Of a stretch of 64,000 nt of DNA, positions 1 to 64,000 are shown piece after piece. Source of the DNA: Chelatococcus reniformis. Lineage in GTDB: Bacteria; Pseudomonadota; Alphaproteobacteria; Rhizobiales; Beijerinckiaceae. Made by a program: the position numbers and the translations under genes. Position 1 is the first letter of the stretch; the number at the start of each line of letters is the position of its first letter. The notes under the pieces were generated by a model, which was not told where the DNA came from, did no database searches, and was given only the letters and a program-made list of their open reading frames with translations. The stretch covers positions 473,186 to 537,185 of the forward strand of contig NZ_BMGG01000005.1 of assembly GCF_014640075.1 (NCBI RefSeq), in the 5' to 3' direction.

Positions 1-86
1 TTCTTCGACTCGCCGAAATGCTTCACGCGAACCGGCGTTCACTTCGCTCGAAAGCGCTCTAGCAGCACCTGCGATGCAGGGAGGAG

Positions 87-536
87 ATGTCGGTGATCAC
101 AGTTCGCGCTCTCAACTCCGACGACCGGGCGGCGTGGGAGCCGCTGTGGCGGGGGTATCTGGACTTCTACCGGACCAGCCAGACGGCCGAGCTCAAGGAT
201 TTGGTCTGGCGGCGCATCCTCGATGCGGGTGAGCCCATCCATGGGCTCGCGGCCGTAGCGGAGGGCCGCATCATCGGCATCGTCCACTACGTGTTCCATC
301 GCGCTACCTGGAGCGCGACGGACTATTGCTATCTGGAAGACCTGTTCACGTCACCCGACGCGCGCGGCAAGGGCGTCGGCCGCGCGTTGATCGAGGCGGT
401 CTACGAGCGCGCCCGGGTGCACGGCTCCACGCGCGTGTATTGGCTGACACACGAAACCAACGCACCGGCGCGCCTGCTCTATGATCAGGTCGCCGAATTT
501 GCCGGCTTCATCCAGTACCGCAAGGCGATCGGCTGA
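87..536 (+). CDS. GNAT family N-acetyltransferase
   Basis: A 149-residue single-domain protein with the GCN5-related acetyltransferase fold. It would transfer an acetyl group from acetyl-CoA to an amine substrate that cannot be deduced here. The acetyl-CoA pyrophosphate loop is visible as RGKGVGRALIE near residue 93, after the beta-4 strand YLEDLFTS. A C-terminal segment, YWLTHETNAPARLLYDQ, is the usual family motif in which a substrate sits near an Asn and a Tyr. The ATG at 87 directly follows GGGAGGAG, a strong ribosome site although close to the start. The length is normal for the family. No operon partner is evident: the next gene starts about 670 bases downstream. Confidence 0.9.
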   Translation: MSVITVRALNSDDRAAWEPLWRGYLDFYRTSQTAELKDLVWRRILDAGEPIHGLAAVAEGRIIGIVHYVFHRATWSATDYCYLEDLFTSPDARGKGVGRALIEAVYERARVHGSTRVYWLTHETNAPARLLYDQVAEFAGFIQYRKAIG

Positions 537-1206
537 GATCGCGCCGGATCGGGCAGGGCACCGAAAGGGCTCGCGCGGCGGAGCGGGGCGGGGACAGGGC
601 TGCGAGTCGCACGCCGCGCACCGTCCCGCGCCTGCGCAGGGCGTGCCTTTGCGCCACACGGGGCCGTCCCCTGATGTCGTCATCAGGCCATGAAAATGCC
701 ACGGGGCTCGCTGCTCCCGTTCGGCGGTCCACCAATGTCAACGCCGCCGCTGCTTCGTCCGGCGCACGAGATCTACTGACTGACCGATGACGATGCGATG
801 AATATGTAAAGAATTCGCAGCGCTTGTTCCAGATTGCCAGGCCGCCGGTTCCTATCCTAAAGCACTCGAAAGCAAGTTGGGCGCCTGTGCTGCTTCCCTT
901 AGTCTCTAGGGGAGCTCCCAGGCTTCCGCGTTTGATATCGGTGCGCGTGATCGGACGAGGCCGCGGCGGCGTCGGCATGCCTATTCGTGCCCGCGCTGCA
1001 AGAACGCGGTACGCAATGAATTTGCTTGAGGCCTCCCGCACGGGCCACCCCGCTCGCCAGGAGCAGGACCAGAGGATCAAGGCACGCATGAAGATCAACT
1101 TCTGATCGACGGCCTGCTTCGACGCATTGGGGCGCCTCGGGCCGACGCACGGGGCTTTCGCCGCTGCGGCCGGGTGACCCTGGGCGGCATGCTGTATAAC
1201 GGAGCA
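537..1206. other. Long intergenic region without a convincing gene
   Basis: About 670 bases separate the GNAT gene from recJ. Frames on both strands are Arg/Pro/Ala-rich and look like antisense noise. An AT-richer patch around 780-830 could hold a promoter. A short plus-strand frame (about 977-1105) runs open but has no family signature and no good ribosome site, so it is not called. Confidence 0.5.
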
Positions 1207-3123
1207 ATGAGCGAATCGGTCGTCGAGTTCGAGCGTGACCCTGGGCGGTGGCGGTCAGGGGGCGCTGGCGGCGAGGGGGTGCCCGACAGCGCCGCGCCAC
1301 ATGATGGCGGCCCCGGCGCGCCGAGCCGGGGCACATCCCCATCCGCACTGCTCGGGGTGGCGCATTCGGTCCTCGGGCGCACCTGGCGCAGCCGCTGCGA
1401 TGCCCGCGCCGATGCCCACGCCCTCGCCATCACCCAGGCCCACGGGACGTCGGACCTCCTGGCGCGTGTCCTGGCCGGGCGTGGCGTCGTGGCCGCCGAT
1501 CTGCCGGTCTTCCTGGAGCCGAAGCTGCGCGATCTGCTGCCCGATCCCGCCGTGCTGCGGGACATGGGGGCCGCGGCGACGCGCCTCGCTGACGCGGTGG
1601 TCGCGGGCGAGCACGTGGCGATCTTCGGCGACTATGACGTCGACGGCGCCTGCTCGGCTGCGTTGCTCGCCGGCTATCTCAACCGCTGCGGCACGCCCCA
1701 TGCCGTCCACATTCCGGACCGCATCACCGAGGGCTACGGGCCCAACGGGGAGGCGATCCGTGCGCTCAGGGCCTCGGGCGCCAGCCTGCTCGTCACCGTC
1801 GATTGCGGCACCACCAGCCACGAGCCATTGGCCGTGGCGCACGCAGTCGGCTTCGACACCATCGTGCTCGATCACCACCAGGCGCCCGAGGCGCTGCCGC
1901 GCGCTGCGGCGCTGGTCAACCCGAACCGGCAGGACGATCTGTCGGGCCTCGGGCATCTGGCTGCTGCGGGCGTCGTCTTCCTGACGCTCATCGCGCTCAA
2001 CCGGGAGCTGCGCCGGCGTGGCTTCTGGCAATCGCGCGGCGCCGAACCGGATCTGCTGGCCGATCTCGACCTTGTGGCCTTGGCGACGGTCGCCGACGTG
2101 GTGCGGCTCGAGGGGCTCAATCGCGCCCTGGTGCGGCAGGGTCTGCAGGTCATGCGCCAGCGGCGCCGGCCGGGGCTGACGGCGTTGCTCGATGTCGCCA
2201 ACCTCAAGGGCCCGCCCTTGCCCTGGCATCTCGGCTTCCTGATCGGCCCGCGCATCAATGCCGGCGGGCGCATCGGCGATGCGGCGCTCGGCGCCCGCCT
2301 GCTGCTGACGGCGGACGCGGGCGAGGCGGGCGCGCTGGCAGCCAGCCTCGACGCCCTCAACCGGGAGCGCCAGGCCATCGAGCAGGTCGCGGTGGAGGAG
2401 GCGTTGGCGCAGGCAGACGCCATGCTCGAGCGCGACCCGGGACGCTGCGTGCTGGTCGCTGCCTCTTCCACCTGGCATCCAGGTATCGTCGGCCTCGTCG
2501 CGGCAAGGATGAAGGAGCGGTTCCAGCGCCCGGCCTTCGCCTTTGCCCTGAACCCGGACGGCGGCGGTACCGGCTCTGGACGCTCGGTCGCCGGCGTCGA
2601 CTTGGGCCGCGCCGTGCGTCACGCCGTCGAGGCGGGGGCGGCCGTCAAGGGCGGTGGCCACGCCATGGCGGCCGGGGTGACGATTGCGCCAGGAGCCGCT
2701 GGCGATTTTGCGGCCTTCATCGGCGGCAGCCTGGCCGGAAGCGCGGGCGCAGGCGTTGCCGCCGAGCTCGCCGTCGACGCCGTGCTAACGGCGGGCGGGG
2801 CCCAGGCCGAGTTGGTGAGCCTCCTGGATCAGGCGGGACCGTTCGGCTCCGGCAACCCGGAGCCGACCTTCGCCTTTGCCCGCCATCGCTTGGTTGAGGC
2901 AGCGGATGTCGGTGCGGCGCATGTGCGCTTCAAGCTCAAGAGCGGCGACGGCAGCGTGATCGGTGGCGTAGCGTTCCGGACGGCCGGCCAGCCGCTCGGC
3001 CTGGCGCTGAAGGCGCACGTTGGTCGGCTGGTGCACGCCGCGGGAAGCCTCACGGTCGACCGTTGGGGCGGCCGCGAGCGTGTCGATCTGCGTCTACAGG
3101 ATCTGGCCACCGCCGATACGTAG
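1207..3123 (+). CDS. recJ: Single-stranded-DNA-specific exonuclease RecJ
   Basis: RecJ degrades single-stranded DNA 5'-3' in RecFOR recombination, mismatch repair and replication-fork processing in the cytoplasm. The DHH phosphoesterase core is clear: GDYDVDGACSAAL (metal-binding Asp pair) near residue 140, VTVDCGT, then the signature LDHHQAP. The DHHA1 domain shows GGGHAMAAG in the C-terminal half, and a C-terminal OB-like region with FGSGNPEP follows. The product is about 638 residues from the ATG at 1207. A GTG at 1174 would add 11 residues. Family members usually begin about 15 residues before the LLGV..SV.GR..W motif, so the Gly/Pro-rich N-terminus is an extension or the true start is downstream. 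It is convergent with the crotonase gene that follows. Confidence 0.95.
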   Translation: MSESVVEFERDPGRWRSGGAGGEGVPDSAAPHDGGPGAPSRGTSPSALLGVAHSVLGRTWRSRCDARADAHALAITQAHGTSDLLARVLAGRGVVAADLPVFLEPKLRDLLPDPAVLRDMGAAATRLADAVVAGEHVAIFGDYDVDGACSAALLAGYLNRCGTPHAVHIPDRITEGYGPNGEAIRALRASGASLLVTVDCGTTSHEPLAVAHAVGFDTIVLDHHQAPEALPRAAALVNPNRQDDLSGLGHLAAAGVVFLTLIALNRELRRRGFWQSRGAEPDLLADLDLVALATVADVVRLEGLNRALVRQGLQVMRQRRRPGLTALLDVANLKGPPLPWHLGFLIGPRINAGGRIGDAALGARLLLTADAGEAGALAASLDALNRERQAIEQVAVEEALAQADAMLERDPGRCVLVAASSTWHPGIVGLVAARMKERFQRPAFAFALNPDGGGTGSGRSVAGVDLGRAVRHAVEAGAAVKGGGHAMAAGVTIAPGAAGDFAAFIGGSLAGSAGAGVAAELAVDAVLTAGGAQAELVSLLDQAGPFGSGNPEPTFAFARHRLVEAADVGAAHVRFKLKSGDGSVIGGVAFRTAGQPLGLALKAHVGRLVHAAGSLTVDRWGGRERVDLRLQDLATADT

Positions 3124-3170
3124 GGTTGTGTCCACAGCCTTCAAAGACAGCGGTTCGGACGGCCGGCGCA

Positions 3171-3974
3171 TCAGCGTCCGTGGAAGATCGGTGGGCGCTT
3201 GGCGAGGAAGGCGGCGCGGCCCTCGGCATAGTCGGCACTGTCGAAACAGGCGTCCGCGAGCGCCACTAACGCGTGCTCCGAGGGTGCGCCCGGCAGGCCC
3301 GCCGCGGCGGCAATCGACGCCTTGGCCGAGCGCAGCGCCAGCGGCGCATTGGCGGCAATGGTCCGGGCGAGGTCCATGGTCTCCGCCTCCAGGGCCTCGG
3401 CGGGGAACAGCCGGTGCAGCACGCCGAGCGCCTTGGCCTCGGCGGCATCCATCCGCCGCGCGGTGAAGAACAGATCCTTGGCGGCTGCCGCGCCGAACGA
3501 GGCGACGACCATGCGCATGGCGCGCGGCGGATAGCCGACGCCGAGGCGGCCGGCAGGGACCGCGAACAGCGTGTCGTCGGAGGCGACGCGCAGGTCGCAG
3601 GCGGCGGCGATGCCGACGCCCCCGCCCATGCAGAAGCGCCGGATCATGGCGATCACCGGCATCGGGCAATTGGCGATGGCGGCGAAGGCCGCCTCGTTGG
3701 CCTCCTCGTAGGCGCGGCCGCCGGCGGCACTGGCCCGGACTGTCTGGAACTCGCTGATGTCGGCGCCCGAGGCGAACGGGCTGTCGCCGGAGCCGCGGAT
3801 GATCAGCACGCGCACCTCGGGGTCGGCAGACATGGCGCCGATCACCGTTGGAATGTCCTGCCACATGGACAGATCGAGGGCGTTGCGCTTATCGATATTG
3901 TTGATGGCCAGCACGCCGATGCCGTCGGCAGCATGGGCTACCAACTTCGGCGTCGAGATCTGAAATGTTTTCAT
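3171..3974 (-). CDS. Enoyl-CoA hydratase/isomerase (crotonase) family protein
   Basis: A 267-residue crotonase-fold protein that should bind an acyl-CoA thioester and stabilise its enolate. The oxyanion-hole elements are present (SPFASGADISEF near residue 60 and CMGGGVGIAAACDLR near 105), and the C-terminus FLAKRPPIF is a standard crotonase ending. At the positions of the two catalytic glutamates of rat mitochondrial hydratase this protein has Ala (PAGRLG) and Asp (AAKDLFF). It may therefore not be a classical hydratase, and could be an isomerase, hydrolase or decarboxylase. The start MKTFQIS was chosen because upstream codons are Arg/Ser noise overlapping the divergent cysE promoter. It is divergent from cysE, with a gap of about 110 bases. 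Confidence 0.85.
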   Translation of the reverse strand: MKTFQISTPKLVAHAADGIGVLAINNIDKRNALDLSMWQDIPTVIGAMSADPEVRVLIIRGSGDSPFASGADISEFQTVRASAAGGRAYEEANEAAFAAIANCPMPVIAMIRRFCMGGGVGIAAACDLRVASDDTLFAVPAGRLGVGYPPRAMRMVVASFGAAAAKDLFFTARRMDAAEAKALGVLHRLFPAEALEAETMDLARTIAANAPLALRSAKASIAAAAGLPGAPSEHALVALADACFDSADYAEGRAAFLAKRPPIFHGR

Positions 3975-4086
3975 GGTCGGATCCGCCGGGGCAGGGTGTT
4001 TTTTTCTCGGGCGCTGCATAGCTGTGCTAGCAGGTTCGCGGCAACGCGCCATCCCGCGTTCACACCGGGTAGGCAGGAGGCATACC

Positions 4087-4935
4087 ATGGCACTTGCGTT
4101 TGTGCGTGAGAACGGTCTGCTCGGGGCCGAGCTCGCGACCATCGATCCGGTCTGGGGCCACATTCGCAGCGAGGCCGAGGCCGCGGTCGGGCGCGAGCCC
4201 GATCTCACGCCGCTGATCCGCTCGACGGTGCTCGATCACGACAGCCTCGAACTGGCCATTGCCCATCGGGTGGCCGCGCGGCTCGCCAACGAGCTCGTCG
4301 GTCGCGATGCGATCGTCCGAGCCTTCCGCAAGGCGCTCGATTCCGATCCGACGATCGCAGAAGCCTTCCGTGCCGATCTGGCCGCGGTCGTGGACCGCGA
4401 TCCGGCGACCGTGCGATTCCTCGAGCCGCTGCTCTATTACAAGGGCTTCCATGCCATCCAGACCCACCGTTTGGCCCACTGGCTGTGGGACAAGGGTCGG
4501 AAGGATTTCGCCATGCATTTGCAGAGCCGCGCCTCGGAGGTCTTCCAGACCGACATCAATCCGGCCGCCCGCATCGGCAAGGGCATCTTCCTCGACCATG
4601 CGACCGGTCTCGTCGTCGGGCAGACCGCAGTCGTTGAGGACAACGTCTCGATCCTGCAGGGGGTGACCCTGGGCGGTACCGGCAAGGAACGCGGTGATCG
4701 CCATCCGAAGATCCGCCAGGGCGTCTTGCTGGGCGCCGGAGCCAAGGTGTTGGGCAATATCGAGGTAGGCCAGTGCGCCCGTATCGCGGCCGGCTCGGTG
4801 GTGCTGCACCCGGTGCCACGCAACGTCACTGTTGCGGGCGTGCCTGCCAAGGTCGTCGGCCCGGCCGGCTGTGCCGAGCCTTCGCGCAGCATGGATCAGA
4901 TCCTCGCCGACTGGGCGACCGACTTCACCATCTGA
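4087..4935 (+). CDS. cysE: Serine O-acetyltransferase
   Basis: CysE makes O-acetyl-L-serine from serine and acetyl-CoA, the committed step of cysteine synthesis, in the cytosol. The 282-residue product has the N-terminal helical SATase domain (VWGHIRSEAEAAV) and a C-terminal left-handed beta-helix of hexapeptide repeats (HPKIRQGVLLGAGAKVLGNI). The catalytic His is in FLDHATGLVVG, and the loop TLGGTGK is characteristic. The ATG at 4087 sits 6 bases after AGGAGG. The tail MDQILADWATDFTI resembles the CysE C-terminus that docks into CysK. The DUF3126 gene downstream is its usual alphaproteobacterial neighbour. Confidence 0.97.
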   Translation: MALAFVRENGLLGAELATIDPVWGHIRSEAEAAVGREPDLTPLIRSTVLDHDSLELAIAHRVAARLANELVGRDAIVRAFRKALDSDPTIAEAFRADLAAVVDRDPATVRFLEPLLYYKGFHAIQTHRLAHWLWDKGRKDFAMHLQSRASEVFQTDINPAARIGKGIFLDHATGLVVGQTAVVEDNVSILQGVTLGGTGKERGDRHPKIRQGVLLGAGAKVLGNIEVGQCARIAAGSVVLHPVPRNVTVAGVPAKVVGPAGCAEPSRSMDQILADWATDFTI

Positions 4936-5081
4936 CGTGCGGCGGCCTTGCGCGGCCGGCGCCATTCGTGGCAAGCCGGGCTCATGCGCGTTGCAGCTGC
5001 GGATGATCTGCCGCATGCCCGATCGGCGGGCCTGCGATCGCGCTCACGATTTCGAATCGGCTTGATCCGAGGAGACCGCAA

Positions 5082-5297
5082 TTGGACAAAAGTGAACTCG
5101 CGAAGATCGAACGGCATCTGCGCCGCACGTTCGCCAATCATTCGATCAGGGTCGTCGGGCGGCCCCGCAAATCGGACTCCGCCGAAGTCTATGTGGGCGA
5201 GGAATTCATCGGCGTCCTGTTCGTCGATGACGAGGACGGCGATAATTCCTACAGCTTCCAGATGGCGATCCTGGATACCGATCTGGAGGACGCCTGA
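5082..5297 (+). CDS. DUF3126 family protein
   Basis: A 71-residue acidic protein beginning at a TTG codon (MDKSELAKIERHLRRTF), preceded by GAGGAGACC. It matches the short DUF3126 family, found almost only in Alphaproteobacteria, typically directly after cysE as here (146-base gap). The body is one alpha-beta unit (IRVVGRPRKSDSAEVYVG, then FIGVLFVDDEDGD). Function is unknown. Synteny with cysE suggests a link to cysteine or sulfur metabolism, which is inference only. Confidence 0.85.
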   Translation: MDKSELAKIERHLRRTFANHSIRVVGRPRKSDSAEVYVGEEFIGVLFVDDEDGDNSYSFQMAILDTDLEDA

Positions 5298-5307
5298 CGA
5301 TCGCTCA

Positions 5308-5330
5308 CCCTGCCGCGCGGGTCGGCAGGG
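5308..5330. terminator. Hairpin between convergent genes
   Basis: CCCTGCCG and CGGCAGGG form a perfect 8-bp stem with a 7-base loop, between the convergent DUF3126 gene and the small membrane-protein gene. No U-tract follows, so it may be a weak or bidirectional terminator. Confidence 0.55.
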
Positions 5331-5354
5331 CAGCGGCGATAGCTGCACGGCGGC

Positions 5355-5513
5355 TCAGGAGAGCGTGACCGTCAGCCCAAGGGCGAAGAGCGCCGACGAG
5401 AAGAACAGCATCAGCAGGAAGCTCGACGCGGGACTGTCGCGGGTGTCGTTCGGGCGAAGCGGTTCGTGCTCGAATCTATCACGACCATAGGCGGCCGGTT
5501 GGGCGCGGGACAT
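5355..5513 (-). CDS. Small single-pass membrane protein
   Basis: A 52-residue protein starting MSRAQPAAYGRDRFEHE, with one C-terminal transmembrane helix (SSFLLMLFFSSALFALGLTV). The start is fixed by a very good ribosome site, CCAGGAGGTGAAC, just before the ATG on the minus strand. A longer frame upstream exists, but its Arg-rich N-terminus looks non-coding. The family is not recognised. The architecture (polar N-terminus, C-terminal anchor) is common among short hypothetical proteins of Hyphomicrobiales. Confidence 0.7.
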   Translation of the reverse strand: MSRAQPAAYGRDRFEHEPLRPNDTRDSPASSFLLMLFFSSALFALGLTVTLS

Positions 5514-5735
5514 GTTCACCTCCTGGAGCGAACGGCTGCTGCCTGGAGCGTGTCGCGCAACGGTTGCCGTGCGCGCCATACGCTCCAGCGTCCTTCGCGG
5601 CCGCATAAGGTGATTCCGTCAGCGGGCCGCATCCGGAAGTATGCGGCCCGACGTCGTTAACGTCGGGTTAAGCTTGCTCGCAGCTTGACGAAATCGCCCG
5701 GCGTCGGCCAGTTTGCGGCCAGCCGGGAGGACCAG

Positions 5736-6266
5736 ATGACCGTTTACGCACTCGACAATCACTCGCCGCAACTGCCGCAGGATGGGCTCTTCTGGATTGC
5801 GCCCGGGGCGCACATGATGGGCAACGTCAGGCTCGGGCACGAGGCGAGCGTGTGGTTCGGGGCTGTCATCCGCGGCGACAACGATCTGATCGACATCGGC
5901 TCCAGATCCAACATCCAGGATCTCGCCATGCTCCATACCGATCCAGGCGCGCCGATCACCATCGGCGAGGACTGCACCATCGGTCATACAGCGATCTTGC
6001 ACGGCTGCACCATCGGCCCCGGCTCACTGATCGGCATGGGGGCGACGGTGCTCAATCGCGCGCGCATCGGCGCTGGTTCGATCGTGGGCGCCAATTCGCT
6101 GATCGCAGAAGGCAAGACGTTTCCCGACAATTCCCTGATCCTCGGCTCGCCAGCACGAGTCGTTCGGACCCTGTCGGATGAGGAGGTCGCGCGTACGCGC
6201 GCATCCTCCGCGCACTACGTCAGCAACTGGAAGCGCTTCGTCGCGGGCTTGCGGCCGGTCGGCTGA
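5736..6266 (+). CDS. Gamma-class carbonic anhydrase family protein
   Basis: A 176-residue left-handed beta-helix protein of the gamma-carbonic anhydrase / YrdA-PaaY family. The family binds a metal at trimer interfaces and may hydrate CO2. The three metal-binding histidines are visible: one in AMLHTDPG and two in IGHTAILHGC. Hexapeptide repeats run through the middle (GSLIGMGATVLNRARIGAG). The C-terminal helix (EVARTRASSAHYVSNWKRF) packs on the trimer. The ATG at 5736 follows GGGAGG with good spacing; a longer frame from 5685 lacks such a site. Many members have no proven activity. Confidence 0.92.
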   Translation: MTVYALDNHSPQLPQDGLFWIAPGAHMMGNVRLGHEASVWFGAVIRGDNDLIDIGSRSNIQDLAMLHTDPGAPITIGEDCTIGHTAILHGCTIGPGSLIGMGATVLNRARIGAGSIVGANSLIAEGKTFPDNSLILGSPARVVRTLSDEEVARTRASSAHYVSNWKRFVAGLRPVG

Positions 6267-6421
6267 TCGTTCCCGTTGTGCGTGGCGTGCTCCCCGCGCG
6301 CCTGAGCCTGGAGTTCGCCCTCGCAACCGTCCAGGAGATAGCGAGGCCTGCATCACCGGCGCGCCGCAGACGCGTCGGGCAGGGGCGCGTCCGGCCCTTG
6401 GCTCCGCAGCCCGAGCTGCGG

Positions 6422-7054
6422 TCAGTGCGCCGCGGTCGCGGTGGCCGGCATCGGTTCGCCGAGTGATACCCAGGTGTTCGGGCTCTCGGCGGATTGCCGC
6501 TTGATGAAGGCGAAACCGGTCTTGTCCCAGGAGAGGATGCGCGACCGTTTGTTGTCAAGGATCAGCTCGCCGCGGTTCGTGACGACAGTCAACACGGCGT
6601 GACCCTCACCCATGTTGTCGCGCACCACCGTCATCAGCAGCGCCTGGCGGGGCAAGCCGGCCTCCATCAACGCGCGTCGCTTCACCAGGGCGAAGTCTTC
6701 GCAATCGCCGCGGCCGTCGTCCGGATAGTTCCAGCGCTCGGCGATGCCCCAATGGTCTTCGTCGGTCTCCGGCGTAATGCTGCGGTTGACCTTGGTGTTG
6801 ACGGCCACGAGCAGGCGCCAGACCGCCGGCGTCAGCCTGACTTCCCGCGCCTCGAGCGCGGTCACGTCGCAGTCGGCCGGGTTCTCCTTGCAAAAGCCGA
6901 CCCATCCCATGGGCGCGGTGGTCTTGCCGGCGACGGACGCGAAGGCCTCGGCGGGGTCGGCGGGAAGGGCCGCGGTCCGCAAATCCTGCGCCGACGCCAC
7001 TCCCGTCACCAGGATGGCAGCCGCGACCACGATCGACCTGAAACAATGATGCAC
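6422..7054 (-). CDS. Secreted transglutaminase-like cysteine peptidase (BTLCP family)
   Basis: A 210-residue exported protein with a cleavable signal peptide (FRSIVVAAAILVTGVASAQ) followed by the bacterial transglutaminase-like cysteine proteinase domain. The catalytic triad is apparent: Cys in RGDCEDFALVK, His in GEGHAVLTVV and Asp in ELILDNKRS. Members of this family (LapG relatives) act in the periplasm, and LapG itself cleaves surface adhesins. No LapD or adhesin gene is nearby, so the substrate is unknown. The start is taken as the GTG at 7054, immediately before the signal peptide. It is divergent from the rhomboid gene. Confidence 0.88.
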   Translation of the reverse strand: MHHCFRSIVVAAAILVTGVASAQDLRTAALPADPAEAFASVAGKTTAPMGWVGFCKENPADCDVTALEAREVRLTPAVWRLLVAVNTKVNRSITPETDEDHWGIAERWNYPDDGRGDCEDFALVKRRALMEAGLPRQALLMTVVRDNMGEGHAVLTVVTNRGELILDNKRSRILSWDKTGFAFIKRQSAESPNTWVSLGEPMPATATAAH

Positions 7055-7315
7055 CCGACACCCCAGCCGGCGATTTAACGCTTTGGTAACGATTTCACGG
7101 CGGCCTGCGACGCACAAGCCTCCCCGCTGGGCAAATATGAATGAATGGTAAATGCGATTTCGATGCAACATTCGGCCAAGGCTGCGTATGGACCCAAGGC
7201 GGTCGGGTCCATTTTCGGGCAGTGACGGCGCGCGGGCGCGCGATCGGCCGTTTCTCCAGCGCTCATTCGTCGCAACGCGCTTGCGTCGGCCGCCAGTTTG
7301 GCCAAGGTGCCTGCC

Positions 7316-8170
7316 ATGAGCGTCCCGATCGTCCAGGCGCCGCGCCGGCGCGAGCCTGTCTTCAATGTGCCTGGGGTCGTGGCGGCGCTGATCGCCATCT
7401 TCGTTGGCATCCAACTCGCCCGCTCACTCCTGTCCGAGGAGCTGGACTTCCGGCTGATCTTCGAATTCTCGTTCGTGCCGGCCCGCCTGGACCTCGGCTT
7501 GACGCCTCAGCAGTTCGCCACGGCGCTGGCGCAGTCGGTCCAGGGGCTGCCGCGCGAGGCCGCGGAGATGCGCATCGCCCTCGGTCAGCTCATCTATGCC
7601 GACGGCGGTCTGAAGCCTTGGACGCTACTGACCTACGCGTTGCTGCACGCGTCTTGGACGCATGTGCTGCTGAACTCGGCCTGGCTGCTGGCGTTTGGCA
7701 GCCCGGTCGCGCGCCGGTTCGGCACAGCGCGCTTCCTGGCGTTCTTCGCCGTGAGCGCGGTCGCGGGCGCACTTGCCCATGCGATCGGCCACGGCATGGA
7801 TGTGACGCCGATGGTCGGTGCATCGGGCGCCATCTCCGGCTGCATGGCCGCCGCTGCCCGCTTCATCTTCCAGCGCGGCGTCATGCTCTTCGGAGCCGAG
7901 CGCGAGCGCATCCACCAAGCGCGGGCGCAGCCGCTGCTGGTGCTCTTGAAGGACCGGCGCGCCCTGCTGTTCATGCTCTCCTGGTTCGGCATCAATCTGC
8001 TGTTCGGGCTCGCCGCGGGGCCCCTCGGCATCACTGATTCGGCGATCGCGTGGCAGGCGCACATCGGCGGCTTTGTGGCCGGGCTGCTGCTGTTTCCGCT
8101 GTTCGACCCGGCCCCCCGCATCGAGGCGCCGGGACCGCTGTCTGAGGGGATGGAAACGCCAGATCGGTGA
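7316..8170 (+). CDS. Rhomboid family intramembrane serine protease
   Basis: A 284-residue integral membrane protein that should cleave transmembrane segments of client proteins. The first helix is VVAALIAIFVGIQLARSLL. After a long loop come the core helices: the HA..HVLLNS.W motif (ALLHASWTHVLLNSAWLLAF), the catalytic Ser in VGASGAISGCMAAA, and the catalytic His in WQAHIGGFVAGLLLFPLF. All expected active-site residues are present. The ATG at 7316 is preferred over an upstream TTG at 7298. The large insert between helix 1 and the active-site bundle is typical of alphaproteobacterial rhomboids. Confidence 0.92.
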   Translation: MSVPIVQAPRRREPVFNVPGVVAALIAIFVGIQLARSLLSEELDFRLIFEFSFVPARLDLGLTPQQFATALAQSVQGLPREAAEMRIALGQLIYADGGLKPWTLLTYALLHASWTHVLLNSAWLLAFGSPVARRFGTARFLAFFAVSAVAGALAHAIGHGMDVTPMVGASGAISGCMAAAARFIFQRGVMLFGAERERIHQARAQPLLVLLKDRRALLFMLSWFGINLLFGLAAGPLGITDSAIAWQAHIGGFVAGLLLFPLFDPAPRIEAPGPLSEGMETPDR

Positions 8171-8495
8171 GACCGCGCCCTGTCCGCCGCGCCCGTCGGG
8201 CCGTTTTGGCCGCAAGGGCGGGCTCACGCCGTCGACTTTGCCGATCGGCGCCAGAGGCGCTTCAAGTTATCGGCCGGGGGGCGGCGCCCAGATCAATATT
8301 CGTAAATGATTTCAATATATTAGACTGAGGAAACAGGGGCCGAGAGCAGGAGGTCCCGCCGTGGGGGCAGGCTCGGCGCTTGCCTTATTGTCGCAGGTCG
8401 CCAAATTTAGGCGAGCGCGGGGATCGAGATCCGTCCCCAGGCGATCGTCCCGCGTCCCGGAGCAGGCGTGTCCGGGTTACCAGGGAGACATTGCC
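8171..8495. other. Intergenic region with an AT-rich patch
   Basis: About 325 bases. A conspicuous AT-rich stretch at roughly 8292-8325 (ATATTCGTAAATGATTTC followed by AATATATTAG) stands out from the GC-rich surroundings and is a candidate promoter for the CBS-protein gene. No gene is seen. Confidence 0.45.
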
Positions 8496-8930
8496 ATGAC
8501 CACCGTTGCCCGCATCCTGGCTCAGAAGGGCAGAGATGTGACCACGACTGGCCCGGATTTCACCCTTCAGGAAGCTGCCAGACTCCTCAACGAGCGCCAC
8601 ATCGGATCTGTCGTCGTCGTCGAGCCGGACGGCTCCATTGCCGGCATCCTGTCGGAGCGCGACATCGTGCGGTCCGTGGGCCGCGCCGGCCCAGAGGCGC
8701 TCGGCGATCGCATCTCAGCCCATATGACCAGAGATGTGGTGACCTGCACCATGGCGTCGGAGATCCACTTTTTGATGGAGACGATGACGACCGGCAAGTT
8801 CCGGCATCTGCCGGTGGTCGAGAACGGCCGCCTGGCGGGCATCGTATCGATCGGCGACGTGGTCAAGCATCGCCTGGCCGAGATCGAAACGGAGCATCAG
8901 GCCCTGCGCGAATACATCGCAACGGCGTGA
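8496..8930 (+). CDS. Tandem CBS-domain protein
   Basis: A 144-residue cytosolic protein made only of two CBS motifs, the Bateman module that binds adenosine nucleotides or other ligands. The first motif spans about residues 10-60 (LQEAARLLNERHIGSVVVV and GILSERDIVRSV), the second about 80-135 (MTRDVVTCTM, FRHLPVVENGRLAGIVSIGD). The ATG at 8496 follows CAGGGAGACA with good spacing. The C-terminus is a short helix. Stand-alone CBS pairs like this are common next to the patatin/hisI/folE block in Hyphomicrobiales. The ligand and partner are unknown. Confidence 0.92.
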   Translation: MTTVARILAQKGRDVTTTGPDFTLQEAARLLNERHIGSVVVVEPDGSIAGILSERDIVRSVGRAGPEALGDRISAHMTRDVVTCTMASEIHFLMETMTTGKFRHLPVVENGRLAGIVSIGDVVKHRLAEIETEHQALREYIATA

Positions 8931-8938
8931 GCGATGCC

Positions 8939-8956
8939 GCCCGCCCTGGGGCGGGC
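8939..8956. terminator. GC-rich hairpin between convergent genes
   Basis: GCCCGCCC-TG-GGGCGGGC is an 8-bp perfect stem with a 2-base apex, just after the CBS-protein stop and before the convergent patatin stop. It is flanked by a short T/C-rich run (TGTCCCCCCTTG). It is likely a bidirectional terminator. Confidence 0.6.
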
Positions 8957-8981
8957 GGGCTGTCCCCCCTTGTCCGCGGCG

Positions 8982-10001
8982 TCAGGCCAGCGCCGCGGCA
9001 GCATCCTGGAGCTGCTCCTTGAGCTCCGGCAAAGCGCGGTGAGCGGCTTCCGCGCCCAGTTCGATGCCTTCGACTGCGCGATGGAAGTCGAACAAGCCGA
9101 TGCGGCTGAGCTTGGGCGAGATCATCACGTCGGGCGGATCGCCGGCCAGGCGCGAGCGGGCGATCCGGTCCTGGGTGATGTTGAAGGCGTCCATCATCAC
9201 CGTGCCGATACCGGGTGCCCCGTCCGGCCGACGGCCGAAGCGGCCGATGCGGCGGGCGGCCTCGAATGCGCCGAGAAGGCGGCGCCCGTCCGAACTGTCG
9301 GAGGCCAGAGCCGCCAGTTCCTCCTCATCGGGGCCATGGGACGGGATGGTTGTGCCACGCATCGAGCGCAGGTCGCCGGAGAGATTGATGCAGATGACGA
9401 ACTCGGCGCCGAGCGCCCGGGCCACTGTGATCGGGATGGGGTTGACCAGGGCACCATCCATCAGCCAGCGGCCGCCGAGCTTCACCGGGTTGAAGATGCC
9501 CGGCAAGGCATAGGAGGCCCGGACCGCGTCGGCCACCGGCCCGCGGGTCAACCAGACCTCGTGGCCGGTGCCGAGCTCGGTCGCCACCGCGGCGAAGCGG
9601 ATCGGCAGTTGCTCGATGCGCGTGCGGCCGAGGTGCTTGTCGAGAAGCACGCGCAACCGGTCGCCGCTGATCAGGCCGGACCCGCCGATGTGGAAATCCA
9701 TCAGCCCGACCATCCGACGCTTGTTCAGATGGCGTGCGAAGTCCTCCAGGGTATCGAGCGTTCCGGTGGCATAGCAGCCGGCCACGACCGCACCGATGGA
9801 GGTGCCGACGATGACGTCGGGCACGTAACCTTCGGCCGCCAACACGCGCAATGCGCCCAAGTGCGCCCAGCCGCGCGCTGCACCGCCCCCGAGCGCCAAG
9901 CCGAGCAACGGCCGCTTGCGCACGGCTACGGGCTCGGCAGGCGGCTCGGCGTCGCCGAAAGCGCCGAACCCGAAGCTCCTGAAACTGAGTCCGTCGAACA
10001 T
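8982..10001 (-). CDS. Patatin-like phospholipase family protein
   Basis: A 339-residue patatin-domain protein of the RssA/NTE type, a Ser-Asp dyad lipid acyl hydrolase. The oxyanion-hole glycines are in LALGGGAARGWAHLG, the nucleophile elbow is VGTSIGAVVAG, and the catalytic Asp is in LMDGALVNPIP. The N-terminal 30 residues are variable and Phe-rich. The C-terminal third (about 230-339) is helical with FNITQDRIARSRL, typical of this clade. There is no signal peptide, so it probably acts in the cytosol or peripherally on the membrane. It precedes hisI in the common alphaproteobacterial order. Confidence 0.92.
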   Translation of the reverse strand: MFDGLSFRSFGFGAFGDAEPPAEPVAVRKRPLLGLALGGGAARGWAHLGALRVLAAEGYVPDVIVGTSIGAVVAGCYATGTLDTLEDFARHLNKRRMVGLMDFHIGGSGLISGDRLRVLLDKHLGRTRIEQLPIRFAAVATELGTGHEVWLTRGPVADAVRASYALPGIFNPVKLGGRWLMDGALVNPIPITVARALGAEFVICINLSGDLRSMRGTTIPSHGPDEEELAALASDSSDGRRLLGAFEAARRIGRFGRRPDGAPGIGTVMMDAFNITQDRIARSRLAGDPPDVMISPKLSRIGLFDFHRAVEGIELGAEAAHRALPELKEQLQDAAAALA

Positions 10002-10165
10002 GGGGGCTCACATCCGAATCGCCGCTGCGGCACGTCAGATCCGACCACGTATGCACGTCGCTCGTGACGAATGCATGGTGTGCCGCACAAACATGACCTT
10101 ACGAGGGCTTGGCCTTGCACTGCAACTGCCTGCCGTGGCCCCGGGCCCGTTGCCGCGAGCTTGAT

Positions 10166-10588
10166 CTATTCCGTGAAGGTCAGTTCGACGTCGCGGGCGG
10201 CCGCGCCGACCGGCACGGCGCGATAGAAGCACGAGCGACGTCCCGTGTGGCAGCAGCCGCCGTCACCGCCCACGCGTACGCGGAGCCAGACCGCATCCTG
10301 GTCGCAGTCGATGCGCATCTCGACAACGCTCAGCACTTGGCCGGAGGTGTCGCCCTTGTGCCAGAGCGTGCCGCGGGAGCGCGACCAGAACCAGCCTTCC
10401 CCGGTCTCGACCGTCTTAGCCAACGCCTCGGCATTCATGTGCGCCACCATGAGCACCGCGCCCCCGGCAGCATCCGTCACCACGCAGGTGACCAATCCGT
10501 TGGCATCGAACGCCGGCGTCAGGCGGGCGCCCTCCTCGACCTCGCGGTGGCCGCCAGGCGGCGCGAAAACGTCGACATTCCCGTTCAT
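10166..10588 (-). CDS. hisI: Phosphoribosyl-AMP cyclohydrolase
   Basis: HisI opens the adenine ring of phosphoribosyl-AMP, step 3 of histidine biosynthesis. The 140-residue protein shows [19 protein letters not shown] and [18 protein letters not shown]. The zinc/magnesium site is in [14 protein letters not shown] and the following [14 protein letters not shown]. It is the monofunctional form without a HisE domain. The start is taken as MNGNVDVF, preceded by AAGG at a workable distance; an ATG nine codons upstream is possible. It lies 153 bases downstream of folE on the same strand, away from other his genes, as is usual in this lineage. Confidence 0.95.
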
Positions 10589-10741
10589 CGTAGGGCCTTG
10601 CGGCTGGTGCATGCCCGATCGGACGTCACGAATTGGCCCTGATCGCAACGCTCGGCTTCGGCGTGGTGTGACGCGCGTTCGCCGCCGGAGAGCACGGCCT
10701 CCACGGCGACGGGCCGGACGATGACCGCTGCGGACCGCGGC

Positions 10742-11395
10742 TCATCGATAGTCGCGAACCAGGGTCATGAAGCGGGCCTGTTCGCTCGGATCGGACTTGA
10801 ACACGCCGCTGAACTGCGTCGTGATCGTCGACGCACCGTGCTTGCGCACGCCGCGCATGGACATGCACATGTGCTCGGCCTCGATCATCACGGCGGCGCC
10901 GCGCGGCTTCAGCCCGTTGACGATCGTCTCCAGCACCTGGGCCGTCAGGGCCTCCTGGGTCTGCAGGCGGCGGGCGTAGCTGTCGACCACGCGCGCCAGC
11001 TTCGACAGCCCGACGACGCCGCCGTCCGGGTAGTAGGCGATGTGCGCCTTGCCGACGAACGGCACCATGTGGTGCTCACAGTGCGAATAGAATTCGATGT
11101 TGCGGACCAGCACGATGTCGCTGTAGCCGCTGACCTCTTCGAACACCCGTTCGAGCTGCTCCTCGGGCGCCTCGCCGTAGCCGCGGTAGAGCTCCTCGAA
11201 CGCCTTGACCACCCGTCGTGGCGTGTCGAGCAGGCCTTCACGCCCGGGGTCGTCGCCGCACCACTCGATGAGGGTGCGCACAGCCGCTTCCGCCTCCTCG
11301 CGCGAGGGCTTGGTGATCAGGGACTTCGTCGCGCTCTTCTTGTCGGCGTTGGCCGGAGCCAATCGCGCGGACAAGGACTTAACCACAGCATCCAT
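10742..11395 (-). CDS. folE: GTP cyclohydrolase I
   Basis: FolE converts GTP to 7,8-dihydroneopterin triphosphate, the entry step of folate synthesis. The zinc ligands are visible: Cys and His in [15 protein letters not shown], and the second Cys in [14 protein letters not shown]. The GTP-binding signature [19 protein letters not shown] is intact. The 217-residue length is normal. The start [12 protein letters not shown] was chosen because GGGAGG lies just upstream. The first 35 residues are a poorly conserved Lys/Ala-rich extension. The Fe-S scaffold gene is divergent from it, with a shared promoter region of about 240 bases. Confidence 0.96.
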
Positions 11396-11635
11396 GTGGG
11401 GCCTCCCGCCGTCGATCATCGTGTATCTTCATCCTGGGGGCAAGCAAGCGACGGGCACGCACCCGGCGGCTTGCACCACCCGCCGGCTCCAGTGAGGAAA
11501 CTTTCGAGAGCCTCATGCCCGACCTATATATGAGCCGGCGCCGCTCGTCCCAAGCCCGGCGCAGATTGATGCAGGTCTTAGCAGATATGACGGCGCACGT
11601 CGGGTTGTCGCCGACGGTGCCGCAACGGGTCGCCC

Positions 11636-12085
11636 ATGCTGAATGACGTCTACAACAAGCGCATCCTCGAACTCGCGGCGAACATCCCGCGCATCGGACG
11701 GCTCGCGGCGGCCCAGGCCACTGCGGCAAAGCATTCCAAGCTGTGCGGCTCTAAGGTGACGGTCGACATTGCCATGGAACACGGGCGCGTCAGCGATTTC
11801 GCGCACGAGGTGAAGGCCTGCGCGCTGGGGCAGGCATCGAGCTCGCTCATGGCGCGCCACGTGATCGGCACAAACGGCGATGAACTGCGCGCGCTGCGCA
11901 AGACCGTGCTGGCAATGCTGAAGGAGAACGGGCCGCCGCCCAGCGGGGCGTGGGCCGACTTCGCCGTGCTGGAGCCCATCCGCGACTATAAGGCGCGTCA
12001 CGCCTCCACCATGCTGACGTTCGACGCCGTCGTCGACGCGGTCGAGCAGATCGAGGCGGCTCAGGGCGCCTTGGCGGCGGGCTAG
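11636..12085 (+). CDS. IscU/NifU-N-like iron-sulfur scaffold family protein
   Basis: A 149-residue member of the NifU N-terminal/IscU fold family. Two of the three cluster-ligating cysteines of IscU can be recognised (SKLCGSKV near residue 37 and VKACALGQASSS near 61). At the third site the motif reads YKARHASTML: the neighbouring His is kept but the Cys is Ala. The Asp after the first Cys in IscU (CGD) is also replaced (CGS). This variant is frequent beside folE in Alphaproteobacteria and is probably not a full scaffold; a Zn-binding or delivery role is possible. The ATG at 11636 lacks a strong ribosome site. Confidence 0.85.
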   Translation: MLNDVYNKRILELAANIPRIGRLAAAQATAAKHSKLCGSKVTVDIAMEHGRVSDFAHEVKACALGQASSSLMARHVIGTNGDELRALRKTVLAMLKENGPPPSGAWADFAVLEPIRDYKARHASTMLTFDAVVDAVEQIEAAQGALAAG

Positions 12086-12133
12086 TGCGCTTTTTGAGCG
12101 AAGCGGACGTTGGCCCCGCGTGAAGAAAACGCG

Positions 12134-12200
12134 ACAAATCAAAGAGATAGAGCATTTGGCCACCGGATGAGGTCATCCAACGGCACGCAAATGCGCAGAA
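12134..12200 (-). repeat. Palindromic intergenic repeat, copy A
   Basis: GCATTTG (12152-12158) pairs with CAAATGC (12188-12194), around an inner dyad GGATGA...TCATCC. The flank CAAATCAAAGAGATAGAGC is, in reverse complement, the same as the flank of copies B and C at 24.1 kb. It lies downstream of the scaffold gene. See the other copies at 20.3 and 24.1-24.3 kb. Confidence 0.7.
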
Positions 12201-12284
12201 TCGTTTTGACGCGAGAGCGCTTTTGCCACTCGGGCAGGCGCATCCGCCGTGCCCGCAGCTCCGACTGGCCCCGTCCTAGGGGTC

Positions 12285-13139
12285 TTACCAGAGCGCCTTC
12301 ATGTTGAAGGAATAGGCAGCGCTGAAGCCGGCTGTGAACTGGTCACGCGAGCCGATATTGCGCACGATGGGGCTATCGGCGGCGGACGACACGAGACGGC
12401 TGTAGCCGCCGAAGACCGTCGTCGTCCACGCGTCCGACCAAGTGTAGGAGGCGGAGCCGACGACGCCCAGGGAGGTGACGCCGCCGGAGGCCTTGTATGG
12501 CGTCACGAAGCTGTTGAGGGCCGCGTCCTGGGGCCGGACGCCGAAGGTGTCCTGCATGTAGCTCTTGCCGCCCCAGTCCAGGCGCGGACCGATGGCGAAG
12601 GTGAAGCGCTCGTAGGGCAGCACGAAATCGAGCCCGACCGTGCCGACCAGCCCATGCACGTTCCCGACCGCATAGCGGCCTTCGAAGCGCGCCCGCAGGA
12701 ATTGCGTCGGCCAGATGTCGACGAAGAAACCGGGCTGCACGGACCAGCCGGCATCGTGAATGCCGAACAGCTTGCGCTGCGAGCCGGAGTAGCGGCCGCC
12801 CTCGTAGCCCGCGACAACGCCGGCCCTGAGCCAGGAGGTATCGAAGAGGGCCAGGCTGGCGCTGTCGTCCGGCGAGGTGAAGCGCCTGACCTCGCCCGGG
12901 CGCCGGTAGCTGAGGGAGGGATAGCCGAAGACGCTGTAGCGGTCCGACCCGGTCCAACTCGGTCCAACGGCGATCGTGCCCTTGAGCGTCACGATCCACT
13001 CGTCGGCGCCCACGGGAGTGGAATCGAACACGATGGCGGAGCGGTCGGTCGCGTCGGCGGCTGCGGCGGGAGATGCCGCGGCGATCGCCGGTATAGCGGC
13101 CGAAACGAGAAGAGCGACGAGCGTGCGTTGGTGGGACAC
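12285..13139 (-). CDS. MipA/OmpV family outer-membrane protein
   Basis: A roughly 284-residue secreted beta-barrel protein. A signal peptide (LVALLVSAAIPAIAAASPAAAA) is followed by the MipA/OmpV domain: an early strand IVTLKGTIAVGPSWTG, the motif DRYSVFGYPSLSYRR, and a C-terminal strand ending in aromatic residues (AAYSFNMKALW), as outer-membrane barrels do. MipA in E. coli scaffolds murein enzymes, and OmpV relatives are porin-like. The function here is unproven. The GTG at 13139 gives the cleanest signal peptide; an ATG at 13178 would add 13 residues. It is a stand-alone transcription unit, divergent from yidD. Confidence 0.85.
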   Translation of the reverse strand: MSHQRTLVALLVSAAIPAIAAASPAAAADATDRSAIVFDSTPVGADEWIVTLKGTIAVGPSWTGSDRYSVFGYPSLSYRRPGEVRRFTSPDDSASLALFDTSWLRAGVVAGYEGGRYSGSQRKLFGIHDAGWSVQPGFFVDIWPTQFLRARFEGRYAVGNVHGLVGTVGLDFVLPYERFTFAIGPRLDWGGKSYMQDTFGVRPQDAALNSFVTPYKASGGVTSLGVVGSASYTWSDAWTTTVFGGYSRLVSSAADSPIVRNIGSRDQFTAGFSAAYSFNMKALW

Positions 13140-13289
13140 GGGATCTTTCGTGCGTTTCGAATGCAGCGTTGTCAGCATTGGATACGCCACAAGGGGTTAA
13201 TAACTCAACCCTTTAGGCGATGGCACGGGCGGTCGCGCGACAAAGCGCGGCCGACTGTGGCAGAATCGCTCCATAGCGAGGTGTGGAAC

Positions 13290-13745
13290 ATGGGCTCGTC
13301 CTTTCGGGCTGTAGGCCAGCCGCGGGGCACCTTGGCAGCGAGGGGTGCTCGCGGCCTGATTCGCGGCTACCAGCTGACCTTGTCGGCGTTTCTCGGCCGC
13401 CAGTGCCGCCATTTGCCGTCCTGCTCGTCCTACGCCGACGAGGCGATCGCGCGGCATGGGCTGTGGGCTGGCGGCTGGATGGGAGTGGCCCGGATTTGCC
13501 GCTGCCACCCCTGGGGGTCGAGCGGCCTGGACTTCGTGCCGGCGAACCCTCCGGCCGGGGCCGACTGGCGGCGGCCGTGGTCCTATGGCTGCTGGCGCGG
13601 CACGAACCCGATCGCGCCGGAGCGCAAGGCGGCGCCGGGCGAAGCATCGGCTGCCGCCGAGGGATCCGGCGACGCCGTGCCCCCGGCGGGGCCGGGCCAG
13701 CCCGCACCAACCTCAAACGCTGCGGCTGCGGCATCGAACGCCTGA
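13290..13745 (+). CDS. yidD: Membrane protein insertion efficiency factor YidD
   Basis: YidD is a small membrane-associated protein that helps YidC-dependent insertion. The core is plain: GLIRGYQLTLSAFLGRQCRH, PSCSSYADEAIARHG, and RICRCHPWGSSGLDFVP, with the conserved cysteines. The classical protein is about 80 residues. Here a Trp-rich alphaproteobacterial extension (ADWRRPWSYGCWRGTNP) and a Pro/Ala-rich tail bring it to 151. The last 163 bases overlap, antisense, the 3' end of the HD-domain gene. The ATG at 13290 has only a weak purine tract (GTGTGGAAC) upstream. Confidence 0.93.
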   Translation: MGSSFRAVGQPRGTLAARGARGLIRGYQLTLSAFLGRQCRHLPSCSSYADEAIARHGLWAGGWMGVARICRCHPWGSSGLDFVPANPPAGADWRRPWSYGCWRGTNPIAPERKAAPGEASAAAEGSGDAVPPAGPGQPAPTSNAAAAASNA

Positions 13746-14302
13746 TCGAGGGCGGGCGAAACACCGCGGCAGCCGCGTGCCACGGCCCGCGCCCAGACGA
13801 GGTGTGCGGCCCGCCGCGCGGGCGGCCAATGCGCGGGGGGCTCCGTCGCCTGGGCCCGCAGGTTGCTGGTCTTGTCCGCCAGCTTGATCAGCTTGGCGCG
13901 ACGGGTGAGCGTCGGGGCATGGTCGATCTGTGCCTGCTTCTGCTCATCGTCCGACAGCCGAGGATCGTCGGTCAGCTCTTCCACCAGGCGGGTCACGTCG
14001 TCGCCGAAGGCGGCGCGCAGCGCCGCTGCGGTCACGCCAGCCTTCTCGATGACATCGTGCAGCAGGGCCGCCGAGAGCAGAGCCGGATCGTCGCCGCCGC
14101 CCGCCGTCGCGACCAGTTCCGCAACCTCGAGCAGATGGTTGATGTACGGGCGCGGCGGCCGACCCTTGCCGGCCTGACCCGCGTGGCGGCTGGCGGCGAA
14201 GGTGGCCGCGTGCAGAACCTGTGCGGCGAGCGCCGGCCCGCTCCAATCCGCGTCACTGATCGGCGGGCCGCTGCACTGGGACGGGTGCTCTGGATCGCGC
14301 AT
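13583..14302 (-). CDS. HD-domain protein, MESH1/SpoT-hydrolase-like
   Basis: A 239-residue protein with an HD metal-dependent phosphohydrolase domain like the (p)ppGpp 3'-pyrophosphohydrolase of RSH enzymes. Metal-binding residues fit: His in FAASRHAGQAGKGRPPRPY, His in INHLLEVAEL, HD in SAALLHDVIEKAG and Asp in IKLADKTSNLR. It is a stand-alone small alarmone-hydrolase type with no synthetase domain. RSH enzymes have HDxxED where this protein has HDVIEK. The ATG at 14302 follows GAGGAGGATGCC, a strong site. The Ala/Pro-rich C-terminus runs antisense into yidD. It is divergent from thrS. Confidence 0.82.
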   Translation of the reverse strand: MRDPEHPSQCSGPPISDADWSGPALAAQVLHAATFAASRHAGQAGKGRPPRPYINHLLEVAELVATAGGGDDPALLSAALLHDVIEKAGVTAAALRAAFGDDVTRLVEELTDDPRLSDDEQKQAQIDHAPTLTRRAKLIKLADKTSNLRAQATEPPAHWPPARRAAHLVWARAVARGCRGVSPALDQAFDAAAAAFEVGAGWPGPAGGTASPDPSAAADASPGAALRSGAIGFVPRQQP

Positions 14303-14550
14303 GGCATCCTCCTCATTGGCGCCGCTTTGCGGCGGCATAGGTCCGACGCGCGCAACGGCCGCAGGTTCCCCTGCACAGGCGAGCCCGAAACGCTTCTCAG
14401 TCATTGATGAGAATTGCCATCGGTCCTGCCGTCCGTTAAGCGCAGCCGCTGCGCTGTCACCACCCCGCTGGGCGGGGATGTGCAGGCACGTGACACGATA
14501 ACCCCGCATGCTTACCTGCTGCGTGTGCAGGAGTGAGCCGGAGACAGACC

Positions 14551-16581
14551 ATGCTGACCCTGACGTTTCCCGACGGCGCCGCGCGCCAGTTTCCTGACGG
14601 TGTCTCCGGGCTCGAGATTGCCAAAGGCATCTCGCCCTCGCTCGCCAAGCGCACCGTGGCCATGGCGCTCGACGGCGTGCTTGCAGATCTCGCCGATCCG
14701 ATCCTGCGCGACGCCCGCATCGAGTTCGTTTCGCGCGAAGATCCGCGCGCCCTGATCCTGATCCGCCACGATGCGGCGCACGTGCTCGCGGAGGCGGTTC
14801 AGTCGCTCTGGCCCGGCACGCAGGTGACGATCGGCCCGGTGATCGAGAACGGCTTCTATTACGACTTCGCCCGCAACCAGCCGTTCACGCCGGACGACTT
14901 CCCCGCCATCGAGAAGAGGATGCGGGAGATCATTGCCCGCGACGCTCCGTTCACCAAGGAGATCTGGAGCCGCGACAAGACGCAGTCCTTCTTCCGCGAC
15001 AAGGGCGAGATGTACAAGGTCGAGCTGATCGACGCGATCCCGGCCGGCGAGGACGTCAAGATCTACCGGCAGGGCGAGTGGCTCGACCTCTGCCGCGGCC
15101 CGCACATGACCTCGACCGGTAAGGTCGGCCAGGCCTTCCGTCTGCTCAAGGTGGCGGGTGCCTATTGGCGCGGCGACAGCAACAACCCGATGCTGACGCG
15201 CATCTACGGCACCGCCTTCGCCACCCAGGAGGACCTCGACGCCTACCTGAAGCAGCTCGAGGAGGCGGAGCGCCGCGACCACCGTCGGCTCGGGCGCGAG
15301 ATGAACCTGTTCCACTTCCAGGAAGAGGGGCCGGGCGTGGTCTTCTGGCATGCGAAGGGCTGGACGCTGTTCCGGGAGCTCACCTCCTACATGCGCCGCC
15401 GGCTCGCCGCCGACTACGACGAGGTGAACGCGCCGCAGATCCTCGACAAGGCGTTGTGGGAGACCTCCGGGCACTGGGACTGGTACCGGGAGAACATGTT
15501 CGTCACCCAGACCGAGGACGAGCGCGTCTTCGCCATCAAGCCCATGAACTGCCCTGGTCACGTGCAGATCTTCAAGCATGGCTTGAAGTCCTATCGCGAC
15601 CTGCCCCTGCGAATGGCGGAATTCGGATCCGTGTCACGCTACGAGCCCTCCGGCGCGCTGCACGGGCTGATGCGCGTGCGCGCCTTCACACAGGACGATG
15701 CCCACGTCTTCTGCACCGAGGAGCAACTGGCGGACGAGTGCCTGAAGATCAACGAGCTGATCCTCTCCACCTACGCAGACTTCGGCTTCGACCGTATCGT
15801 CGTGAAACTCTCGACCCGGCCGGACAAGCGCGTCGGCAGCGACGAGATGTGGGACCATGCCGAGGAGGTGATGGGCCGGGTGCTGGAGCAGATCGAAGCG
15901 CAGTCGCAGGGGCGCATCAGGACGGCGATCAATCCGGGCGAGGGGGCCTTCTATGGACCCAAGTTCGAGTATGTGCTGCGTGATGCCATCGGCCGCGACT
16001 GGCAGTGCGGCACCACCCAGGTCGATTTCAACCTGCCCGAGCGTTTCGGTGCCTTCTACATCGACGCCAGTGGCCAGAAGCGGACTCCCGTGATGGTGCA
16101 CCGGGCCATCTGCGGCTCCATGGAGCGCTTCATCGGCATTCTGACCGAGCATTTTGCCGGCCATTTCCCGCTGTGGCTGGCGCCGCTCCAGATCGTAGTC
16201 GCCACCATCACCCAGGATGGTGACGAGTACGCGCGGGCGGTCGCCAAGGCGGCAGCGCGGGCGGGGCTGCGAGCCGAGCTCGACCTGCGCAACGAGAAGA
16301 TCACCTACAAGGTGCGCGAGCACTCGCTTGCCAAGGTGCCGGTGCTGCTGGTGGTGGGCAAGAAGGAGGCGGCGGAGGGCACCGTGTCGATCCGCCGGCT
16401 GGGATCGACCGAGCAGCGCTCGATGGCGTTGTCCGAGGCGATCGCGCTGCTGCGGGACGAAGCGGAGCCGCCGGACCTCAAGCGTGCTCGCGGCGAGGCG
16501 GCGGAGGACGAAGGCGGCGGCCTCGACAGCAGCCACGTGGAGATCGACGGGCACCATGTGGTGGCCGGCACGGCGGGTTGA
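14551..16581 (+). CDS. thrS: Threonyl-tRNA synthetase
   Basis: A class II aminoacyl-tRNA synthetase charging tRNA-Thr. Domains in order: TGS ([17 protein letters not shown]), the editing domain with [10 protein letters not shown] and [12 protein letters not shown], the catalytic core ([11 protein letters not shown], motif 2 around [12 protein letters not shown], motif 3 [17 protein letters not shown]), and the anticodon-binding domain ([19 protein letters not shown]). At 676 residues it is slightly long because of an acidic C-terminal tail after [11 protein letters not shown]. The start at 14551 follows GCCGGAGACAGACC. A Cys and two His of the catalytic zinc site are in place. A hairpin terminator follows. 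Confidence 0.97.
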
Positions 16582-16618
16582 AGCGGGCCGTTCACCGCGG
16601 CCCTGCGATGGATGCGCC

Positions 16619-16654
16619 ATGGATGGTCGGGCCAGGCTCGGGCCGACCATCCAT
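16619..16654. terminator. Hairpin terminator between thrS and the convergent gene
   Basis: ATGGATGGTCGG (16619-16630) pairs perfectly with CCGACCATCCAT (16643-16654) across a 12-base loop. It lies 38 bases after the thrS stop and 12 bases before the convergent gene end, so it could serve both. Confidence 0.65.
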
Positions 16655-16665
16655 ACAACCAAGCG

Positions 16666-17553
16666 CTACTTGGCGATCACGTCGATGTCGCGGTCGAGGC
16701 CTGACTGCACCTTGAACTCGCGGGTGTAGACCTGCCCCTCATGACGGGCGATGACCACGTAGTCGCCCTCGGCCAGGACGAAGGAGGGGAAGGCGCCGAT
16801 CGCTTCGCGGATCACGTCGCCGCCCGGCGTCAGCACGCTGAAGGCGGTGCCGGCGAAGGCCTCGCCTCCCTCCTTGCGCACCAGCTTCAACGTCACCGTC
16901 GCGGCCCGATGGTTGAGCGTCGCCTCGGTGATCCGCCCCGCTTCCACCTTGAGGTCGGAGCGCATGATGGCGTTCGAGTCACCGTAGGTGGACACGACGT
17001 GGTAGGTGCCCTCCGGCAAGCGCACGATCTCGCCCGGCCGGGCGTTGCCGACCACGAGGCGCCCTTCCGGATTCTGGCCGACCGGCACGTAGACGGAGAA
17101 CACCAGCTTCGACGGCGGGATCGCGATCTCGTTTATGGCCCCCGAGATCTTCAACGCACCGGCACTGATGGTCAGCCGCTCGCTCGTGTCCCCGCCGATC
17201 GTCACGTGCTTCATGGCGCTCGCGTAGCCGTAGGCGGCGTGCACGACGTAGGCGCCCTGCTTGAGCGCGAAGATCGGGTCGGCATCGTCGGACCGCGCGA
17301 GCGGCGTGGGCGCCTCGCCGCCCGGGTCGGGGATCTGGGAGAAGACGCGCCAGGTCACGCCCGAGCGCAGCGGTCGCGCGTCGCCTGCGAGCGTTGCGCT
17401 CAGATGCAGCTTACCCATCGGCGGCGGGGCCGGCGACGTTGGCGCTGCTACAGCCGGCGGCGCCACGGCTGGCTGGGTCTGGGCCGCGGCGGCGCTGGCC
17501 AGGGCCAGGCCGACGGCAACGAGCGTCGCTCGCAAAATGTCGATCGCGGTCAA
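16666..17553 (-). CDS. Periplasmic beta-rich protein of unknown function
   Basis: A 295-residue exported protein. It has a signal peptide (ILRATLVAVGLALASAAAAQ), then a Pro/Ala linker of about 30 residues. Repeated beta-sandwich-like units follow, each built on the theme G.Y.V.A.YG...: QGAYVVHAAYGYASAMKHVT, EGTYHVVSTYGDSNAIMRSD and EGDYVVIARHEGQVYTREF. These resemble carboxypeptidase-regulatory-like or PEGA-type domains. The gene starts 8 bases after the stop of the YfhO-like gene on the same strand, so the two are almost certainly co-transcribed. That suggests a role with a cell-envelope sugar or glycolipid process. No family name is certain. Confidence 0.75.
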   Translation of the reverse strand: MTAIDILRATLVAVGLALASAAAAQTQPAVAPPAVAAPTSPAPPPMGKLHLSATLAGDARPLRSGVTWRVFSQIPDPGGEAPTPLARSDDADPIFALKQGAYVVHAAYGYASAMKHVTIGGDTSERLTISAGALKISGAINEIAIPPSKLVFSVYVPVGQNPEGRLVVGNARPGEIVRLPEGTYHVVSTYGDSNAIMRSDLKVEAGRITEATLNHRAATVTLKLVRKEGGEAFAGTAFSVLTPGGDVIREAIGAFPSFVLAEGDYVVIARHEGQVYTREFKVQSGLDRDIDVIAK

Positions 17554-17561
17554 GCAGCCTC

Positions 17562-20096
17562 TCAGCGTGTCAGCGTCATGCCCGCGGGAACGGGCGCTTC
17601 GCTTGCTTCATCCGGCTCTTCGCTGTCGCGATTCACCAGCTCGCTTGCTGCTGCGACCAAATTATGGACTGACAATGGCTTGAACTCGAATCGCACGCGG
17701 TGGCGGCCCGGCGGGATCTCGACGCCGCGGAACAGCAGGTTGGTGCGCAAGATGCGCTTCTCCTCGCCGTCGACCATCACCTCCCAGCCGGGATAGTAGA
17801 TGTCGTGCAGCACCAGCAGCGCGTTGCGGTCGGTCTCGACGTCAATGACGATGGCGTTGCGCCGGTAGCCGCGGATGATCACGCTGCCCCCCGCCGCGGC
17901 CGGCTCCGTCGTCTGGTCCTTGAGGCCGTAGTCGCCGGCGAGCAACTCGGCTTCGCTCTCCTCGATCAGGGCCGAGTTGGTGTGGTCGAAGTCCGGCAAC
18001 TCCTCGCCGTCGAGCACGCTCTCGCTGTCCACCGGAACCAGCCGGGTGGCAAGATAGGCCCGCGGCATGGTCGGCGGCATCTTGTAGATCCACATGCTGC
18101 CGGCGCCGTAGAGCAGCGTCGCGTTGGGCAGCCGTGGGAATCGGTTGGACATCTTCTCGATCGGCTTGCTCAGCACCAGGTACTCAAGCCCGAGCAGCGA
18201 AGCGAGGCGGCAACGGTAGCCGCGGAAGGTGACGGGGAACTGCCGGAGGTTGGGGTCCTCGGAATTCTCCCCCGGGCCGACGGCCCGTTCGTAGTCGGAG
18301 ATGCGCAGCGGGTTGTAGCCGAGAGTGTCCTCCAGGCCGAACACCATGGAGGCGTTCTGCCACGGGCCGCTGAGGCCGAGGATCTCGACCCGCGGCCGCT
18401 CGCCGCGGGCATGGCGCAGGTCGAGCTCGGTCTTGAGTACCTTGAGCCCGGCCACCTGTTCGGGCGGCAGGTTCTCGTAAACGGCGTAGCGCTGTTGCGG
18501 CTCCGCATTGAGGGCCGAAGCCGCGTTGCGGGCGATGAGCTCGCCGCCGGTAATGGCGATGAGGCCGCAGGCGAGCGCGGCCCGCAACCCGGGACGCTGG
18601 CCGAGCCGGGCCACCGACAGGGCGAGGACCGCCGCGGCCGCGGCGACGGCGAGCCCGAGGCCGGCGTCGGTGAGCGCGTCGGCCAGATGCTGTGCCTTGA
18701 TGGCATAGTCGACGCCGCTGGCGAGCGCCGCCACCACGAGGACGATGGCCGTGAGCGCCAGCGCCGCCGAAAGCACGTGCCGACGCGTCTCGATGCGCGG
18801 CAGGCCCTCGGTGACGAAGCGATGGACGAGGTAGCCGCTCGCCAGCGCCAGCGCCACGTTGAGCGGGAAGGTCGCATCGGCTGGCCTTCGGTAGAGGTCG
18901 AGCCCCGGCACGATGTCGAACGCCAGCGTATAGATCGGGGTGTAGGTGCCGACCGCGTAGATCAGCATGGCCGCGGCGACGATCAGAAAGAAGCGGAACT
19001 CGCGGCTGAACAGCCGACCGCCCGCGATGCCGTGCCAGAGCAGCAGCAGCGCCGGCAGGGTGCCGACGAAGAGATAGTTGACGGCCCGGTCGACGGCACC
19101 GTTGGACATGCCCCAATAGTCGTAAGTCGTGCGCAACGACCCGAAGATGTTCGCAAACAGCAGCGTGGCGAGGCTGCTCGGCGGTAGCGAGCCCTGCGCA
19201 GCGATGTCCAGGCCGAACGACGGCCTGTTGGAGTCGGACAGAAACTGCACGGTGAGCAGGGCCGGGACGGCGATCAGCGCGCCGCCCGTGGCGCCCATGA
19301 AGGCGAGCAGCAGCGCCCGCTCGCGGAGGTAGGCAAGGGCGCGGCCCGAACTCAGGGCCTCGTACGCCACGGCGCCGATGAGGGTGAGGCAGCAGAGAAA
19401 GGCGACCTGGTCGCGGCCGATAGCCATGGCCAGCGCGACCAGCGCGAAGGCGAAGCCGAAGCGGTAGGACCGGCGCGCCAGCGCCTCTTCGAGCAGCAGC
19501 AGCGCGAGCGGGAAGAATCCGTAGCTGACGATCATCCCGGTGTGCTGGAGGCGTGAGGAGGCCGAGCCGCCGAGCACGAAGATCATCGCCGCGATCACGG
19601 CGCCCGACCAATGCCAGCCGCGCCGTCGAAACAGGCCGACGATGCCGAACGCGCCGGGCAGCAGGTGAGCGAACACGACCACGTCGAAGAGTTCGAGGCT
19701 CGGCGACGGATCGAGCCAGCCGAACAGCAGCATGGTCGGGGTGAACAGCAGCGATTGCGGATCAGCGACGGCCGGGTGGCCGCTGAAGTGGTAGGGATTC
19801 CAGAGCGGCCATTCGCCATTGGCAAGAGAGGCGCCGAGATAGCGCAGCATCGGGTAGAACTGGTTCTTCGAATCCCAGGGAACCACCGAGCCCGAGAGCG
19901 GCCAGACAGCCGCCGCCGCCGCCCAGAACACCAGCACGCAGATGAGGGCGGTCACGGTCTGCTGGGCCGTCCAGCGGGACGGCCGTATGGCCGCCGCGCC
20001 CAGGCCGGCCGTCGGGCAACTGCCCGCACGCTCAAAAGGGTTTGATATCGCGTCCGCGCGCCCGGCTGGGCGAGCTCCGCGCCGAAGATAACGCAT
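17562..20096 (-). CDS. YfhO-like polytopic membrane protein (GT-C type)
   Basis: An 844-residue protein with about 12 or more predicted transmembrane helices in the first 560 residues and a C-terminal soluble domain. The first extracytoplasmic loop contains PWDSKNQFYPMLRYL and NPYHFSGHPAVADPQ, matching the acidic loop of GT-C glycosyltransferases such as YfhO, which modify cell-wall polymers using polyprenyl-phosphate sugars. The C-terminal domain ends with YYPGWEVMVDGEEKRILR and a strand motif GRHRVRFEFKP, also typical of YfhO. The start at 20096 (MRYLRRGARP) is preceded by AGAGG. Upstream codons are Arg-rich noise. It is followed at 8 bases by the periplasmic protein gene. Confidence 0.85.
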   Translation of the reverse strand: MRYLRRGARPAGRADAISNPFERAGSCPTAGLGAAAIRPSRWTAQQTVTALICVLVFWAAAAAVWPLSGSVVPWDSKNQFYPMLRYLGASLANGEWPLWNPYHFSGHPAVADPQSLLFTPTMLLFGWLDPSPSLELFDVVVFAHLLPGAFGIVGLFRRRGWHWSGAVIAAMIFVLGGSASSRLQHTGMIVSYGFFPLALLLLEEALARRSYRFGFAFALVALAMAIGRDQVAFLCCLTLIGAVAYEALSSGRALAYLRERALLLAFMGATGGALIAVPALLTVQFLSDSNRPSFGLDIAAQGSLPPSSLATLLFANIFGSLRTTYDYWGMSNGAVDRAVNYLFVGTLPALLLLWHGIAGGRLFSREFRFFLIVAAAMLIYAVGTYTPIYTLAFDIVPGLDLYRRPADATFPLNVALALASGYLVHRFVTEGLPRIETRRHVLSAALALTAIVLVVAALASGVDYAIKAQHLADALTDAGLGLAVAAAAAVLALSVARLGQRPGLRAALACGLIAITGGELIARNAASALNAEPQQRYAVYENLPPEQVAGLKVLKTELDLRHARGERPRVEILGLSGPWQNASMVFGLEDTLGYNPLRISDYERAVGPGENSEDPNLRQFPVTFRGYRCRLASLLGLEYLVLSKPIEKMSNRFPRLPNATLLYGAGSMWIYKMPPTMPRAYLATRLVPVDSESVLDGEELPDFDHTNSALIEESEAELLAGDYGLKDQTTEPAAAGGSVIIRGYRRNAIVIDVETDRNALLVLHDIYYPGWEVMVDGEEKRILRTNLLFRGVEIPPGRHRVRFEFKPLSVHNLVAAASELVNRDSEEPDEASEAPVPAGMTLTR

Positions 20097-20497
20097 CACG
20101 CCTCTGGCCCCCCGCCGAGGTTGCCCTCGGGTTTCTCGTCCCGCCTCGGCCGATCTTGGTCGCGGCCGTTTCGATGGACGATAGCTCCCAGCCCGCCTGC
20201 TGCGCAATTCGGCAAAACGGCTAAGCGGAAGCTTGTATTTTTAGCATTTGTGCTGAGAGCAAATGAACCGAATGTGAATGGCATGGCCGTTGATGGGTCT
20301 CAGCAGGCGTTCCGGGGAGCAAGAGCCCCGACGGGCTCTTGGGGCGCTTCGCGATCGGGTGGACTCCCTCGTCGCGAAGCGCTCCAGGTCGGGGCATTTC
20401 GTGATTGAAGGAAGACCATCCGATTGCGAAATGCCGTGGGCATGCACTATGTGCGGAGCGCCGCGCGGCCCTCTTGGCCGCCACCGGAGGCCAATTC
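20097..20497. other. Divergent intergenic region carrying palindromic repeats
   Basis: A 401-base gap between the divergent YfhO-like and nitroreductase genes. An AT-rich section near 20225-20285 (TTGTATTTTTAGCATTTG and onward) is a promoter candidate. The segment 20321-20435 holds three hairpins, annotated separately as repeat copy D. No gene is seen. Confidence 0.5.
20321..20435 (+). repeat. Palindromic intergenic repeat, copy D (three hairpins)
   Basis: Three successive perfect stems. AAGAGCCC/GGGCTCTT lies at 20321-20340. GCGCTTCGCGA/TCGCGAAGCGC lies at 20344-20354 and 20372-20382. GGCATTTCG/CGAAATGCC lies at 20393-20401 and 20427-20435. The second stem ends with GAAGCGCTCCAG, also found at the end of copy C, and the third resembles the GCATT...AATGC half of copies A-C. 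The order of the halves is inverted relative to copies B and C. Confidence 0.65.
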
Positions 20498-21067
20498 GTG
20501 ACAGACACCCTCGATCTTCTGAAGCTGCGCCGATCGGTCCCACCTCAGGGACTGGCGGGGCCGGGTCCCTCTTCCAAGGAGATCGAGACGCTGCTGCGCG
20601 TCGCCAGCCGGGTGCCGGACCATGGCAAGCTGGCACCCTGGCGCTTCATCCTCTTCGAAGGGGACGAGCGGCTGCGGATTGGCGACGTCATCGCCACCGC
20701 CTTCCGCGCCGACGCGCCCGGTGCCGACGACGGACGCGTCGCGTTGGAGCGCGGCCGGCTCGCCCGCGCGCCGCTCGTCGTGGCCGTCGTGTCGCGAGCC
20801 CGGCTGCACGCCAAGATCCCGGTCTGGGAACAGGAGCTTTCCGCCGGCGCCGTCTGCATGGCGCTTGTCATCGCGGCCCAGGCCATGGGCTTTGCCAGCT
20901 CCTGGCTGACCGAATGGATCGCCTACGACCGTCGCGTCCTCGACGCCATGGGCCTGGCGCCGGACGAGCGTATGGCCGGCTTCGTGCACATCGGCCGAGC
21001 CGCCACCCTACCGCCCGATCGGGACCGGCCGGAACTTGCCGCCATCGTCTCCCGCTACCAGGGGTGA
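20498..21067 (+). CDS. Nitroreductase family protein (YdjA-like)
   Basis: A 189-residue FMN-dependent NAD(P)H oxidoreductase of the minimal nitroreductase type. The N-terminal FMN-phosphate motif is LKLRRSVPPQGL, followed by LLRVASRVPDHGKLAPWRFI, and the core helix SAGAVCMALVIAAQAMGFA leads to SSWLTEW. The start is a GTG at 20498 with GGAGG seven bases upstream; longer ATG starts lack ribosome sites. The physiological substrate of this family is unknown (nitroaromatics and quinones in vitro). The flavin reductase gene starts 4 bases after its stop, so the two are co-translated and may exchange reduced flavin. Confidence 0.92.
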   Translation: MTDTLDLLKLRRSVPPQGLAGPGPSSKEIETLLRVASRVPDHGKLAPWRFILFEGDERLRIGDVIATAFRADAPGADDGRVALERGRLARAPLVVAVVSRARLHAKIPVWEQELSAGAVCMALVIAAQAMGFASSWLTEWIAYDRRVLDAMGLAPDERMAGFVHIGRAATLPPDRDRPELAAIVSRYQG

Positions 21068-21071
21068 TCCC

Positions 21072-21704
21072 GTGTTCTACGACGCCGCCGCCCGCCCCTC
21101 GAGCATCCGCCATGACCCGCTGAAGGCGCTGGTCGTGCCACGGCCGATCGGTTGGATCAGCGCCGTCAGCGCCAAGGGCGAGGTCAATCTGGCGCCTTAT
21201 AGCTTCTTCAACGCCGTAGCCACCTCTCCGGGCATCGTCGCCTTCTCCAGCGGCGGCTACAAGGACAGCGTCGCCTTTATCGACGAGACGCGCGAGTTCG
21301 TCTGCAACATCGCCACCTTCGACCTGCGCCATGCCATGAGCGAGACCTCGGCGCCTCTGCCGCGCGGCGAGAGCGAGTTCGATGTGGCCGGGCTGGAGAT
21401 GGAGCCTTCGGCGCTGGTGGCGCCCCCGCGCGTCAAGGGCATCGCGGCGGCTCTGGAATGCCGCTGGCTCTCGACCACGGAACTGGCCGACATCGGCGGC
21501 CAGCCGACCGGCTGGTGGCTCGTGCTCGGCCAGGTCGTCGGCGTTTACATCGACGATCGGTTCGTCACGGACGGGATCGTCGACACCGCGGCGATGCGGC
21601 CGATCGCGCGCCTGGGCTACCGGGATTATGCGGTGGTCGACGAGGTCTTCTCCATCACCCGCCCCCCGGGCGGCGGCGATTCCGGGCCGCAGCAGGAGCA
21701 GTAG
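21072..21704 (+). CDS. Flavin reductase-like FMN-binding protein
   Basis: A 210-residue split-barrel flavoprotein of the flavin reductase-like family. The signature ALVVPRPIGWISAVSAKGEV and NLAPYSFFNAVATSPGIVAF binds FMN, and EFVCNIATFDLRHAMSET is also typical. The start is a GTG at 21072, only 4 bases after the nitroreductase stop. The protein likely binds FMN and reduces substrates or supplies reduced flavin. The exact reaction is not known. The short C-terminal tail is Gly/Pro-rich. It is convergent with the CitE-like gene. Confidence 0.9.
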   Translation: MFYDAAARPSSIRHDPLKALVVPRPIGWISAVSAKGEVNLAPYSFFNAVATSPGIVAFSSGGYKDSVAFIDETREFVCNIATFDLRHAMSETSAPLPRGESEFDVAGLEMEPSALVAPPRVKGIAAALECRWLSTTELADIGGQPTGWWLVLGQVVGVYIDDRFVTDGIVDTAAMRPIARLGYRDYAVVDEVFSITRPPGGGDSGPQQEQ

Positions 21705-21831
21705 GGGATGTCGGGATCGGATTGCCCGGCTCCACCTCGTTGAGCGGGGAGCACGCCGCTCCGAACGGGCGAGCGTGCCCGATCGGAAAGTGCCCGCGCG
21801 GCGCCCGCTTCCGCCGGAGCCGCGCGTTCTC

Positions 21832-22710
21832 TTAAGGCTGACCTCGCCCGGCCCGCGCCAGGACCCGTTCGGCGCGGACCAGATGTGGACGGTCGATCAT
21901 GTCACCCCCGATCGAGACGACGCCGAGCGTCGGATCGGCGGCAAAGGCGTCGACGATGGCCTGGGCGTGGGCCAGCGCGTCGGGCGAGGGGGTGAAGCGC
22001 TCGTGGATCACCGGGATCTGGGCCGGGTGCACCGCGAGCTTGCCGACGAAGCCGTCGCGCACGGACTCGCGGCATTCGCGATCCAGGGCGTCCAGGTCCT
22101 TGAGATTGGTGAAGACGCTGTCGATGGCGTCGACGCCGGCGGCCGCGGCGGCGAACAGCAGCAGCGAGCGCACCAGGCGGAAGGGTTCCGAGAACTGGCC
22201 GTCGTCGCGCTTGTTGGTCTGCGCGCCAATGTCGGCGGAGAGGTCTTCCGCCCCCCAGGAGAGGCCGAGCAGCCGCCGGCTCGACCCGGCATAGGTGCCG
22301 AGCGCGAAGACGCTGGCACCCGTCTCGGTGGCGACCGGCATGATCCGCGTCACACCATCGGCAAGCTCGCTTTCGGCCTCATGCACGGCAAGCTTGGCGC
22401 CGAGGCGGGCGATGTCGGCGCCGCCGCATGATTTGGGCAGGATGATGCCGTACGGCCCCCGAGCCATGACCGCGGCGAGGTCGCCGTCGGTCAGACCGGT
22501 GTCGAGCGCGTTGACGCGGACGAAGAGCCGCGGGCCGCCGCTCGCCCCGGTCGCCTCGTTCAGGAAATCCCGCGTCACCTGCCGGGCCTTGTCCTTCTCT
22601 CCGGCAGCGACCGAATCCTCCAGGTCGAGGATCAGCGCGTCGGCGCCCGATTGCATCGCCTTGGTCATCTTCTTCGGGCTGTCGCCCGGCACGAACAGAT
22701 AGGAGCGCAT
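21832..22710 (-). CDS. HpcH/HpaI aldolase / CitE-like CoA ester lyase
   Basis: A 292-residue TIM-barrel enzyme of the CitE/malyl-CoA lyase group, which cleaves or makes beta-hydroxyacyl-CoA esters with Mg2+. The start MRSYLFVPGDSPKKMTKA contains the phosphate/CoA-binding motif. The Mg2+ ligands lie in DALILDLEDSVA, and in RIMPVATETGA and GLSWGAEDLSADIGA. The barrel ends with GKLAVHPAQIPVI, typical of the family. It starts 7 bases after the MaoC-like gene stop, forming a two-gene operon. That pairing suggests hydration then C-C cleavage of a branched or unsaturated CoA ester, as in ethylmalonyl-CoA or mesaconyl-CoA chemistry (inference). Confidence 0.9.
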   Translation of the reverse strand: MRSYLFVPGDSPKKMTKAMQSGADALILDLEDSVAAGEKDKARQVTRDFLNEATGASGGPRLFVRVNALDTGLTDGDLAAVMARGPYGIILPKSCGGADIARLGAKLAVHEAESELADGVTRIMPVATETGASVFALGTYAGSSRRLLGLSWGAEDLSADIGAQTNKRDDGQFSEPFRLVRSLLLFAAAAAGVDAIDSVFTNLKDLDALDRECRESVRDGFVGKLAVHPAQIPVIHERFTPSPDALAHAQAIVDAFAADPTLGVVSIGGDMIDRPHLVRAERVLARAGRGQP

Positions 22711-22717
22711 GGGCGCC

Positions 22718-23212
22718 TCAGGCCGTTGGGCGCTTGAGCATGAAGGCCTGGCGCCGGCACTCGGCCACCAGCGTGCCGTCCTGCTTGTAGGCGCGGTGGA
22801 TGAAATCGACGATGCCGGCGGTCGGACGCGAGCGCGACTCGCGCACGGCGGCAATCTCGCTCTCCACGCGGATGGTATCGCCCTCGAACAACGGGGCGGG
22901 GAACTTCACGTCGGACATGCCCAGATTGCCGATGGTGGTGCCGACCGTCGTGTCGTTCACCGAGATGCCGATCATCAGCCCGAGGGTGAACAGCGAGTTC
23001 ATGATCGGCCGTCCCCAATCCGTCTCGGTGGCGCAGAAGTGCGCATCGATGTGCAGCGGCTGCGGGTTGAGCGTCATGTTGGAGAACAGCATGTTATCCA
23101 TCTGCGTGACCGTCCGCGTCAGGCGATGCCGGAACACCTGGCCGACCGCGAAGTCCTCGAAGTAGAGCCCGCCGCGGGGATGGGGTGCAGGGGCGTTGGC
23201 GGTCTCTGCCAT
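22718..23212 (-). CDS. MaoC family dehydratase
   Basis: A 164-residue single hotdog-fold protein of the R-specific enoyl-CoA hydratase (MaoC) family. It has an N-terminal FEDFAVGQVFRHRLTRTVT and the region MTLNPQPLHIDAHFC, where the catalytic Asp/His pair of this family normally lies (N..P.H.D). FEGDTIRVESEI follows. It would hydrate a trans-2-enoyl-CoA. The CitE-like lyase gene follows at 7 bases and probably uses its product. NAD kinase lies 48 bases upstream on the same strand but is likely an independent function. Confidence 0.9.
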   Translation of the reverse strand: MAETANAPAPHPRGGLYFEDFAVGQVFRHRLTRTVTQMDNMLFSNMTLNPQPLHIDAHFCATETDWGRPIMNSLFTLGLMIGISVNDTTVGTTIGNLGMSDVKFPAPLFEGDTIRVESEIAAVRESRSRPTAGIVDFIHRAYKQDGTLVAECRRQAFMLKRPTA

Positions 23213-23260
23213 GGCGTCGTCTCCTCGCTCTGGGCGTCGTTTGCGGCCGCAGCCGCGTCG

Positions 23261-24034
23261 TCAGTAGCCGAATTGCTCGCGCAGAATGCGCTCGTCGAGG
23301 CTGTGGCCGGGATCGTGCAGGAGCACGAGATCGATGCTGTGGTCCATCTGCACGTCGACGCGAGTGACCGAGCGGACCTCGGCGGCATCGGCGACGGCCG
23401 ACACCGGCCGCTTCTCGGTCTCAAGCACCTCGATGCCGATCCGGGCGTGATCCGGCAGCAGGGCGCCGCGCCAGCGCCGCGGCCTGAAGGGCGCCATCGG
23501 CGTCAGCGCCAGCAAGGGCGCATTGAGCGGCAGAATGGGCCCGTTGGCCGAAAGATTGTAGGCGGTGGAGCCGGCCGGAGTGGCGACGAGCGCGCCGTCG
23601 GCCGTCAACTCTTCCATGCGCACCTTGCCGTCCACGGTGATCCTGAGCTTGGCGGCCTGGTAGGATTGGCGCAGCAGTGCCACCTCGTTGATGGCCCGCG
23701 CCTGGTGCGCGCCGCCGTCGCCGTCGCGGGCGGTCATCAGCAGCGGATGGATGATGCTTCGGTGCGCTGCGGCGAGCCGCTCGATCAGATCGTCCTCGCA
23801 ATAGTCGTTCATCAGGAAGCCGACGGTGCCGCGATGCATGCCGTAGATCGGCTTGCGCGCCTCCATGAAGCGATGCAGCGTTTGCAGCATCAGGCCGTCG
23901 CCGCCGAGCGCCACGACGACGCTCGCCTCGACGGGATCGACGCCGTCGTAGCGCGCCGCAAGGCGCTCCAGCGAGGCGCGGGCTTCAGCCGTGTCGCTGG
24001 AAACGAAGCCGATCGTCGGATACCGCTGGTGCAT
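23261..24034 (-). CDS. nadK: NAD kinase
   Basis: NadK phosphorylates NAD+ to NADP+ in the cytosol. The 257-residue product shows the diagnostic [14 protein letters not shown] near residue 47, [10 protein letters not shown], the adenine-binding NE (AINEVALLR) and [16 protein letters not shown]. The length is that of the short alphaproteobacterial enzymes. The start [10 protein letters not shown] is chosen over an ATG 15 codons upstream that overlaps the palindromic repeat region. It is a single-copy housekeeping gene. Confidence 0.96.
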
Positions 24035-24063
24035 CGCCTGCCTTGCCGCCGGTGGGTTCCGCC

Positions 24064-24175
24064 TAGAGCATTTTGCCATTGGATGGGATCATCCAATGGC
24101 AAAATACTCATAACCTCTTGAATTCGGAGCGCTTCTCTTGGGGCCGGGCGGTGCCGCCCCAGGCGTGAAGCGCGC
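24064..24175 (+). repeat. Palindromic intergenic repeat, copy B
   Basis: A perfect 16-bp stem, ATTTTGCCATTGGATG (24070-24085) with CATCCAATGGCAAAAT (24090-24105), and a 4-base loop. The linker ACTCATAACCTCTTGAATTC leads to a second hairpin whose outer arms GCGCTTC/GAAGCGC (24129-24135, 24167-24173) enclose GGGCGG-TG-CCGCCC. It sits between nadK and cutA, in tandem with copy C. It may act as a terminator, an mRNA stabiliser, or be a relic of a small mobile element. Confidence 0.75.
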
Positions 24176-24290
24176 TAGCGCATTCCTTGCATCGTATGTG
24201 ATCATTCAATTGCAAGGAATGCTCCAACTCTTTGAATCTGGATCGCTTCTTTGGGGATTGGGCGCCTTCGCCCATCGCGAAGCGCTCCAG
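24176..24290 (+). repeat. Palindromic intergenic repeat, copy C
   Basis: It has the same bipartite build as copy B. GCATTCCTTGC (24180-24190) pairs with GCAAGGAATGC (24212-24222). The linker TCCAACTCTTTGAATC is followed by a second hairpin with arms CGCTTC...GAAGCG and an inner GGGCG-CCTT-CGCCC. It is divergent in sequence from B but keeps base pairing by compensatory changes, which argues for a selected RNA or DNA structure. Confidence 0.75.
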
Positions 24291-24321
24291 CCCCCGCGGG
24301 TCGCGACGCCCGGAGACATAA

Positions 24322-24639
24322 ATGGACAAGACGCTTCTCGTCTACACGACCTTTCCCGACGAACGGCTGGCGGCGGACGCAGCGCGTGAGCTGGTGCGCC
24401 GCAGGCTGGCCGCCTGCGTCAACGTCATTCCGGGCATGCAATCGGTCTACGCCTGGCACGGCGAGATCGAGGAGGGCCGCGAGGCTGTGGTCATCTTCAA
24501 GACGCGGACGGGCCGGCGCGACGAGCTCGTGACTGCGCTCAGGGCCGTGCACCCCTACGAGACGCCAGTCGTCATGATCCTCGAAGCTGCGGCAGACGAT
24601 GCGACGGCGGCCTGGATCATGCGGGAGACCGCCGACTGA
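24322..24639 (+). CDS. cutA: Divalent-cation tolerance protein CutA
   Basis: A 105-residue trimeric ferredoxin-like-fold protein. The family signature LLVYTTFPDERLAADAARELVRR is followed by LAACVNVIPGMQSVYAWHGE, and the C-terminal part has the HPYETP motif. CutA was linked to copper tolerance in E. coli but its molecular role is still debated. The gene stands alone, directly downstream of the tandem palindromic repeats. Confidence 0.96.
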   Translation: MDKTLLVYTTFPDERLAADAARELVRRRLAACVNVIPGMQSVYAWHGEIEEGREAVVIFKTRTGRRDELVTALRAVHPYETPVVMILEAAADDATAAWIMRETAD

Positions 24640-24652
24640 AACGGCCGGCAGC

Positions 24653-24677
24653 GGAACACCGGCGCGGCAGCGCGGTT
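24653..24677 (+). promoter_or_regulatory. Candidate EcfG-type (general stress) promoter
   Basis: GGAAC, a 16-base spacer and GGTT resemble the alphaproteobacterial EcfG sigma-factor consensus GGAAC-N16/17-CGTT with one mismatch. It lies about 40 bases upstream of the small membrane-protein gene at 24714. This is inference from a single motif. Confidence 0.35.
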
Positions 24678-24713
24678 CTCCACACCGGTGCTCATGTGGA
24701 GGAGGATATTTCT

Positions 24714-24797
24714 ATGTTCCGCTACGGTCTGTTGTGGCTCCTGGGCGTGCCCATCCCGATCCTGATCCTGATCTGGGCCCTCGGCGGTCTCCACTGA
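24714..24797 (+). CDS. 27-residue hydrophobic small protein
   Basis: ATG FRYGLLWLLGVPIPILILI then WALGGLH and a stop: one transmembrane helix with almost no soluble part. A strong ribosome site, GGAGGAGG, lies just upstream, which is the main reason to call it. Similar tiny membrane proteins occur widely in Hyphomicrobiales, without a known function. An EcfG-like promoter motif upstream hints at stress control. Confidence 0.6.
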   Translation: MFRYGLLWLLGVPIPILILIWALGGLH

Positions 24798-25092
24798 GCG
24801 CCTGCGGGAATGGATGCGTCGCCGAGGGACCGCGACGCTCCGGGGTGCGTGCGCACAAAAATATCAGCCGCTACGGAACCTCCGTCCGAACGCGGCGTTG
24901 AACATATGTCGAGGCACCAAAGCCCCCCCAGCCCCGCCTCGACATTCTGCTCGCGTATGAGCTGGCCCTTCTTCGGCTTAGGTCGAGGGAGGGCCTTTCG
25001 TTTTGCGCATCGCCGCGCCGGCTCATCCCCCGTCGCTTTCGCTCCGGCCTTGCGCTATGGCTCACCCTCTCAGCAAGACGGAGGAAATGCGC

Positions 25093-25377
25093 ATGGTATC
25101 GATTGTCGCCACGATCAAGGTGAAGCCCGGCCAGGAGGCGAGTTTCGAGAAAGTGGCCAAGGAACTTCAGGATAAGGTCGCTGCCAACGAGCCCGGCTGC
25201 GAATACTACCGGTTGCACCGCGCGCCCGAGCCCGCGACATACGTGTTCATCGAGCGCTACAAGGACCAGGCGGCGATCGACGCGCATCGCAAGACCGACC
25301 ACTTCCGCGCGCTCGGCAAGGAGATGGGCCAGTTCATGGACGGTCCGCCCCAGGTGCTCGTCCTGCAGGAGGCCTGA
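25093..25377 (+). CDS. Antibiotic biosynthesis monooxygenase (ABM) family protein
   Basis: A 94-residue dimeric ferredoxin-like alpha+beta barrel protein of the ABM/YgiN quinol-monooxygenase type. The start MVSIVATIKVKPGQEASFEK is followed by NEPGCEYYRLHRAPEPATYV, the strand VFIERYKDQAAIDAHRKTDH, and FRALGKEM. The ATG at 25093 has GGAGG 8 bases upstream, whereas the ATG at 25087 is too close. Members act on quinones, heme or polyketides. The substrate is unknown here. A strong hairpin follows the gene. Confidence 0.9.
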   Translation: MVSIVATIKVKPGQEASFEKVAKELQDKVAANEPGCEYYRLHRAPEPATYVFIERYKDQAAIDAHRKTDHFRALGKEMGQFMDGPPQVLVLQEA

Positions 25378-25383
25378 CGGCCG

Positions 25384-25414
25384 GGCGGGATGGCGGTCTC
25401 GGCGCCATCCCGCC
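25384..25414 (+). terminator. Strong hairpin after the ABM gene
   Basis: GGCGGGATGGC (25384-25394) pairs perfectly with GCCATCCCGCC (25404-25414): an 11-bp stem and 9-base loop, 6 bases after the stop. It is followed by ACAAATTC rather than a U-run. Confidence 0.6.
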
Positions 25415-25479
25415 ACAAATTCGGCGGTAAATGGGCGCGACGGTTTCGCCGGGGGACTTCCATGGTCGAGGAGGCCGGC

Positions 25480-25806
25480 GTGAAATCTCTGATCTTAGCC
25501 GCAATGGCGCTTTGTCTCGGCGCGGCGGGCGCGCTGGCAGCCCCTCCGCGCATCCCCTCGTACGATCTGCGCGATACCTGCCGCACGCCGGCCGATTCGG
25601 GGCGCACGACGAGCGATCTGCCCAGCGGATGCATGGGCGACGAGCGCGCCGCCAAGGCCAGCGTCTCCAAACAATGGACCACGCTCAGCACGGCGGACCG
25701 CCAGACCTGCGAGCGCACGGCCGGCAGCCGCGACGCGCCCAACAGCTATGTCGAACTGCTCGTCTGTCTAACCATGGCGCGCGATGCCCGCCGGGTGTCG
25801 CCCTGA
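25480..25806 (+). CDS. Small secreted cysteine-containing protein
   Basis: A 108-residue exported protein. The GTG at 25480 has GAGGAGG six bases upstream and begins a signal peptide (SLILAAMALCLGAAGALAA). The mature part has four conserved-looking cysteines (DTCRTP, SGCMGDE, QTCERT, LLVCLTM) and ends with the motif SYVELLVCL, seen in many short periplasmic proteins of Bradyrhizobium-like bacteria. Two disulfides are likely. Function is unknown. Confidence 0.75.
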   Translation: MKSLILAAMALCLGAAGALAAPPRIPSYDLRDTCRTPADSGRTTSDLPSGCMGDERAAKASVSKQWTTLSTADRQTCERTAGSRDAPNSYVELLVCLTMARDARRVSP

Positions 25807-25852
25807 CGCGACGCCGGACCGGCGAGCGGCAGCACGACGTGTCCTGGACCGT

Positions 25853-26782
25853 TCAATCTGGCTTGAGCAGAAAATGGCCGTAGGCGCTGGCGATCGGCTT
25901 TTGTCGATCGTCCTGCCAAGCCTCCACGGCGATGGCGGCGACACGCCGGCCTTCCTTGGTGATCGTGGTGCGGGCGAACGTGTCGACCGGCCGGCCCGAG
26001 CGCAGGTAGTTGATGGTCAGGCCGATCGGCTTGGGCGAACGGCCGCCGCCCATCTCGGCTGCCACCTGCACCATGGCGGAGGTCTCGAGGAAGGCGCCGA
26101 TGGCGCCGCCGTGCAGGGCAGGCAGCACCGGGTTGCCGATGAGGTGGGGCCCGAAGCGCAGGATGGAGGTGACGGTCGGCCCCTCCTTTTCCACCTCGAC
26201 GCCGAGGAACTGCGCATAGGGCATGAGACCGAGGGAGCCGTCCGAGGGTCTCGGGTCGCGGGGCGGCGTCGCGCGCGGCGAGGCCTCCGGCAACTTGGCC
26301 GGCGCGTCCCGTCCCATGAGCGTGCGGTTGGCCGACAGCATGAAGGTGGCCACCGAATTGGCGATGAGATCGTCTTCGCCGTTCTGGTAGGCGGTGGCCC
26401 GGACGAAGGCGATGTTCTTCGTCATCTTGTAGCAGTGGGCGTGCGCGTGAACCGCGACCCCGCTCACCGCCGGCTTCATGTAGTCGATGCGCAGATCCAG
26501 CGTTGCGATCGCGGCCTTGATCGGCTGGGTCACCTGGACGGCTGCACCGGCGGTATGGTCGAGCAGAGCCGTGATGACGCCGCCGTGCATGACGCCCGTG
26601 CGGTTGTCGCCGACGAACATGGATTGATAGGGCAGGGTGAGCCAGGCGTGGCCCCGCGCGGCTTTCTCGAGCGTCATGCCGATCGCCTTGGCGTGGGGCG
26701 TGCCTCCGGCGATGTGGCGTTGCATCAGCGCGATGTGTTCCGGCTTCAGGGGCTCCGGGGTGGCAGTCTCGGACGTGGTCAT
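25853..26782 (-). CDS. Tandem hotdog-fold thioesterase (two PaaI-like domains)
   Basis: A 309-residue fusion of two PaaI-type hotdog domains. The first, about residues 15-150, has DNRTGVMHGGVITALLDHTA with the catalytic G.mHGG...D. The second, about 180-309, has NPVLPALHGGAIGAFLETSA, where the acidic residue is Glu. Both end in the family's strand (LRIDYMKPAV and LTINYLRSGRPVDTF). The fusion would form in one chain the dimer that separate PaaI proteins make. The substrate is an acyl-CoA of unknown type. The start MTTSETATPEP was chosen because upstream codons are Arg/Pro noise. It is divergent from the AraC regulator. Confidence 0.88.
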   Translation of the reverse strand: MTTSETATPEPLKPEHIALMQRHIAGGTPHAKAIGMTLEKAARGHAWLTLPYQSMFVGDNRTGVMHGGVITALLDHTAGAAVQVTQPIKAAIATLDLRIDYMKPAVSGVAVHAHAHCYKMTKNIAFVRATAYQNGEDDLIANSVATFMLSANRTLMGRDAPAKLPEASPRATPPRDPRPSDGSLGLMPYAQFLGVEVEKEGPTVTSILRFGPHLIGNPVLPALHGGAIGAFLETSAMVQVAAEMGGGRSPKPIGLTINYLRSGRPVDTFARTTITKEGRRVAAIAVEAWQDDRQKPIASAYGHFLLKPD

Positions 26783-27097
26783 CGCGTGCTCGGTCTCCAG
26801 AGGTTGCGGCCTCGGCGTGGTCGTGCGGCCCGGGTGCCGGCGACCGGGCGAACGGACCATGCCGGGATGGCTCGGCGGCTCCAGCGTGCCTCACGTACTG
26901 GCTCATTTCCGCGGGAGCGGCAACCGGTTCGCGGGCCGCTGAACGGCTGGTCGACGGACGCCCCGCTGGCGAGGATCGGCATCCGCGCGCCCGCCGAGTA
27001 CAGCGTCGGGCTCGGTGAATATAGCTATTGAATTTGAATCGTTCTAATGAGCGTGTGCGAGGCTTTCATTCGACCTCGCTGAGCATTACCAAGTTTC
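26783..27097. other. Divergent intergenic region before the iron locus
   Basis: A 315-base gap. The right part (27010-27060) is distinctly AT-rich and contains the Irr-box-like site annotated separately, plus promoter-like TTGAAT and TATAGCTATT hexamers. Nothing else is recognised. Confidence 0.5.
27032..27048 (+). promoter_or_regulatory. Candidate Irr box (iron control element)
   Basis: ATTTGAATCGTTCTAAT matches the rhizobial Irr iron-control-element consensus TTTAGAA-N3-TTCTAAA at 11 of 14 informative positions, with the right half nearly perfect. It lies 50 bases before the AraC regulator of the siderophore locus. A lone TTCTAAA half-site recurs at 28006-28012 before the receptor gene. 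Iron regulation is inferred. Confidence 0.45.
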
Positions 27098-27976
27098 ATG
27101 ATCGCCGCTCAGCCGGAAGACTTGCCTCCCCACCGCTCGCGCGAAGTGTCGATTCATCTCGGCGGCCGGCTCATCGTTTCGGCGGGTGAAATCACGTGTC
27201 GACCACAGCGTCATATCGAGACGGCCTTGGGCGAAGGCCTCAAGATCGTGGTCAAGCTGTCCGGTGGCACCACGCTGCGGATCGACGACGATCCGCCGAT
27301 TTCGGTGCAGGCTCCGGCGGTGGTCATGATCCTGAGCAGCGGCGAGCACCGCCGCTACCAGGAGTTCGAGGACGGCGTGTCCGATCGCTACGCCATCGTG
27401 CATGTCGATCCGGAGGTGGTGCGCGCCGAGATCGGCGTCGATCTGTCGGATTGGGTCGGGGACCGGGGCGAGGGCGCCGCCTTGGTGTTCACGGCGCCGC
27501 TCGATGCCGCGACCAGGTCGGCTGCGACTCAGATTGCCTCATCGGTCGCGCGACGGCCGACCCATCGACTCTATCGCCTGGGCAAGGCGTTGGAACTCGT
27601 CGCGCTTGCCCTCGAGCAGTTCGCGCCCGAGATGCAGCAGCGCCGCCTGGCGACACGCCTGCGCACCTCGGAGCTGGAGCGGGTCCAGGCGGCCCGCGAC
27701 TTCCTGTTCGGAGCCCTGCGGGATCCACCCGGCGTCGAGGATCTGGCGCGGCGGGTGGGGCTCACCGTGCGCAAGCTGAACAGCGGCTTTCGCCGGACCT
27801 ACGGCGGTACGGTCCAAGTGGTGCTTCAGCAGCAGCGCCTGGAGATGGCTTACAAGATGCTCGCCAGCGGCGAGCTGTCGGTCGCCGAGGTGGCGTACGA
27901 GGTCGGCTACACGCCGGCGCATCTGTCGACGGCGTTCCGCAAGCGTTTCGGCGTGCGGCCGAGCGGACTGCGCTAA
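27098..27976 (+). CDS. AraC family regulator of siderophore uptake (PchR-like)
   Basis: A 292-residue transcription factor with an N-terminal sensing domain and a C-terminal double helix-turn-helix (VEDLARRVGLTVRKLNSGFR, then SVAEVAYEVGYTPAHLSTAF, ending RFGVRPSGLR). The architecture, length and position directly upstream of a TonB siderophore receptor match the PchR/YbtA type, which binds the ferric siderophore in the cytosol and activates the receptor operon. The N-terminal domain contains GEGLKIVVKLSGGTTLRIDD, typical of this group. An Irr-like box lies upstream. The receptor starts 180 bases downstream on the same strand. Confidence 0.92.
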   Translation: MIAAQPEDLPPHRSREVSIHLGGRLIVSAGEITCRPQRHIETALGEGLKIVVKLSGGTTLRIDDDPPISVQAPAVVMILSSGEHRRYQEFEDGVSDRYAIVHVDPEVVRAEIGVDLSDWVGDRGEGAALVFTAPLDAATRSAATQIASSVARRPTHRLYRLGKALELVALALEQFAPEMQQRRLATRLRTSELERVQAARDFLFGALRDPPGVEDLARRVGLTVRKLNSGFRRTYGGTVQVVLQQQRLEMAYKMLASGELSVAEVAYEVGYTPAHLSTAFRKRFGVRPSGLR

Positions 27977-28156
27977 TGGCGGGCCGGCGCGCTTTCTTCC
28001 ATAGGTTCTAAAGTTGATCGCAAGAATGAGTGCGTAGAGCGAAAGTCACTTGGATTGATCCGTCCTCGCGCCCCCGCTACGACCAAACCAGCGGATGTTT
28101 GAACGTATTTCGCGCGCAGAGTGGCGCGTGCGAACTTGCGAATAGTTGGATGGTCG

Positions 28157-30385
28157 ATGGACGCGACTAGGGTACTGGCGAAACTGCGCTATGATGCGGC
28201 GCTTCCGATTGGAATGGCTCTAGCTCTCTTGTCCGGAGGCGCGCAGGCGCAGGGCGTGAGCCTACCGACCATCGAGGTGCAAGGCGCCGGTGATGGCACG
28301 GGCGGAGCCGGCGGGCCTGCAGCCGAGACGGCGCGGGGCCCAGTCAACGGCCTCGTCGCCAGCCGCAGCGCCACGGGCACCAAGACCGACAGCGCCCTGA
28401 TCGAGACGCCGCAGTCGATCAGCGTCGTGCCCAGCCAGCAGATCGAGGACCAGGCGGCACAGAGCGTCAGCCAGGCCCTGCGCTACACCCCGGGCGTCGT
28501 CTCGGAGAGCCGGCCGGGCCGCTACGACAGCGTCTTCGTGCGCGGCTTCGGCGGCGGCGGCACCGCCGCCAACTACGTCAACTACCTGGACGGGCTGAAG
28601 CTGCAGCGGGCCATCAACTATGGCGTCCCGTCAGTCGAGCCCTACGGCCTCTCCCGCATCGAGGTGCTGCGCGGCCCCGCCTCGGTTCTCTATGGGCAGG
28701 GCAATCCGGCCGGCATTATCAACCTGATCAGCAAGAAGCCGACGCCGGAACCCTTCGGCGAGGTGCTGCTGCGCGTCGGCAGCTACGGCGAGAAGCAGGC
28801 GGCCTTCGACATCGGCGGTCCCGTCAACGCCGACAGGACGCTGATGTACCGCGTGACGGGCCTGACACGAGGCGGCGACACGCAGGTGCAGTACACCCGC
28901 GACGAGCGCGTCTACATCGCGCCGGCCTTCACCTGGAAGCCGGACGACGCCACGACCCTCACCGTGCTGGCCAAGTACCAGAATGACCCGGAGACGGGGT
29001 TCTACGGCTTCATGCCCGCCGTCGGCACGGTACTTCCCAACAAGAACGGCAGGATACCGACCAAGTTCTTCCCCGGCGATCCCATCTTCGAGGGCTTCAG
29101 CCGCAAGGAAGCGATGATCGGCTACGAGTTCGAACACCATTTCAACGAGGTGTTCACGGTGCGCCAGAACGTCCGCTTCATGGACCTGGACAGCTACTTC
29201 AAGACCATCGCCGGGGCGGCCCTGACCATGCCGGGCCAGTCGATCATCACGAGGCGCGCCACTTATTCGCGCGAGCATTTGGCCGCCTTCAACGCCGACA
29301 CCCAGGTCGAAGCGCGCTTCAACACCGGCGCGCTGCGCCACAAGATGCTGCTGGGTCTTGACTATCAGTACGGCGATTCCAGCGCCTGGACCGGCTTCGG
29401 CGGCACGGTCAGTCCGATCAACTGGCTCGCGCCCGTCTACTACCAGCCGTTCACCCCGGCCTCGGCGGGCTACATCGATCAGATCGCCAGTCAGGCCGGC
29501 GTCTACCTGCAGGATCAGGTAAAGTGGGACCGGTTCGTGCTGCTGGCGGGTGTGCGCACCGACTGGGCCAAGGCGGACATCGTGACCCGCGCGACGGGCG
29601 CCTCGACGAAGCTCAACGATCGGGCGGTGACCGGCCGCGCGGCGCTGCTTTATCTCTTCGACAATGGGGTCGCGCCCTATGCCAGCTATTCGACATCGTT
29701 CGATCCGGTCACGACGCTCGGCTTCGGCGGCACGCCGTTCGAGCCGACCACCGGCGAGCAATACGAAGCCGGCGTGAAGTACCAGCCTCCGGGCATGAAT
29801 GCGTTCATTCAGATGTCGGCCTACCAGCTGACCCAGCAGAACGTGCTCACCGCGGACCCGACAAACATCGGGTTCTTCGTGCAGACCGGCGAGGTCCGCG
29901 CGCGCGGCATCGAGATCGAGGGTCGCGCCACGCTCATGGAGGGCCTGGACCTGATCGCAGGCTATTCCTACATCGACGCCCGCGTCACCAAGAGCAACGT
30001 GGCCGCCGAAGTCGGCCAGCCGCCGGTGGCCGCGCCGCGCCAGACCGCTTCGGTGTGGGCCCAGTACACCTTCCAGGGTGGCCCGCTGCTCGGCCTCTCC
30101 ATCGGTGGCGGCGTACGCTACGTGGGGGAGAGCAACGGCGATGCGACGGGCTTTTTCACCGTGCCGACCGTCGGCAGGATCCCTGCCAGGATCCCGGCCT
30201 ATGGCCTCGTCGATGCGGTCATCAGCTACGATTTCGCGGCGGTTAACCCCCGCCTCAAGGGTATGAAGCTGCAGGTGAACGCCCAGAACCTGCTCGACAA
30301 CCAATACGTCTCCTCCTGCTTCTCCCAAAGCTGCAACTATGGCTTGCGGCGGACCGTGCTCGCGACTTTGTCGTATCGGTGGTGA
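28157..30385 (+). CDS. TonB-dependent siderophore receptor (FhuA/FoxA-type)
   Basis: A 742-residue outer-membrane receptor importing a ferric siderophore. The signal peptide (LPIGMALALLSGGAQAQ) is followed by a TonB-box-like LPTIEVQG, a plug domain (ETPQSISVVPSQQIEDQAAQ, the classic family motif, and IEVLRGPASVLYGQGNPAGI) and a 22-strand barrel. The barrel ends LQVNAQNLLDNQYVSSCF, then LSYRW with a terminal aromatic. The two Cys in SSCFSQSCNY near the end are typical of hydroxamate receptors. The length is normal for the family. The ATG at 28157 is chosen, though a GTG 12 codons upstream is possible. The next gene overlaps its stop codon. Confidence 0.95.
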   Translation: MDATRVLAKLRYDAALPIGMALALLSGGAQAQGVSLPTIEVQGAGDGTGGAGGPAAETARGPVNGLVASRSATGTKTDSALIETPQSISVVPSQQIEDQAAQSVSQALRYTPGVVSESRPGRYDSVFVRGFGGGGTAANYVNYLDGLKLQRAINYGVPSVEPYGLSRIEVLRGPASVLYGQGNPAGIINLISKKPTPEPFGEVLLRVGSYGEKQAAFDIGGPVNADRTLMYRVTGLTRGGDTQVQYTRDERVYIAPAFTWKPDDATTLTVLAKYQNDPETGFYGFMPAVGTVLPNKNGRIPTKFFPGDPIFEGFSRKEAMIGYEFEHHFNEVFTVRQNVRFMDLDSYFKTIAGAALTMPGQSIITRRATYSREHLAAFNADTQVEARFNTGALRHKMLLGLDYQYGDSSAWTGFGGTVSPINWLAPVYYQPFTPASAGYIDQIASQAGVYLQDQVKWDRFVLLAGVRTDWAKADIVTRATGASTKLNDRAVTGRAALLYLFDNGVAPYASYSTSFDPVTTLGFGGTPFEPTTGEQYEAGVKYQPPGMNAFIQMSAYQLTQQNVLTADPTNIGFFVQTGEVRARGIEIEGRATLMEGLDLIAGYSYIDARVTKSNVAAEVGQPPVAAPRQTASVWAQYTFQGGPLLGLSIGGGVRYVGESNGDATGFFTVPTVGRIPARIPAYGLVDAVISYDFAAVNPRLKGMKLQVNAQNLLDNQYVSSCFSQSCNYGLRRTVLATLSYRW

Positions 30386-31311
30386 GCGGCAGGACGGTGT
30401 CGCGCGGGCTGGCCGTTGGCCTCACCGCCGCGATGTGGAGCGGCATGGCAATGGCAATGGAACAACCGGCGGTGATCCCGGCATCGGAGGTGCGCGACGT
30501 CGTGGCCCGCTCGGGCCTGGCTTACCGCATCTTCGTCGGCAAGCCTCAGCGCGAGGCGCCGCGGGGCGGCTATCCCGTGCTCTATGTGCTCGACGGCAAC
30601 GCCGTCTTCGGCACGGCGGTGGAGACCATGCGGCTGCAATCGTGGCGCTCCGAGGTCTCCGGCGTCGATCCGACGCTGATCGTGGCGATCGGCTACCCCG
30701 GCGACGCGGCCCTGTCGCTCGACCGGCGGGCGCTCGATTACACGCCGCGGCCGGCCGGGGTCGCCGCGGATGCACGGTCCGGCGGGGCCGACGCCTTCCT
30801 CGATTTCATCGAGACCGAGCTGAAGCCGCAGATCGAGCGGGACTTACCCGTCGACCGCTCGCGGCAGGCGCTGTTCGGCCACTCCTTTGGCGGGCTGTTC
30901 GTGCTGCACGCCCTGTTCAACCGGCCCGGCACGTTTCAGGCCTATGTCGCCGCAAGCCCGTCGATCTGGTGGCACGACCGCACAATCCTCGCCGCCGAGG
31001 CATCCTTCGTCGCGCGCGCTTCCGGGATCGCGCCGAAGCCGCGCCTGTTGATCACCGTCGGTGCCGACGAGCAGCCACAGGTTCCGGCAGCGGCCCTGCC
31101 GAGCCCTCACCTCACCCGAATCGCTTCGGCCCGGATGGTCGAGGAGGCGGAGGCGCTGGCCGGCCGCCTCGCGGCTTCGGGCGCCCTGCCGGTCGCCTTC
31201 GTGAGCTTCGCGGGAGAGAATCACGCGTCGGTGATCCCGGCGGCGCTGAGCCGGGCTCTGCGTTTCGCCGGCCGCCGTGCGGAGCCACCCTCTGCCCCCG
31301 ACGTCCCATAA
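30379..31311 (+). CDS. Siderophore-esterase-like alpha/beta hydrolase (IroE/BesA type)
   Basis: A roughly 310-residue serine hydrolase of the esterase D/Fes-IroE superfamily. A GTG start (30379 or 30382) overlaps the receptor stop. The N-terminus (VSRGLAVGLTAAMWSGMAMA) looks like a signal peptide, so it probably acts in the periplasm, as IroE does. The beta-strand PVLYVLDGNAVFGTAVETMR precedes a nucleophile elbow FGHSFGGLFVLHAL, and the catalytic His is in AGENHASVIP. Such enzymes trim or hydrolyse ester-type siderophores to release iron. The overlap shows tight co-expression with the receptor. Confidence 0.88.
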   Translation: MVSGRTVSRGLAVGLTAAMWSGMAMAMEQPAVIPASEVRDVVARSGLAYRIFVGKPQREAPRGGYPVLYVLDGNAVFGTAVETMRLQSWRSEVSGVDPTLIVAIGYPGDAALSLDRRALDYTPRPAGVAADARSGGADAFLDFIETELKPQIERDLPVDRSRQALFGHSFGGLFVLHALFNRPGTFQAYVAASPSIWWHDRTILAAEASFVARASGIAPKPRLLITVGADEQPQVPAAALPSPHLTRIASARMVEEAEALAGRLAASGALPVAFVSFAGENHASVIPAALSRALRFAGRRAEPPSAPDVP

Positions 31312-31324
31312 CCGCAATGCTGGT

Positions 31325-32233
31325 ATGCGCATGACAGATCCCTCCGATCAGCCGTGGACCCGTCGCTTTCGCGGCCATCGGGTGCTCCAGGTCGTCGGCG
31401 CCTGCAACGTCACGCCGCTCATGCGCCGCGTGACCCTGGGCGGCCCGGAGGTCGTCGGCATCCCCGATGGCTCGATCATCAAGCTGATCATCCCGCCGGC
31501 GGGCGTTCGGGACGACTGCTGGCCGCTGCGCGGTCCGCGCGGCGAAGCGATCTGGCCGCCCGAGGAGCGCCGTCCGGCGATCCGCACCTACACCGTCCAG
31601 CACCTCGATCGCGCCCGCGGCGAACTCGACGTGGATTTCGTGCGGCACGGCCGGCACGGGGTCGCCTCGTCGTGGGCCGAGCGGGCGCAGCCCGGCGATC
31701 CGATCGGCATCGGCGGTCCTTTCCCGCTCGGCATCGGCGCTGCGGACTGGTATCTCTTCGCCGGCGATCACACGGCGCTGCCGGCGATCACGCGAGCCCT
31801 CGAGGAGCTCCCGGCCGACGCGCGCGGGCACGCCTTCATCGAGGTGCCGGACCGGGCCGAGGAGCAGGGACTTGCGGCGCCCCCCGGCGTCGAGGTCACC
31901 TGGCTGCACCTCGACGGAACAGTGCCTGGCGCCAGCCGCGCCCTCATCGATGCGGCCCGTTCGGTGGCGTGGCCGAAGAGCGGTGCACCATTCGTCTGGG
32001 TCGGGGCGGAATCCCGCACGGCACGGGCGATCAAGGCCTATGTCCGCGACGAGCGTGGCCTCGACCGGCGCCGCTTTCTGATCATCGGCTATTGGAAGAG
32101 CGGCATGAGCGAGGGCGAATACGCCGACGCGCACGATCACGACAGGGGCGAGGACTATCACGCGGTGGCGGATGAGAGAAACGGCCACGACCACGCTCAC
32201 GAGGCCGCGGAGCACGGGCAGCCCGACCGGTGA
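31325..32233 (+). CDS. SIP-family ferric-siderophore reductase with His-rich tail
   Basis: A 302-residue cytosolic flavoprotein of the siderophore-interacting protein (ViuB/YqjH) family. It reduces Fe3+-siderophores with NAD(P)H/FAD. The FAD-binding motif is IRTYTVQHLD, followed by VDFVRHGRHGVASSWAERAQ, the strand LFAGDHTALPAI, and the C-terminal signature RRFLIIGYWKSGMSEGEY. After this, where family members normally stop, there is an extra tail of about 35 residues very rich in His, Asp and Glu (AHDHDRGEDYH, NGHDHAHEAAEHG). This may bind metal. The stop overlaps the next gene by 4 bases. The ATG at 31331 is an alternative start. Confidence 0.9.
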   Translation: MRMTDPSDQPWTRRFRGHRVLQVVGACNVTPLMRRVTLGGPEVVGIPDGSIIKLIIPPAGVRDDCWPLRGPRGEAIWPPEERRPAIRTYTVQHLDRARGELDVDFVRHGRHGVASSWAERAQPGDPIGIGGPFPLGIGAADWYLFAGDHTALPAITRALEELPADARGHAFIEVPDRAEEQGLAAPPGVEVTWLHLDGTVPGASRALIDAARSVAWPKSGAPFVWVGAESRTARAIKAYVRDERGLDRRRFLIIGYWKSGMSEGEYADAHDHDRGEDYHAVADERNGHDHAHEAAEHGQPDR

Positions 32234-33393
32234 GAGGCCCTGGCGGACTGCGCAAGGTGGTGGCTGGCGCCCGTGGGGGCGGCTGGACGGCAACGGTCGC
32301 CGCGGCCGCCCTGTGCCTGATGCTGCTGGCGCTGCCGGCGGCCGCCCAGGACACGATCACCCTGACCGACGTGGCCGGGCGGACCGTGACCATTCCGCGG
32401 GCCCCCAAGCGCATCCTGCTGGCACAGGGCCGTCACTTTCCGGCCTTGACCCTGATCCACCCCGAGGCCGCCAGCCTGATCGTCGGCTTCGGCGGAGATT
32501 TCAAGCGCGAAACGGCCACGTTCGCGCTTTACCTGAAGCGCTATCCGCGGCTCGGCGAGTTGCCGGTCATCGGCCAGGGCTCGCCCGCGACCTTCTCCAT
32601 CGAAGCCGCGCTGGCAACGATGCCGGATCTGGTGATCACCAGCGCTTATCTAGGCGGCGAGTCGCCCGCATCGACTGAACAGATCCGGCAATTCGAAGCC
32701 GCCGGGGTCCCGGTGGTCGTCGTCGACTTCTTTGTCCACCCCTTGCGCGACACGGTGCCGAGCTTGCGCATCCTGGGGCAGGTGCTCGGCCGCGAAGCCC
32801 AGGCGCAGGCGCTCATCTCCTTCTGGGAGCAACGGCGCCGGCGGATCGACGAGCGCGTCGGGCGCCTCGAGCGCCGGCCGACCGTGTTCATGCACGTTCA
32901 TGCCGGTGGTAGCGACTGTTGCTACTCGCCGGGCCGCGGCACCTTCGATGCCTTCATCACCGCCGCTGGCGGGCACAATATCGGCGCCGACGTTCTGCCG
33001 GGGACGACCGGCCAGCTCAACGCCGAATACATCCTGTCGCGTCAGCCGGACGCCTATATCGCAACCGGCGGCTCCCACCTGGCGGCGCGCGGCGGCTTCG
33101 TCCTCGGGCCCGGCGTGACCGCCGAGGCTGCCGCGGCTTCGTTTCGGGCGACCATCGCCCAGCCGCCGGTGGCCAGTCTCGGCGCAGTCGCGCGCGGCCG
33201 CGCTCTCGGCCTCTGGCACCACTTCAACGATACCCCCGTCAACATCGTCGCCGTCGAGGCGATCGCCAAATGGCTGCATCCGCAAGCTTTTGCCGACGTC
33301 GACCCGGCCGCCTCGCTGGCGGAGATCAACGCGCGATTCGCCCAGGTGCCGTTCGGCGGAACCTTTTGGGTGTCGCTCCCTGCGCCCCGCTGA
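32230..33393 (+). CDS. Periplasmic iron-siderophore/vitamin B12-type binding protein
   Basis: A 387-residue exported class III solute-binding protein of the FepB/FhuD/BtuF type. The signal segment is TVAAAALCLMLLALPAAAQ. The mature start ITLTDVAGRTVTIPRAPKRI is the classic TroA-like motif. Two lobes are joined by a long helix (VPSLRILGQVLGREAQAQAL). It begins at a GTG overlapping the reductase stop (GTGA). It should deliver a ferric siderophore or heme to an ABC importer, yet no permease or ATPase gene lies in the cluster, so the importer must be elsewhere or another route is used. Confidence 0.9.
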   Translation: MRGPGGLRKVVAGARGGGWTATVAAAALCLMLLALPAAAQDTITLTDVAGRTVTIPRAPKRILLAQGRHFPALTLIHPEAASLIVGFGGDFKRETATFALYLKRYPRLGELPVIGQGSPATFSIEAALATMPDLVITSAYLGGESPASTEQIRQFEAAGVPVVVVDFFVHPLRDTVPSLRILGQVLGREAQAQALISFWEQRRRRIDERVGRLERRPTVFMHVHAGGSDCCYSPGRGTFDAFITAAGGHNIGADVLPGTTGQLNAEYILSRQPDAYIATGGSHLAARGGFVLGPGVTAEAAAASFRATIAQPPVASLGAVARGRALGLWHHFNDTPVNIVAVEAIAKWLHPQAFADVDPAASLAEINARFAQVPFGGTFWVSLPAPR

Positions 33394-33607
33394 GACCCAA
33401 TGTTACGCGGCGATCGGTGGGCTGAAGCGCGCATGAAGCAGCTTCAACTTTGCCGACGCGGTCAGTTCGGCCGAGCTGTCGGATCTGATCCACGAACATC
33501 GTGAGCTGGACACGAGCGACAGTTCTCCTAACCTGTAGGCCGAGAGCGGCAACGACGCGCCAAGTGCGTCGAGGCAAAGCCGCTCCGTCGATAGGGAGGA
33601 AGCGGAC

Positions 33608-34825
33608 ATGGCGAACGCGTTGCGCCGGTGCATGATCATCTGCGCGTCGGCCTCGATGATCGGGCTGTTGACCGGACCGGCCCGCGCCGCCGGCGTCTAT
33701 GACGCCGGCGCCAGCGACACGGAGATCAAGCTCGGCCAGACGGTGCCCTACAGCGGCCCGGCCTCCTACGCGGGCGTCATGGGCCGGGTCCATACCGCGT
33801 ATTTCGAGCGCCTCAACAAGCAGGGCGGCCTCAACGGGCGCAAGATCAACCTGGTCTCGCTCGACGACGGCTATAGCCCGCCCAAGACGGTGGAGGCGAC
33901 CCGGCGGCTGGTGGAAAGCGAGCAGGTGCTGGCGACGTTCTCCTCGGTCGGCACGGCTCCGCAGGGGGCGGTGCAGAAGTACATGAACACGCGTGGAGTT
34001 CCGCAACTGCTCGTCGGCAGCGGCGCCACCCGGTTCAACAACCCGCAGGACTTCCCATGGACGACGCCGGGCTCGGCGCTCTACGCCACCGAGGCGCGGG
34101 TGCTCGCGCGCTACCTCATCAACACCAAGCCGGCGGCCAAAGTTGCCATCCTGCACCAGGTCGACGAGCTCGGGCGCGACTACGTGACCGCGTTCAAGGC
34201 CGAGCTCGGCGCCAAGCACAAGGGCATGATCGTCGCCGAGGCGACCTACGAGGTGGCAGATCCTACGGCGGATTCGCAGGTGGTGAAGCTCGCCGCCTCA
34301 GGCGCCGATGTCTTCCTCAATCTGACGGTGGGCAAGTTCGTGTCGCAGAGCGTGCGCAAGGCGCGCGAGGTCGGCTGGGAGGCGGACCAGTACCTGCTCA
34401 GCGGCTCCGCCACCATTTCCCTGTTGCGGCCAGCAGGCAAGGAGAGCGCCACCGGCGTCCTTGCGCTGCGCTCGGTCCGCAGCATCAGCAGCCCGAAATG
34501 GGCCGACGACCCTGATGTCAAGGACTACCTGAGCTTGCTGCGTGAGTACCTGCCCAACGTCGACCCGACCGACAACGTTGGGTTTGCCGGCTATTCGACC
34601 GCCAAGCTGATGGTGCAGATCCTCGACAAGTGCAAGGATGACCTCACTCGCGCCAACCTGCTCAAGCAGGCCACCGACCTGCGCGGCATGACGGCGCCGA
34701 TCAACCTGCCGGGCGTGACCTACACGACGACGCCGCAGGACTACTCGCCGCTCAAGTCCTTCGCCCTGTCGCGTTACGAGAACGACGACTGGATCATGGG
34801 GCAGGAGATCGCGCTCACTGACTGA
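33608..34825 (+). CDS. Branched-chain amino-acid-type ABC substrate-binding protein
   Basis: A 405-residue periplasmic binding protein of the LivK/type 6 group. It has a signal peptide (MIICASASMIGLLTGPARAA), then DTEIKLGQTVPYSGPASYAG, the ligand-lobe motif GGLNGRKINLVSLDDGYSP and KTVEATRRLVE. GGAGG lies just before the ATG. In this family ligands range from amino acids to aromatic acids and amides. No permease or ATPase is adjacent, so it is an orphan SBP, which is common in Hyphomicrobiales. It is separated by 214 bases from the siderophore operon and probably transcribed independently. Confidence 0.9.
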   Translation: MANALRRCMIICASASMIGLLTGPARAAGVYDAGASDTEIKLGQTVPYSGPASYAGVMGRVHTAYFERLNKQGGLNGRKINLVSLDDGYSPPKTVEATRRLVESEQVLATFSSVGTAPQGAVQKYMNTRGVPQLLVGSGATRFNNPQDFPWTTPGSALYATEARVLARYLINTKPAAKVAILHQVDELGRDYVTAFKAELGAKHKGMIVAEATYEVADPTADSQVVKLAASGADVFLNLTVGKFVSQSVRKAREVGWEADQYLLSGSATISLLRPAGKESATGVLALRSVRSISSPKWADDPDVKDYLSLLREYLPNVDPTDNVGFAGYSTAKLMVQILDKCKDDLTRANLLKQATDLRGMTAPINLPGVTYTTTPQDYSPLKSFALSRYENDDWIMGQEIALTD

Positions 34826-34911
34826 GCCCTCCGCCGCGTGCTAAGCGGATGTCCCCGTTCGGGCGCGTCGCCGCCTGCGGCGGCCGTCCTACTCATGATG
34901 CGGAGAGTTGC

Positions 34912-35283
34912 GTGATCAAGCTGACCTTCTGTCTCGTGCGCCTGCCGCATCTGAGCCGCGAGGAGTTCCAGCGCTACTGGCGTGAGCACCACGCGCCGCT
35001 GGTCCGTGCACGGGCCGACATCCTGCGCATCCAGCGCTATGTCCAGAGCCATACGCTGGCTGAAGGGGAGGCGCCGTGGCTGCGCGCCTCCCGCGGCGCG
35101 CCGGAGGACTTCGATGGTGTCGCCGAGCTCTGGTGGGGCTCGATGGCCGACTTCACCCATCGCAGCCCAGAAACGATCAAGGCCGGGGCCGAGCTGCTCG
35201 CCGATGAGAAGACCTTCATCGACCTCGCCAGGTCACCGATCTTCCTCAGCCGGGGTCTGGAGGTGGTGGGCGACTCGGCCTAG
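34912..35283 (+). CDS. EthD domain-containing protein
   Basis: A 123-residue ferredoxin-like alpha+beta barrel protein with the EthD signature: VIKLTFCLVRLPHLSREEFQ, YWREHHAPLVR and a C-terminal DLARSPIFLSRGLEVVGD. The start is a GTG at 34912. EthD proteins are needed for some ether-degradation systems and related enzymes act on quinones or polyketides. No such pathway is seen nearby. It follows the binding-protein gene by 86 bases and may share its transcript. Confidence 0.85.
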   Translation: MIKLTFCLVRLPHLSREEFQRYWREHHAPLVRARADILRIQRYVQSHTLAEGEAPWLRASRGAPEDFDGVAELWWGSMADFTHRSPETIKAGAELLADEKTFIDLARSPIFLSRGLEVVGDSA

Positions 35284-36343
35284 CGAACCTCTCCGCCCGC
35301 GGGCCGTTGCTGTCCCTGTCTCTCCCGCAGCAGACGGAACGGCAATGCCGGGCTGGCCATCCCGGCCTGCCCGGCCCTGAACTGCCAATGCTGAAGCTGG
35401 TGCTGGCGAACGGCCGGATGCGGCCGTTGGCGGCCGATCGGCGGCTCGCCGGTCATCGGCTCTGCCGGCCCGAGCCTGACCCTTGTCCTGACCGGCTTGC
35501 GGCCACGGAGGCGCCGTACTTCGTTTGGAGGAGGGCAGGGGCAGTCCGCGCCGGGGCTGCCCCCGATTGGGCGAATTGCGCAGTCGGGCATTTGCCCTAA
35601 CCATTTCTGCAAGCTCCCGCGCCGCGCTCATAGGCAACGGCCGGGCCCCCGCTAGCGCTTGCAGTAGAAGCTTTCGAAGACCGTGCTTGCAGTTCGCAGC
35701 TTTATCGTCGTCTTGTCGTTCGTGCTGACGCTGGCCGCGCCATCGACGTTGCGGACATTCCCCGCATGGGGCGGCTCGTTCGTCGAGTCGGCCGCGTTCT
35801 CAGCTGAGGTCGGTCGCGATCACGCGCAGGGCCGTGCCTGTCACAGCGAGCCCTTCAACGACGGCTTTGCCAGCGCTCATGACGATGTAGACGGCGCCTG
35901 TGGGCTCCCCTCGCCAGCCGTCGATCCTTCGGCGCCGCTTTCCCGTGGCATGCGCCGGCCGGACGATCGGCCTCTGCCAGGCGGTGCAGGTCACGGCCTC
36001 GACCGCCCTCCGAAGCCGTCCTTCGTCTGAGCCACGCCCGTTGGCGCGGTCGAACGCCACGCAATCCCACGCAACGAAGCTGGGCTGAAGCGCGGTGTCG
36101 GTCGCGCTGTTCAGAGCGCGTTCCCATCGGGAAGCGGCCGCTGTCCGACATCGGGCCCGCCGAGGACTCGGCCGTCTGCCCTTCATCGACGGAGCGGAGC
36201 GCTCTTTCACCCTGCGGTTGCCATGGCCTCGGCCGGCAGCGCATGGGCGCCACCACGCCGCGCGGTCGGCCGCGCGCCACCATCTCCCAGGTCTCGTCGC
36301 GGCTGATCATGGAGCCGCGCGGCAGGAATATGAGGTTGACCTG
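35284..36343. other. 1.06-kb region without a confident gene
   Basis: No known domain is visible on either strand. On the minus strand a stretch ending at 35800 (…TGAVYIVMSAGKAVVEGLA, TGTALRVIATDLS, stop) has coding-like third-position GC. It merges upstream into Arg-rich, non-coding-looking sequence, so it may be the end of a decayed gene. On the plus strand a signal-peptide-like start near 35683 soon degenerates. GC is high throughout. Confidence 0.4.
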
Positions 36344-37309
36344 ATGAACCGGCTTCTGAAGGCGCTCCTCTGCCACAGCGTGTTCGGCGCGTGGTTGCGC
36401 CGTCTGCCCTTCGCCCAGCGACTCTACGCCAGGATTGTCTGGTCGCGGCGAATGAACCTGATGTTCGGCGTGTTCGACAGCTTCGGCGAGGCCGAGGCCT
36501 TCGCCGCCGGCTTCGGCAAGGTCGGCTGGAACGATGCGGCCCTGGCGAAGGTTCTCGTCGAAGGGACGAGGCCCGCCGCTTCTCCGGCACCGCCCAAGGT
36601 TCTCCAGACCTCGCAATTCGCCGTTATGCTCTGGCTGATGAAGCTCCTGCACTCGCGCGGCACCGTCACAGATCTCGGGGGTGCGGGGGGCGGCTTTTAC
36701 GAGCTGTGCGTGCAGTATGGCTTGCTCGACCGGCTGACGCGCTGGCATGTCGTCGACATGCCCGAGGTGGTGAAGCGCGGCAACGAGCGCCACAGGGCAT
36801 TGGGATCGTCCAAGATCAGCTTCGGGACGGATCTCAAGGCCGCGCCCCGAGCCGACATCCTGCTCGCCCTTGGATCCCTGCAGTGCATGGCTGATCCCCT
36901 CGGCGAACGAGGGCCCGGCATCCTGGAAGGGGTTCGCGCATCGTCCGATGTAGTGTTGATCAACAAAGTGCCGTTGATTGATGGCGACGACGTATGGACG
37001 GCACAGAATTACCTGTCCTCGGCGTCACCATATCGACTGTTCAATCGGCGCAAGTTCTTCGCCTATTTCGAACGGCACGGCTATCGCGTCGTCGATCGAT
37101 GGGCGGTTCCCGAATTGGCGATCGAAATCCCCTTTCATCCGGAACGGGTGATGACGGAACTCGAGGGCTTCTGCTTCATGCACGACAGCGCGATTGCGGA
37201 TGGGAGCCTCACCAGCCGCCGCCCTTCGCGCTCTGCCAAGCCCGCAACGGCGCGACGGCTCCATTGCCAACAGAAGGCGCGGCAATCCCTCCTTCACCTT
37301 GGGCCTTGA
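36344..37309 (+). CDS. Putative methyltransferase, TIGR04325 family
   Basis: A 321-residue protein with a Rossmann-type SAM-binding motif, VTDLGGAGGGFYELC, near residue 110 and a distal strand DVVLINKVPLIDGDD. The N-terminal section (MNLMFGVFDSFGEAEAFA) and the late motif YRLFNRRKFFAYFERHGYRV match the TIGR04325 (LIC12133) group, usually found in O-antigen or capsule loci. No other polysaccharide gene is adjacent. The start was placed at 36344 (MNRLLKALL), preceded by GAGGTTGACC. The upstream continuation of the frame is Arg/His-rich noise. Confidence 0.82.
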   Translation: MNRLLKALLCHSVFGAWLRRLPFAQRLYARIVWSRRMNLMFGVFDSFGEAEAFAAGFGKVGWNDAALAKVLVEGTRPAASPAPPKVLQTSQFAVMLWLMKLLHSRGTVTDLGGAGGGFYELCVQYGLLDRLTRWHVVDMPEVVKRGNERHRALGSSKISFGTDLKAAPRADILLALGSLQCMADPLGERGPGILEGVRASSDVVLINKVPLIDGDDVWTAQNYLSSASPYRLFNRRKFFAYFERHGYRVVDRWAVPELAIEIPFHPERVMTELEGFCFMHDSAIADGSLTSRRPSRSAKPATARRLHCQQKARQSLLHLGP

Positions 37310-37354
37310 ACATAGGAGACTGCCCAGCCGCAGCCGTCCGGAAGGAGCTTTGTC

Positions 37355-39076
37355 ATGGCCGTTCGTGCCGCCGATGTGATCGCCGCAACGCTTGCAGACG
37401 CAGGCGTCCAGCGGGTTTGGGGGGTGGTCGGAGATTCGTTGAACGGCATCACCGATGCGCTTCGCGCCACGCCGGTGCGCTGGATGCACGTGCGGCACGA
37501 GGAGGTGGCGGCCTTCGCCGCCGGAGCCGAGGCCCAACTCACCGGCAAACTGGCGGTCTGCGCCGGCAGCTGCGGGCCTGGCAACCTGCACCTGATCAAT
37601 GGCCTCTACGATTGCCACCGCACGCGCACCCCGGTGCTGGCGATCGCGGCCCATATCCCAAGCCCCGAGATCGGCAGCAGCTACTTTCAGGAGACGCACC
37701 CCGCGGAGCTCTTCCGCGAGTGCAGCCACTATTGCGAGCTGATCTCCAGCCCCTCCCAGATCCCTCGCGTGCTCGACATCGCCTTGCGCACGGCGATCCA
37801 GAAGCAGGGCGTGGCCGTGATCGTGCTGCCCGGCGACGTGGCCTTGCAGGCGGCCGACGCCGGCCGTCAGCGGCCCTGGACCGAGATCGCGCCGCCGGTC
37901 GTCGTGCCGGCGGCGAGCGAACTCGACCGGCTCGTCGCGCTCGTCGGCGCCGCCGAGCGGATCACCCTCCTGTGCGGCGCGGGCTGCGCCGGCGCTCGCG
38001 AGGAGGTGCTGGCGCTCGCCGGGGCGCTGAAGGCGCCGATCGTGCATACGCTGCGTGGCAAGGACGTTCTGGAGCACGACAACCCCTTCGACGTCGGCAT
38101 GACCGGCTTCATCGGCTTCGCGTCGGGCTACCATGCCATGCTGGATGCCGACCTCCTGATCATGCTCGGCACCGATTTTCCCTATCGCCAGTTCTATCCG
38201 ACGGCGGCCAAGGTGGTGCAGATCGACATCCGCGCCGAGAACCTGGGCCGCCGCGCTCGGCTGGACGTGGGGCTCGTCGGCGACGTCAAGGCGACGCTTG
38301 CGGCGCTGCTGCCCAAGCTCGGCTCGCGCGCGAACAACCGCTTTCTCGAAAAGGCGCAGGCGCATTATCGCACGGCTCGCAAGGGCCTCGACGACCTCGC
38401 CACCGGCACGCCCGGCCGCATGCCGATCCACCCCCAATATCTGGCCAAGCTGATCGACGAGGTCGCGGCGCCGGACGCGGTGTTTACCGTCGACGTCGGC
38501 GAGACCACCGTGTGGGCGGCGCGCTACATCGGCATGGGGGGCGGCCGCAAGCTCGTCGGCTCCCTGCTGCACGGCTCGATGGCCAACGCCATGCCGCAGG
38601 CGCTGGGGGCACAGGCGGCGTTCCCCGGTCGCCAGATCGTGTCGCTCAGCGGCGACGGCGGCTTCACCATGCTGATGGGCGACGTCATCTCGCTCCGTCA
38701 GCTCGACCTGCCGGTGAAGATCGTCATCTTCAACAACGGCCTGCTCGGCTTCGTCGACATGGAGATGAAGGCCGCGGGCTTCCTCAACGTCGGCACCGAC
38801 CTCCAGAACCCGGATTTCGCCGCCATGGCGCGGGCCATCGGCATCACCGGCATCCGCGTGGAGGATCCGGGCGAGCTGAGGTCGGCGCTCGAGGAAGCGT
38901 TCGCCGCCCCCGGGCCGGCGTTGGTGGACGTGGTCACCGACAAGATGGAGCTGGTCATGCCGCCGGCGATCAAGGCGGAGCAGGCCAAGGGCTTCAGCCT
39001 CTATGCGGCACGGGCTTTGCTCAACGGCCGCGGAGACGAACTGGTGGAACTTGCCCGCAGCGCCCTGTTCCGCTGA
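37355..39076 (+). CDS. poxB: Pyruvate dehydrogenase (quinone) / pyruvate oxidase
   Basis: A 573-residue ThDP- and FAD-dependent enzyme, nearly collinear with E. coli PoxB (572 residues). PoxB oxidatively decarboxylates pyruvate to acetate and CO2 at the membrane and passes electrons to ubiquinone. The match is strong in [51 protein letters not shown] and [12 protein letters not shown]. The ThDP/Mg motif is [13 protein letters not shown]…[11 protein letters not shown]. The C-terminal lipid-activated amphipathic end ([20 protein letters not shown]) is kept. The ATG at 37355 follows GGAAGGAGC. The cupin gene follows by 38 bases and is probably co-transcribed. Confidence 0.95.
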
Positions 39077-39114
39077 GTCGCCCTTGCCGCACATCCTGAA
39101 GCAAAGGACCTTCC

Positions 39115-39456
39115 ATGGCGTTCGTGTGTGACCTGCCGGCCGTCCCGACCGTCCAGCAGGACGATAGCGTTGCCCGCATCACCCGCTGGGACTTCGAGCC
39201 CGGCGCGGTCACCGGCTGGCACGAGCACGGCTGGCCCTATTTCGTCGTGATGCTGATCGCCGGCTCGCTGCGCATGCACGACGGCACCAAGGTCACCGAC
39301 GTGCCGCTCGCCGCCGGCCAGACATATCTGCGTCCCGCGGGGGTGCGTCACGACGTGATGAACGGGTCGCCGCACCCGATCGCCTTCATCGAGATCGAGG
39401 TGAAGCGTCCCGACGGGCTGGTGATGATGCCGCAAGCAGGTGCGGCATCAACTTAG
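39115..39456 (+). CDS. Cupin domain protein
   Basis: A 113-residue single-domain cupin. Motif 1 is in FEPGAVTGWHEHGWPYFVVM (His, His, with an unusual WPY between) and motif 2 near YLRPAGVRHDVMNGSPH. The metal ligands are likely the His pair of motif 1 and the His of motif 2. It follows poxB by 38 bases, so a link with pyruvate/acetate metabolism or its control is possible. Function is unassigned. Confidence 0.85.
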   Translation: MAFVCDLPAVPTVQQDDSVARITRWDFEPGAVTGWHEHGWPYFVVMLIAGSLRMHDGTKVTDVPLAAGQTYLRPAGVRHDVMNGSPHPIAFIEIEVKRPDGLVMMPQAGAAST

Positions 39457-39463
39457 CGCTCGA

Positions 39464-40246
39464 TCAGCGGCCGCGAAACACGGCAGGCCGCTTCTCCACG
39501 AAGGCGCGGAACGCCTCCTTGGTGTCCTCGCTCTGGAATAGCCGACCGTGCTTCTCGGTCTCCAGCGCGATGTAGTCGCTGAAACCTAGGCGCTCGGCTG
39601 CCAGGAAGTTCGCCTTCATGGCGCGAATGGCCAAGGGCGCCGCACGGCCGAGCCGCTCGGCCAGCGCGGCGACGTCGGCGTCGAACCTGTCGGCCGGCGA
39701 GACTCGGGACACCAGGCCGATGCGCAAGGCCTCGGCGGCCTCGAATTTGCCCGGCAGGAAGTAGAGCTCGCGCGCCTTGGCCGCTCCGACGATGCGCGGC
39801 AGCGTCCACGGGCCGCCCATGTCGCCGGCGACACCCACGTCCAGGAAGGCGCTGTTGAAGCGCGCCGTCTCCGAAGCGATGCGCAGGTCGCAGGCACAGG
39901 CCCAGCCGAGCCCGGCACCGGCGCAAGCGCCGCTGACCGCCGCGATGGTGACCGCCGGCATCTCGTGCAGCAGCACCGAAATTTCGAATTCCCTCGGGCT
40001 GCTGCGGCCGCCGCCGCCGGCGCCCGACGCATAATGCTTGATGTCCGCCCCCGGGCAGAAGTCGGCCCCCGTGCCGCGCAGCACCACGACCCGCACGGTC
40101 TCGTCGTCGGCCAGGTCGCGGAGCGTGCCGTAGAGGTCGGTCATCATCGCAGCGGTGATGCCGTTGCGATGCTCCGGGCGGTTGAGCCGCACGGTGGCGA
40201 CGGCGTCGCTGCGGTCGACGGTGACGGTCTGGCGGTCCACGCTCAT
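39464..40246 (-). CDS. Enoyl-CoA hydratase/isomerase family protein
   Basis: A 260-residue crotonase. CoA/oxyanion elements are GADFCPGADIKHYASG and ACAGAGLGWACACDLRIA; the C-terminus is FVEKRPAVF. Of the two hydratase glutamates, the second is kept (KARELYFL) while the first aligns with a hydrophobic residue (AFLDVG), so isomerase or hydrolase chemistry is possible. It is translated from an ATG that overlaps the upstream crotonase stop by 4 bases (ATGA), giving an operon of two paralogues that probably act on successive intermediates. Confidence 0.88.
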   Translation of the reverse strand: MSVDRQTVTVDRSDAVATVRLNRPEHRNGITAAMMTDLYGTLRDLADDETVRVVVLRGTGADFCPGADIKHYASGAGGGGRSSPREFEISVLLHEMPAVTIAAVSGACAGAGLGWACACDLRIASETARFNSAFLDVGVAGDMGGPWTLPRIVGAAKARELYFLPGKFEAAEALRIGLVSRVSPADRFDADVAALAERLGRAAPLAIRAMKANFLAAERLGFSDYIALETEKHGRLFQSEDTKEAFRAFVEKRPAVFRGR

Positions 40247-41046
40247 TTGTCCTCTCCTGTCCAGGCGGCGAAGCGCGGCGGGCGCCGCTCCACGAACGAG
40301 CGGGCGCCTTCCCCCGCGTCGGCGCTGCGCAGCGCCGCGATCATGTGATGGTGGGTCTCGGCGACCGACTCGGCGAACGGCCGCCCGACGTCACGGTGCA
40401 CCTGCGCCTTCATCACCGCCAGCGCCCGGGGCGACACGGTGGCGGCCATGTCCGCGACGTAGGCCTCGACCGCGTCGAGGAGCCGGTCCGCCGGGACCAC
40501 GCGATCGGCGAAGCCGACCCGGTAGGCTTCCGCCGCATCGATCCGCCGCGAGCTCCAGAGCAGATCGAGCGCGCGGCTGAGCCCGACGATGCGCGGCAGG
40601 AGCCACGAGGTGGCATGTTCAGCGATGAGGCCGCGCCGCGAGAACACCGTGGTGAGCGTCGCCTCCTCGGCCATGAAGCGCAGATCGCACATCATGGCGA
40701 GCACGAAGCCGCCGCCGGCGCCGACCCCGTTGATGGCGCCGATCACGGGCTTGGAGATATCGAGCAGGAAGCTGAACAGGGCGGGGCGCGGCTCCGCCTC
40801 GTTCAGCGTGGGCACCCCCTCCGCGCCGGTCTGCGCGGCCAGCACGCTGATGTCGAGGCCGGCGCAAAAGCCGCGGCCTGCCCCCGTGATACAGATGGCG
40901 AGCACGTCGGCGTCGCGCTCGGCGGCGCGGGCGAACAGCTCCACATCGGCGATCATCTCGTGCGTGAGCGCGTTCAGCGCGTCCGGCCGCTCTAGCCGAA
41001 TGAGGCCCAAGGGTCCCCGCCGCTCGTAACTGACCAATCCGGTCAC
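40243..41046 (-). CDS. Enoyl-CoA hydratase/isomerase family protein
   Basis: A 267-residue crotonase beginning at a GTG (VTGLVSYERRG) with GGGGAGG nearby upstream; longer starts run into Arg-rich noise. The oxyanion segment is GAGRGFCAGLDISVLA, then INGVGAGGGFVLAMMCDLRF. The region around the second catalytic site reads RALDLLWSSRRI, where Asp replaces the hydratase Glu. The ending SFVERRPPRF is standard. It is the first gene of the two-crotonase operon and is divergent from the CDF transporter. Confidence 0.87.
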   Translation of the reverse strand: MTGLVSYERRGPLGLIRLERPDALNALTHEMIADVELFARAAERDADVLAICITGAGRGFCAGLDISVLAAQTGAEGVPTLNEAEPRPALFSFLLDISKPVIGAINGVGAGGGFVLAMMCDLRFMAEEATLTTVFSRRGLIAEHATSWLLPRIVGLSRALDLLWSSRRIDAAEAYRVGFADRVVPADRLLDAVEAYVADMAATVSPRALAVMKAQVHRDVGRPFAESVAETHHHMIAALRSADAGEGARSFVERRPPRFAAWTGEDK

Positions 41047-41239
41047 CGTTTCCTCCCCATTGCCGCGCCGCCTGGCCGAACGCGGTTTGCGCGACGGTAG
41101 CATGCGCGGCGCCGCGCCTGTCAAAGCGCAGGCATCATGGCTGATCATGCGCGGCTGCGGGGCGGATCGGCCTTGTCGGGAGTGCGTGGCGCAGCCGAGG
41201 CGATTCGATACGGTAGGGCCGCCACGGGCGAGAGGACAC

Positions 41240-42190
41240 ATGGCCACGCATACGGGATCCAGTCGGGCGATCTATGCCGCTCTGTTCGGCAATCTGGCCG
41301 TGGCCGTCGTCAAGTTCGTTGCAGCCGGCTTGACGGGCAGTTCGGCCATGCTGAGCGAGGGCGTCCATTCCCTCGTCGACACCGGCAACGAGCTGCTGCT
41401 GCTCCATGGACTGCGGCGGGCGTCGCGGCCGGCGGACGCGATGCATCCGCTCGGCTATGGCCGCGAGCTCTACTTCTGGAGCTTCGTCGTCGCCCTCCTG
41501 GTCTTCGCGGTGGGCGCGGGCGTCGCCTTCTACGAAGGCGTGGCGCACATCCTGCGGCCTGAGCCAGTGCGGAACATCATGGTGACCTACGTCGTGCTCG
41601 GCCTGTCATTCGTATTCGAAGCCATGACCTGGCGGGTGGCGCTACGCCAGTTCCAAGCAGAGAAGGGCTCCCTCAGCTATTTCGACGCGTTCCGTCGCAG
41701 CAAGGACCCGACGACCTTCACGGTGCTGTTCGAGGACAGCGCCGCCCTGCTCGGGCTCGTCGTCGCCGGCATCGGCATCACCGCCGCCCATGTCCTCGGC
41801 ATTCCCGAGCTCGACGGGATGGCGTCGCTCGGCATCGCCGCCATCCTGGCCACGACCGCCATCATGCTGGCGCGCGAGAGCAAGGCCCTGCTGATCGGCG
41901 AGCCGGCCTTTCCCGACGTTCAGGCGGCCATCCTGTCCATCGCCGGCAGCGACCCGGCGGTGCAAAATGCCAATGGCGTGGTCACCGTGCACCTGTCGCC
42001 CGACCAGATCTTCTGCGCTCTCAGTCTCGAATTCGAAGACCGGCTGACGGTGCCGGAGATCGAGGCGTGCGTCGAACGCATCGAGGGCCGTCTGCGGCGC
42101 GAGCAGCCGGCCATCATCGCGGTGTTCGTCAAGCCCCAGACCAGCGGCCGTTGGGCGGCGCTGCGCAAGGCAGCGGACGCCGCCCGCTGA
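41240..42190 (+). CDS. Cation diffusion facilitator family transporter
   Basis: A 316-residue inner-membrane divalent-metal/proton antiporter of the CDF family (export of Zn2+, Fe2+, Mn2+ or similar). Helix 2 carries MLSEGVHSLVDTGNELLLLH, where HSxxD-type metal ligands sit, and helix 5 carries VLFEDSAALLGLVVAG with the second acidic ligand. The C-terminal cytosolic domain (ALSLEFEDRLTVPEIEACVE) is present. The ATG at 41240 follows AGAGGACAC. The His-rich loop of classical Zn exporters is absent. The metal cannot be assigned. Confidence 0.92.
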   Translation: MATHTGSSRAIYAALFGNLAVAVVKFVAAGLTGSSAMLSEGVHSLVDTGNELLLLHGLRRASRPADAMHPLGYGRELYFWSFVVALLVFAVGAGVAFYEGVAHILRPEPVRNIMVTYVVLGLSFVFEAMTWRVALRQFQAEKGSLSYFDAFRRSKDPTTFTVLFEDSAALLGLVVAGIGITAAHVLGIPELDGMASLGIAAILATTAIMLARESKALLIGEPAFPDVQAAILSIAGSDPAVQNANGVVTVHLSPDQIFCALSLEFEDRLTVPEIEACVERIEGRLRREQPAIIAVFVKPQTSGRWAALRKAADAAR

Positions 42191-42276
42191 CGGCTGGGCG
42201 AGCAACTCGCCCTGCCGCGACGGCCGCCGGCTCGCAACGGCGCCGTACGCAACCTACATCAGCGCCGTATCATGCC

Positions 42277-43023
42277 GTGGATGGACCGTTGATCAAGCTC
42301 GCAATCATTGCGTTCGTGGCGCTCTACATCGCGCCGATAGCGGTCTCGGCCGCCATCTACCTGCGCACCAACACCATCGCCGACTGGCGCACCGCCGATC
42401 GCTCCAGCGCCGGCATGTTGGCGCGGGCGTCGACGCACCCCGGAGCCGTCGTCCGCATCTTCTCGGCCCGCACCGTGAGCTGGCGCGGCATCCTCGCCAC
42501 CCACAGCTGGATCGTGGTGAAGGAGCGTGGCGCCGCGGCCTACCAGCGCTTCGACTACACCGCCTGGGGCACGCCGATCTGGGTGGACCGCTTCGTTGCG
42601 GACGGACGCTGGTTCGGCAATGCGCCGGAGCTGATATTCGCGGCCGACGACGAGGCGGCCGAACGCATGATCCCGACGATCCGCTCCGTCATCGCCGGCT
42701 ATCCCCATCGCAACCCGGGCGACTACCGCGTGTGGCCGGGCCCAAACTCCAACACCTTCGTCGCCGCGGTGATGAGCGCGGTGCCGCAGATGCGGGCCAG
42801 CCTGCCGCCGACGGCGATCGGCAAGGATTTTCCCCACGACGGCCGGCCGATCGGGCTGACGCCCTCGGGCACCGGCGTGCGCGTCAGCCTGGGCGGCTAT
42901 GTCGGGCTGACGCTGGGCTGGGTGGAGGGACTGGAAGTGAACCTGCTTGGCGCCGTCGCCGGCTTGGACGTGCGGCGGCCCGCCATCAAGCTGCCGAGCA
43001 TCGGCCGGCTCGGCTTCAGCTGA
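42277..43023 (+). CDS. DUF3750 family membrane-anchored protein
   Basis: A 248-residue protein with an N-terminal transmembrane/signal anchor (LIKLAIIAFVALYIAPIAVS) and a domain resembling DUF3750: RTVSWRGILATHSWIVVKER, GYPHRNPGDYRVWPGPNSNT and the end GLEVNLLGAVAGLDVRRPAI. The start is a GTG at 42277; a TTG at 42289 is possible. Function is unknown. Conserved His, Trp and Asn residues suggest an enzyme or binding site on the periplasmic face. Its last 8 bases overlap the convergent ABC gene end. Confidence 0.85.
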   Translation: MDGPLIKLAIIAFVALYIAPIAVSAAIYLRTNTIADWRTADRSSAGMLARASTHPGAVVRIFSARTVSWRGILATHSWIVVKERGAAAYQRFDYTAWGTPIWVDRFVADGRWFGNAPELIFAADDEAAERMIPTIRSVIAGYPHRNPGDYRVWPGPNSNTFVAAVMSAVPQMRASLPPTAIGKDFPHDGRPIGLTPSGTGVRVSLGGYVGLTLGWVEGLEVNLLGAVAGLDVRRPAIKLPSIGRLGFS

Positions 43024-44791
43024 GGGCAGGGATCGCATCGGCGGCATAATGCGGCGTCGGCGTGCGGCCGGCCGTTACCGGCTCGGTGCTTGCCGCCATG
43101 GTTGCGTCGAAATCCACGATCGTCAGAGGGCCGAGACCACGGGGCTCCCGGTGCGCCACGACGACGAAGGTGGCGTGCGGCAGCTCGCGGCGCAGCAGCG
43201 CCAGCAACTGCTCCTCCGCCGCCTGGTCGAGCGCGCTTGTGGCTTCGTCCATGAACACCCAGTCGGGACGGTTGGCGAGCACGCGGGCCAGCGCCACCCG
43301 CTGCTGTTCGCCGCCCGAGAGGCTGCGCTGCTGCTGGTCGGGATCGTCGCCGGGGAGTGACGCTGCCTCGGCACGCGGCGCGAGCCCGACGAGCGCCAGC
43401 AGCCGTGCTCCGTCGGTCAGCGCCTCTCCGTCCGCCGGGCGGGGATAGAGAGCCGCGGCCCGCAGGTCGGCCAGTGGCAGATACGGCTGCTGGGGCAGAA
43501 ACATCTGCGTGCCGCCCGGCATCTCGATGGTGCCGCCGCCCGCGCGCCAGAGACCGGCGACGGCCTTGAGCGCGGTCGACTTGCCGATGCCGGAGCGCCC
43601 GCGCAGCCACACGGCCTCGCCCTTGGTGATCACCAGCGCCGGCACCCTGGCCAGCTCACGTCCTGCCGGGTCGTCGAGCGTCAGGCCCGACAAGCGCAGC
43701 GTGCTGTTGCCGGACGGCCGCCGCGCGATCGTCGGCGGCCGGCTGGCGATCGCGTCGATGCGGTCGAGGAAGCCGTCCAAGCGGCGGCTGGCGGCGGCCA
43801 GCTCCGCCAGGTCGCGGTAGGAGAAGATGAACCATGACAGCGACGTCACCACGTTCTGGAAGGCGGAGCCGAGCTGCATGAGGCCGCCGAGCGTGACCTG
43901 TCCTGCAAGATAGGCCGGCAGGGCCAGGAAGACGGGGATCCGCAACACCGTCGCCATGTAGGGCCGCGTGAAGCAGCCGAGGAGCAGCTCCTGATTGATG
44001 AGCCGTCGCCAGTTGGCGACGATGCCGCCGAAGCGGCGATCGAGAATGCGCCGCTCGACCGCTTCGCCGTCCGCCAGGCCCACGGCTTCGGTCGATTGCC
44101 GCAGCCGGGTGAGCGCAAAACGGAAGTCCGCCTCCCGGTGCTGCTGCTCGACGGTGAGGCGCATCAGCCGCGCGCCCAGCAAGTGGGTGACGCCGCTCGA
44201 CACGGCGACATAGATCGGCGCCGCCCAGACCATGTAGCGCGGGATCTCGATGGCCATCCCGAACAGGCCGAAGGCCAGCGGGAAGGACGACAGCTGCCAG
44301 AGTAGCGCCACGTAGGAGGCGAGCCCGGCCAGCGTGGTGATCAGCTCGAGGGCCTCGCCGGTGAGCAGGTTGACGTAGAGCCGGCAGTCCTCGGCGATGC
44401 GCTGGTCGGGATTGTCGACGGCAGCGCCATCGTCGTAGTTCAGGTGCCAATACACCTTGTCCGCCAGCCAGCGATCGAGCATCACGCTGGTCAGCGCGTG
44501 CCGCCAGCGGATCTGCAAAAGCTTGCGGATGTAGCTGGCGATCAGAAATTGGGCCGAGTTGATGCCGATGATGATGGCGAAGATGCCCATCTGGCGCACC
44601 GCTTCGCCTGCATCCAGCTTCTGGAGCGCGTTGTAGAAGTCGGCGTTCCAGGCGATGAGCCGCAGCGTGATTTGAATGCCGACGAAGTTCAGCGCCAGGA
44701 TCGCGGCGAAATAGACGAGGCCGAGGCGGCCGCCCGGGCCTTTGACGCAGAGGACGACGAGGCGCCAGAGGCGCGCGGCGAGCGCCCTCAT
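43016..44791 (-). CDS. SbmA/YddA-type ABC transporter (fused permease-ATPase)
   Basis: A 591-residue protein with an N-terminal SbmA/BacA-like membrane domain of about six helices (RLGLVYFAAILALNFVGIQI, RWRHALTSVMLDRWLADKVY, DNPDQRIAEDCRLYVN) fused to an ATPase. Walker A is RGRSGIGKSTALKAV, the signature LSGGEQQRVALARVL, and Walker B WVFMDEATSALD, followed by the switch His in VVVAHREPRG. This is the ABCD/YddA architecture. It is the last gene of the heme operon, its ATG overlapping the ChaN-like stop by 4 bases. A heme or vitamin-like substrate is therefore plausible but unproven. Confidence 0.88.
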   Translation of the reverse strand: MRALAARLWRLVVLCVKGPGGRLGLVYFAAILALNFVGIQITLRLIAWNADFYNALQKLDAGEAVRQMGIFAIIIGINSAQFLIASYIRKLLQIRWRHALTSVMLDRWLADKVYWHLNYDDGAAVDNPDQRIAEDCRLYVNLLTGEALELITTLAGLASYVALLWQLSSFPLAFGLFGMAIEIPRYMVWAAPIYVAVSSGVTHLLGARLMRLTVEQQHREADFRFALTRLRQSTEAVGLADGEAVERRILDRRFGGIVANWRRLINQELLLGCFTRPYMATVLRIPVFLALPAYLAGQVTLGGLMQLGSAFQNVVTSLSWFIFSYRDLAELAAASRRLDGFLDRIDAIASRPPTIARRPSGNSTLRLSGLTLDDPAGRELARVPALVITKGEAVWLRGRSGIGKSTALKAVAGLWRAGGGTIEMPGGTQMFLPQQPYLPLADLRAAALYPRPADGEALTDGARLLALVGLAPRAEAASLPGDDPDQQQRSLSGGEQQRVALARVLANRPDWVFMDEATSALDQAAEEQLLALLRRELPHATFVVVAHREPRGLGPLTIVDFDATMAASTEPVTAGRTPTPHYAADAIPALS

Positions 44792-45678
44792 GGTTCACGC
44801 GCAGCCGGCAGGTCGCGCTTGCGCCGCTCGGCCGGCGGCTCCGGGCAGTCGATCCGGAACAGCGCATTGGCGATGCCGCGGCCCCTGTCACGGTCGACCG
44901 CAGGCTGCGCGTTGGGCAGCAGCACGCCGACGTCGGCGATGCCCAGGTCGGCTAACTGATAGGGCGTGCCGTGGCCGAACTCCAAGTGGCCGCGGCCGAT
45001 GATGCCGACGACGAGCAGCGACGGGTCCTCGGCAAGGGCGCGCGCGATGTTGCAGGCGAAGGCTCTGTCCCAGCACTGCTGCGCGCGCCAGAAGCGCGCG
45101 AAGGCGGGATCGTCGGGGCCGGAACCGAAGCGCGCCGGCACGGCGCCGCCGAGGCCGAACAGATAGCGCCGATAGGCGGCAGTCGCCGGTGCTGCCGGAG
45201 TCAGGCCGTCGCGGTCCTCCTCCGGGATCGCCTCCCAGCCTTCGACGCCGACACGCGTGACGAGCGGGCGATGGCAATTGAGGGCCAGCATGCGCACGCC
45301 CTGCTGCCGGCAGAAGTGGAAGAGCGGCAGATAGATCTCGGGCGGAAAGCCCCACACCGTGTCCCATTCCGATTGGAGGAGAAACTCGGCCGTGCCGAGC
45401 GCGCCGTCGACCCACCGGTCCAGCACCGGCTGCAGGCGCCGCGGAAACATCTCGAAGCCGATGGCCATCCGCGGGCGCAGCACGTGCAGGAAGGCCGCCA
45501 CATGCGTCTGCCACCGATGGATCTCGGCGATGTCGTGGGTCTCCCCCAGCAGCACCACCTGCTTTGCAGCCATCTCGGCGAGGACGTCCACCTGCGGGCG
45601 CAACTCGCCGGAGGTCGGATCGAGCCAGGTGGCGCGCGGATGGGAGATCGGCACGGCCGGCGCGTCGGCGGCGCTCAT
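44788..45678 (-). CDS. ChaN-like heme-binding family protein
   Basis: A 296-residue protein of the ChaN (iron-regulated, heme-binding) family. The signature VVLLGETHDIAEIHRWQTHV is near residue 40, then RMAIGFEMFPRRLQPVLDRW. Late motifs are VVGIIGRGHLEFGHGTPYQL and a final Arg-rich tail. No signal peptide or lipobox is seen, unlike many ChaN lipoproteins, so it may be cytosolic. Both the upstream and downstream genes overlap it by 4 bases, placing it in the middle of the heme carrier-ChaN-ABC unit. It may bind or process incoming heme. Confidence 0.88.
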   Translation of the reverse strand: MSAADAPAVPISHPRATWLDPTSGELRPQVDVLAEMAAKQVVLLGETHDIAEIHRWQTHVAAFLHVLRPRMAIGFEMFPRRLQPVLDRWVDGALGTAEFLLQSEWDTVWGFPPEIYLPLFHFCRQQGVRMLALNCHRPLVTRVGVEGWEAIPEEDRDGLTPAAPATAAYRRYLFGLGGAVPARFGSGPDDPAFARFWRAQQCWDRAFACNIARALAEDPSLLVVGIIGRGHLEFGHGTPYQLADLGIADVGVLLPNAQPAVDRDRGRGIANALFRIDCPEPPAERRKRDLPAAREP

Positions 45679-46400
45679 GCCGAAAACGCCGCCAGCGCCG
45701 AGATCGCGCCGCGCACCCGCAGCCCGAATGATTCGCCGGCTAAATTCTGAGCGGCGAGAACGGTCTCGTCGCCGGCCAGCTCCTTGCGCCAGCTGGCGAC
45801 GGCGCCGCCTTTGAGGTGCAGGTGGAAGTCAGGCCGCATCACGTTGATGAAGCCCATCGACGGCTTGACCGCCTCGACCGTTCCCTGCCAGGCCTGGATC
45901 AGGCCGGGGCGCACCATCTCGATGGTTACTGTGCCGCCCTTCGCGGCGGCTGCCGCGAAGGGGCCGATGCCGGGGTCGTCGGCGGCCACCTCCGTGCGCT
46001 CGGGCGTCGGGCGAGGCTCGGCGGGCAGGGGCTGGCCCAACGCCAGATCGCCCACGCCGGCATCGAACGGCTCGAGGCCCGCCATGCCGATGACGCTGAA
46101 GATCACCAACCCGTCGGCATCGTGAAAATCGAGACGCGGCAACGCCGTATCGCGCATGCGGCCGCTGCGGTCGACGATCACCGAAGCGACGGCGGCGACG
46201 CCGATGCGGGCGTCGTGGCAGGCGCCCCGGCACACGATGACGCCCCCGTCGCGCGTCACCTCGTCGACCGGGCCGATGCGCTCGTGGGTGGCGCCGCCGT
46301 GACGGGCGGTCAGCATGACCGCCCCCATGCGCGGCAGGCGCGCCAACACGGCGGCCGCGTCGGCGGCCACCAGCGAGCGGAGCGAGGACGTCTCGGTCAT
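45675..46400 (-). CDS. HutX/ChuX-like heme-utilisation protein (HmuS half-domain)
   Basis: A 241-residue cytosolic protein resembling one half of HemS/HmuS or the HutX/ChuX family, which binds heme after uptake. The fold core is LARLPRMGAVMLTARHGGAT, CRGACHDARIG, and LPRLDFHDADGLVIFSVIGM. The C-terminal part (MGFINVMRPDFHLHLKGGAV) closes the sheet and offers His residues for heme. The ATG at 46400 follows TTGATC. It lies between the heme receptor (139 bases upstream) and the ChaN-like gene (4-base overlap). Confidence 0.85.
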   Translation of the reverse strand: MTETSSLRSLVAADAAAVLARLPRMGAVMLTARHGGATHERIGPVDEVTRDGGVIVCRGACHDARIGVAAVASVIVDRSGRMRDTALPRLDFHDADGLVIFSVIGMAGLEPFDAGVGDLALGQPLPAEPRPTPERTEVAADDPGIGPFAAAAAKGGTVTIEMVRPGLIQAWQGTVEAVKPSMGFINVMRPDFHLHLKGGAVASWRKELAGDETVLAAQNLAGESFGLRVRGAISALAAFSA

Positions 46401-46539
46401 GATCAAACCCTACGAACTGAATGGCGTGCCGGTGGCAGCTGCCCCGGACCGACGGAGGCGGTCCAACGGCCTGAGCTGGACTGGGTTTCGGCCATCGGGC
46501 GCTCGCCCGATGGCCGTTCATCCACTGCGGCGATCGGCG

Positions 46540-48831
46540 CTAGAAGTTGGCGACGGCGCTGACCTTGAATGTGCGGCCGGGCGCGGTCTGCAACTCCAGC
46601 GGGTTGCTGATGCGCACCGCTTCCGAGGGCGCCACGTCGAACTGATACGGCAGCGGGCCCTTGAAGTAGCGGGCATCGAAGATGTTGAGGACACCGGCCC
46701 GGACGGTGAAGGTGTCGTTGATCTTCCAGTTCACGAACGAGTCGAGCGTGGCGTAAGAGGCCGGCTTGAACAGCGTCGGCGAGCTGGCGCGCGAGACGCC
46801 CTGGGCGGCCGTCCCGAGCACCTCGACGGTCAGTCCCCACTCCGGCTTCATCCACTTGACGCCGATGACGCCGTTCAGCGGCGTGGCGCCGTCGTAGGGC
46901 ACATAACGCTCGCCCGCCTCGTACTGCTGCTTGCCGTATTGATAGGAGAGCGCGGCGTTCACCGCCCAGTTTTCGTTGATGACGTATTCGCCGAAGGCTT
47001 CGATGCCCCAGATCTTGACTGCCGTGAGGTTGCGATACGTATAGACGTTCGGCTGAATCTCATAGAAATTCTGGATAAAGTTCGTGTAGTCGGCATAGAA
47101 GGCGCCCACCGAGAACCAGGCATTGCCGAAGTTGCCGCGCACGCCGCCCTCATACGAGCGCACGGTTTCGGGCCTCAGGTTGGGGTTGGGGATGATCGTC
47201 ATGGTGAGCGACGGCAGCGACGAATAGAGCTGCTGTGCCGTCGGCATCTTGAAGCCCTCCGCATAGCGGGCATAGAGCGAGTAGACGTCGGTCAGCTTGT
47301 AGATGGCGCCGATCTGCGGGATCACGCGGCTCGACTTCAGCTCCCGCGGCGTCCGCCCCGGCACGACGACATAGTCGGCGTCGGGTCTGGGATCGATGTT
47401 GTAGTTGGCCCAGCGCACGCCCGGCGTGACGATGAGCCGGTCGTCGAACATCCGGATCTCGTCCTGGAGGTAGAGGTCGGCGCGAGTCGTCGTGGAATTG
47501 GCGAAGTTGGAGCCGCCGGCACGCGTAACGGTCGTGGTGCGGCGCGTCAGGTTGTCGACGGTGCTCTGGCGGAAGTAGTCGGTGTCAGTGGTATCGCCCT
47601 GGAAGCCATAAGTCAGGTTGTGCCGCGCGCCGGCCAGGTCGAAATGCGACGACAGCTGGACGTCCGCCTGCAGGAACTCCTCGGTGTAGTCGAGGATGTC
47701 GTTGGTGTGGACGTTCTGCCGGGTGGTATTGCTCTGCCAGCGGTCGCTGTTCAGCTTGCGCTGCTGCGGCGAGTAGGACACCTGCCAGCGCACGTTGTCG
47801 AGGAAGCTGGCGCCGACGTTCCAATTGTGGGCGAAGGACAGGCGCTTGCGGGTCTGCACCTGGTTGCGCGGATATTCGGCGTTGTATGAGCCGTTTCTCT
47901 GGCGGCCGAAGTCGTAGAGCTGAACGATGTCGCTGTCGGAGCTGTAGAGCTCGCCCGTCAGCTTCAGCTCATGGTCGGCGGAGGGCGTGTAGACCAGCTT
48001 GGTCAGCATGTTCCAGACATTGCCGTCGAGCGGGTTGAGCGTGTCGCAGCGGATGGCGTCGGCAACCCGCGGGCACCCCCAGAGACCGCCGTAGGCCTTG
48101 GCCCTGCCCAGATTGCCCTCGTTGAAGCTCTTCTGGTTGACGAGGACGATGCCCGCCAGCTCGGGCGTGAACTGCGCGGCTGCCATGGCGGTCTTGCTGA
48201 ACGAGTTGTCGAAGGTGTCGAACGAGGTCTCGATCCGGCCGGCGATTGGCTTGCCAGAGCCGAGCAGCAGATCGCTCGGGTCCAAGGTGCGGAAGGCGAC
48301 GATGCCGCCGAGCGCATCGGCGCCCCACAGCACCGAACCCGGGCCGCGCACGATCTCGACCGCCTTGAGGCCGGGGAAGTCGGTGAAGTTGCGGTTGCCG
48401 TCGGTGATCCGCTCCTGGATACGCGTGCCGTCGACCTGCATCTGCACCCGGTTGCCGCCGACGCCGCGGATGGTGAAGCCGCCCAGATTGCCGAACGGGT
48501 CGGTGCCGGAGGTCTGGCGGTCGACGGTAATGCCGGGCTGGTAGCGCACGAGCTCCTGGTTATCGCGAACGATGTGCTCGTCGAGTTGCTGGCGGGTCGT
48601 CACGGTGACGGTGCCGGGCACCTCCAGGATCTGCGTCGGCTGCCGGGTGGCGGTGACCGAGATGGTGTCGAGCTCGATCGTGCCCGGCGCGCTCGGCGGC
48701 GGCGCCGGCTCTGAAGCCGCGACCGGCGCGGCCGTGCGCCGCGGCTTCGTCTCTTCGGCGCGCGCATCCGCGGCGCCGAACGCCAATGCCAGCACGCCTA
48801 TGCCCAACGCCGATCCTCTTGCGTAATGCAC
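46540..48831 (-). CDS. TonB-dependent heme/hemoglobin receptor
   Basis: A 763-residue outer-membrane receptor. The signal region (LGIGVLALAFGAADARAE) is followed by a TonB box region (LDTISVTATRQPTQ), a plug (IRGVGGNRVQMQVDGTRIQE, VEIVRGPGSVLWGADALGG) and a barrel ending GRTFKVSAVANF. The heme-receptor motif pair is recognisable: YAEGFKMPTAQQLY in place of FRAP, and IPNPNLRPETVRSYEGGV with the diagnostic NPNL. The GTG at 48831 gives the best signal peptide. An ATG at 48873 would add 14 residues. It heads the minus-strand heme operon. Confidence 0.93.
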   Translation of the reverse strand: MHYARGSALGIGVLALAFGAADARAEETKPRRTAAPVAASEPAPPPSAPGTIELDTISVTATRQPTQILEVPGTVTVTTRQQLDEHIVRDNQELVRYQPGITVDRQTSGTDPFGNLGGFTIRGVGGNRVQMQVDGTRIQERITDGNRNFTDFPGLKAVEIVRGPGSVLWGADALGGIVAFRTLDPSDLLLGSGKPIAGRIETSFDTFDNSFSKTAMAAAQFTPELAGIVLVNQKSFNEGNLGRAKAYGGLWGCPRVADAIRCDTLNPLDGNVWNMLTKLVYTPSADHELKLTGELYSSDSDIVQLYDFGRQRNGSYNAEYPRNQVQTRKRLSFAHNWNVGASFLDNVRWQVSYSPQQRKLNSDRWQSNTTRQNVHTNDILDYTEEFLQADVQLSSHFDLAGARHNLTYGFQGDTTDTDYFRQSTVDNLTRRTTTVTRAGGSNFANSTTTRADLYLQDEIRMFDDRLIVTPGVRWANYNIDPRPDADYVVVPGRTPRELKSSRVIPQIGAIYKLTDVYSLYARYAEGFKMPTAQQLYSSLPSLTMTIIPNPNLRPETVRSYEGGVRGNFGNAWFSVGAFYADYTNFIQNFYEIQPNVYTYRNLTAVKIWGIEAFGEYVINENWAVNAALSYQYGKQQYEAGERYVPYDGATPLNGVIGVKWMKPEWGLTVEVLGTAAQGVSRASSPTLFKPASYATLDSFVNWKINDTFTVRAGVLNIFDARYFKGPLPYQFDVAPSEAVRISNPLELQTAPGRTFKVSAVANF

Positions 48832-49148
48832 CGCCGGATCCCCTGTATTGTTTCTGCAATATGGCGGAGTCATACAAGAGTCGTCGAATAGTCAAGTCTA
48901 TGATAAAAATATTGTCAAACTTAGAATTGATATATTTTAGCTTATACAAATTTCGCCGCTAATTCAGCGAGTGTCGTTGGGCATTTTATTGCTAAAATTA
49001 GAGTAAATATAGAATTAGTGGGTAACCTAGGGTTGCTCAGACGGCACTTCAGTGTCGCCATGCGGGAAGGCGAACGGCCGCCATCTTTGCGGCGAGGGCC
49101 GTTGAGGCACCCATCGCCGCGCATGCGACGGACGGACCGGGGTCTCTC
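48832..49148 (-). promoter_or_regulatory. AT-rich promoter region of the heme operon
   Basis: The 48835-49040 section is the most AT-rich stretch of the window. It contains TGATAAAAATATTGTCA (48901-48917), an imperfect dyad, and TTAGAATTGATATATTTTAG and CTAAAATTAGAGTAAATATA nearby. These recall iron-responsive operators (Irr, RirA or Fur type) but match none exactly. Iron control of the heme receptor would be expected. The left end overlaps the alternative receptor start. No gene is seen in this 352-base gap. Confidence 0.5.
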
Positions 49149-49166
49149 GGGCATGGGGCCATGCCC
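49149..49166 (-). terminator. Hairpin downstream of the DapA-like gene
   Basis: GGGCATGG-GG-CCATGCCC, a perfect 8-bp stem, lies 17 bases beyond the minus-strand stop of the DapA-superfamily gene. No U-tract is present. Confidence 0.5.
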
Positions 49167-49183
49167 CGATGGGAACGCGCCGG

Positions 49184-50074
49184 CTAGGTGTATTCGACGT
49201 CGGCCCGCAGTCGCTCGAGCGCCGCCGCGATCCTTCGCTCCGTGACGCAGGAGGGCTCGACCAGGGGTAGGCGCGGCTTGGGGCTGAAGCGCCCCCTGAT
49301 CAGGAAGAGGGCGTATTTCATCGCGGCGGGATCGGCGTCGCCGTCGATCGCCTGGCTGAGGAGCGACAGCCGCTGCTGAAGGTCGACCGCCGTCGCGCCA
49401 TCGCCGAGCAGACACGCCGAGAACAGGCTTGCGCACAGCTGCGGCGTGACGTTCGCCACCACGGAGAACAGCCCGGATCCGCCGGCCAGCAGAAAGGGAA
49501 CGGCGGCGACTTCGTCCGTCGTGAGCACGCACAGCCCATCCCCGCGCAGACGGAGAGCCGAGAGGGCGCGCGGCAGCCCCGGCGCCCCTTCGATGTAGCC
49601 GGTGATGCCGGAGACAGCGCGCAGATGCTCCGCGGTCTGCGGCGCGAGATCGACCCGCGTGCGATCCGGGTCGTTGTGCACGATCAAGGGGAGATCGACG
49701 GCGGCGGCGACCGCCTCGAAATGACGGAGCAATCCACGCTGCGAGGGCCGGATGTAGGGAGGCGTCGTGACGACGAGAGCGTCGGCGCCGGCCGTGCGCG
49801 CCAGCTGCCCTTGGGCGATCGCCCGATCGGTCGCGGGGGATGCGATGCCGACGAGCACCGGTACGCGGCCGGCGGCGCACTCCGCCGCCACCGCGACGAG
49901 ACGGACATACTCGTGTGGCTCCAGCGTCGCATATTCGCCCTCGGCCGTCGCGACGGCCAGGCCGTTCGTGCCGTGCCCGATCTGCCAGTCCGCCAGATCG
50001 GCGAAGGCGCGTTCGTCCACGCCGTCGACGCCGAACGGGGTCGCCAGGGCGGCGATGGATCCCGAGAGCGTCAT
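49184..50074 (-). CDS. DapA-superfamily protein lacking the Schiff-base lysine
   Basis: A 296-residue TIM-barrel protein that aligns end to end with dihydrodipicolinate synthase (IAALATPFGVDG at the start, TPPYIRPSQRGLLRHFEAVA). Yet the catalytic set is degraded. In E. coli DapA the Lys of GIKEATGNL forms the Schiff base; here the site reads GYIEGAPGL, with Ile. The Tyr of LYNVPSRTG is His (IVHNDPDRT). The Thr pair of GTTGES reads TAEGEY. The rest of the fold is intact, with high coding quality. It may be a non-catalytic or metal-type aldolase-fold protein. It is translationally coupled to the small membrane-protein gene upstream. Confidence 0.85.
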   Translation of the reverse strand: MTLSGSIAALATPFGVDGVDERAFADLADWQIGHGTNGLAVATAEGEYATLEPHEYVRLVAVAAECAAGRVPVLVGIASPATDRAIAQGQLARTAGADALVVTTPPYIRPSQRGLLRHFEAVAAAVDLPLIVHNDPDRTRVDLAPQTAEHLRAVSGITGYIEGAPGLPRALSALRLRGDGLCVLTTDEVAAVPFLLAGGSGLFSVVANVTPQLCASLFSACLLGDGATAVDLQQRLSLLSQAIDGDADPAAMKYALFLIRGRFSPKPRLPLVEPSCVTERRIAAALERLRADVEYT

Positions 50075-50076
50075 GT

Positions 50077-50379
50077 TCACAGGAAACGATGCGCGCCGTA
50101 GCCGAGAAAGAAGAGCCACACGCCCTCGTCGAAGGAGGTGTAGTGCGGCGCGCCGATGCGTTCCTCCCGCCAGGTGCCGATGAACATGCAGAGTGCCGAG
50201 CTCGCCAACGCCATGACGGCGAGCGGGGCGACGAAGCCGAGCCCTGCGGCAGCCTGCAAACCGGCCGCCAGCAGAAAGAAGGTCAGCTTGAATGCTACCC
50301 GTTTGACGACGTCAAACGAGCGTCCACCGTCGGCTTTCGTCAAGGGGTCCTCGCTCGGCACCTGCCCTGGCCGCGCCAT
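50077..50379 (-). CDS. Small polytopic membrane protein coupled to the DapA-like gene
   Basis: A protein of about 100 residues with two or three hydrophobic helices (VAFKLTFFLLAAGLQAAAGL, FVAPLAVMALASSALCMFIG and WLFFLGYGA). Its TGA lies 2 bases before the ATG of the DapA-superfamily gene (TGAACATG), a coupling arrangement. No family is recognised. The Arg/Glu segment WREERIGAPHYTSFDEG between helices 2 and 3 would face the cytosol or periplasm. The start at 50379 is the longest ATG frame. The true start could be downstream. Confidence 0.6.
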   Translation of the reverse strand: MARPGQVPSEDPLTKADGGRSFDVVKRVAFKLTFFLLAAGLQAAAGLGFVAPLAVMALASSALCMFIGTWREERIGAPHYTSFDEGVWLFFLGYGAHRFL

Positions 50380-50574
50380 GGCGCGCCGGTTCGCTGCCCC
50401 GAGGTATCGACGAAGCCATTAAGGTTCGAGCGGCGAACGCCGGCCGCAGCATGAAGATTCCGTAAAGGCCGTGCGGGGGTGGCGTCGCGCCGCGGCTGCC
50501 GCGTCCGATGTGGGGGGAAGCCGAACGTGCCCGGCGGCGGCGCTCCACGGTGCGGCGCCGCCGCCGGTGCTCGG

Positions 50575-52008
50575 CTACAGCCCGGCCTGCGACACGAACT
50601 TCGGGTTCAGGTAGGCCTCGATCGCCTCCGCGCCCCCTTCGGAGCCGTAGCCGGAATCCTTGACCCCGCCGAACGGCACCTCGGGCAGGGCCAGGCCGAG
50701 ATGGTTGATCGTCATCATGCCGGTCTCGACCGAGGCGGCGATGGCGTTGGCCGTCTTGGCGGAGCGCGTATAGGCGTAGGACGCCAGCCCGTAGGACAGG
50801 CGGTTCGCCTCGGTCACCACCTCGTCGAAGTCGCTGAACGGCACCATCATGGCGAGCGGGCCGAACGGCTCCTCGTTCATCATGCGCATCGAGCGGTCGA
50901 CACCCGTGACCACCGTCGGCTCGAAGAAGTAGCCCTTGTTGCCGATGCGGCTGCCCCCGGTGCGAATCTCGGCGCCCTGCTTGCGGCCGTCGGCCAGCAG
51001 GGCTTCCATGGCGGGGATGCGGCGCGCGTTGGCGAGCGGCCCCATGGTGGTGCCGCCCTCCAGCCCGTTGCCCACCTTCACCGCGCGGGCGGCGGCGACG
51101 AAGCGGTCGACGAACTGGTCGAACACCTTCTCCTGCACCAGGAAGCGGGTCGGCGAGACACAGACCTGGCCTGCATTGCGGAACTTGGAACCGGCGAGCT
51201 GGGCCGCGGCCAGTTCAACGTCGGCATCGTCGAAGACGATGGCGGGCGCGTGGCCCCCCAGCTCCATGGTGACGCGCTTCATGTGCGCACCGGCGAGCGC
51301 CGCGAGCTGTTTGCCGACGGGCGTGGAACCGGTGAACGTGACCTTGCGGATCGCCGGATGCGGGATGAGATATTCGCTGATCTCCGCCGGGGTGCCGTAG
51401 ACCAGGGCGATGACGCCGGCAGGCACGCCGGCGTCGACGAAGGCGCGGATCAGCTCGGCGGGCGAGGCGGGCGTCTCCTCCGGCGCCTTGACGATGATCG
51501 AGCAGCCGGCCGCCAGCGCCGCGGAGAGCTTGCGCACGACCTGGTTGATGGGAAAGTTCCACGGCGTAAAGGCGGCCACCGGGCCGACCGGCTCCTTGAC
51601 CACGAGCTGGTAGATGCCCGTCGCCCGCGCCGGGATGACGCGCCCGTAGGCCCGCCGGGCCTCTTCGGCGAACCAGTCGATGACGTCGGCGGCGGCGTTG
51701 GTCTCCATCAGCGCCTCGGCCAGGGGCTTGCCCTGCTCCTGGGTGAGCAGCGGCGCGATGGCCGCGGCGCGGGCCCGCAGCAGGTCGGCCGCCTTGCGCA
51801 TGATCTTGGCGCGCTCGTAGGCCGAGGTCCGGCTCCACGTGGAAAAGCCCCGCACCGTTGCGGCGAGTGCCTGGTCGAGATCGGCGCGCGAGGCGTGCGC
51901 GACCGTGCCGATCTCCTCTTCCGTGGCGGGATTGAGCACCGGAATGCGCCGGCCGTCCTCGGCGTCGCGCCAGGTGCCGTCGATGAAGAGCTGAACGTCG
52001 GGATACAT
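50575..52008 (-). CDS. NAD(P)-dependent succinate-semialdehyde-type dehydrogenase
   Basis: A 477-residue aldehyde dehydrogenase of the GabD/SSADH clade. The cofactor and active-site motifs are complete: [36 protein letters not shown], the general-base Glu in [18 protein letters not shown] and the nucleophile Cys in [13 protein letters not shown]. The C-terminal [17 protein letters not shown] is typical of SSADH. The exact aldehyde is uncertain. The start MYPDVQLF follows a purine-rich AAGGAAGGACGG. It is the last gene of a minus-strand catabolic group and is preceded by a palindrome that may be its operator. Confidence 0.9.
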
Positions 52009-52059
52009 GAACGCCGTCCTTCCTTGGCCCGGGCTGCCGTCGCGCGGCCCGGGCGTCAT

Positions 52060-52079
52060 ATCGCAATATATATAGCGAT
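52060..52079. promoter_or_regulatory. Candidate operator upstream of the aldehyde dehydrogenase
   Basis: ATCGCAATATATATAGCGAT is palindromic at 18 of 20 positions and AT-rich in a GC-rich gap, centred about 60 bases before the start codon. The geometry fits a dimeric regulator of the GntR or LacI kind. No regulator gene is adjacent. Confidence 0.45.
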
Positions 52080-52124
52080 CGCCCGAGCGGGAGCGGGCGC
52101 CGTGCTCGGCCCCGCCCGGCGCGG

Positions 52125-52925
52125 TCAGGCGCCCTTGAAGGCCGGCTTGCGCTTGTCGAGAAACGCCGACACGGCCTCATGTTGATCGGCGGTGTGCTGG
52201 GCCAGGGCCTGCATGCCCGACGCGATCTCGAGGTGGGTCGGCAGGCTGATCGCGGCCGAATCGCGCACCAGCTTCTTGCATAGCCGGATCGAATGGGGCG
52301 GCTGCGCGGCGATCTGGCGGGCCATCTTCCGCGCCTCGTCCAGCAGGCTTTCCTTGGGCACCACATAGGACGCCAGGCCCCAGGCGAGCGCCTGCTCGGC
52401 CTTGATGAAGTTGCCCGTGAAGGTCATCTCGTAGGCGCGCGACAGGCCGACGACCCGCGGCAGGAACCAGGCGCCGCCGTCGCCCGAGACCAGGCCGACG
52501 CGCATGAAGCTCTCGGCGAACTGGGCGTCGTCCGCGGCGATGCGGATGTCGCACATCAGGGTGAGGTCGCAGCCGGCGCCGATGGCAAAGCCGTTGACGG
52601 CGGCGATCGCCGGCACCTCCAGATTATACATGGCGAGCGGGATGCGCTGGATGCCGTGCTGATAGCCGCGCCGGACCTCGGCGGGGATGCCGCCGAACAT
52701 GGCGCCGCTGCGGTCGCGCATCTCCTTGACGTTGCCACCGGAGGAGAAGCTGTCGCCGGCGCCGGTCACGATCACGCAGCTGACCGACATGTCCTTGTTG
52801 ATGCGGGCGCAATGGGCCTCGATCGCGTCGACGATCGCGGGCGAAAGCGCATTGCGGGTGTCCGGTTCGTTCAAGGTAAGGGTGACGACGCCGCCGTCCT
52901 GCTCGTACTTCACGCTGTCTGTCAT
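52125..52925 (-). CDS. Enoyl-CoA hydratase/isomerase family protein
   Basis: A 266-residue crotonase. The oxyanion loop is [20 protein letters not shown], then [20 protein letters not shown]; the ending is [13 protein letters not shown]. The region of catalytic residues reads [20 protein letters not shown] and RAYEMTFTG, keeping the second Glu but not the first. A GDGG motif is seen here instead of GAGG. The start [11 protein letters not shown] was chosen as the first ATG with family-like sequence. It belongs to the same-strand catabolic group. Confidence 0.88.
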
Positions 52926-53060
52926 TCGATCCACCATCTGGCTGGGATGCACACGATCTACGTCAACTCCGCTCCGATTGCCCGCGCGATTTCAAGGGGC
53001 GGGGCGGTGATCGGCGCGGGCAGGGAACGGAAGCGGACCGGGACGCTTCCGTCGCTCCGG

Positions 53061-54716
53061 CTACGGCGTGTCGACGGCGGAGGCGCGGTTGCCGAGCTCG
53101 TCGACCAGCACGCGCGTGTTCTCGCTGTAGTCGATCGGCACGGCCACGAGGTGCACGCCGCCAGCCTGGAAACAGGCATCGAGAGTCGGCGCCAGTTCCG
53201 CCGCGGCACTGATGCGGTGCCCGTGCGCGCCGTAGGCGCTGGCGTAGGTGACGAAGTCGGGGTTGCCGAAGCTCATGCCGAAATCGGCAAAATGCTCGAC
53301 CGCCTGCTTCCAGCGGATCATGCCGAAGGCCGAATCGTCGATGATCAGCACGACGAGGTCGAGCCTCAGCCGCACGGCGGTTTCGAGCTCCTGGCTGTTC
53401 ATCATGAAGCCGCCGTCGCCGCATACGGCGAGCACGCGCCGCGTCGGGTCGATGAGCTTCGCGGCGATGGCGGAGGGCAGGCCTGCCCCCATCGTCGCCA
53501 GGGCGTTGTCGAGCAGGAGGGTGTTGGCGGTATGCGTGCGGTAGTTGCGCGCGAACCAGATCTTGTACATGCCGTTGTCGAGGCACACGATGCCGTCGTC
53601 CGGCATGGCCGCGCGGACGTCGTGTACGAGCCGTTGCGGCGTCACGGGGAACCCGTCGGCGGTGGCGCGCTCGTTGACCCGGGCGAGGATCGTCTCGCGC
53701 AGCGCCAGCATGCCGCGGTCGGGCCTCAATCGGCCGCCCAGGCGGTCGGCCAACGCCGTGACGCTGGCACCGATGTCGCCGGTGAGCTCTGCGTCCGGGT
53801 AGAACACCTCCTCGACGGTGGCGGAGCCGTAGCCGATGTGGACGACCTTGCGGCCACCGAGGGCGCGGCCCATCAGGAACGGCGGCTTCTCCACCGTGTC
53901 GTGCCCGACGGCGATGATCAGGTCGGCGCGGTCGATCGCGTCGTGCACGTAGTCGCGCTCGGTGAGCGCCGCCGTGCCGAGGTAGAGGTCCGAACTGCCG
54001 GTGACGGCGCCCTTGCCCATCTGGGTGTTGAAGAACGGGATTCCCATGCGGCGGACGAAATCGGAGAGCGGTCCGACCAGCCGCGGGCGGTTGCCGGCGG
54101 CACCGATCATCACGAGGGGGCACTTGGCGTCGGCAATCATGCGGGCGACGCGTTCGACCGCCGCGGGCGCCGGCAGCGGCCGCTCAATCGGGTGGGGCGG
54201 CACCAGCGCCGCGTCCGCTGCCTCGGCGGCAATGTCCTCGGGAAGCTCCAGGTGCACGGGGCCGGGGCGTTCGTCCACGGCGAGACGAAAGGCTTCGCGC
54301 ACGATCGTCGGGATGGCGACAGCGGCCACGATCTGGCGGGTCATCTTGGTCAGGGGCCGCATGGCGCCGACGATGTCGACGATCTGAAAGCGCGCCTGCC
54401 GGGCGCTCTTGATCGGCTTTTGGCCGGTGATCATCAACATGGGCATGGCGCCGAGGTGCGCATAGGCGGCCCCGGTCGTGAAGTTGAGCGCGCCAGGCCC
54501 CAGCGTCGACAGACACACGCCGGGTTGCCCGGTCAGCCGGCCCTGCGTGGCCGCCATGAAGGCGGCGGCCTGCTCGTGCCGCGTCAGCACCAGCTCGATC
54601 TTCGAGCGACGCAGCGACTCGACCACGTCCAGGTTCTCTTCGCCCGGGATGCCGAAGATGCGCTCGACACCCTCGTTCTCGAGCGCCGCAACAAGAAGAT
54701 CGGAGCCCTTCGCCAT
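53061..54716 (-). CDS. AlsS-like ThDP enzyme (acetolactate synthase large-subunit type)
   Basis: A 551-residue thiamine-diphosphate enzyme most like catabolic acetolactate synthases. The ThDP-activating Glu is in LTRHEQAAAFMAATQGRL, followed by LGPGALNFTTGAAYAHLGAM; the Mg/ThDP motif is VCGDGGFMMNSQELETAVRL…DDSAFGMIRWKQ, as in AlsS. There is no adjacent ilvH small subunit, so it is probably not the biosynthetic enzyme. Next to a CoA-transferase, a crotonase and an aldehyde dehydrogenase it could decarboxylate or ligate a 2-oxoacid. The ATG at 54716 has GGAGGGAC upstream. Confidence 0.88.
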   Translation of the reverse strand: MAKGSDLLVAALENEGVERIFGIPGEENLDVVESLRRSKIELVLTRHEQAAAFMAATQGRLTGQPGVCLSTLGPGALNFTTGAAYAHLGAMPMLMITGQKPIKSARQARFQIVDIVGAMRPLTKMTRQIVAAVAIPTIVREAFRLAVDERPGPVHLELPEDIAAEAADAALVPPHPIERPLPAPAAVERVARMIADAKCPLVMIGAAGNRPRLVGPLSDFVRRMGIPFFNTQMGKGAVTGSSDLYLGTAALTERDYVHDAIDRADLIIAVGHDTVEKPPFLMGRALGGRKVVHIGYGSATVEEVFYPDAELTGDIGASVTALADRLGGRLRPDRGMLALRETILARVNERATADGFPVTPQRLVHDVRAAMPDDGIVCLDNGMYKIWFARNYRTHTANTLLLDNALATMGAGLPSAIAAKLIDPTRRVLAVCGDGGFMMNSQELETAVRLRLDLVVLIIDDSAFGMIRWKQAVEHFADFGMSFGNPDFVTYASAYGAHGHRISAAAELAPTLDACFQAGGVHLVAVPIDYSENTRVLVDELGNRASAVDTP

Positions 54717-54938
54717 GGTGTCCCTCCAGCTGCTGCCCGCGCCGGCTGGTCCGGCGCCCCGATGCGGGATCCACCCACCTCACAGGAGCAGGCTGCCACC
54801 TATATGGTGCGGACGTCATGTCTTCGATGGCTGCGGGCTCGCCCAGATGTAAAGCGGCCCCGTCGCTGGCTCGAGCGGCGGAGCCCGCCGCGTCGCTCGA
54901 TCTACAGGTCGGGCTGTGTGCTGGGCCAAAGCTGCCCG

Positions 54939-57185
54939 TCAGCGCGCTCCCATGCCGATCGCTCCGTCGCGGGCGAGCGCCTGGAGCTCCGCGTCGGCGA
55001 GGCCAAGGGTCTCGCGCAGCACCTCGCCCGTGTGCTCGCCGAGCGTCGGCGCGGGCCGGTGCGCCGGGGGCGCCAGGCCGTCGATGGCGAACGGCGGCTT
55101 GGGCACGATGTGCTCGCCGACATAGCGGCGCTCCAGGCGCCGCCAATAGCCGGCGGCCAGGAGATGGGGATCATCGAGCAGGGTGTGTGCGGGAATGACG
55201 GCCCCGGCGGCAATGCCGGCCGCCTGCATAGCCTCCGCTGCGGCGGCGGGCGATCGGTCCGCCGCCCATCCGCCGAGCAGGGCGGCCAGCCTGTCGGCAT
55301 CTGCCGCGGCAGATGGGTTCAAGCCGGCTTCACGCAGGAAGGCGGCGAGAGCCTCGCCGTCGACGACGTCGACCGCGATCCAACTGTCCTCGGCGGCGCA
55401 CGGCAGGCAGCCGCGCCAGAACGCGGCGGCGCGGCGGCTGCCGTTGCGCGCGGGCGCTTCGCCCGTCACCGACTGCGCCACGATGGCGTCGGCGGCGAGC
55501 TGGAACAGGCTCTCCACCTGCGACAGGTCGACGGTCGTGCCGCCGGTGACCGGCCGGCCATAGAGCGCCGTCAGCGAGCCGATGGCGGCATAGATGCCGG
55601 CGATCGGATCGCCGTAGGCGATGTGCTGCAAGCACGGAGCCCAGTCTGCCGCCCCGTTGACGAAGCAGAAGCCGGAGGCCTGCTCCGTGGTCGAGCCGTA
55701 GGCGCGAAAGCCTGACCACGGCCCGGAGCTGCCGAAGGCGCCCATGGAGACATAGACGAGATCCGGATTGATGCGCGCCAACGCGTCGGCCGACAGGCCG
55801 AGCCGGTCCAGCACGCCGGGGGCATAATTCTCGATCAGCAGATCGGCCTCCGGGGCCAGCCGCCGCAGGATCTCGCAGCCGCGCTCGTCGCGCAGGTCGA
55901 GCGTGATGCCGCGCTTGTTGCGGTTCATGGCGTTGAAGTTCGACCGGATCTCGTACGGGGGCGGCTCGCCGGCCTCCGGTCCGTTCCAGCCGCGCCACCA
56001 ATCCGGGTGGGTGCAGCCCTCCACCTTGATCACGTCGGCGCCGAGGTCCGCGTAGTGGCGGCCGCACAGGGGGCCAGACCAGCCCATGGATAGATCGAGG
56101 ACGCGGACGCCCGCGAGCGGGCCGGCGCCATCCGGCGTGGACCGCCTCGGCGTGGGGGCACCCGGGCCTCCGCGCGCGTGCAGGCGGAACGGCGTGGCCG
56201 GACCCTCGAAGGCGGGGACAGTGCCGTTGAACGTGGCGAAGCTGTCGCGGTCGCGCCAATGCGGCGTTCGCAGCAATTCGGCCATGGTCGGCACGGGCCC
56301 CATCGGCACCCGTCGCTTCTGACCCTCGAGCAACAGATAGACGGAGGAATAATTCAGGAGTGCCGGTGCGAGCAGGGCGTCGACCTCGTCGGCCGCGGCC
56401 ATGCGCTGGTCGGTCGTCGCGTAGGCGGGGTCGCGGCCCACGCTGGACAGGCCGATCATGTCGCATAGCGCCTGCCACTGCTGCGGCGTCAGCGCCGTGA
56501 CGCCGATCCAGCCATCGCTGGCGCGGTAGATCGTCTGCGGATAGGTGGGGCTGAACCGGTTGATGCCGCGCCGGATCGCCGCCACCGCATCGTGGGCGAA
56601 GCCCGGCCCGCTGTTTTCCGTGAGGCAGATATAGGCCTCGAGCACGGACAGGTCGACGCGCGCGGCCGCTCGGCCCTGGCGGCGGCCGATCAGGGCCGCC
56701 AGTGTCGCGATATAGGCGGTGGCGCCGGCGACGATCTGCGGTGCATGGCCCTGCGGCAGGGTCGGCGGGCCACCGATCGGCCCAAAGGAATAGGCGAGCC
56801 CGCTCATGGCCTGGACCACGCCGTCGCTCCCGTGCCATCCGGCATAGGGGCCGGTCTCGCCGAACCAGGTCAACGCCAGCAGCAGCGGTCGGCGCTTCAT
56901 GCCGGCGACGATCGCCTGCGCCCTGGCAATGTCGGCTGGTGTCTGGCCGGCGATGACGAGATCGGGCTCGAGCGAGACGGGCACGCCGTCCGCAAACTCC
57001 TTGTGGCTGTCGAGCCAGGCCCCGTAGGCCGCGGACGCAGCGCCACCGAAACCGACATGGCCATTGTCCGGCACATAGCTCCTGATCACCTGCGCGCCGT
57101 GCTGGGCGAAGAGCTTTCCGCAATAGCGGGTGGCGATATCGCCTGAAACTTCCAGGACTGTAAGATCCGACAGCGGCGCGGTCAT
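54939..57185 (-). CDS. Tandem-domain CaiB/BaiF (family III) CoA-transferase
   Basis: A 748-residue protein made of two family III CoA-transferase repeats. The first (about 1-345) starts SDLTVLEVSGDIATRYCGKL and has a shortened N-lobe; its active-site region is ARVDLSVLEAYIC. The second (about 355-748) is complete: LAGVRVLDLSMGWSGPLCGR, DLGADVIKVEG, NKRGITLDLRDERGCEILRR, then TTVDLSQVESLFQ. Such proteins move CoA between carboxylates by a mixed-anhydride path. Single-domain forms work as interlocked dimers, and the fusion may replace that dimer. It is the first gene of the minus-strand catabolic group. Confidence 0.9.
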   Translation of the reverse strand: MTAPLSDLTVLEVSGDIATRYCGKLFAQHGAQVIRSYVPDNGHVGFGGAASAAYGAWLDSHKEFADGVPVSLEPDLVIAGQTPADIARAQAIVAGMKRRPLLLALTWFGETGPYAGWHGSDGVVQAMSGLAYSFGPIGGPPTLPQGHAPQIVAGATAYIATLAALIGRRQGRAAARVDLSVLEAYICLTENSGPGFAHDAVAAIRRGINRFSPTYPQTIYRASDGWIGVTALTPQQWQALCDMIGLSSVGRDPAYATTDQRMAAADEVDALLAPALLNYSSVYLLLEGQKRRVPMGPVPTMAELLRTPHWRDRDSFATFNGTVPAFEGPATPFRLHARGGPGAPTPRRSTPDGAGPLAGVRVLDLSMGWSGPLCGRHYADLGADVIKVEGCTHPDWWRGWNGPEAGEPPPYEIRSNFNAMNRNKRGITLDLRDERGCEILRRLAPEADLLIENYAPGVLDRLGLSADALARINPDLVYVSMGAFGSSGPWSGFRAYGSTTEQASGFCFVNGAADWAPCLQHIAYGDPIAGIYAAIGSLTALYGRPVTGGTTVDLSQVESLFQLAADAIVAQSVTGEAPARNGSRRAAAFWRGCLPCAAEDSWIAVDVVDGEALAAFLREAGLNPSAAADADRLAALLGGWAADRSPAAAAEAMQAAGIAAGAVIPAHTLLDDPHLLAAGYWRRLERRYVGEHIVPKPPFAIDGLAPPAHRPAPTLGEHTGEVLRETLGLADAELQALARDGAIGMGAR

Positions 57186-57538
57186 CAACGAGGGCCCCCC
57201 ACGAGTTGTGCGGCAAGACTGGCAGATCGCGAAGTGCGATCAATACCGGCAGGCGACCGTCGCGTATGTCGCGAACGCAGGCGCCAGGCAACGCGCTCAA
57301 CAGGCAAAATTGCGGAATATTGTGCAATTGCGAAATAAAACGAATGCGGATCGACCGCCCCTCACCGCAAGCTCGCAGGTGTGCCCAGGCAGACGTTTGC
57401 GCGCTCGGCCCCGACCGAACCGACTGCTCAGGATTCAATCAACGGCAGGAACAGAATCGGGTGGAGCTCCGTTGCCGAGGTCCAGGCACGTGCCCGGGCG
57501 CGAGGCTGCCCGAGGGGCGGCTGCTAATGAGGTAAACA
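57186..57538. other. Divergent promoter region with an AT-rich core
   Basis: A 353-base gap between the CoA-transferase and PRC-barrel genes. At 57300-57350 an AT-rich core holds the direct repeat AATTGCG (57308-57314 and 57326-57332), helically phased at 18 bases around GAATATT. It is a possible regulator site for the CoA-transferase group. The right half contains the EcfG-like promoter annotated separately. Confidence 0.45.
57448..57473 (+). promoter_or_regulatory. EcfG-type general-stress promoter
   Basis: GGAAC, a 17-base spacer, then CGTT: an exact fit to the consensus GGAAC-N16/17-CGTT used by the alphaproteobacterial EcfG sigma factor. It lies 65 bases before the start of the PRC-barrel gene, a family often in the general stress regulon. 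Confidence 0.6.
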
Positions 57539-57934
57539 ATGCGTACGACCGCCCTTGCTCTCGCGCTCGCTTTTGCCGTGTCTCCGGCCATCGCGCAGAC
57601 AGCTCCGACGCCAGCGAACGAACCGTCGTTCATCACCGTCGACCGGGCCTCGGCCCTCGGCAGCAGCCTCAAGGGGCTGAACGTCCGTAACGCTGCCGAC
57701 GAAAACGTGGGGGAGGTCGAGGATATCGTCATCCAAGGGACGACGCTGCCGGCCTATATCCTGTCCGTGGGTGGCTTCCTTGGGATGGGTACCCACTACG
57801 TCGCAGTGCGTCCGTCGGCCCTGGCAATCACCTGGGACGAGACGAACAAAAAGTGGAACGCGCGGATCAACGCCACGAAAGATCAGCTGAAGGCCGCTCC
57901 GCAGTTCAAATACGAGGGGCGCTTCGCAAAGTAG
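57539..57934 (+). CDS. Secreted PRC-barrel domain protein
   Basis: A 131-residue periplasmic protein with a signal peptide (TTALALALAFAVSPAIAQ) and one PRC-barrel (SSLKGLNVRNAADENVGEVE, DIVIQGTTLPAYILSVGGFL, MGTHYVAVRPSALAI). PRC-barrels are small beta-barrels that mediate protein contacts. In Hyphomicrobiales such secreted forms are usually stress-induced. The EcfG-type promoter upstream supports that here. AATGAGGTAAAC provides the ribosome site. Confidence 0.88.
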   Translation: MRTTALALALAFAVSPAIAQTAPTPANEPSFITVDRASALGSSLKGLNVRNAADENVGEVEDIVIQGTTLPAYILSVGGFLGMGTHYVAVRPSALAITWDETNKKWNARINATKDQLKAAPQFKYEGRFAK

Positions 57935-58250
57935 CGCCGCGAAGAGTGAAGACCGGCCTGCCGGTTCGACGACGGGCCGGCGGCCGGTTGACGCATGATT
58001 GCGAGGTTCGCGGCGCCCGGCTTCTGAGGTCGGCATCGGCCAAGCCGCTCGCCCGGTCCCCAACAGCTGTGCGACATGCATAGCCGGTCGGCGAAGTCGG
58101 CGGCGGCAGCTGGAGCCCGCGATATCGGGCCCGGGCGTCGACCAGGTGCGCCGTCGCGGACGCCCACGCCTGCTCGCCCGACAACCGGAACTTTGTTGTT
58201 CGCGTTCGGCTTTCCATGCCGTTGCAGTTGTTGTTGAGAGGAGGCTCGAA
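57935..58250. other. Intergenic region before csbD-like gene
   Basis: A 316-base gap. Inverted repeats of the kind ACCGGC...GCCGGT near 57950-57990 could terminate the PRC-barrel transcript. GGAAC at about 58187 lacks a well-spaced CGTT partner. No gene is seen. Confidence 0.4.
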
Positions 58251-58442
58251 ATGGGTAGCACAGCGGACAAGGTTTCCGGTGCGGCGAACAAGGCGGCCGG
58301 AAAGATCAAGGAGAAGACCGGCGAGGCGGTGGGCTCCGACGAGCTGCGCGCGAAGGGCGCTGCTCAGCAGGTCAAGGGTGAAGCCCAACAGGCCCTCGGC
58401 AAGGGCAAGGATGCGGTCAAGAGCACCGTGGACAAGGTCTAA
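58251..58442 (+). CDS. CsbD family stress-response protein
   Basis: A 63-residue hydrophilic helical protein: MGSTADKVSGAANKAAGKIK then KTGEAVGSDELRAKGAAQQV and a Lys-rich end. This is the CsbD family, members of which are induced by the general stress response (sigma-B in Bacillus, EcfG regulon in Alphaproteobacteria). The molecular role is unknown. The ribosome site is GAGAGGAGGCTC. It shares the stress theme with the PRC-barrel gene upstream. Confidence 0.9.
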   Translation: MGSTADKVSGAANKAAGKIKEKTGEAVGSDELRAKGAAQQVKGEAQQALGKGKDAVKSTVDKV

Positions 58443-58494
58443 GCGCCCGGCCGGTCGACGCCTGCTCCTTACGCATACGGCTTGTCGCAAGATG

Positions 58495-58521
58495 GAACCG
58501 TTTTGGCGGAACCGTTTTGGA
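58495..58521. repeat. Direct repeat GGAACCGTTTTGG x2
   Basis: Two perfect 13-base copies (58495-58507 and 58509-58521) separated by one base, between the CsbD gene and the convergent small gene. It could be a regulator site or a slippage product. Confidence 0.5.
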
Positions 58522-58622
58522 TTAGACGCATTCACGCATCGGGTTCGGTCGGTCCCTCCTTACCAAATTCCGCAAGCCGGCGGCGCCTCTTCATTCCAGG
58601 TGTCGCCGGCTTGGCGCGTAGC

Positions 58623-58874
58623 CTAGCCATCTTCCTCGACCTCATCGTCCGGCCCGGGCTCGCGTTGCTTCGGTCCCGGCACCCCGAGCGTCTCACGGGT
58701 CAGCTTGCGTGCCTCGTGCGCCTCCGGCCCATCGAGCAGTATCCAAAGCCGGTCGATCGTCTCGCGGCCGTGGTCGCCTTCGGGCATCCGGTGGTCGATG
58801 AGGATCTCCTGGGCGGTCCGGATGATCTCGTCCTCGGCCTTCAAGGCCAGGCGCATGAGCTCTGTTCGGTTCAT
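58623..58874 (-). CDS. Small acidic hypothetical protein
   Basis: An 83-residue protein, MNRTELMRLALKAEDEIIRT then EILIDHRMPEGDHGRETIDR, with a charged C-terminus. It is mainly helical. The start is supported by AAGGAG seven bases upstream, and its ATG overlaps the stop of the upstream gene (ATGA), so the two were a coupled pair. It is not a family I recognise. Similar short proteins occur in pairs with the neighbour type in Bradyrhizobiaceae-like genomes (inference). Confidence 0.6.
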   Translation of the reverse strand: MNRTELMRLALKAEDEIIRTAQEILIDHRMPEGDHGRETIDRLWILLDGPEAHEARKLTRETLGVPGPKQREPGPDDEVEEDG

Positions 58875-59357
58875 CGGCGGCTCCTTGCGATATAGGTTAG
58901 CCATTCACCCACAAGGTGCGTCAGCTGATCGAGTTCCATCGCCTCGGCCGAGCCTTCGAGACAGCCGTGCAATTCCTCGATCCGGACCTCGGCCGCCGCA
59001 TAGGTGTCCGGCGTTGCCACGTAGAGAATCCTGTGGCGGCGATCCTGGAAGCGGACGAGTTCGGCGTGACGCCGCCGATCGTCTCGCGCCGCCTCGTACT
59101 CGGCGGGCGTGATGGCCGGGCGCATCTCGTTCCAGGCCGAGTGCGCCGCCGCCTTCGCCGACTTGAGCGAATCGACGCGGCACCCTCGATGGGCTCGGCC
59201 CCACAGCCCGATCTGCCATGACCATGCGGCGACGCCAGGCGGCGCCTCGCGGTGCCAGTAGATGCGGCCGATGCACTCCCCATGCTCGTCGATCACGAGC
59301 CAGTCGTCCTTGTCGCGGCTGTCGGCCCAAGGTGCGGCGCAGGCGAAGCTGGGGCAA
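58871..59357 (-). pseudogene. Hypothetical protein gene with a one-base frameshift near its start
   Basis: The main frame (DSRDKDDWLVIDEHGECIGR, HREAPPGVAAWSWQIGLWG, and an end reading HLVGEWLTYIARSRR) looks coding but has no start codon before the conserved part. A good ribosome site (GGAGG) and a TTG start (59357) lie upstream in another frame, reading MPQLRLRRT. Removing one A of the AA at 59329-59330 joins them as MPQLRLRRTWADSRDKDDWL, a typical N-terminus for these short proteins. So this is either a recent frameshift or a sequencing error. The stop overlaps the next gene by 4 bases. Confidence 0.65.
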
Positions 59358-59667
59358 ATCTGCGACCTCCGGTGGCTGGCGGTTCCAGCGTTTGATGTTC
59401 GGCTTTTGTTCTCATTCCATCGCGGGCCGATCTCAAGACGTCTCTGTTGTTTTCCCCAGGTGAGGGTTCGGATCCGACGCTCCAGGCGCGGCGGCACGGC
59501 TTCCTGACGTTTCCGCCGCCGCGGTGCGCGCCGCGCTCGGAACGGGGCTTGCATGCCAAGGTGGCCACGACAAGGAGAATGGCGTGTCCTGCGGAACGAG
59601 CGACGCTCGCCGGGAACCTCCGGCGGCCGAAGACCATTCTGGTCGTGGATTGGAGGTCGGTGCACCT
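59358..59667. other. Intergenic region
   Basis: A 310-base gap. GGAAC at 59613-59617 followed after 17 bases by CATT is a one-mismatch EcfG-like promoter in front of the small gene at 59668. No gene is called. Confidence 0.35.
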
Positions 59668-59781
59668 ATGAGGGATGACGAGATTTGGGCGTTTGAGAGG
59701 AAGCTTCGATCAGAGGGAGCACCGTCATACGACGGCGTGCTCGACGCGGCTCGCGAGCATTCAGGCGAGACGATTTCGTGA
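59668..59781 (+). CDS. 37-residue ORF coupled to the lipase-like gene
   Basis: MRDDEIWAFERKLRSEGAPS and a short acidic end. GGAGG lies upstream of the ATG, and its stop overlaps the GTG of the next gene (GTGA). It may be a real small protein or a leader that couples translation. No family is recognised. Confidence 0.4.
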   Translation: MRDDEIWAFERKLRSEGAPSYDGVLDAAREHSGETIS

Positions 59782-60299
59782 GGTTCCTTCGCGTCTTAGC
59801 CGCTGGTTTGGCCGCGGTTGTGTGCGTGTGTATCGTTTTCCCCGGTACCAGCCACGCGCAATCCACGCACCGTTATGCAGCGCATGCGCGAGGCGGCACG
59901 CATCTGTATGTTTTGCTCGGCCTCGGCAACAATTCGCCCGGGCTCGCCGAATTCGGCGACCGCATGCAGCGCGCCGGCGTCGGCACCACGGTTGCCAATC
60001 ATAGCTATGGGCCATTGCTCGCGCAGGAAGCGATCGCCGAATACCGAAGCGGCCGCACAAGCTCGATCAAGATCGTCGGCCATTCGCTGGGCGGCAGCGC
60101 CGCCGCCCGTATGGCTGCCGCGCTTGCACGGGCTGGCGTGCCGGTGCAGCTTCTCGTGACGCTCGATCCGGTTGGAGGATCAGCACCGTCTTCGAATGTG
60201 CGGCGGTACGCGAATTTTGTGCCCCGAACTGGTGAAGATCATTTCACGATGATCGCGGGACGCATGCCGGAGCTGTACGCTTACGTGCTCGGCCGGTGA
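59778..60299 (+). CDS. Secreted lipase-like alpha/beta hydrolase
   Basis: A 173-residue exported protein beginning at a GTG. The signal peptide (RVLAAGLAAVVCVCIVFPGT then SHAQ) is followed by a minimal alpha/beta-hydrolase. The nucleophile elbow is SIKIVGHSLGGSAAARMAAAL, an Asp sits in LVTLDPVGGS, and a His in TGEDHFTMIAG, so a Ser-Asp-His triad is possible. Upstream GLGNNSPGLAEFGDRM corresponds to the first strand and oxyanion loop. It is short for a lipase, and its substrate is unknown. Confidence 0.8.
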   Translation: MRFLRVLAAGLAAVVCVCIVFPGTSHAQSTHRYAAHARGGTHLYVLLGLGNNSPGLAEFGDRMQRAGVGTTVANHSYGPLLAQEAIAEYRSGRTSSIKIVGHSLGGSAAARMAAALARAGVPVQLLVTLDPVGGSAPSSNVRRYANFVPRTGEDHFTMIAGRMPELYAYVLGR

Positions 60300-60513
60300 G
60301 ATCGGCCGTCTTGGGCGAGGCCCCCGATCGTGGGCGAACCGCACCCCGATACCGCATGCCGCACAAGAGCGCGGCCGGTGACGGTCGGCGTCTCGGATGG
60401 ATTTCCGCGCCAAAAAGCGTCGATGGGTGGGTTCGTCTGCGAAGTCAGCCGACGCCGTGCGATGTCGAATGCGACCAAGGGAACTGATCAGTTCGCGTTG
60501 GTGAAGCAGGCGT

Positions 60514-60777
60514 CTAGTTCCCCCTTTCGGGGCCGTCGAGCGCATCCGCTCGGGCGATCTCCCGGATCGTGTGTTCGAGGCGGTTCACTGCGCCTTCGAC
60601 CTGGTTGATCGCGATCGTGAGGTCCCTTCGGTCGTCGGAATCGAGGGAGGCCGATCGGGCCTGTGCGGCGCTCCTGCGCAAAACGGCCAGGATCTCATAG
60701 GCTTTGACAAACAGCAGGAAGAGCAACGCGAGGCTGCCGGTCAGGACCCATTCTGTGAAGGTCTCGGGGAGTCTCAT
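60514..60777 (-). CDS. Small membrane-anchored coiled-coil protein
   Basis: An 87-residue protein with one N-terminal transmembrane helix (EWVLTGSLALLFLLFVKAYE) and a charged helical tail with heptad-like spacing (DLTIAINQVEGAVNRLEHTI). It would anchor in the inner membrane with a cytosolic coil. The ribosome site is weak. There is no family name. Confidence 0.55.
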   Translation of the reverse strand: MRLPETFTEWVLTGSLALLFLLFVKAYEILAVLRRSAAQARSASLDSDDRRDLTIAINQVEGAVNRLEHTIREIARADALDGPERGN

Positions 60778-61080
60778 TTACCGGAACGCATCTTCGCCGC
60801 CACCATTGACGATGTCACCGATACCATCGATTTCGCCAAGATCCACTACGACGTCAGCGACACCGTGATCCTGGTCACCGGGCGCGCCCCTGGCCGGAAG
60901 CGCGCTGGCTGGGATCTCCTCGACGATGTTGTCCGTCCGGCGCCGGTTCGACAAATACGCGGAGTACGAGGCCCGCTCTGCGAGGGCCGGCGGTGGTGGC
61001 CGGTGCCGCGAGGCAGCCTGCGCTTTCGGCTTGGACGTGGCGTGCGCTCTGCTCTTTGGACGTGACCTACGGTAATACCC
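60778..61080 (+). pseudogene. Possible frameshifted gene remnant
   Basis: On the plus strand the frame reading IFAATIDDVTDTIDFAKIHY and DVSDTVILVTGRAPGRKRAG has very GC-rich third positions and looks coding, but has no start codon. Near 60925 the coding look moves to another frame (VRRRFDKYAEYEARSARAG). This suggests a truncated and frameshifted gene. The minus-strand frame over the same bases lacks codon bias. No family is recognised. Confidence 0.3.
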
Positions 61081-61150
61081 GAAGCGAGGGGCCGAATAGC
61101 AAAGTACGAAGAAAATGACGAGAGGCGTGGCGCAGAGATGAACGTTTTTT

Positions 61151-61531
61151 TCAGTATGTTCGTCGACGGGACCATTGCAAGGTTGATTTTTGAGAGCAAG
61201 CCAATAATAACGCCGCAGCTTCGGTCGTTGGATGCCGACGTCTCGCCTTACGCGCATTGCGGGCTGCGCTCAGCAGCCGCGACATGAGATCTCCCGCTGG
61301 AGGCGTGGGGCTGCTGCGGACATACACCGCCTTGGGATGCGTTGGCGTAAAGCGGCCATCCTTCGCCTCGACCCAGGCCCAGTTCGGCTGCTGCATCCCG
61401 TGCACGTTGAACTCACAGCAGCAGCGAGGGCAGAAGAGCTTGATTGGTCGAAGGAGCTTCTTGGGCGTGCGTTCGCAGCATCGCCCGTTGGCGTCCAGCT
61501 GGCGCGGCGGAAACGATCTTGCCCTTCTCAT
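61151..61531 (-). CDS. Hypothetical protein with CxxC motif
   Basis: A 126-residue frame, Arg-rich at both ends, with a more protein-like centre: LFCPRCCCEFNVHG (possible zinc ribbon half) and WAWVEAKDGRFTPTHPKAVY. Third-position GC is only moderate, and the 3' part runs into an AT-richer patch (61090-61240). The ribosome site is weak. It could be an acquired or decaying gene. Confidence 0.35.
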   Translation of the reverse strand: MRRARSFPPRQLDANGRCCERTPKKLLRPIKLFCPRCCCEFNVHGMQQPNWAWVEAKDGRFTPTHPKAVYVRSSPTPPAGDLMSRLLSAARNARKARRRHPTTEAAALLLACSQKSTLQWSRRRTY

Positions 61532-61640
61532 GAACCCTGATTCTGCATGCCCTCGTGACGGGCCGGCGACAGATTCGACTTGCCGGGCTGATTGAGGGCA
61601 GGTCGGCGTAGGGCGGCGGCCGGACCCGCGGCGCCAGCCG

Positions 61641-61765
61641 GGCGTCTACGGCCGCGCGGCCAACCAGGAACCCGCCAGCGCGGCCGGCCGCAAGGGCGGA
61701 CAGGACGTGCGCCCGAGAGCCGGGGGTTCGCCAAGGATCCGGAACGGGCTGCGCGCGCTGGGCCC
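61641..61765 (+). pseudogene. Remnant of a KGG-motif stress protein
   Basis: One frame reads NQEPASAAGRKGGQDVRP and, after a one-base shift near 61715, another reads SRGFAKDPERAARAG. Joined, they give the repeat pattern of KGG-type (GsiB/Con-10-like) stress proteins, in which AGRKGGQ alternates with RGFAxDPERAxxxG. Start and end are not recognisable. It is evidence of a decayed stress gene in an area that has others intact. Confidence 0.4.
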
Positions 61766-61919
61766 ACGCTCTTTGGCGCAGGCTGGTCCAATGGTGCGTC
61801 GCCGCAGGACGGTGACGAGCCCGTCGCGGCGCTTGTCGAGCGTCCAAGTGCGCCCGTCGTTGCCGTCGAGGAAGTGGTTGCTCGCCGCTTCAATCCTCGC
61901 TCCTAAACGAGTCGCACCG

Positions 61920-62489
61920 ATGCTCTTGAACGGCGCCGCTCTCGCTCCAATATCCTATGCTGTCATTTCGGCTGAATGGGATTTCAACAAGGTGCAAAAC
62001 AAGACGGCCACGATTTGCCTCAATGCCGCACGGGCGGCCCAGTTCAAGGACTTGGCCGCGCGCCGGGGCGTGACTGTCGGCGGGCTCGTCGAGCAGATCA
62101 TTGCCGACGCCATCGCGGCGGGCGAGCTGCCCGACACGTTGCCGGGCTACTACATAGCGATTGATCACCGTAAGGCGCGCGTCAGTCTCGCTATCGAGGG
62201 CGAGCAAGTCGTCAACATGAGTCAGGCAGGCGCACAGAGCCTCGCCGAGGCCATTGCGACCATCAGCGATAGGAACGGTTCCGTCACGCTCGTCGCTGAC
62301 GTCGAACCGGCAATTGAGGTTCGGCGCGTCGGTGCCGCGGTCGCCCTGTCGGTCGCGGGCTCGACGAACACCATCGGCCGGTCTGTTGCCAGCGACCTTA
62401 TCCGGCAGGTTCGGAAGGCCGCTGACTCGCTCGCCGCCAACACCGAAGCCAAGGCCCTGCAGATCAAGAAAAAGACCGTGTCCGTGTAG
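61920..62489 (+). CDS. Hypothetical protein with RHH-like N-terminal segment
   Basis: A protein of up to 189 residues. After a dubious first 20 residues come KTATICLNAARAAQFKDLAA and RRGVTVGGLVEQIIADAIAA, similar to ribbon-helix-helix dimerisation segments. Then come short beta-rich units (GYYIAIDHRKARVSLAIEGE, NGSVTLVADVEPAIEVRRVG) and a Lys-rich end. No family is recognised. The GTG at about 61993 is an alternative start closer to the conserved-looking part. Its orphan character fits the accessory nature of this stretch. Confidence 0.5.
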   Translation: MLLNGAALAPISYAVISAEWDFNKVQNKTATICLNAARAAQFKDLAARRGVTVGGLVEQIIADAIAAGELPDTLPGYYIAIDHRKARVSLAIEGEQVVNMSQAGAQSLAEAIATISDRNGSVTLVADVEPAIEVRRVGAAVALSVAGSTNTIGRSVASDLIRQVRKAADSLAANTEAKALQIKKKTVSV

Positions 62490-62970
62490 AGGCGTCGGCC
62501 AGCAGCAATAAATAAAATAACCAGACGCGTGGTGAGGCGCGCCAGGTTCAGTGAATGAGATTAGATCCGCCAAGGGAAGAGGATCTGGCATGTGAAGTAT
62601 AGAAATAACGCCGCGGGATGTATTCAATATTCGAGAAAAGCTGAGTGACGCGACCGAAGCCGTACGCATTGAGCGTGCTAACGCGCTGCTCGATGACATC
62701 GCGGCAGAGCTGGGCCTGTGACCAGCCCGAAGCGCCGAAAATGCGTCAACTCGCCGAAAAGCGCCGCGGAAATCGAGGCGCCTCGATGCTCTACATCGCA
62801 TAAGGAATCTGGGGCGGCAGTGAGCAGCGTCGGCAAAATTCGTCGAGGGTAATAGGGCTACGACACTCTACGCCCCACTCCCAGAAGCCCACGCCTACGA
62901 AGACGATGACGCCTTCAAGAGCTGATCAACACCACCCCCAAGCTGCTCGCCGATCGAAAGAGAAATTGAA
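62490..62970. other. AT-richer intergenic region with a possible gene fragment
   Basis: About 480 bases with lower GC than average. A frame ending at about 62721 (RDVFNIREKLSDATEAVRIE then RANALLDDIAAELGL, stop) looks coding but has only an ATA as potential start, so it is probably a fragment. Another short coding-like end (EAHAYEDDDAFKS, stop) lies near 62923. The proximity of a tRNA makes a past integration site conceivable, but no integrase or att repeat is visible. Confidence 0.4.
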
Positions 62971-63046
62971 TGGTGCCGGCTGAGGGATTCGAACCCCCGA
63001 CCCCCTGATTACAAATCAGGTGCTCTACCAGCTGAGCTAAGCCGGC
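62971..63046 (-). tRNA. tRNA-Thr (anticodon TGT)
   Basis: On the minus strand: acceptor GCCGGCT, D-arm TTAGCTCAGCTGGTAGAGC, anticodon stem CCTGA with loop TTTGTAA, T-arm GGGGGTTCGAATCCCTC and closing AGCCGGC-A, with an encoded CCA end. The loop places TGT at positions 34-36, so it decodes ACA. All stems pair. It is the only RNA gene found in the window. Confidence 0.97.
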
Positions 63047-63257
63047 TCGCGCCCCGCACGGTTCAACCAGCGCCAAGCACCGCGTGGCTAGCAACAATTC
63101 GCTGCCGTCGCAAGGCAAAGGCGCGCTGAACAGACGCGCTCCAGACGATTCATTCCCTGTTCAGCTCGATATGGGATAATGACGCGACGTTGAGGTTTTC
63201 CGTTTCGAGCGAGGTGAGCGTCGCGTTCCCTCGCCCGTCAACCGAGGAGCATGAACC

Positions 63258-63605
63258 ATGATCGAGTCTCGCATGCGCAAGGTGGCGATGGCGGGCGCCC
63301 TGGCCGCGATCACCACCGCCGGTGCTCTGGCGGTCACCACCACGGAAGCCGCCGCCTGGTGCCGCGGCTATGGCTGCAACAACGGTGGCGCGGTCGCCGC
63401 GGGTGTCATCGGTGGTCTGGCTATCGGCGCCCTCGCCGGTGCCGCGGCGGCCAATGCGGCCCCGCCGCCGGCTCCCGTCTACGTCGCACCGGGCCCCGGA
63501 CCCGTCTATGTGGAGGACGTGGAGCCGGGCTGCTACCGCGCCCCGCGCCGCGTCTGGATCGACGGCATCGGCTGGCGCCAGCGCGTCGTCACGGTCTGCG
63601 AATAA
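63258..63605 (+). CDS. Small secreted Gly/Ala/Pro-rich protein
   Basis: A 115-residue exported protein: signal peptide (VAMAGALAAITTAGALAVTT), then CRGYGCNNGGAVAAGVIGG, a Gly/Ala hydrophobic span (LAIGALAGAAAANAA), a Pro-rich linker and a C-terminal module with two cysteines (PGCYRAPRRVWIDGIGWRQR, VTVCE). The Gly/Ala span resembles a glycine-zipper. This architecture is widespread in Bradyrhizobium/Rhodoplanes-like bacteria as a family of unknown function. The converging gene at the window edge is a paralogue. Confidence 0.8.
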   Translation: MIESRMRKVAMAGALAAITTAGALAVTTTEAAAWCRGYGCNNGGAVAAGVIGGLAIGALAGAAAANAAPPPAPVYVAPGPGPVYVEDVEPGCYRAPRRVWIDGIGWRQRVVTVCE

Positions 63606-63634
63606 GCCGCGGCCCTATGCGGGCTGTGGCGAAA

Positions 63635-63708
63635 CCCCGCCTTTTGGGCGGGGCCGCCATCCGGCGGGCTGTCCTTCGCTGAGGGGCCCTGCAGTTGTCG
63701 TGCAGGGC
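63635..63708. terminator. Two hairpins between converging paralogues
   Basis: CCCCGCC/GGCGGGG (63635-63641, 63647-63653; loop mainly T) serves the plus-strand gene. GCCCTGCA/TGCAGGGC (63686-63693, 63701-63708) lies just past the minus-strand stop. Both stems are perfect. Confidence 0.6.
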
Positions 63709-63714
63709 AATCGA

Positions 63715-64000
63715 TCAGTCGACCGGGCAGACCGTCACGGTACGGGTCACCCAGCGGCCGTTGACGATGACCTTCCTGGGGCCGCGGAAGCAGCCGGACG
63801 TATAGACGGGCTGCGACGCCGCCGCCGCCGCCGCGCCGAGCGCGAGGCCACCCACGAGCCCCGCCGCCACCGCGCCGCCATCGTAGTAGCCACCGTTCCA
63901 GTAGCCGCCGTACCAGCCCGGATAGTAGCCGGCGCCGTAATAGCCGCCCCAGCCGGGGCCACGCCAATAGCCGCGGCCCCAATACGGGCGGCCCGCCCAG
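63715..64000 (-). CDS. Secreted Gly/Tyr/Trp-rich protein, 5' part outside the window
   Basis: A partial gene of which the C-terminal 94 residues are visible. It begins in a Gly/Tyr/Trp-rich tract (YWGRGYWRGPGWGGYYG), continues through GGYYDGGAVAAGLVGGLALG and ends with GCFRGPRKVIVNGRWVTRTV then TVCPVD. The GGAVAAG.(V/I)GGLA.GA span and the two-Cys end match the neighbouring secreted protein at 63258, so the pair are convergent paralogues. There is no start codon in the window. Confidence 0.75.
   Translation of the reverse strand, partial: WAGRPYWGRGYWRGPGWGGYYGAGYYPGWYGGYWNGGYYDGGAVAAGLVGGLALGAAAAAASQPVYTSGCFRGPRKVIVNGRWVTRTVTVCPVD

Follow-up and report, generated by a model that had tools for sequence, protein, structure and literature searches.

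In the window, by which we mean the whole analysed stretch of 64,000 nucleotides from Chelatococcus reniformis, a gene for a DapA-like protein, P0001, directly follows a gene for a small membrane protein, P0002 (Table 1). The P0001 frame starts with ATG and runs over 296 codons with zero internal stops, and its GC content at the three codon positions (0.75/0.52/0.86) is coding-like, so the clean frame described in an earlier reading made from the sequence only was borne out. The same reading had placed the stop of a membrane-protein gene of about 100 residues 2 bases from the P0001 start, and we indeed found the P0002 TGA at 50079-50077, two bases before the ATG. An aldehyde dehydrogenase gene lies upstream of the pair, and the TonB receptor gene downstream of P0001 falls just under the cut-offs of two haem-receptor families; both are separate from the system described here. 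Upstream of P0002, at 50436-50461, we noticed the sequence GGAAT-N17-CGTT, which we take to be one base off the EcfG stress-promoter consensus. An EcfG promoter was rejected as a candidate, since 33 upstream regions gave 4 relaxed matches vs 1.8 expected and 0 strict matches vs 0.57 expected.

Table 1. Features of the P0002-P0001 locus (window positions; P0001 residues in E. coli DHDPS numbering)
Feature	Position	Strand	Basis
P0002, small membrane protein, 100 aa, about two TM segments by eye	50077..50379	(-)	
P0001, Lys-less DapA-like protein, 296 aa	49184..50074	(-)	complete predicted (beta/alpha)8 barrel
Ala44-Glu45 replacing Thr44-Thr45	49940..49945	(-)	
Tyr107, retained (28/28 Lys-less rows)	49754..49756	(-)	alignment
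His133 (codon CAC) replacing catalytic Tyr133	49676..49678	(-)	
Arg138, retained (27/28 Lys-less rows)	49661..49663	(-)	alignment
Ile161 (codon ATC) at the Schiff-base Lys position	49592..49594	(-)	

P0001 matched PF00701, the DHDPS/NAL superfamily, with 178 bits against a cut-off of 22.1, and it stayed below the cut-off of the NCBIfam dapA equivalog (TIGR00674, 195.3 bits vs 206.15). The AlphaFold2 model, built from 62 aligned rows, showed a complete (beta/alpha)8 barrel with a pLDDT of 94.8. It was closest to the solved DapA/DHDPS structures of A. tumefaciens (4i7u; TM-score 0.93, 42% identity) and S. meliloti (MosA, 2vc6), the two spanning TM 0.92-0.93 and 37-42% identity; the DapA fold assigned from the sequence was in agreement with this prediction. 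We compared the P0001 residues with solved DHDPS and with 70 Lys-keeping rows from outside the linked group described below; these rows were picked for having the lysine, so that their K161 (70/70) holds by construction. P0001 carries Thr43 where the canonical rows have Gly (70/70), Ala44 and Glu45 where they have Thr and Thr (each 70/70), Tyr48 instead of Ser (68/70), His133 instead of Tyr (70/70), and Ile161 in the place of the Schiff-base lysine of DHDPS. Accordingly, the earlier proposal that Ile replaces Lys161, His replaces Tyr133 and Ala-Glu replaces Thr44-Thr45 was confirmed throughout. The Ile161 codon is two base changes away from a Lys codon. The protein has only two lysines, 253 and 266, of which Lys253 pairs with Lys in all aligned rows, and both lie off strand 157-162, where the Schiff-base lysine belongs; an alternative alignment with a lysine at that site is therefore excluded. 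Like DapA/DHDPS, P0001 has the full barrel with C-terminal helices and retains Tyr107, Arg138 and Glu47; unlike it, P0001 has Lys161, Tyr133, Thr44/45 and the lysine-allosteric positions (presumably 48, 53, 56 and 84) replaced and falls under the dapA cut-off.

DHDPS is a textbook Schiff-base enzyme and an antibiotic target. Its active site is described as T44, Y106, Y133, R138, K161, G186 and I203 together with Y107 of the adjacent subunit (PMC3369909), and Tyr106/107 are reported to interlock the tight dimer and to contribute to the opposing active site (PMC11201819). The statement that every characterised member of the family needs the lysine holds in a softened form: according to PMC3369909, mutation of K161 leaves DHDPS activity 'largely impaired', and a paper is cited there that raises in its title the question of how essential this residue is.

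The window genome encodes a separate full DapA (319 bits) with intact Lys, Tyr and Thr motifs and a third PF00701 protein of 67 bits. Among the matches listed, the best non-self match to P0001 had 43% identity (60 relatives; 397 genomes of the order), and in the rows that were listed or read the top matches lay at about 40-44% identity, whether or not they keep the lysine. No orthologue was seen among the 60 relatives in the listed rows and the top 20 loci, which were read; a single-sequence scan of genome contigs with P0001 confirmed no relative, and in a plasmid tblastn search every match was below 60% identity. A profile search of 385 genomes of the class was dominated by canonical DapA, with the lysine kept in 29 of the 29 non-self loci fetched. 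A near-identical homologue with the lysine intact, as expected after a recent single mutation, was thus not found in these searches, and by tree path the nearest relatives of P0001 are Lys-less.

P0001 is not a lone oddity and belongs to a wider group of Lys-less DapA relatives in soil bacteria. We collected 28 further members (27 of full length), all but two from the order of the window genome; judging by the named Rhizobium, Kaistia and Methylobacterium rows, which interleave in the trees, the order of the linked group should be Hyphomicrobiales. Among loci L001-L048, which were read, only two besides P0001 were Lys-less, both from one genus (G350, G422). A motif scan of an 84,980-species collection, using a DHDPS motif with a hydrophobic codon at position 161 and fixed spacing, gave 12 loci, all of them encoding Lys-less DHDPS-like proteins: four from Methylobacterium, one each from Kaistia hirudinis, Rhizobium terricola, R. 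tibeticum, Ciceribacter and Agrobacterium vitis, and three from MAGs of Xanthobacteraceae, Phenylobacterium and Clostridia. The 12 are a lower bound, as the pattern is biased to hydrophobic replacements at 161; the cases with Arg, Ser, Cys or Ala at 161 came from the small-protein search described below, so that their adjacency to the small protein is by selection. A separate DapA with Lys and Tyr was present in 11 of the 12 motif-scan genomes. In the Clostridia MAG (locus L088, 3507 bp) the Lys-less gene immediately follows asd, and a Lys-keeping DapA is found on another contig (L190). The TIGR00674 cut-off was passed by 11 of the 12 Lys-less proteins (genomes of L087-L098) and hence does not test for the lysine. 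We found no description of a Lys-less DHDPS family in the open-access literature searched.

The relationships of these proteins were examined in two trees. The first (55 rows), made without three of the Lys-keeping linked rows and superseded by the second, contained the canonical rows as one starred clade (97/99), placed the Lys-less clade of family code f36, which we guess to be Bradyrhizobium-type, beside canonical DapA (82/91), and did not unite the linked rows; its best topology needs three changes of Lys status, of which the starred branches force only one. The partial L097 was kept out of both trees. The second, from which the catalytic columns and the long-branched L088 and L098 were also left out, separated 31 Lys-keeping unlinked rows from 26 Lys-less and 6 Lys-keeping linked rows, with a support that is not firm (91/29). 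P0001 grouped there with L110 and with rows from Methylobacterium and of Kaistia type in a Lys-less clade of eight rows (98/98), nested in a 20-row linked set (98/93), and the starred branches forced three changes of Lys status. The end branch of P0001 is long in both trees (1.41-1.45), the branches of L096 and L110 are long as well, and the tool flagged the meeting of P0001 and L110, which leaves their exact placement unsure. Losses are the likelier direction of the changes: the canonical and the Lys-keeping linked rows suggest an ancestor with the lysine, and in that case at least three losses of Lys and Tyr133 took place.

Residues were counted in 28 Lys-less rows, namely P0001 and 27 relatives, with the partial L097 left out. 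Tyr133 was present in none of them, Thr44 in 12 and Gly43 in 9, and position 161 was occupied by eight residue types (V, R, L, A, C, I, M, S). On the other side, Y107, E47, K253 and N208 were each kept in all 28 rows, R138 in 27, N80 in 25 and Y106 in 19. With Y107 kept and T44, Y133 and K161 lost or loosened, the residue donated in trans survives, whereas most of the cis chemistry is gone. Among 85 positions conserved at 95% or more in the 70 Lys-keeping rows, 25 were lost and 60 kept in the Lys-less rows, and the positions on our own list of active-site or lysine-allosteric residues made up 10 of the 25 lost vs 5 of the 60 retained (Fisher p 0.001). Positions 48, 53, 56 and 84, which we take to be lysine-allosteric, were largely lost in the Lys-less rows, and 48, 56 and 84 were already partly lost in the six Lys-keeping linked rows.

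Within the eight rows of the window clade, position 133 reads H, G, H, Q, E, H, Q, H and position 161 reads I, A, V, V, V, V, L, V; this variation from species to species fits a loss of constraint and not one shared new chemistry. Just two invariant polar residues are specific to this clade, R260 and R109, the latter a K-to-R swap. In the f36/Xanthobacteraceae clade, His133, Asp134 and Arg138 are present in 12 of 12 rows and Thr44 in 11 of 12, and the relatives carry R, C, S or M at position 161. The dN/dS ratio was between 0.08 and 0.56, and so below 1, in all 34 Lys-less pairs tested, in comparison to 0.03-0.44 in 17 Lys-keeping pairs; the Lys-less relatives are under purifying selection, and P0001, being without a close relative, lies outside this test.

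The Lys-less group, together with six relatives that keep Lys and Tyr, is tied to an uncharacterised protein of 70-100 aa and often to the kdp operon, which encodes a potassium pump. The small protein, here called the VGxD protein, follows the pattern F-x-[VI]-G-x-[DNS]-x2-G-x-W...G-G-x-F...A-x2-[YF]-A, is soluble-looking, and is a better-conserved neighbour than the membrane protein. It was adjacent on the same strand in 12 of the 14 loci that had been found without using it, the two exceptions being the Phenylobacterium MAG and the contig of the Clostridia MAG. Nine of the neighbouring small proteins, compared with Pfam, stayed below every cut-off (best E 0.059), and a search of the PDB with the model of the small protein (pLDDT 81.8) gave no hit with an E of 0.001 or less. 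We found the VGxD protein in 11 of 12 genomes searched, in a single copy each except for two in G883, in 47 of 397 genomes of the order, and in 5 of the 385 genomes of the class search, three of the five being from the window's order. When VGxD loci were fetched from 30 of the 47 genomes, a DHDPS-like gene lay within about 1.5 kb in 18; 2 of these genes keep Lys, and the other 16 are Lys-less and have Arg, Ser, Cys, Ala, Leu or Val at 161. The remaining 12 genomes were without such a gene within that distance. Four more Lys-keeping linked paralogues were found at L033, L166, L169 and L170; at L112-L120, L122 and L131 the VGxD protein has no DapA-like neighbour within about 1.5 kb. Among genomes with two strong DapA matches, 21 of 29 had the VGxD protein vs 26 of 368 others (Fisher p 7e-16), and in the 8 genomes of the order with a second strong DapA and no VGxD protein all second copies keep the lysine.

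In the relatives, the cluster of DapA-like and VGxD genes often abuts kdpA, whose identity was given by NCBIfam at three loci. A kdpA gene was located within 12 kb of the VGxD gene in 16 of 36 small-protein genomes vs about 0.2 expected, a count that comes from 37 hand-chosen genomes, some of them picked after kdp had been seen nearby. The kdp-linked genomes cover seven family codes and one MAG, and include Lys-keeping linked paralogues (G110, G125, G274). In G010 and G344 a VGxD gene is found some 9-10 kb away from the kdpA start. In G274 the Lys-keeping linked paralogue (C3:247556-248407, L166) contains one in-frame TAG and lies beside a second kdpA copy; it is possibly a recent pseudogene. 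One f36 cluster between kdp and upp (G284, L147:6495-9849) encodes a '..EGEWHCALSR..' protein, a 2-TM protein, a VGxD protein, the Lys-less DapA, a '..RFAVTLDEPDR..FFRRSSSKLC..' protein, a 1-TM protein and a second VGxD protein, and extra small proteins of this kind were seen by eye in L091 and L087/L089. The window genome is arranged differently. Its single VGxD match (C5:354874-355050, L136:6869-7129) lies 167 kb from P0001 and adjoins an RhtX/FptX-type siderophore transporter gene, with no kdp or DapA-like gene beside it, and its kdpA is on a different contig from P0001. P0001 itself has no adjacent VGxD protein, the feature after which the linked group is named, and with the soluble partner and kdp so placed the operon logic of the relatives is not directly transferable to it.

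The membrane protein recurs in part of the group. In six f36 clusters a 2-TM protein of roughly 92 aa adjoins the Lys-less gene. A profile of these six proteins, with P0002 left out, matched P0002 at E 0.021 over 6152 ORF segments, which is a weak score, and matched a protein at L052, not near DapA, at E 0.00087; the next unrelated match was at E 6.6. P0002 is likely to be homologous to the f36 proteins, as judged from this comparison. When P0002 was included in the profile, 9 of 25 genomes had a match at E 0.01 and 16 had none; strong matches beside a Lys-less gene were the six f36 proteins and P0002 (the latter by construction), the one in G120 was unlinked, and the rest were weak. Other loci have different single-TM small proteins nearby, for instance directly upstream in R. 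tibeticum. The proposed membrane partner thus recurs, as likely homologues in six f36 genomes, which makes the link probably no accident of the window genome, but it does not always accompany the Lys-less gene.

We consider it fairly probable that P0001 is a DHDPS-fold pseudoenzyme whose barrel is under selection and which serves as a non-catalytic regulatory or ligand-binding subunit; it would belong to the operon-linked DapA paralogue group. The sequence-only reading had offered a pseudo-enzyme or a new chemistry, and the former is supported by the free variation of the barrel-centre residues in the clade of P0001. P0001 would be unable to form the pyruvate Schiff base, and its pocket would be freed from catalytic constraint, while the barrel and the tight-dimer contact are presumably maintained by selection. 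Provided that the ancestor of the paralogue group had both Lys161 and Tyr133, members of the group would have lost them on three or more branches; such repeated loss with the fold retained suggests that the selected function already was non-catalytic or became so, and a regulatory or ligand-binding subunit is its most likely form. P0002, translated just before P0001, probably holds it at or near the membrane. Against this reading stand the weakly supported split of the linked group from canonical DapA, the retained active-site residue Arg138, which could mean that a ligand or reaction persists, and the chance that Tyr107 is kept for packing alone. We infer that P0001 may pair with DapA, may have a role connected with potassium and may act at the membrane.

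Alternatively, P0001 could form tight dimers with the canonical DapA, lend it Tyr107 and alter its activity or lysine feedback. The invariance of Tyr107 beside lost or loosened cis residues would fit such dimers, which could be lysine-insensitive given the replaced allosteric positions, as would the co-occurrence of canonical DapA in the window genome and in nearly all motif-scan genomes and the gene behind asd in the Clostridia MAG; there is also a precedent in the trypanosomatid deoxyhypusine synthase (PMC3663545). However, the other interface residue, Tyr106, is Pro in P0001 and often replaced elsewhere, the cis residue Arg138 is retained too, and the gene neighbourhoods in the order point to kdp and not to lysine genes, so we regard this arrangement as rather unlikely. 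Arg138, kept in nearly all Lys-less rows, would together with the conserved His133, Asp134 and Thr44 of the f36/Xanthobacteraceae clade speak for a new Lys-independent enzyme that carries out another reaction with a different residue set. A new chemistry would be possible for that clade, with its invariant His133-Asp134, although position 161 varies there as well; for the window clade, where positions 44, 133 and 161 vary freely and the barrel centre has gained no invariant polar residue, a shared chemistry appears disfavoured, and for P0001 we hold a new enzyme to be improbable. That P0001 is a decaying dapA duplicate on its way to being lost would agree with its long end branch, the absence of any match exceeding 44% identity in the rows that were listed or read and of an orthologue among the 60 relatives in the listed rows and the top 20 loci, but it is very hard to reconcile with an intact frame with coding-like third positions, a high-confidence predicted fold with intact scaffold residues and the purifying selection on the Lys-less relatives, and we give it hardly any weight. 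A broader picture, in which we place little confidence, extends the subunit reading: a Hyphomicrobiales DapA paralogue might have been recruited into a potassium-homeostasis module (kdp, VGxD and 2-TM proteins), there to act as a sensor or regulatory subunit, its barrel dying at least three times in parallel, and might insert its Tyr107 into normal DapA and de-sensitise it, coupling cell-wall and lysine flux to K+ status at the membrane.

The closest known protein is DapA itself; by function, the closest are inactive homologues of the PA0223 type and dead-paralogue subunits such as that of trypanosomatid deoxyhypusine synthase. Like PA0223 of P. aeruginosa, a homologue of DapA for which no DapA activity could be detected in vitro, P0001 is a DHDPS-fold paralogue alongside a genuine DapA; unlike P0001, PA0223 is by its paper's account not Lys-less, its active site being described there as highly conserved, with Thr44, Arg138 and Lys109 given as the positions that vary (PMC3281039). 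The trypanosomatid enzyme is likewise accompanied by a dead paralogue retained next to the catalytic copy, which it activates through hetero-oligomer formation; it is, however, another enzyme of another pathway, and the hetero-oligomer shown there would be hypothetical here (PMC3663545). As a practical warning, automatic annotation by TIGR00674 would name 11 of the 12 Lys-less motif-scan proteins active dapA. The selected Lys-less paralogues, with their apparently parallel losses and their recurrent genomic company, make the role of the DHDPS fold in the absence of catalysis directly testable.
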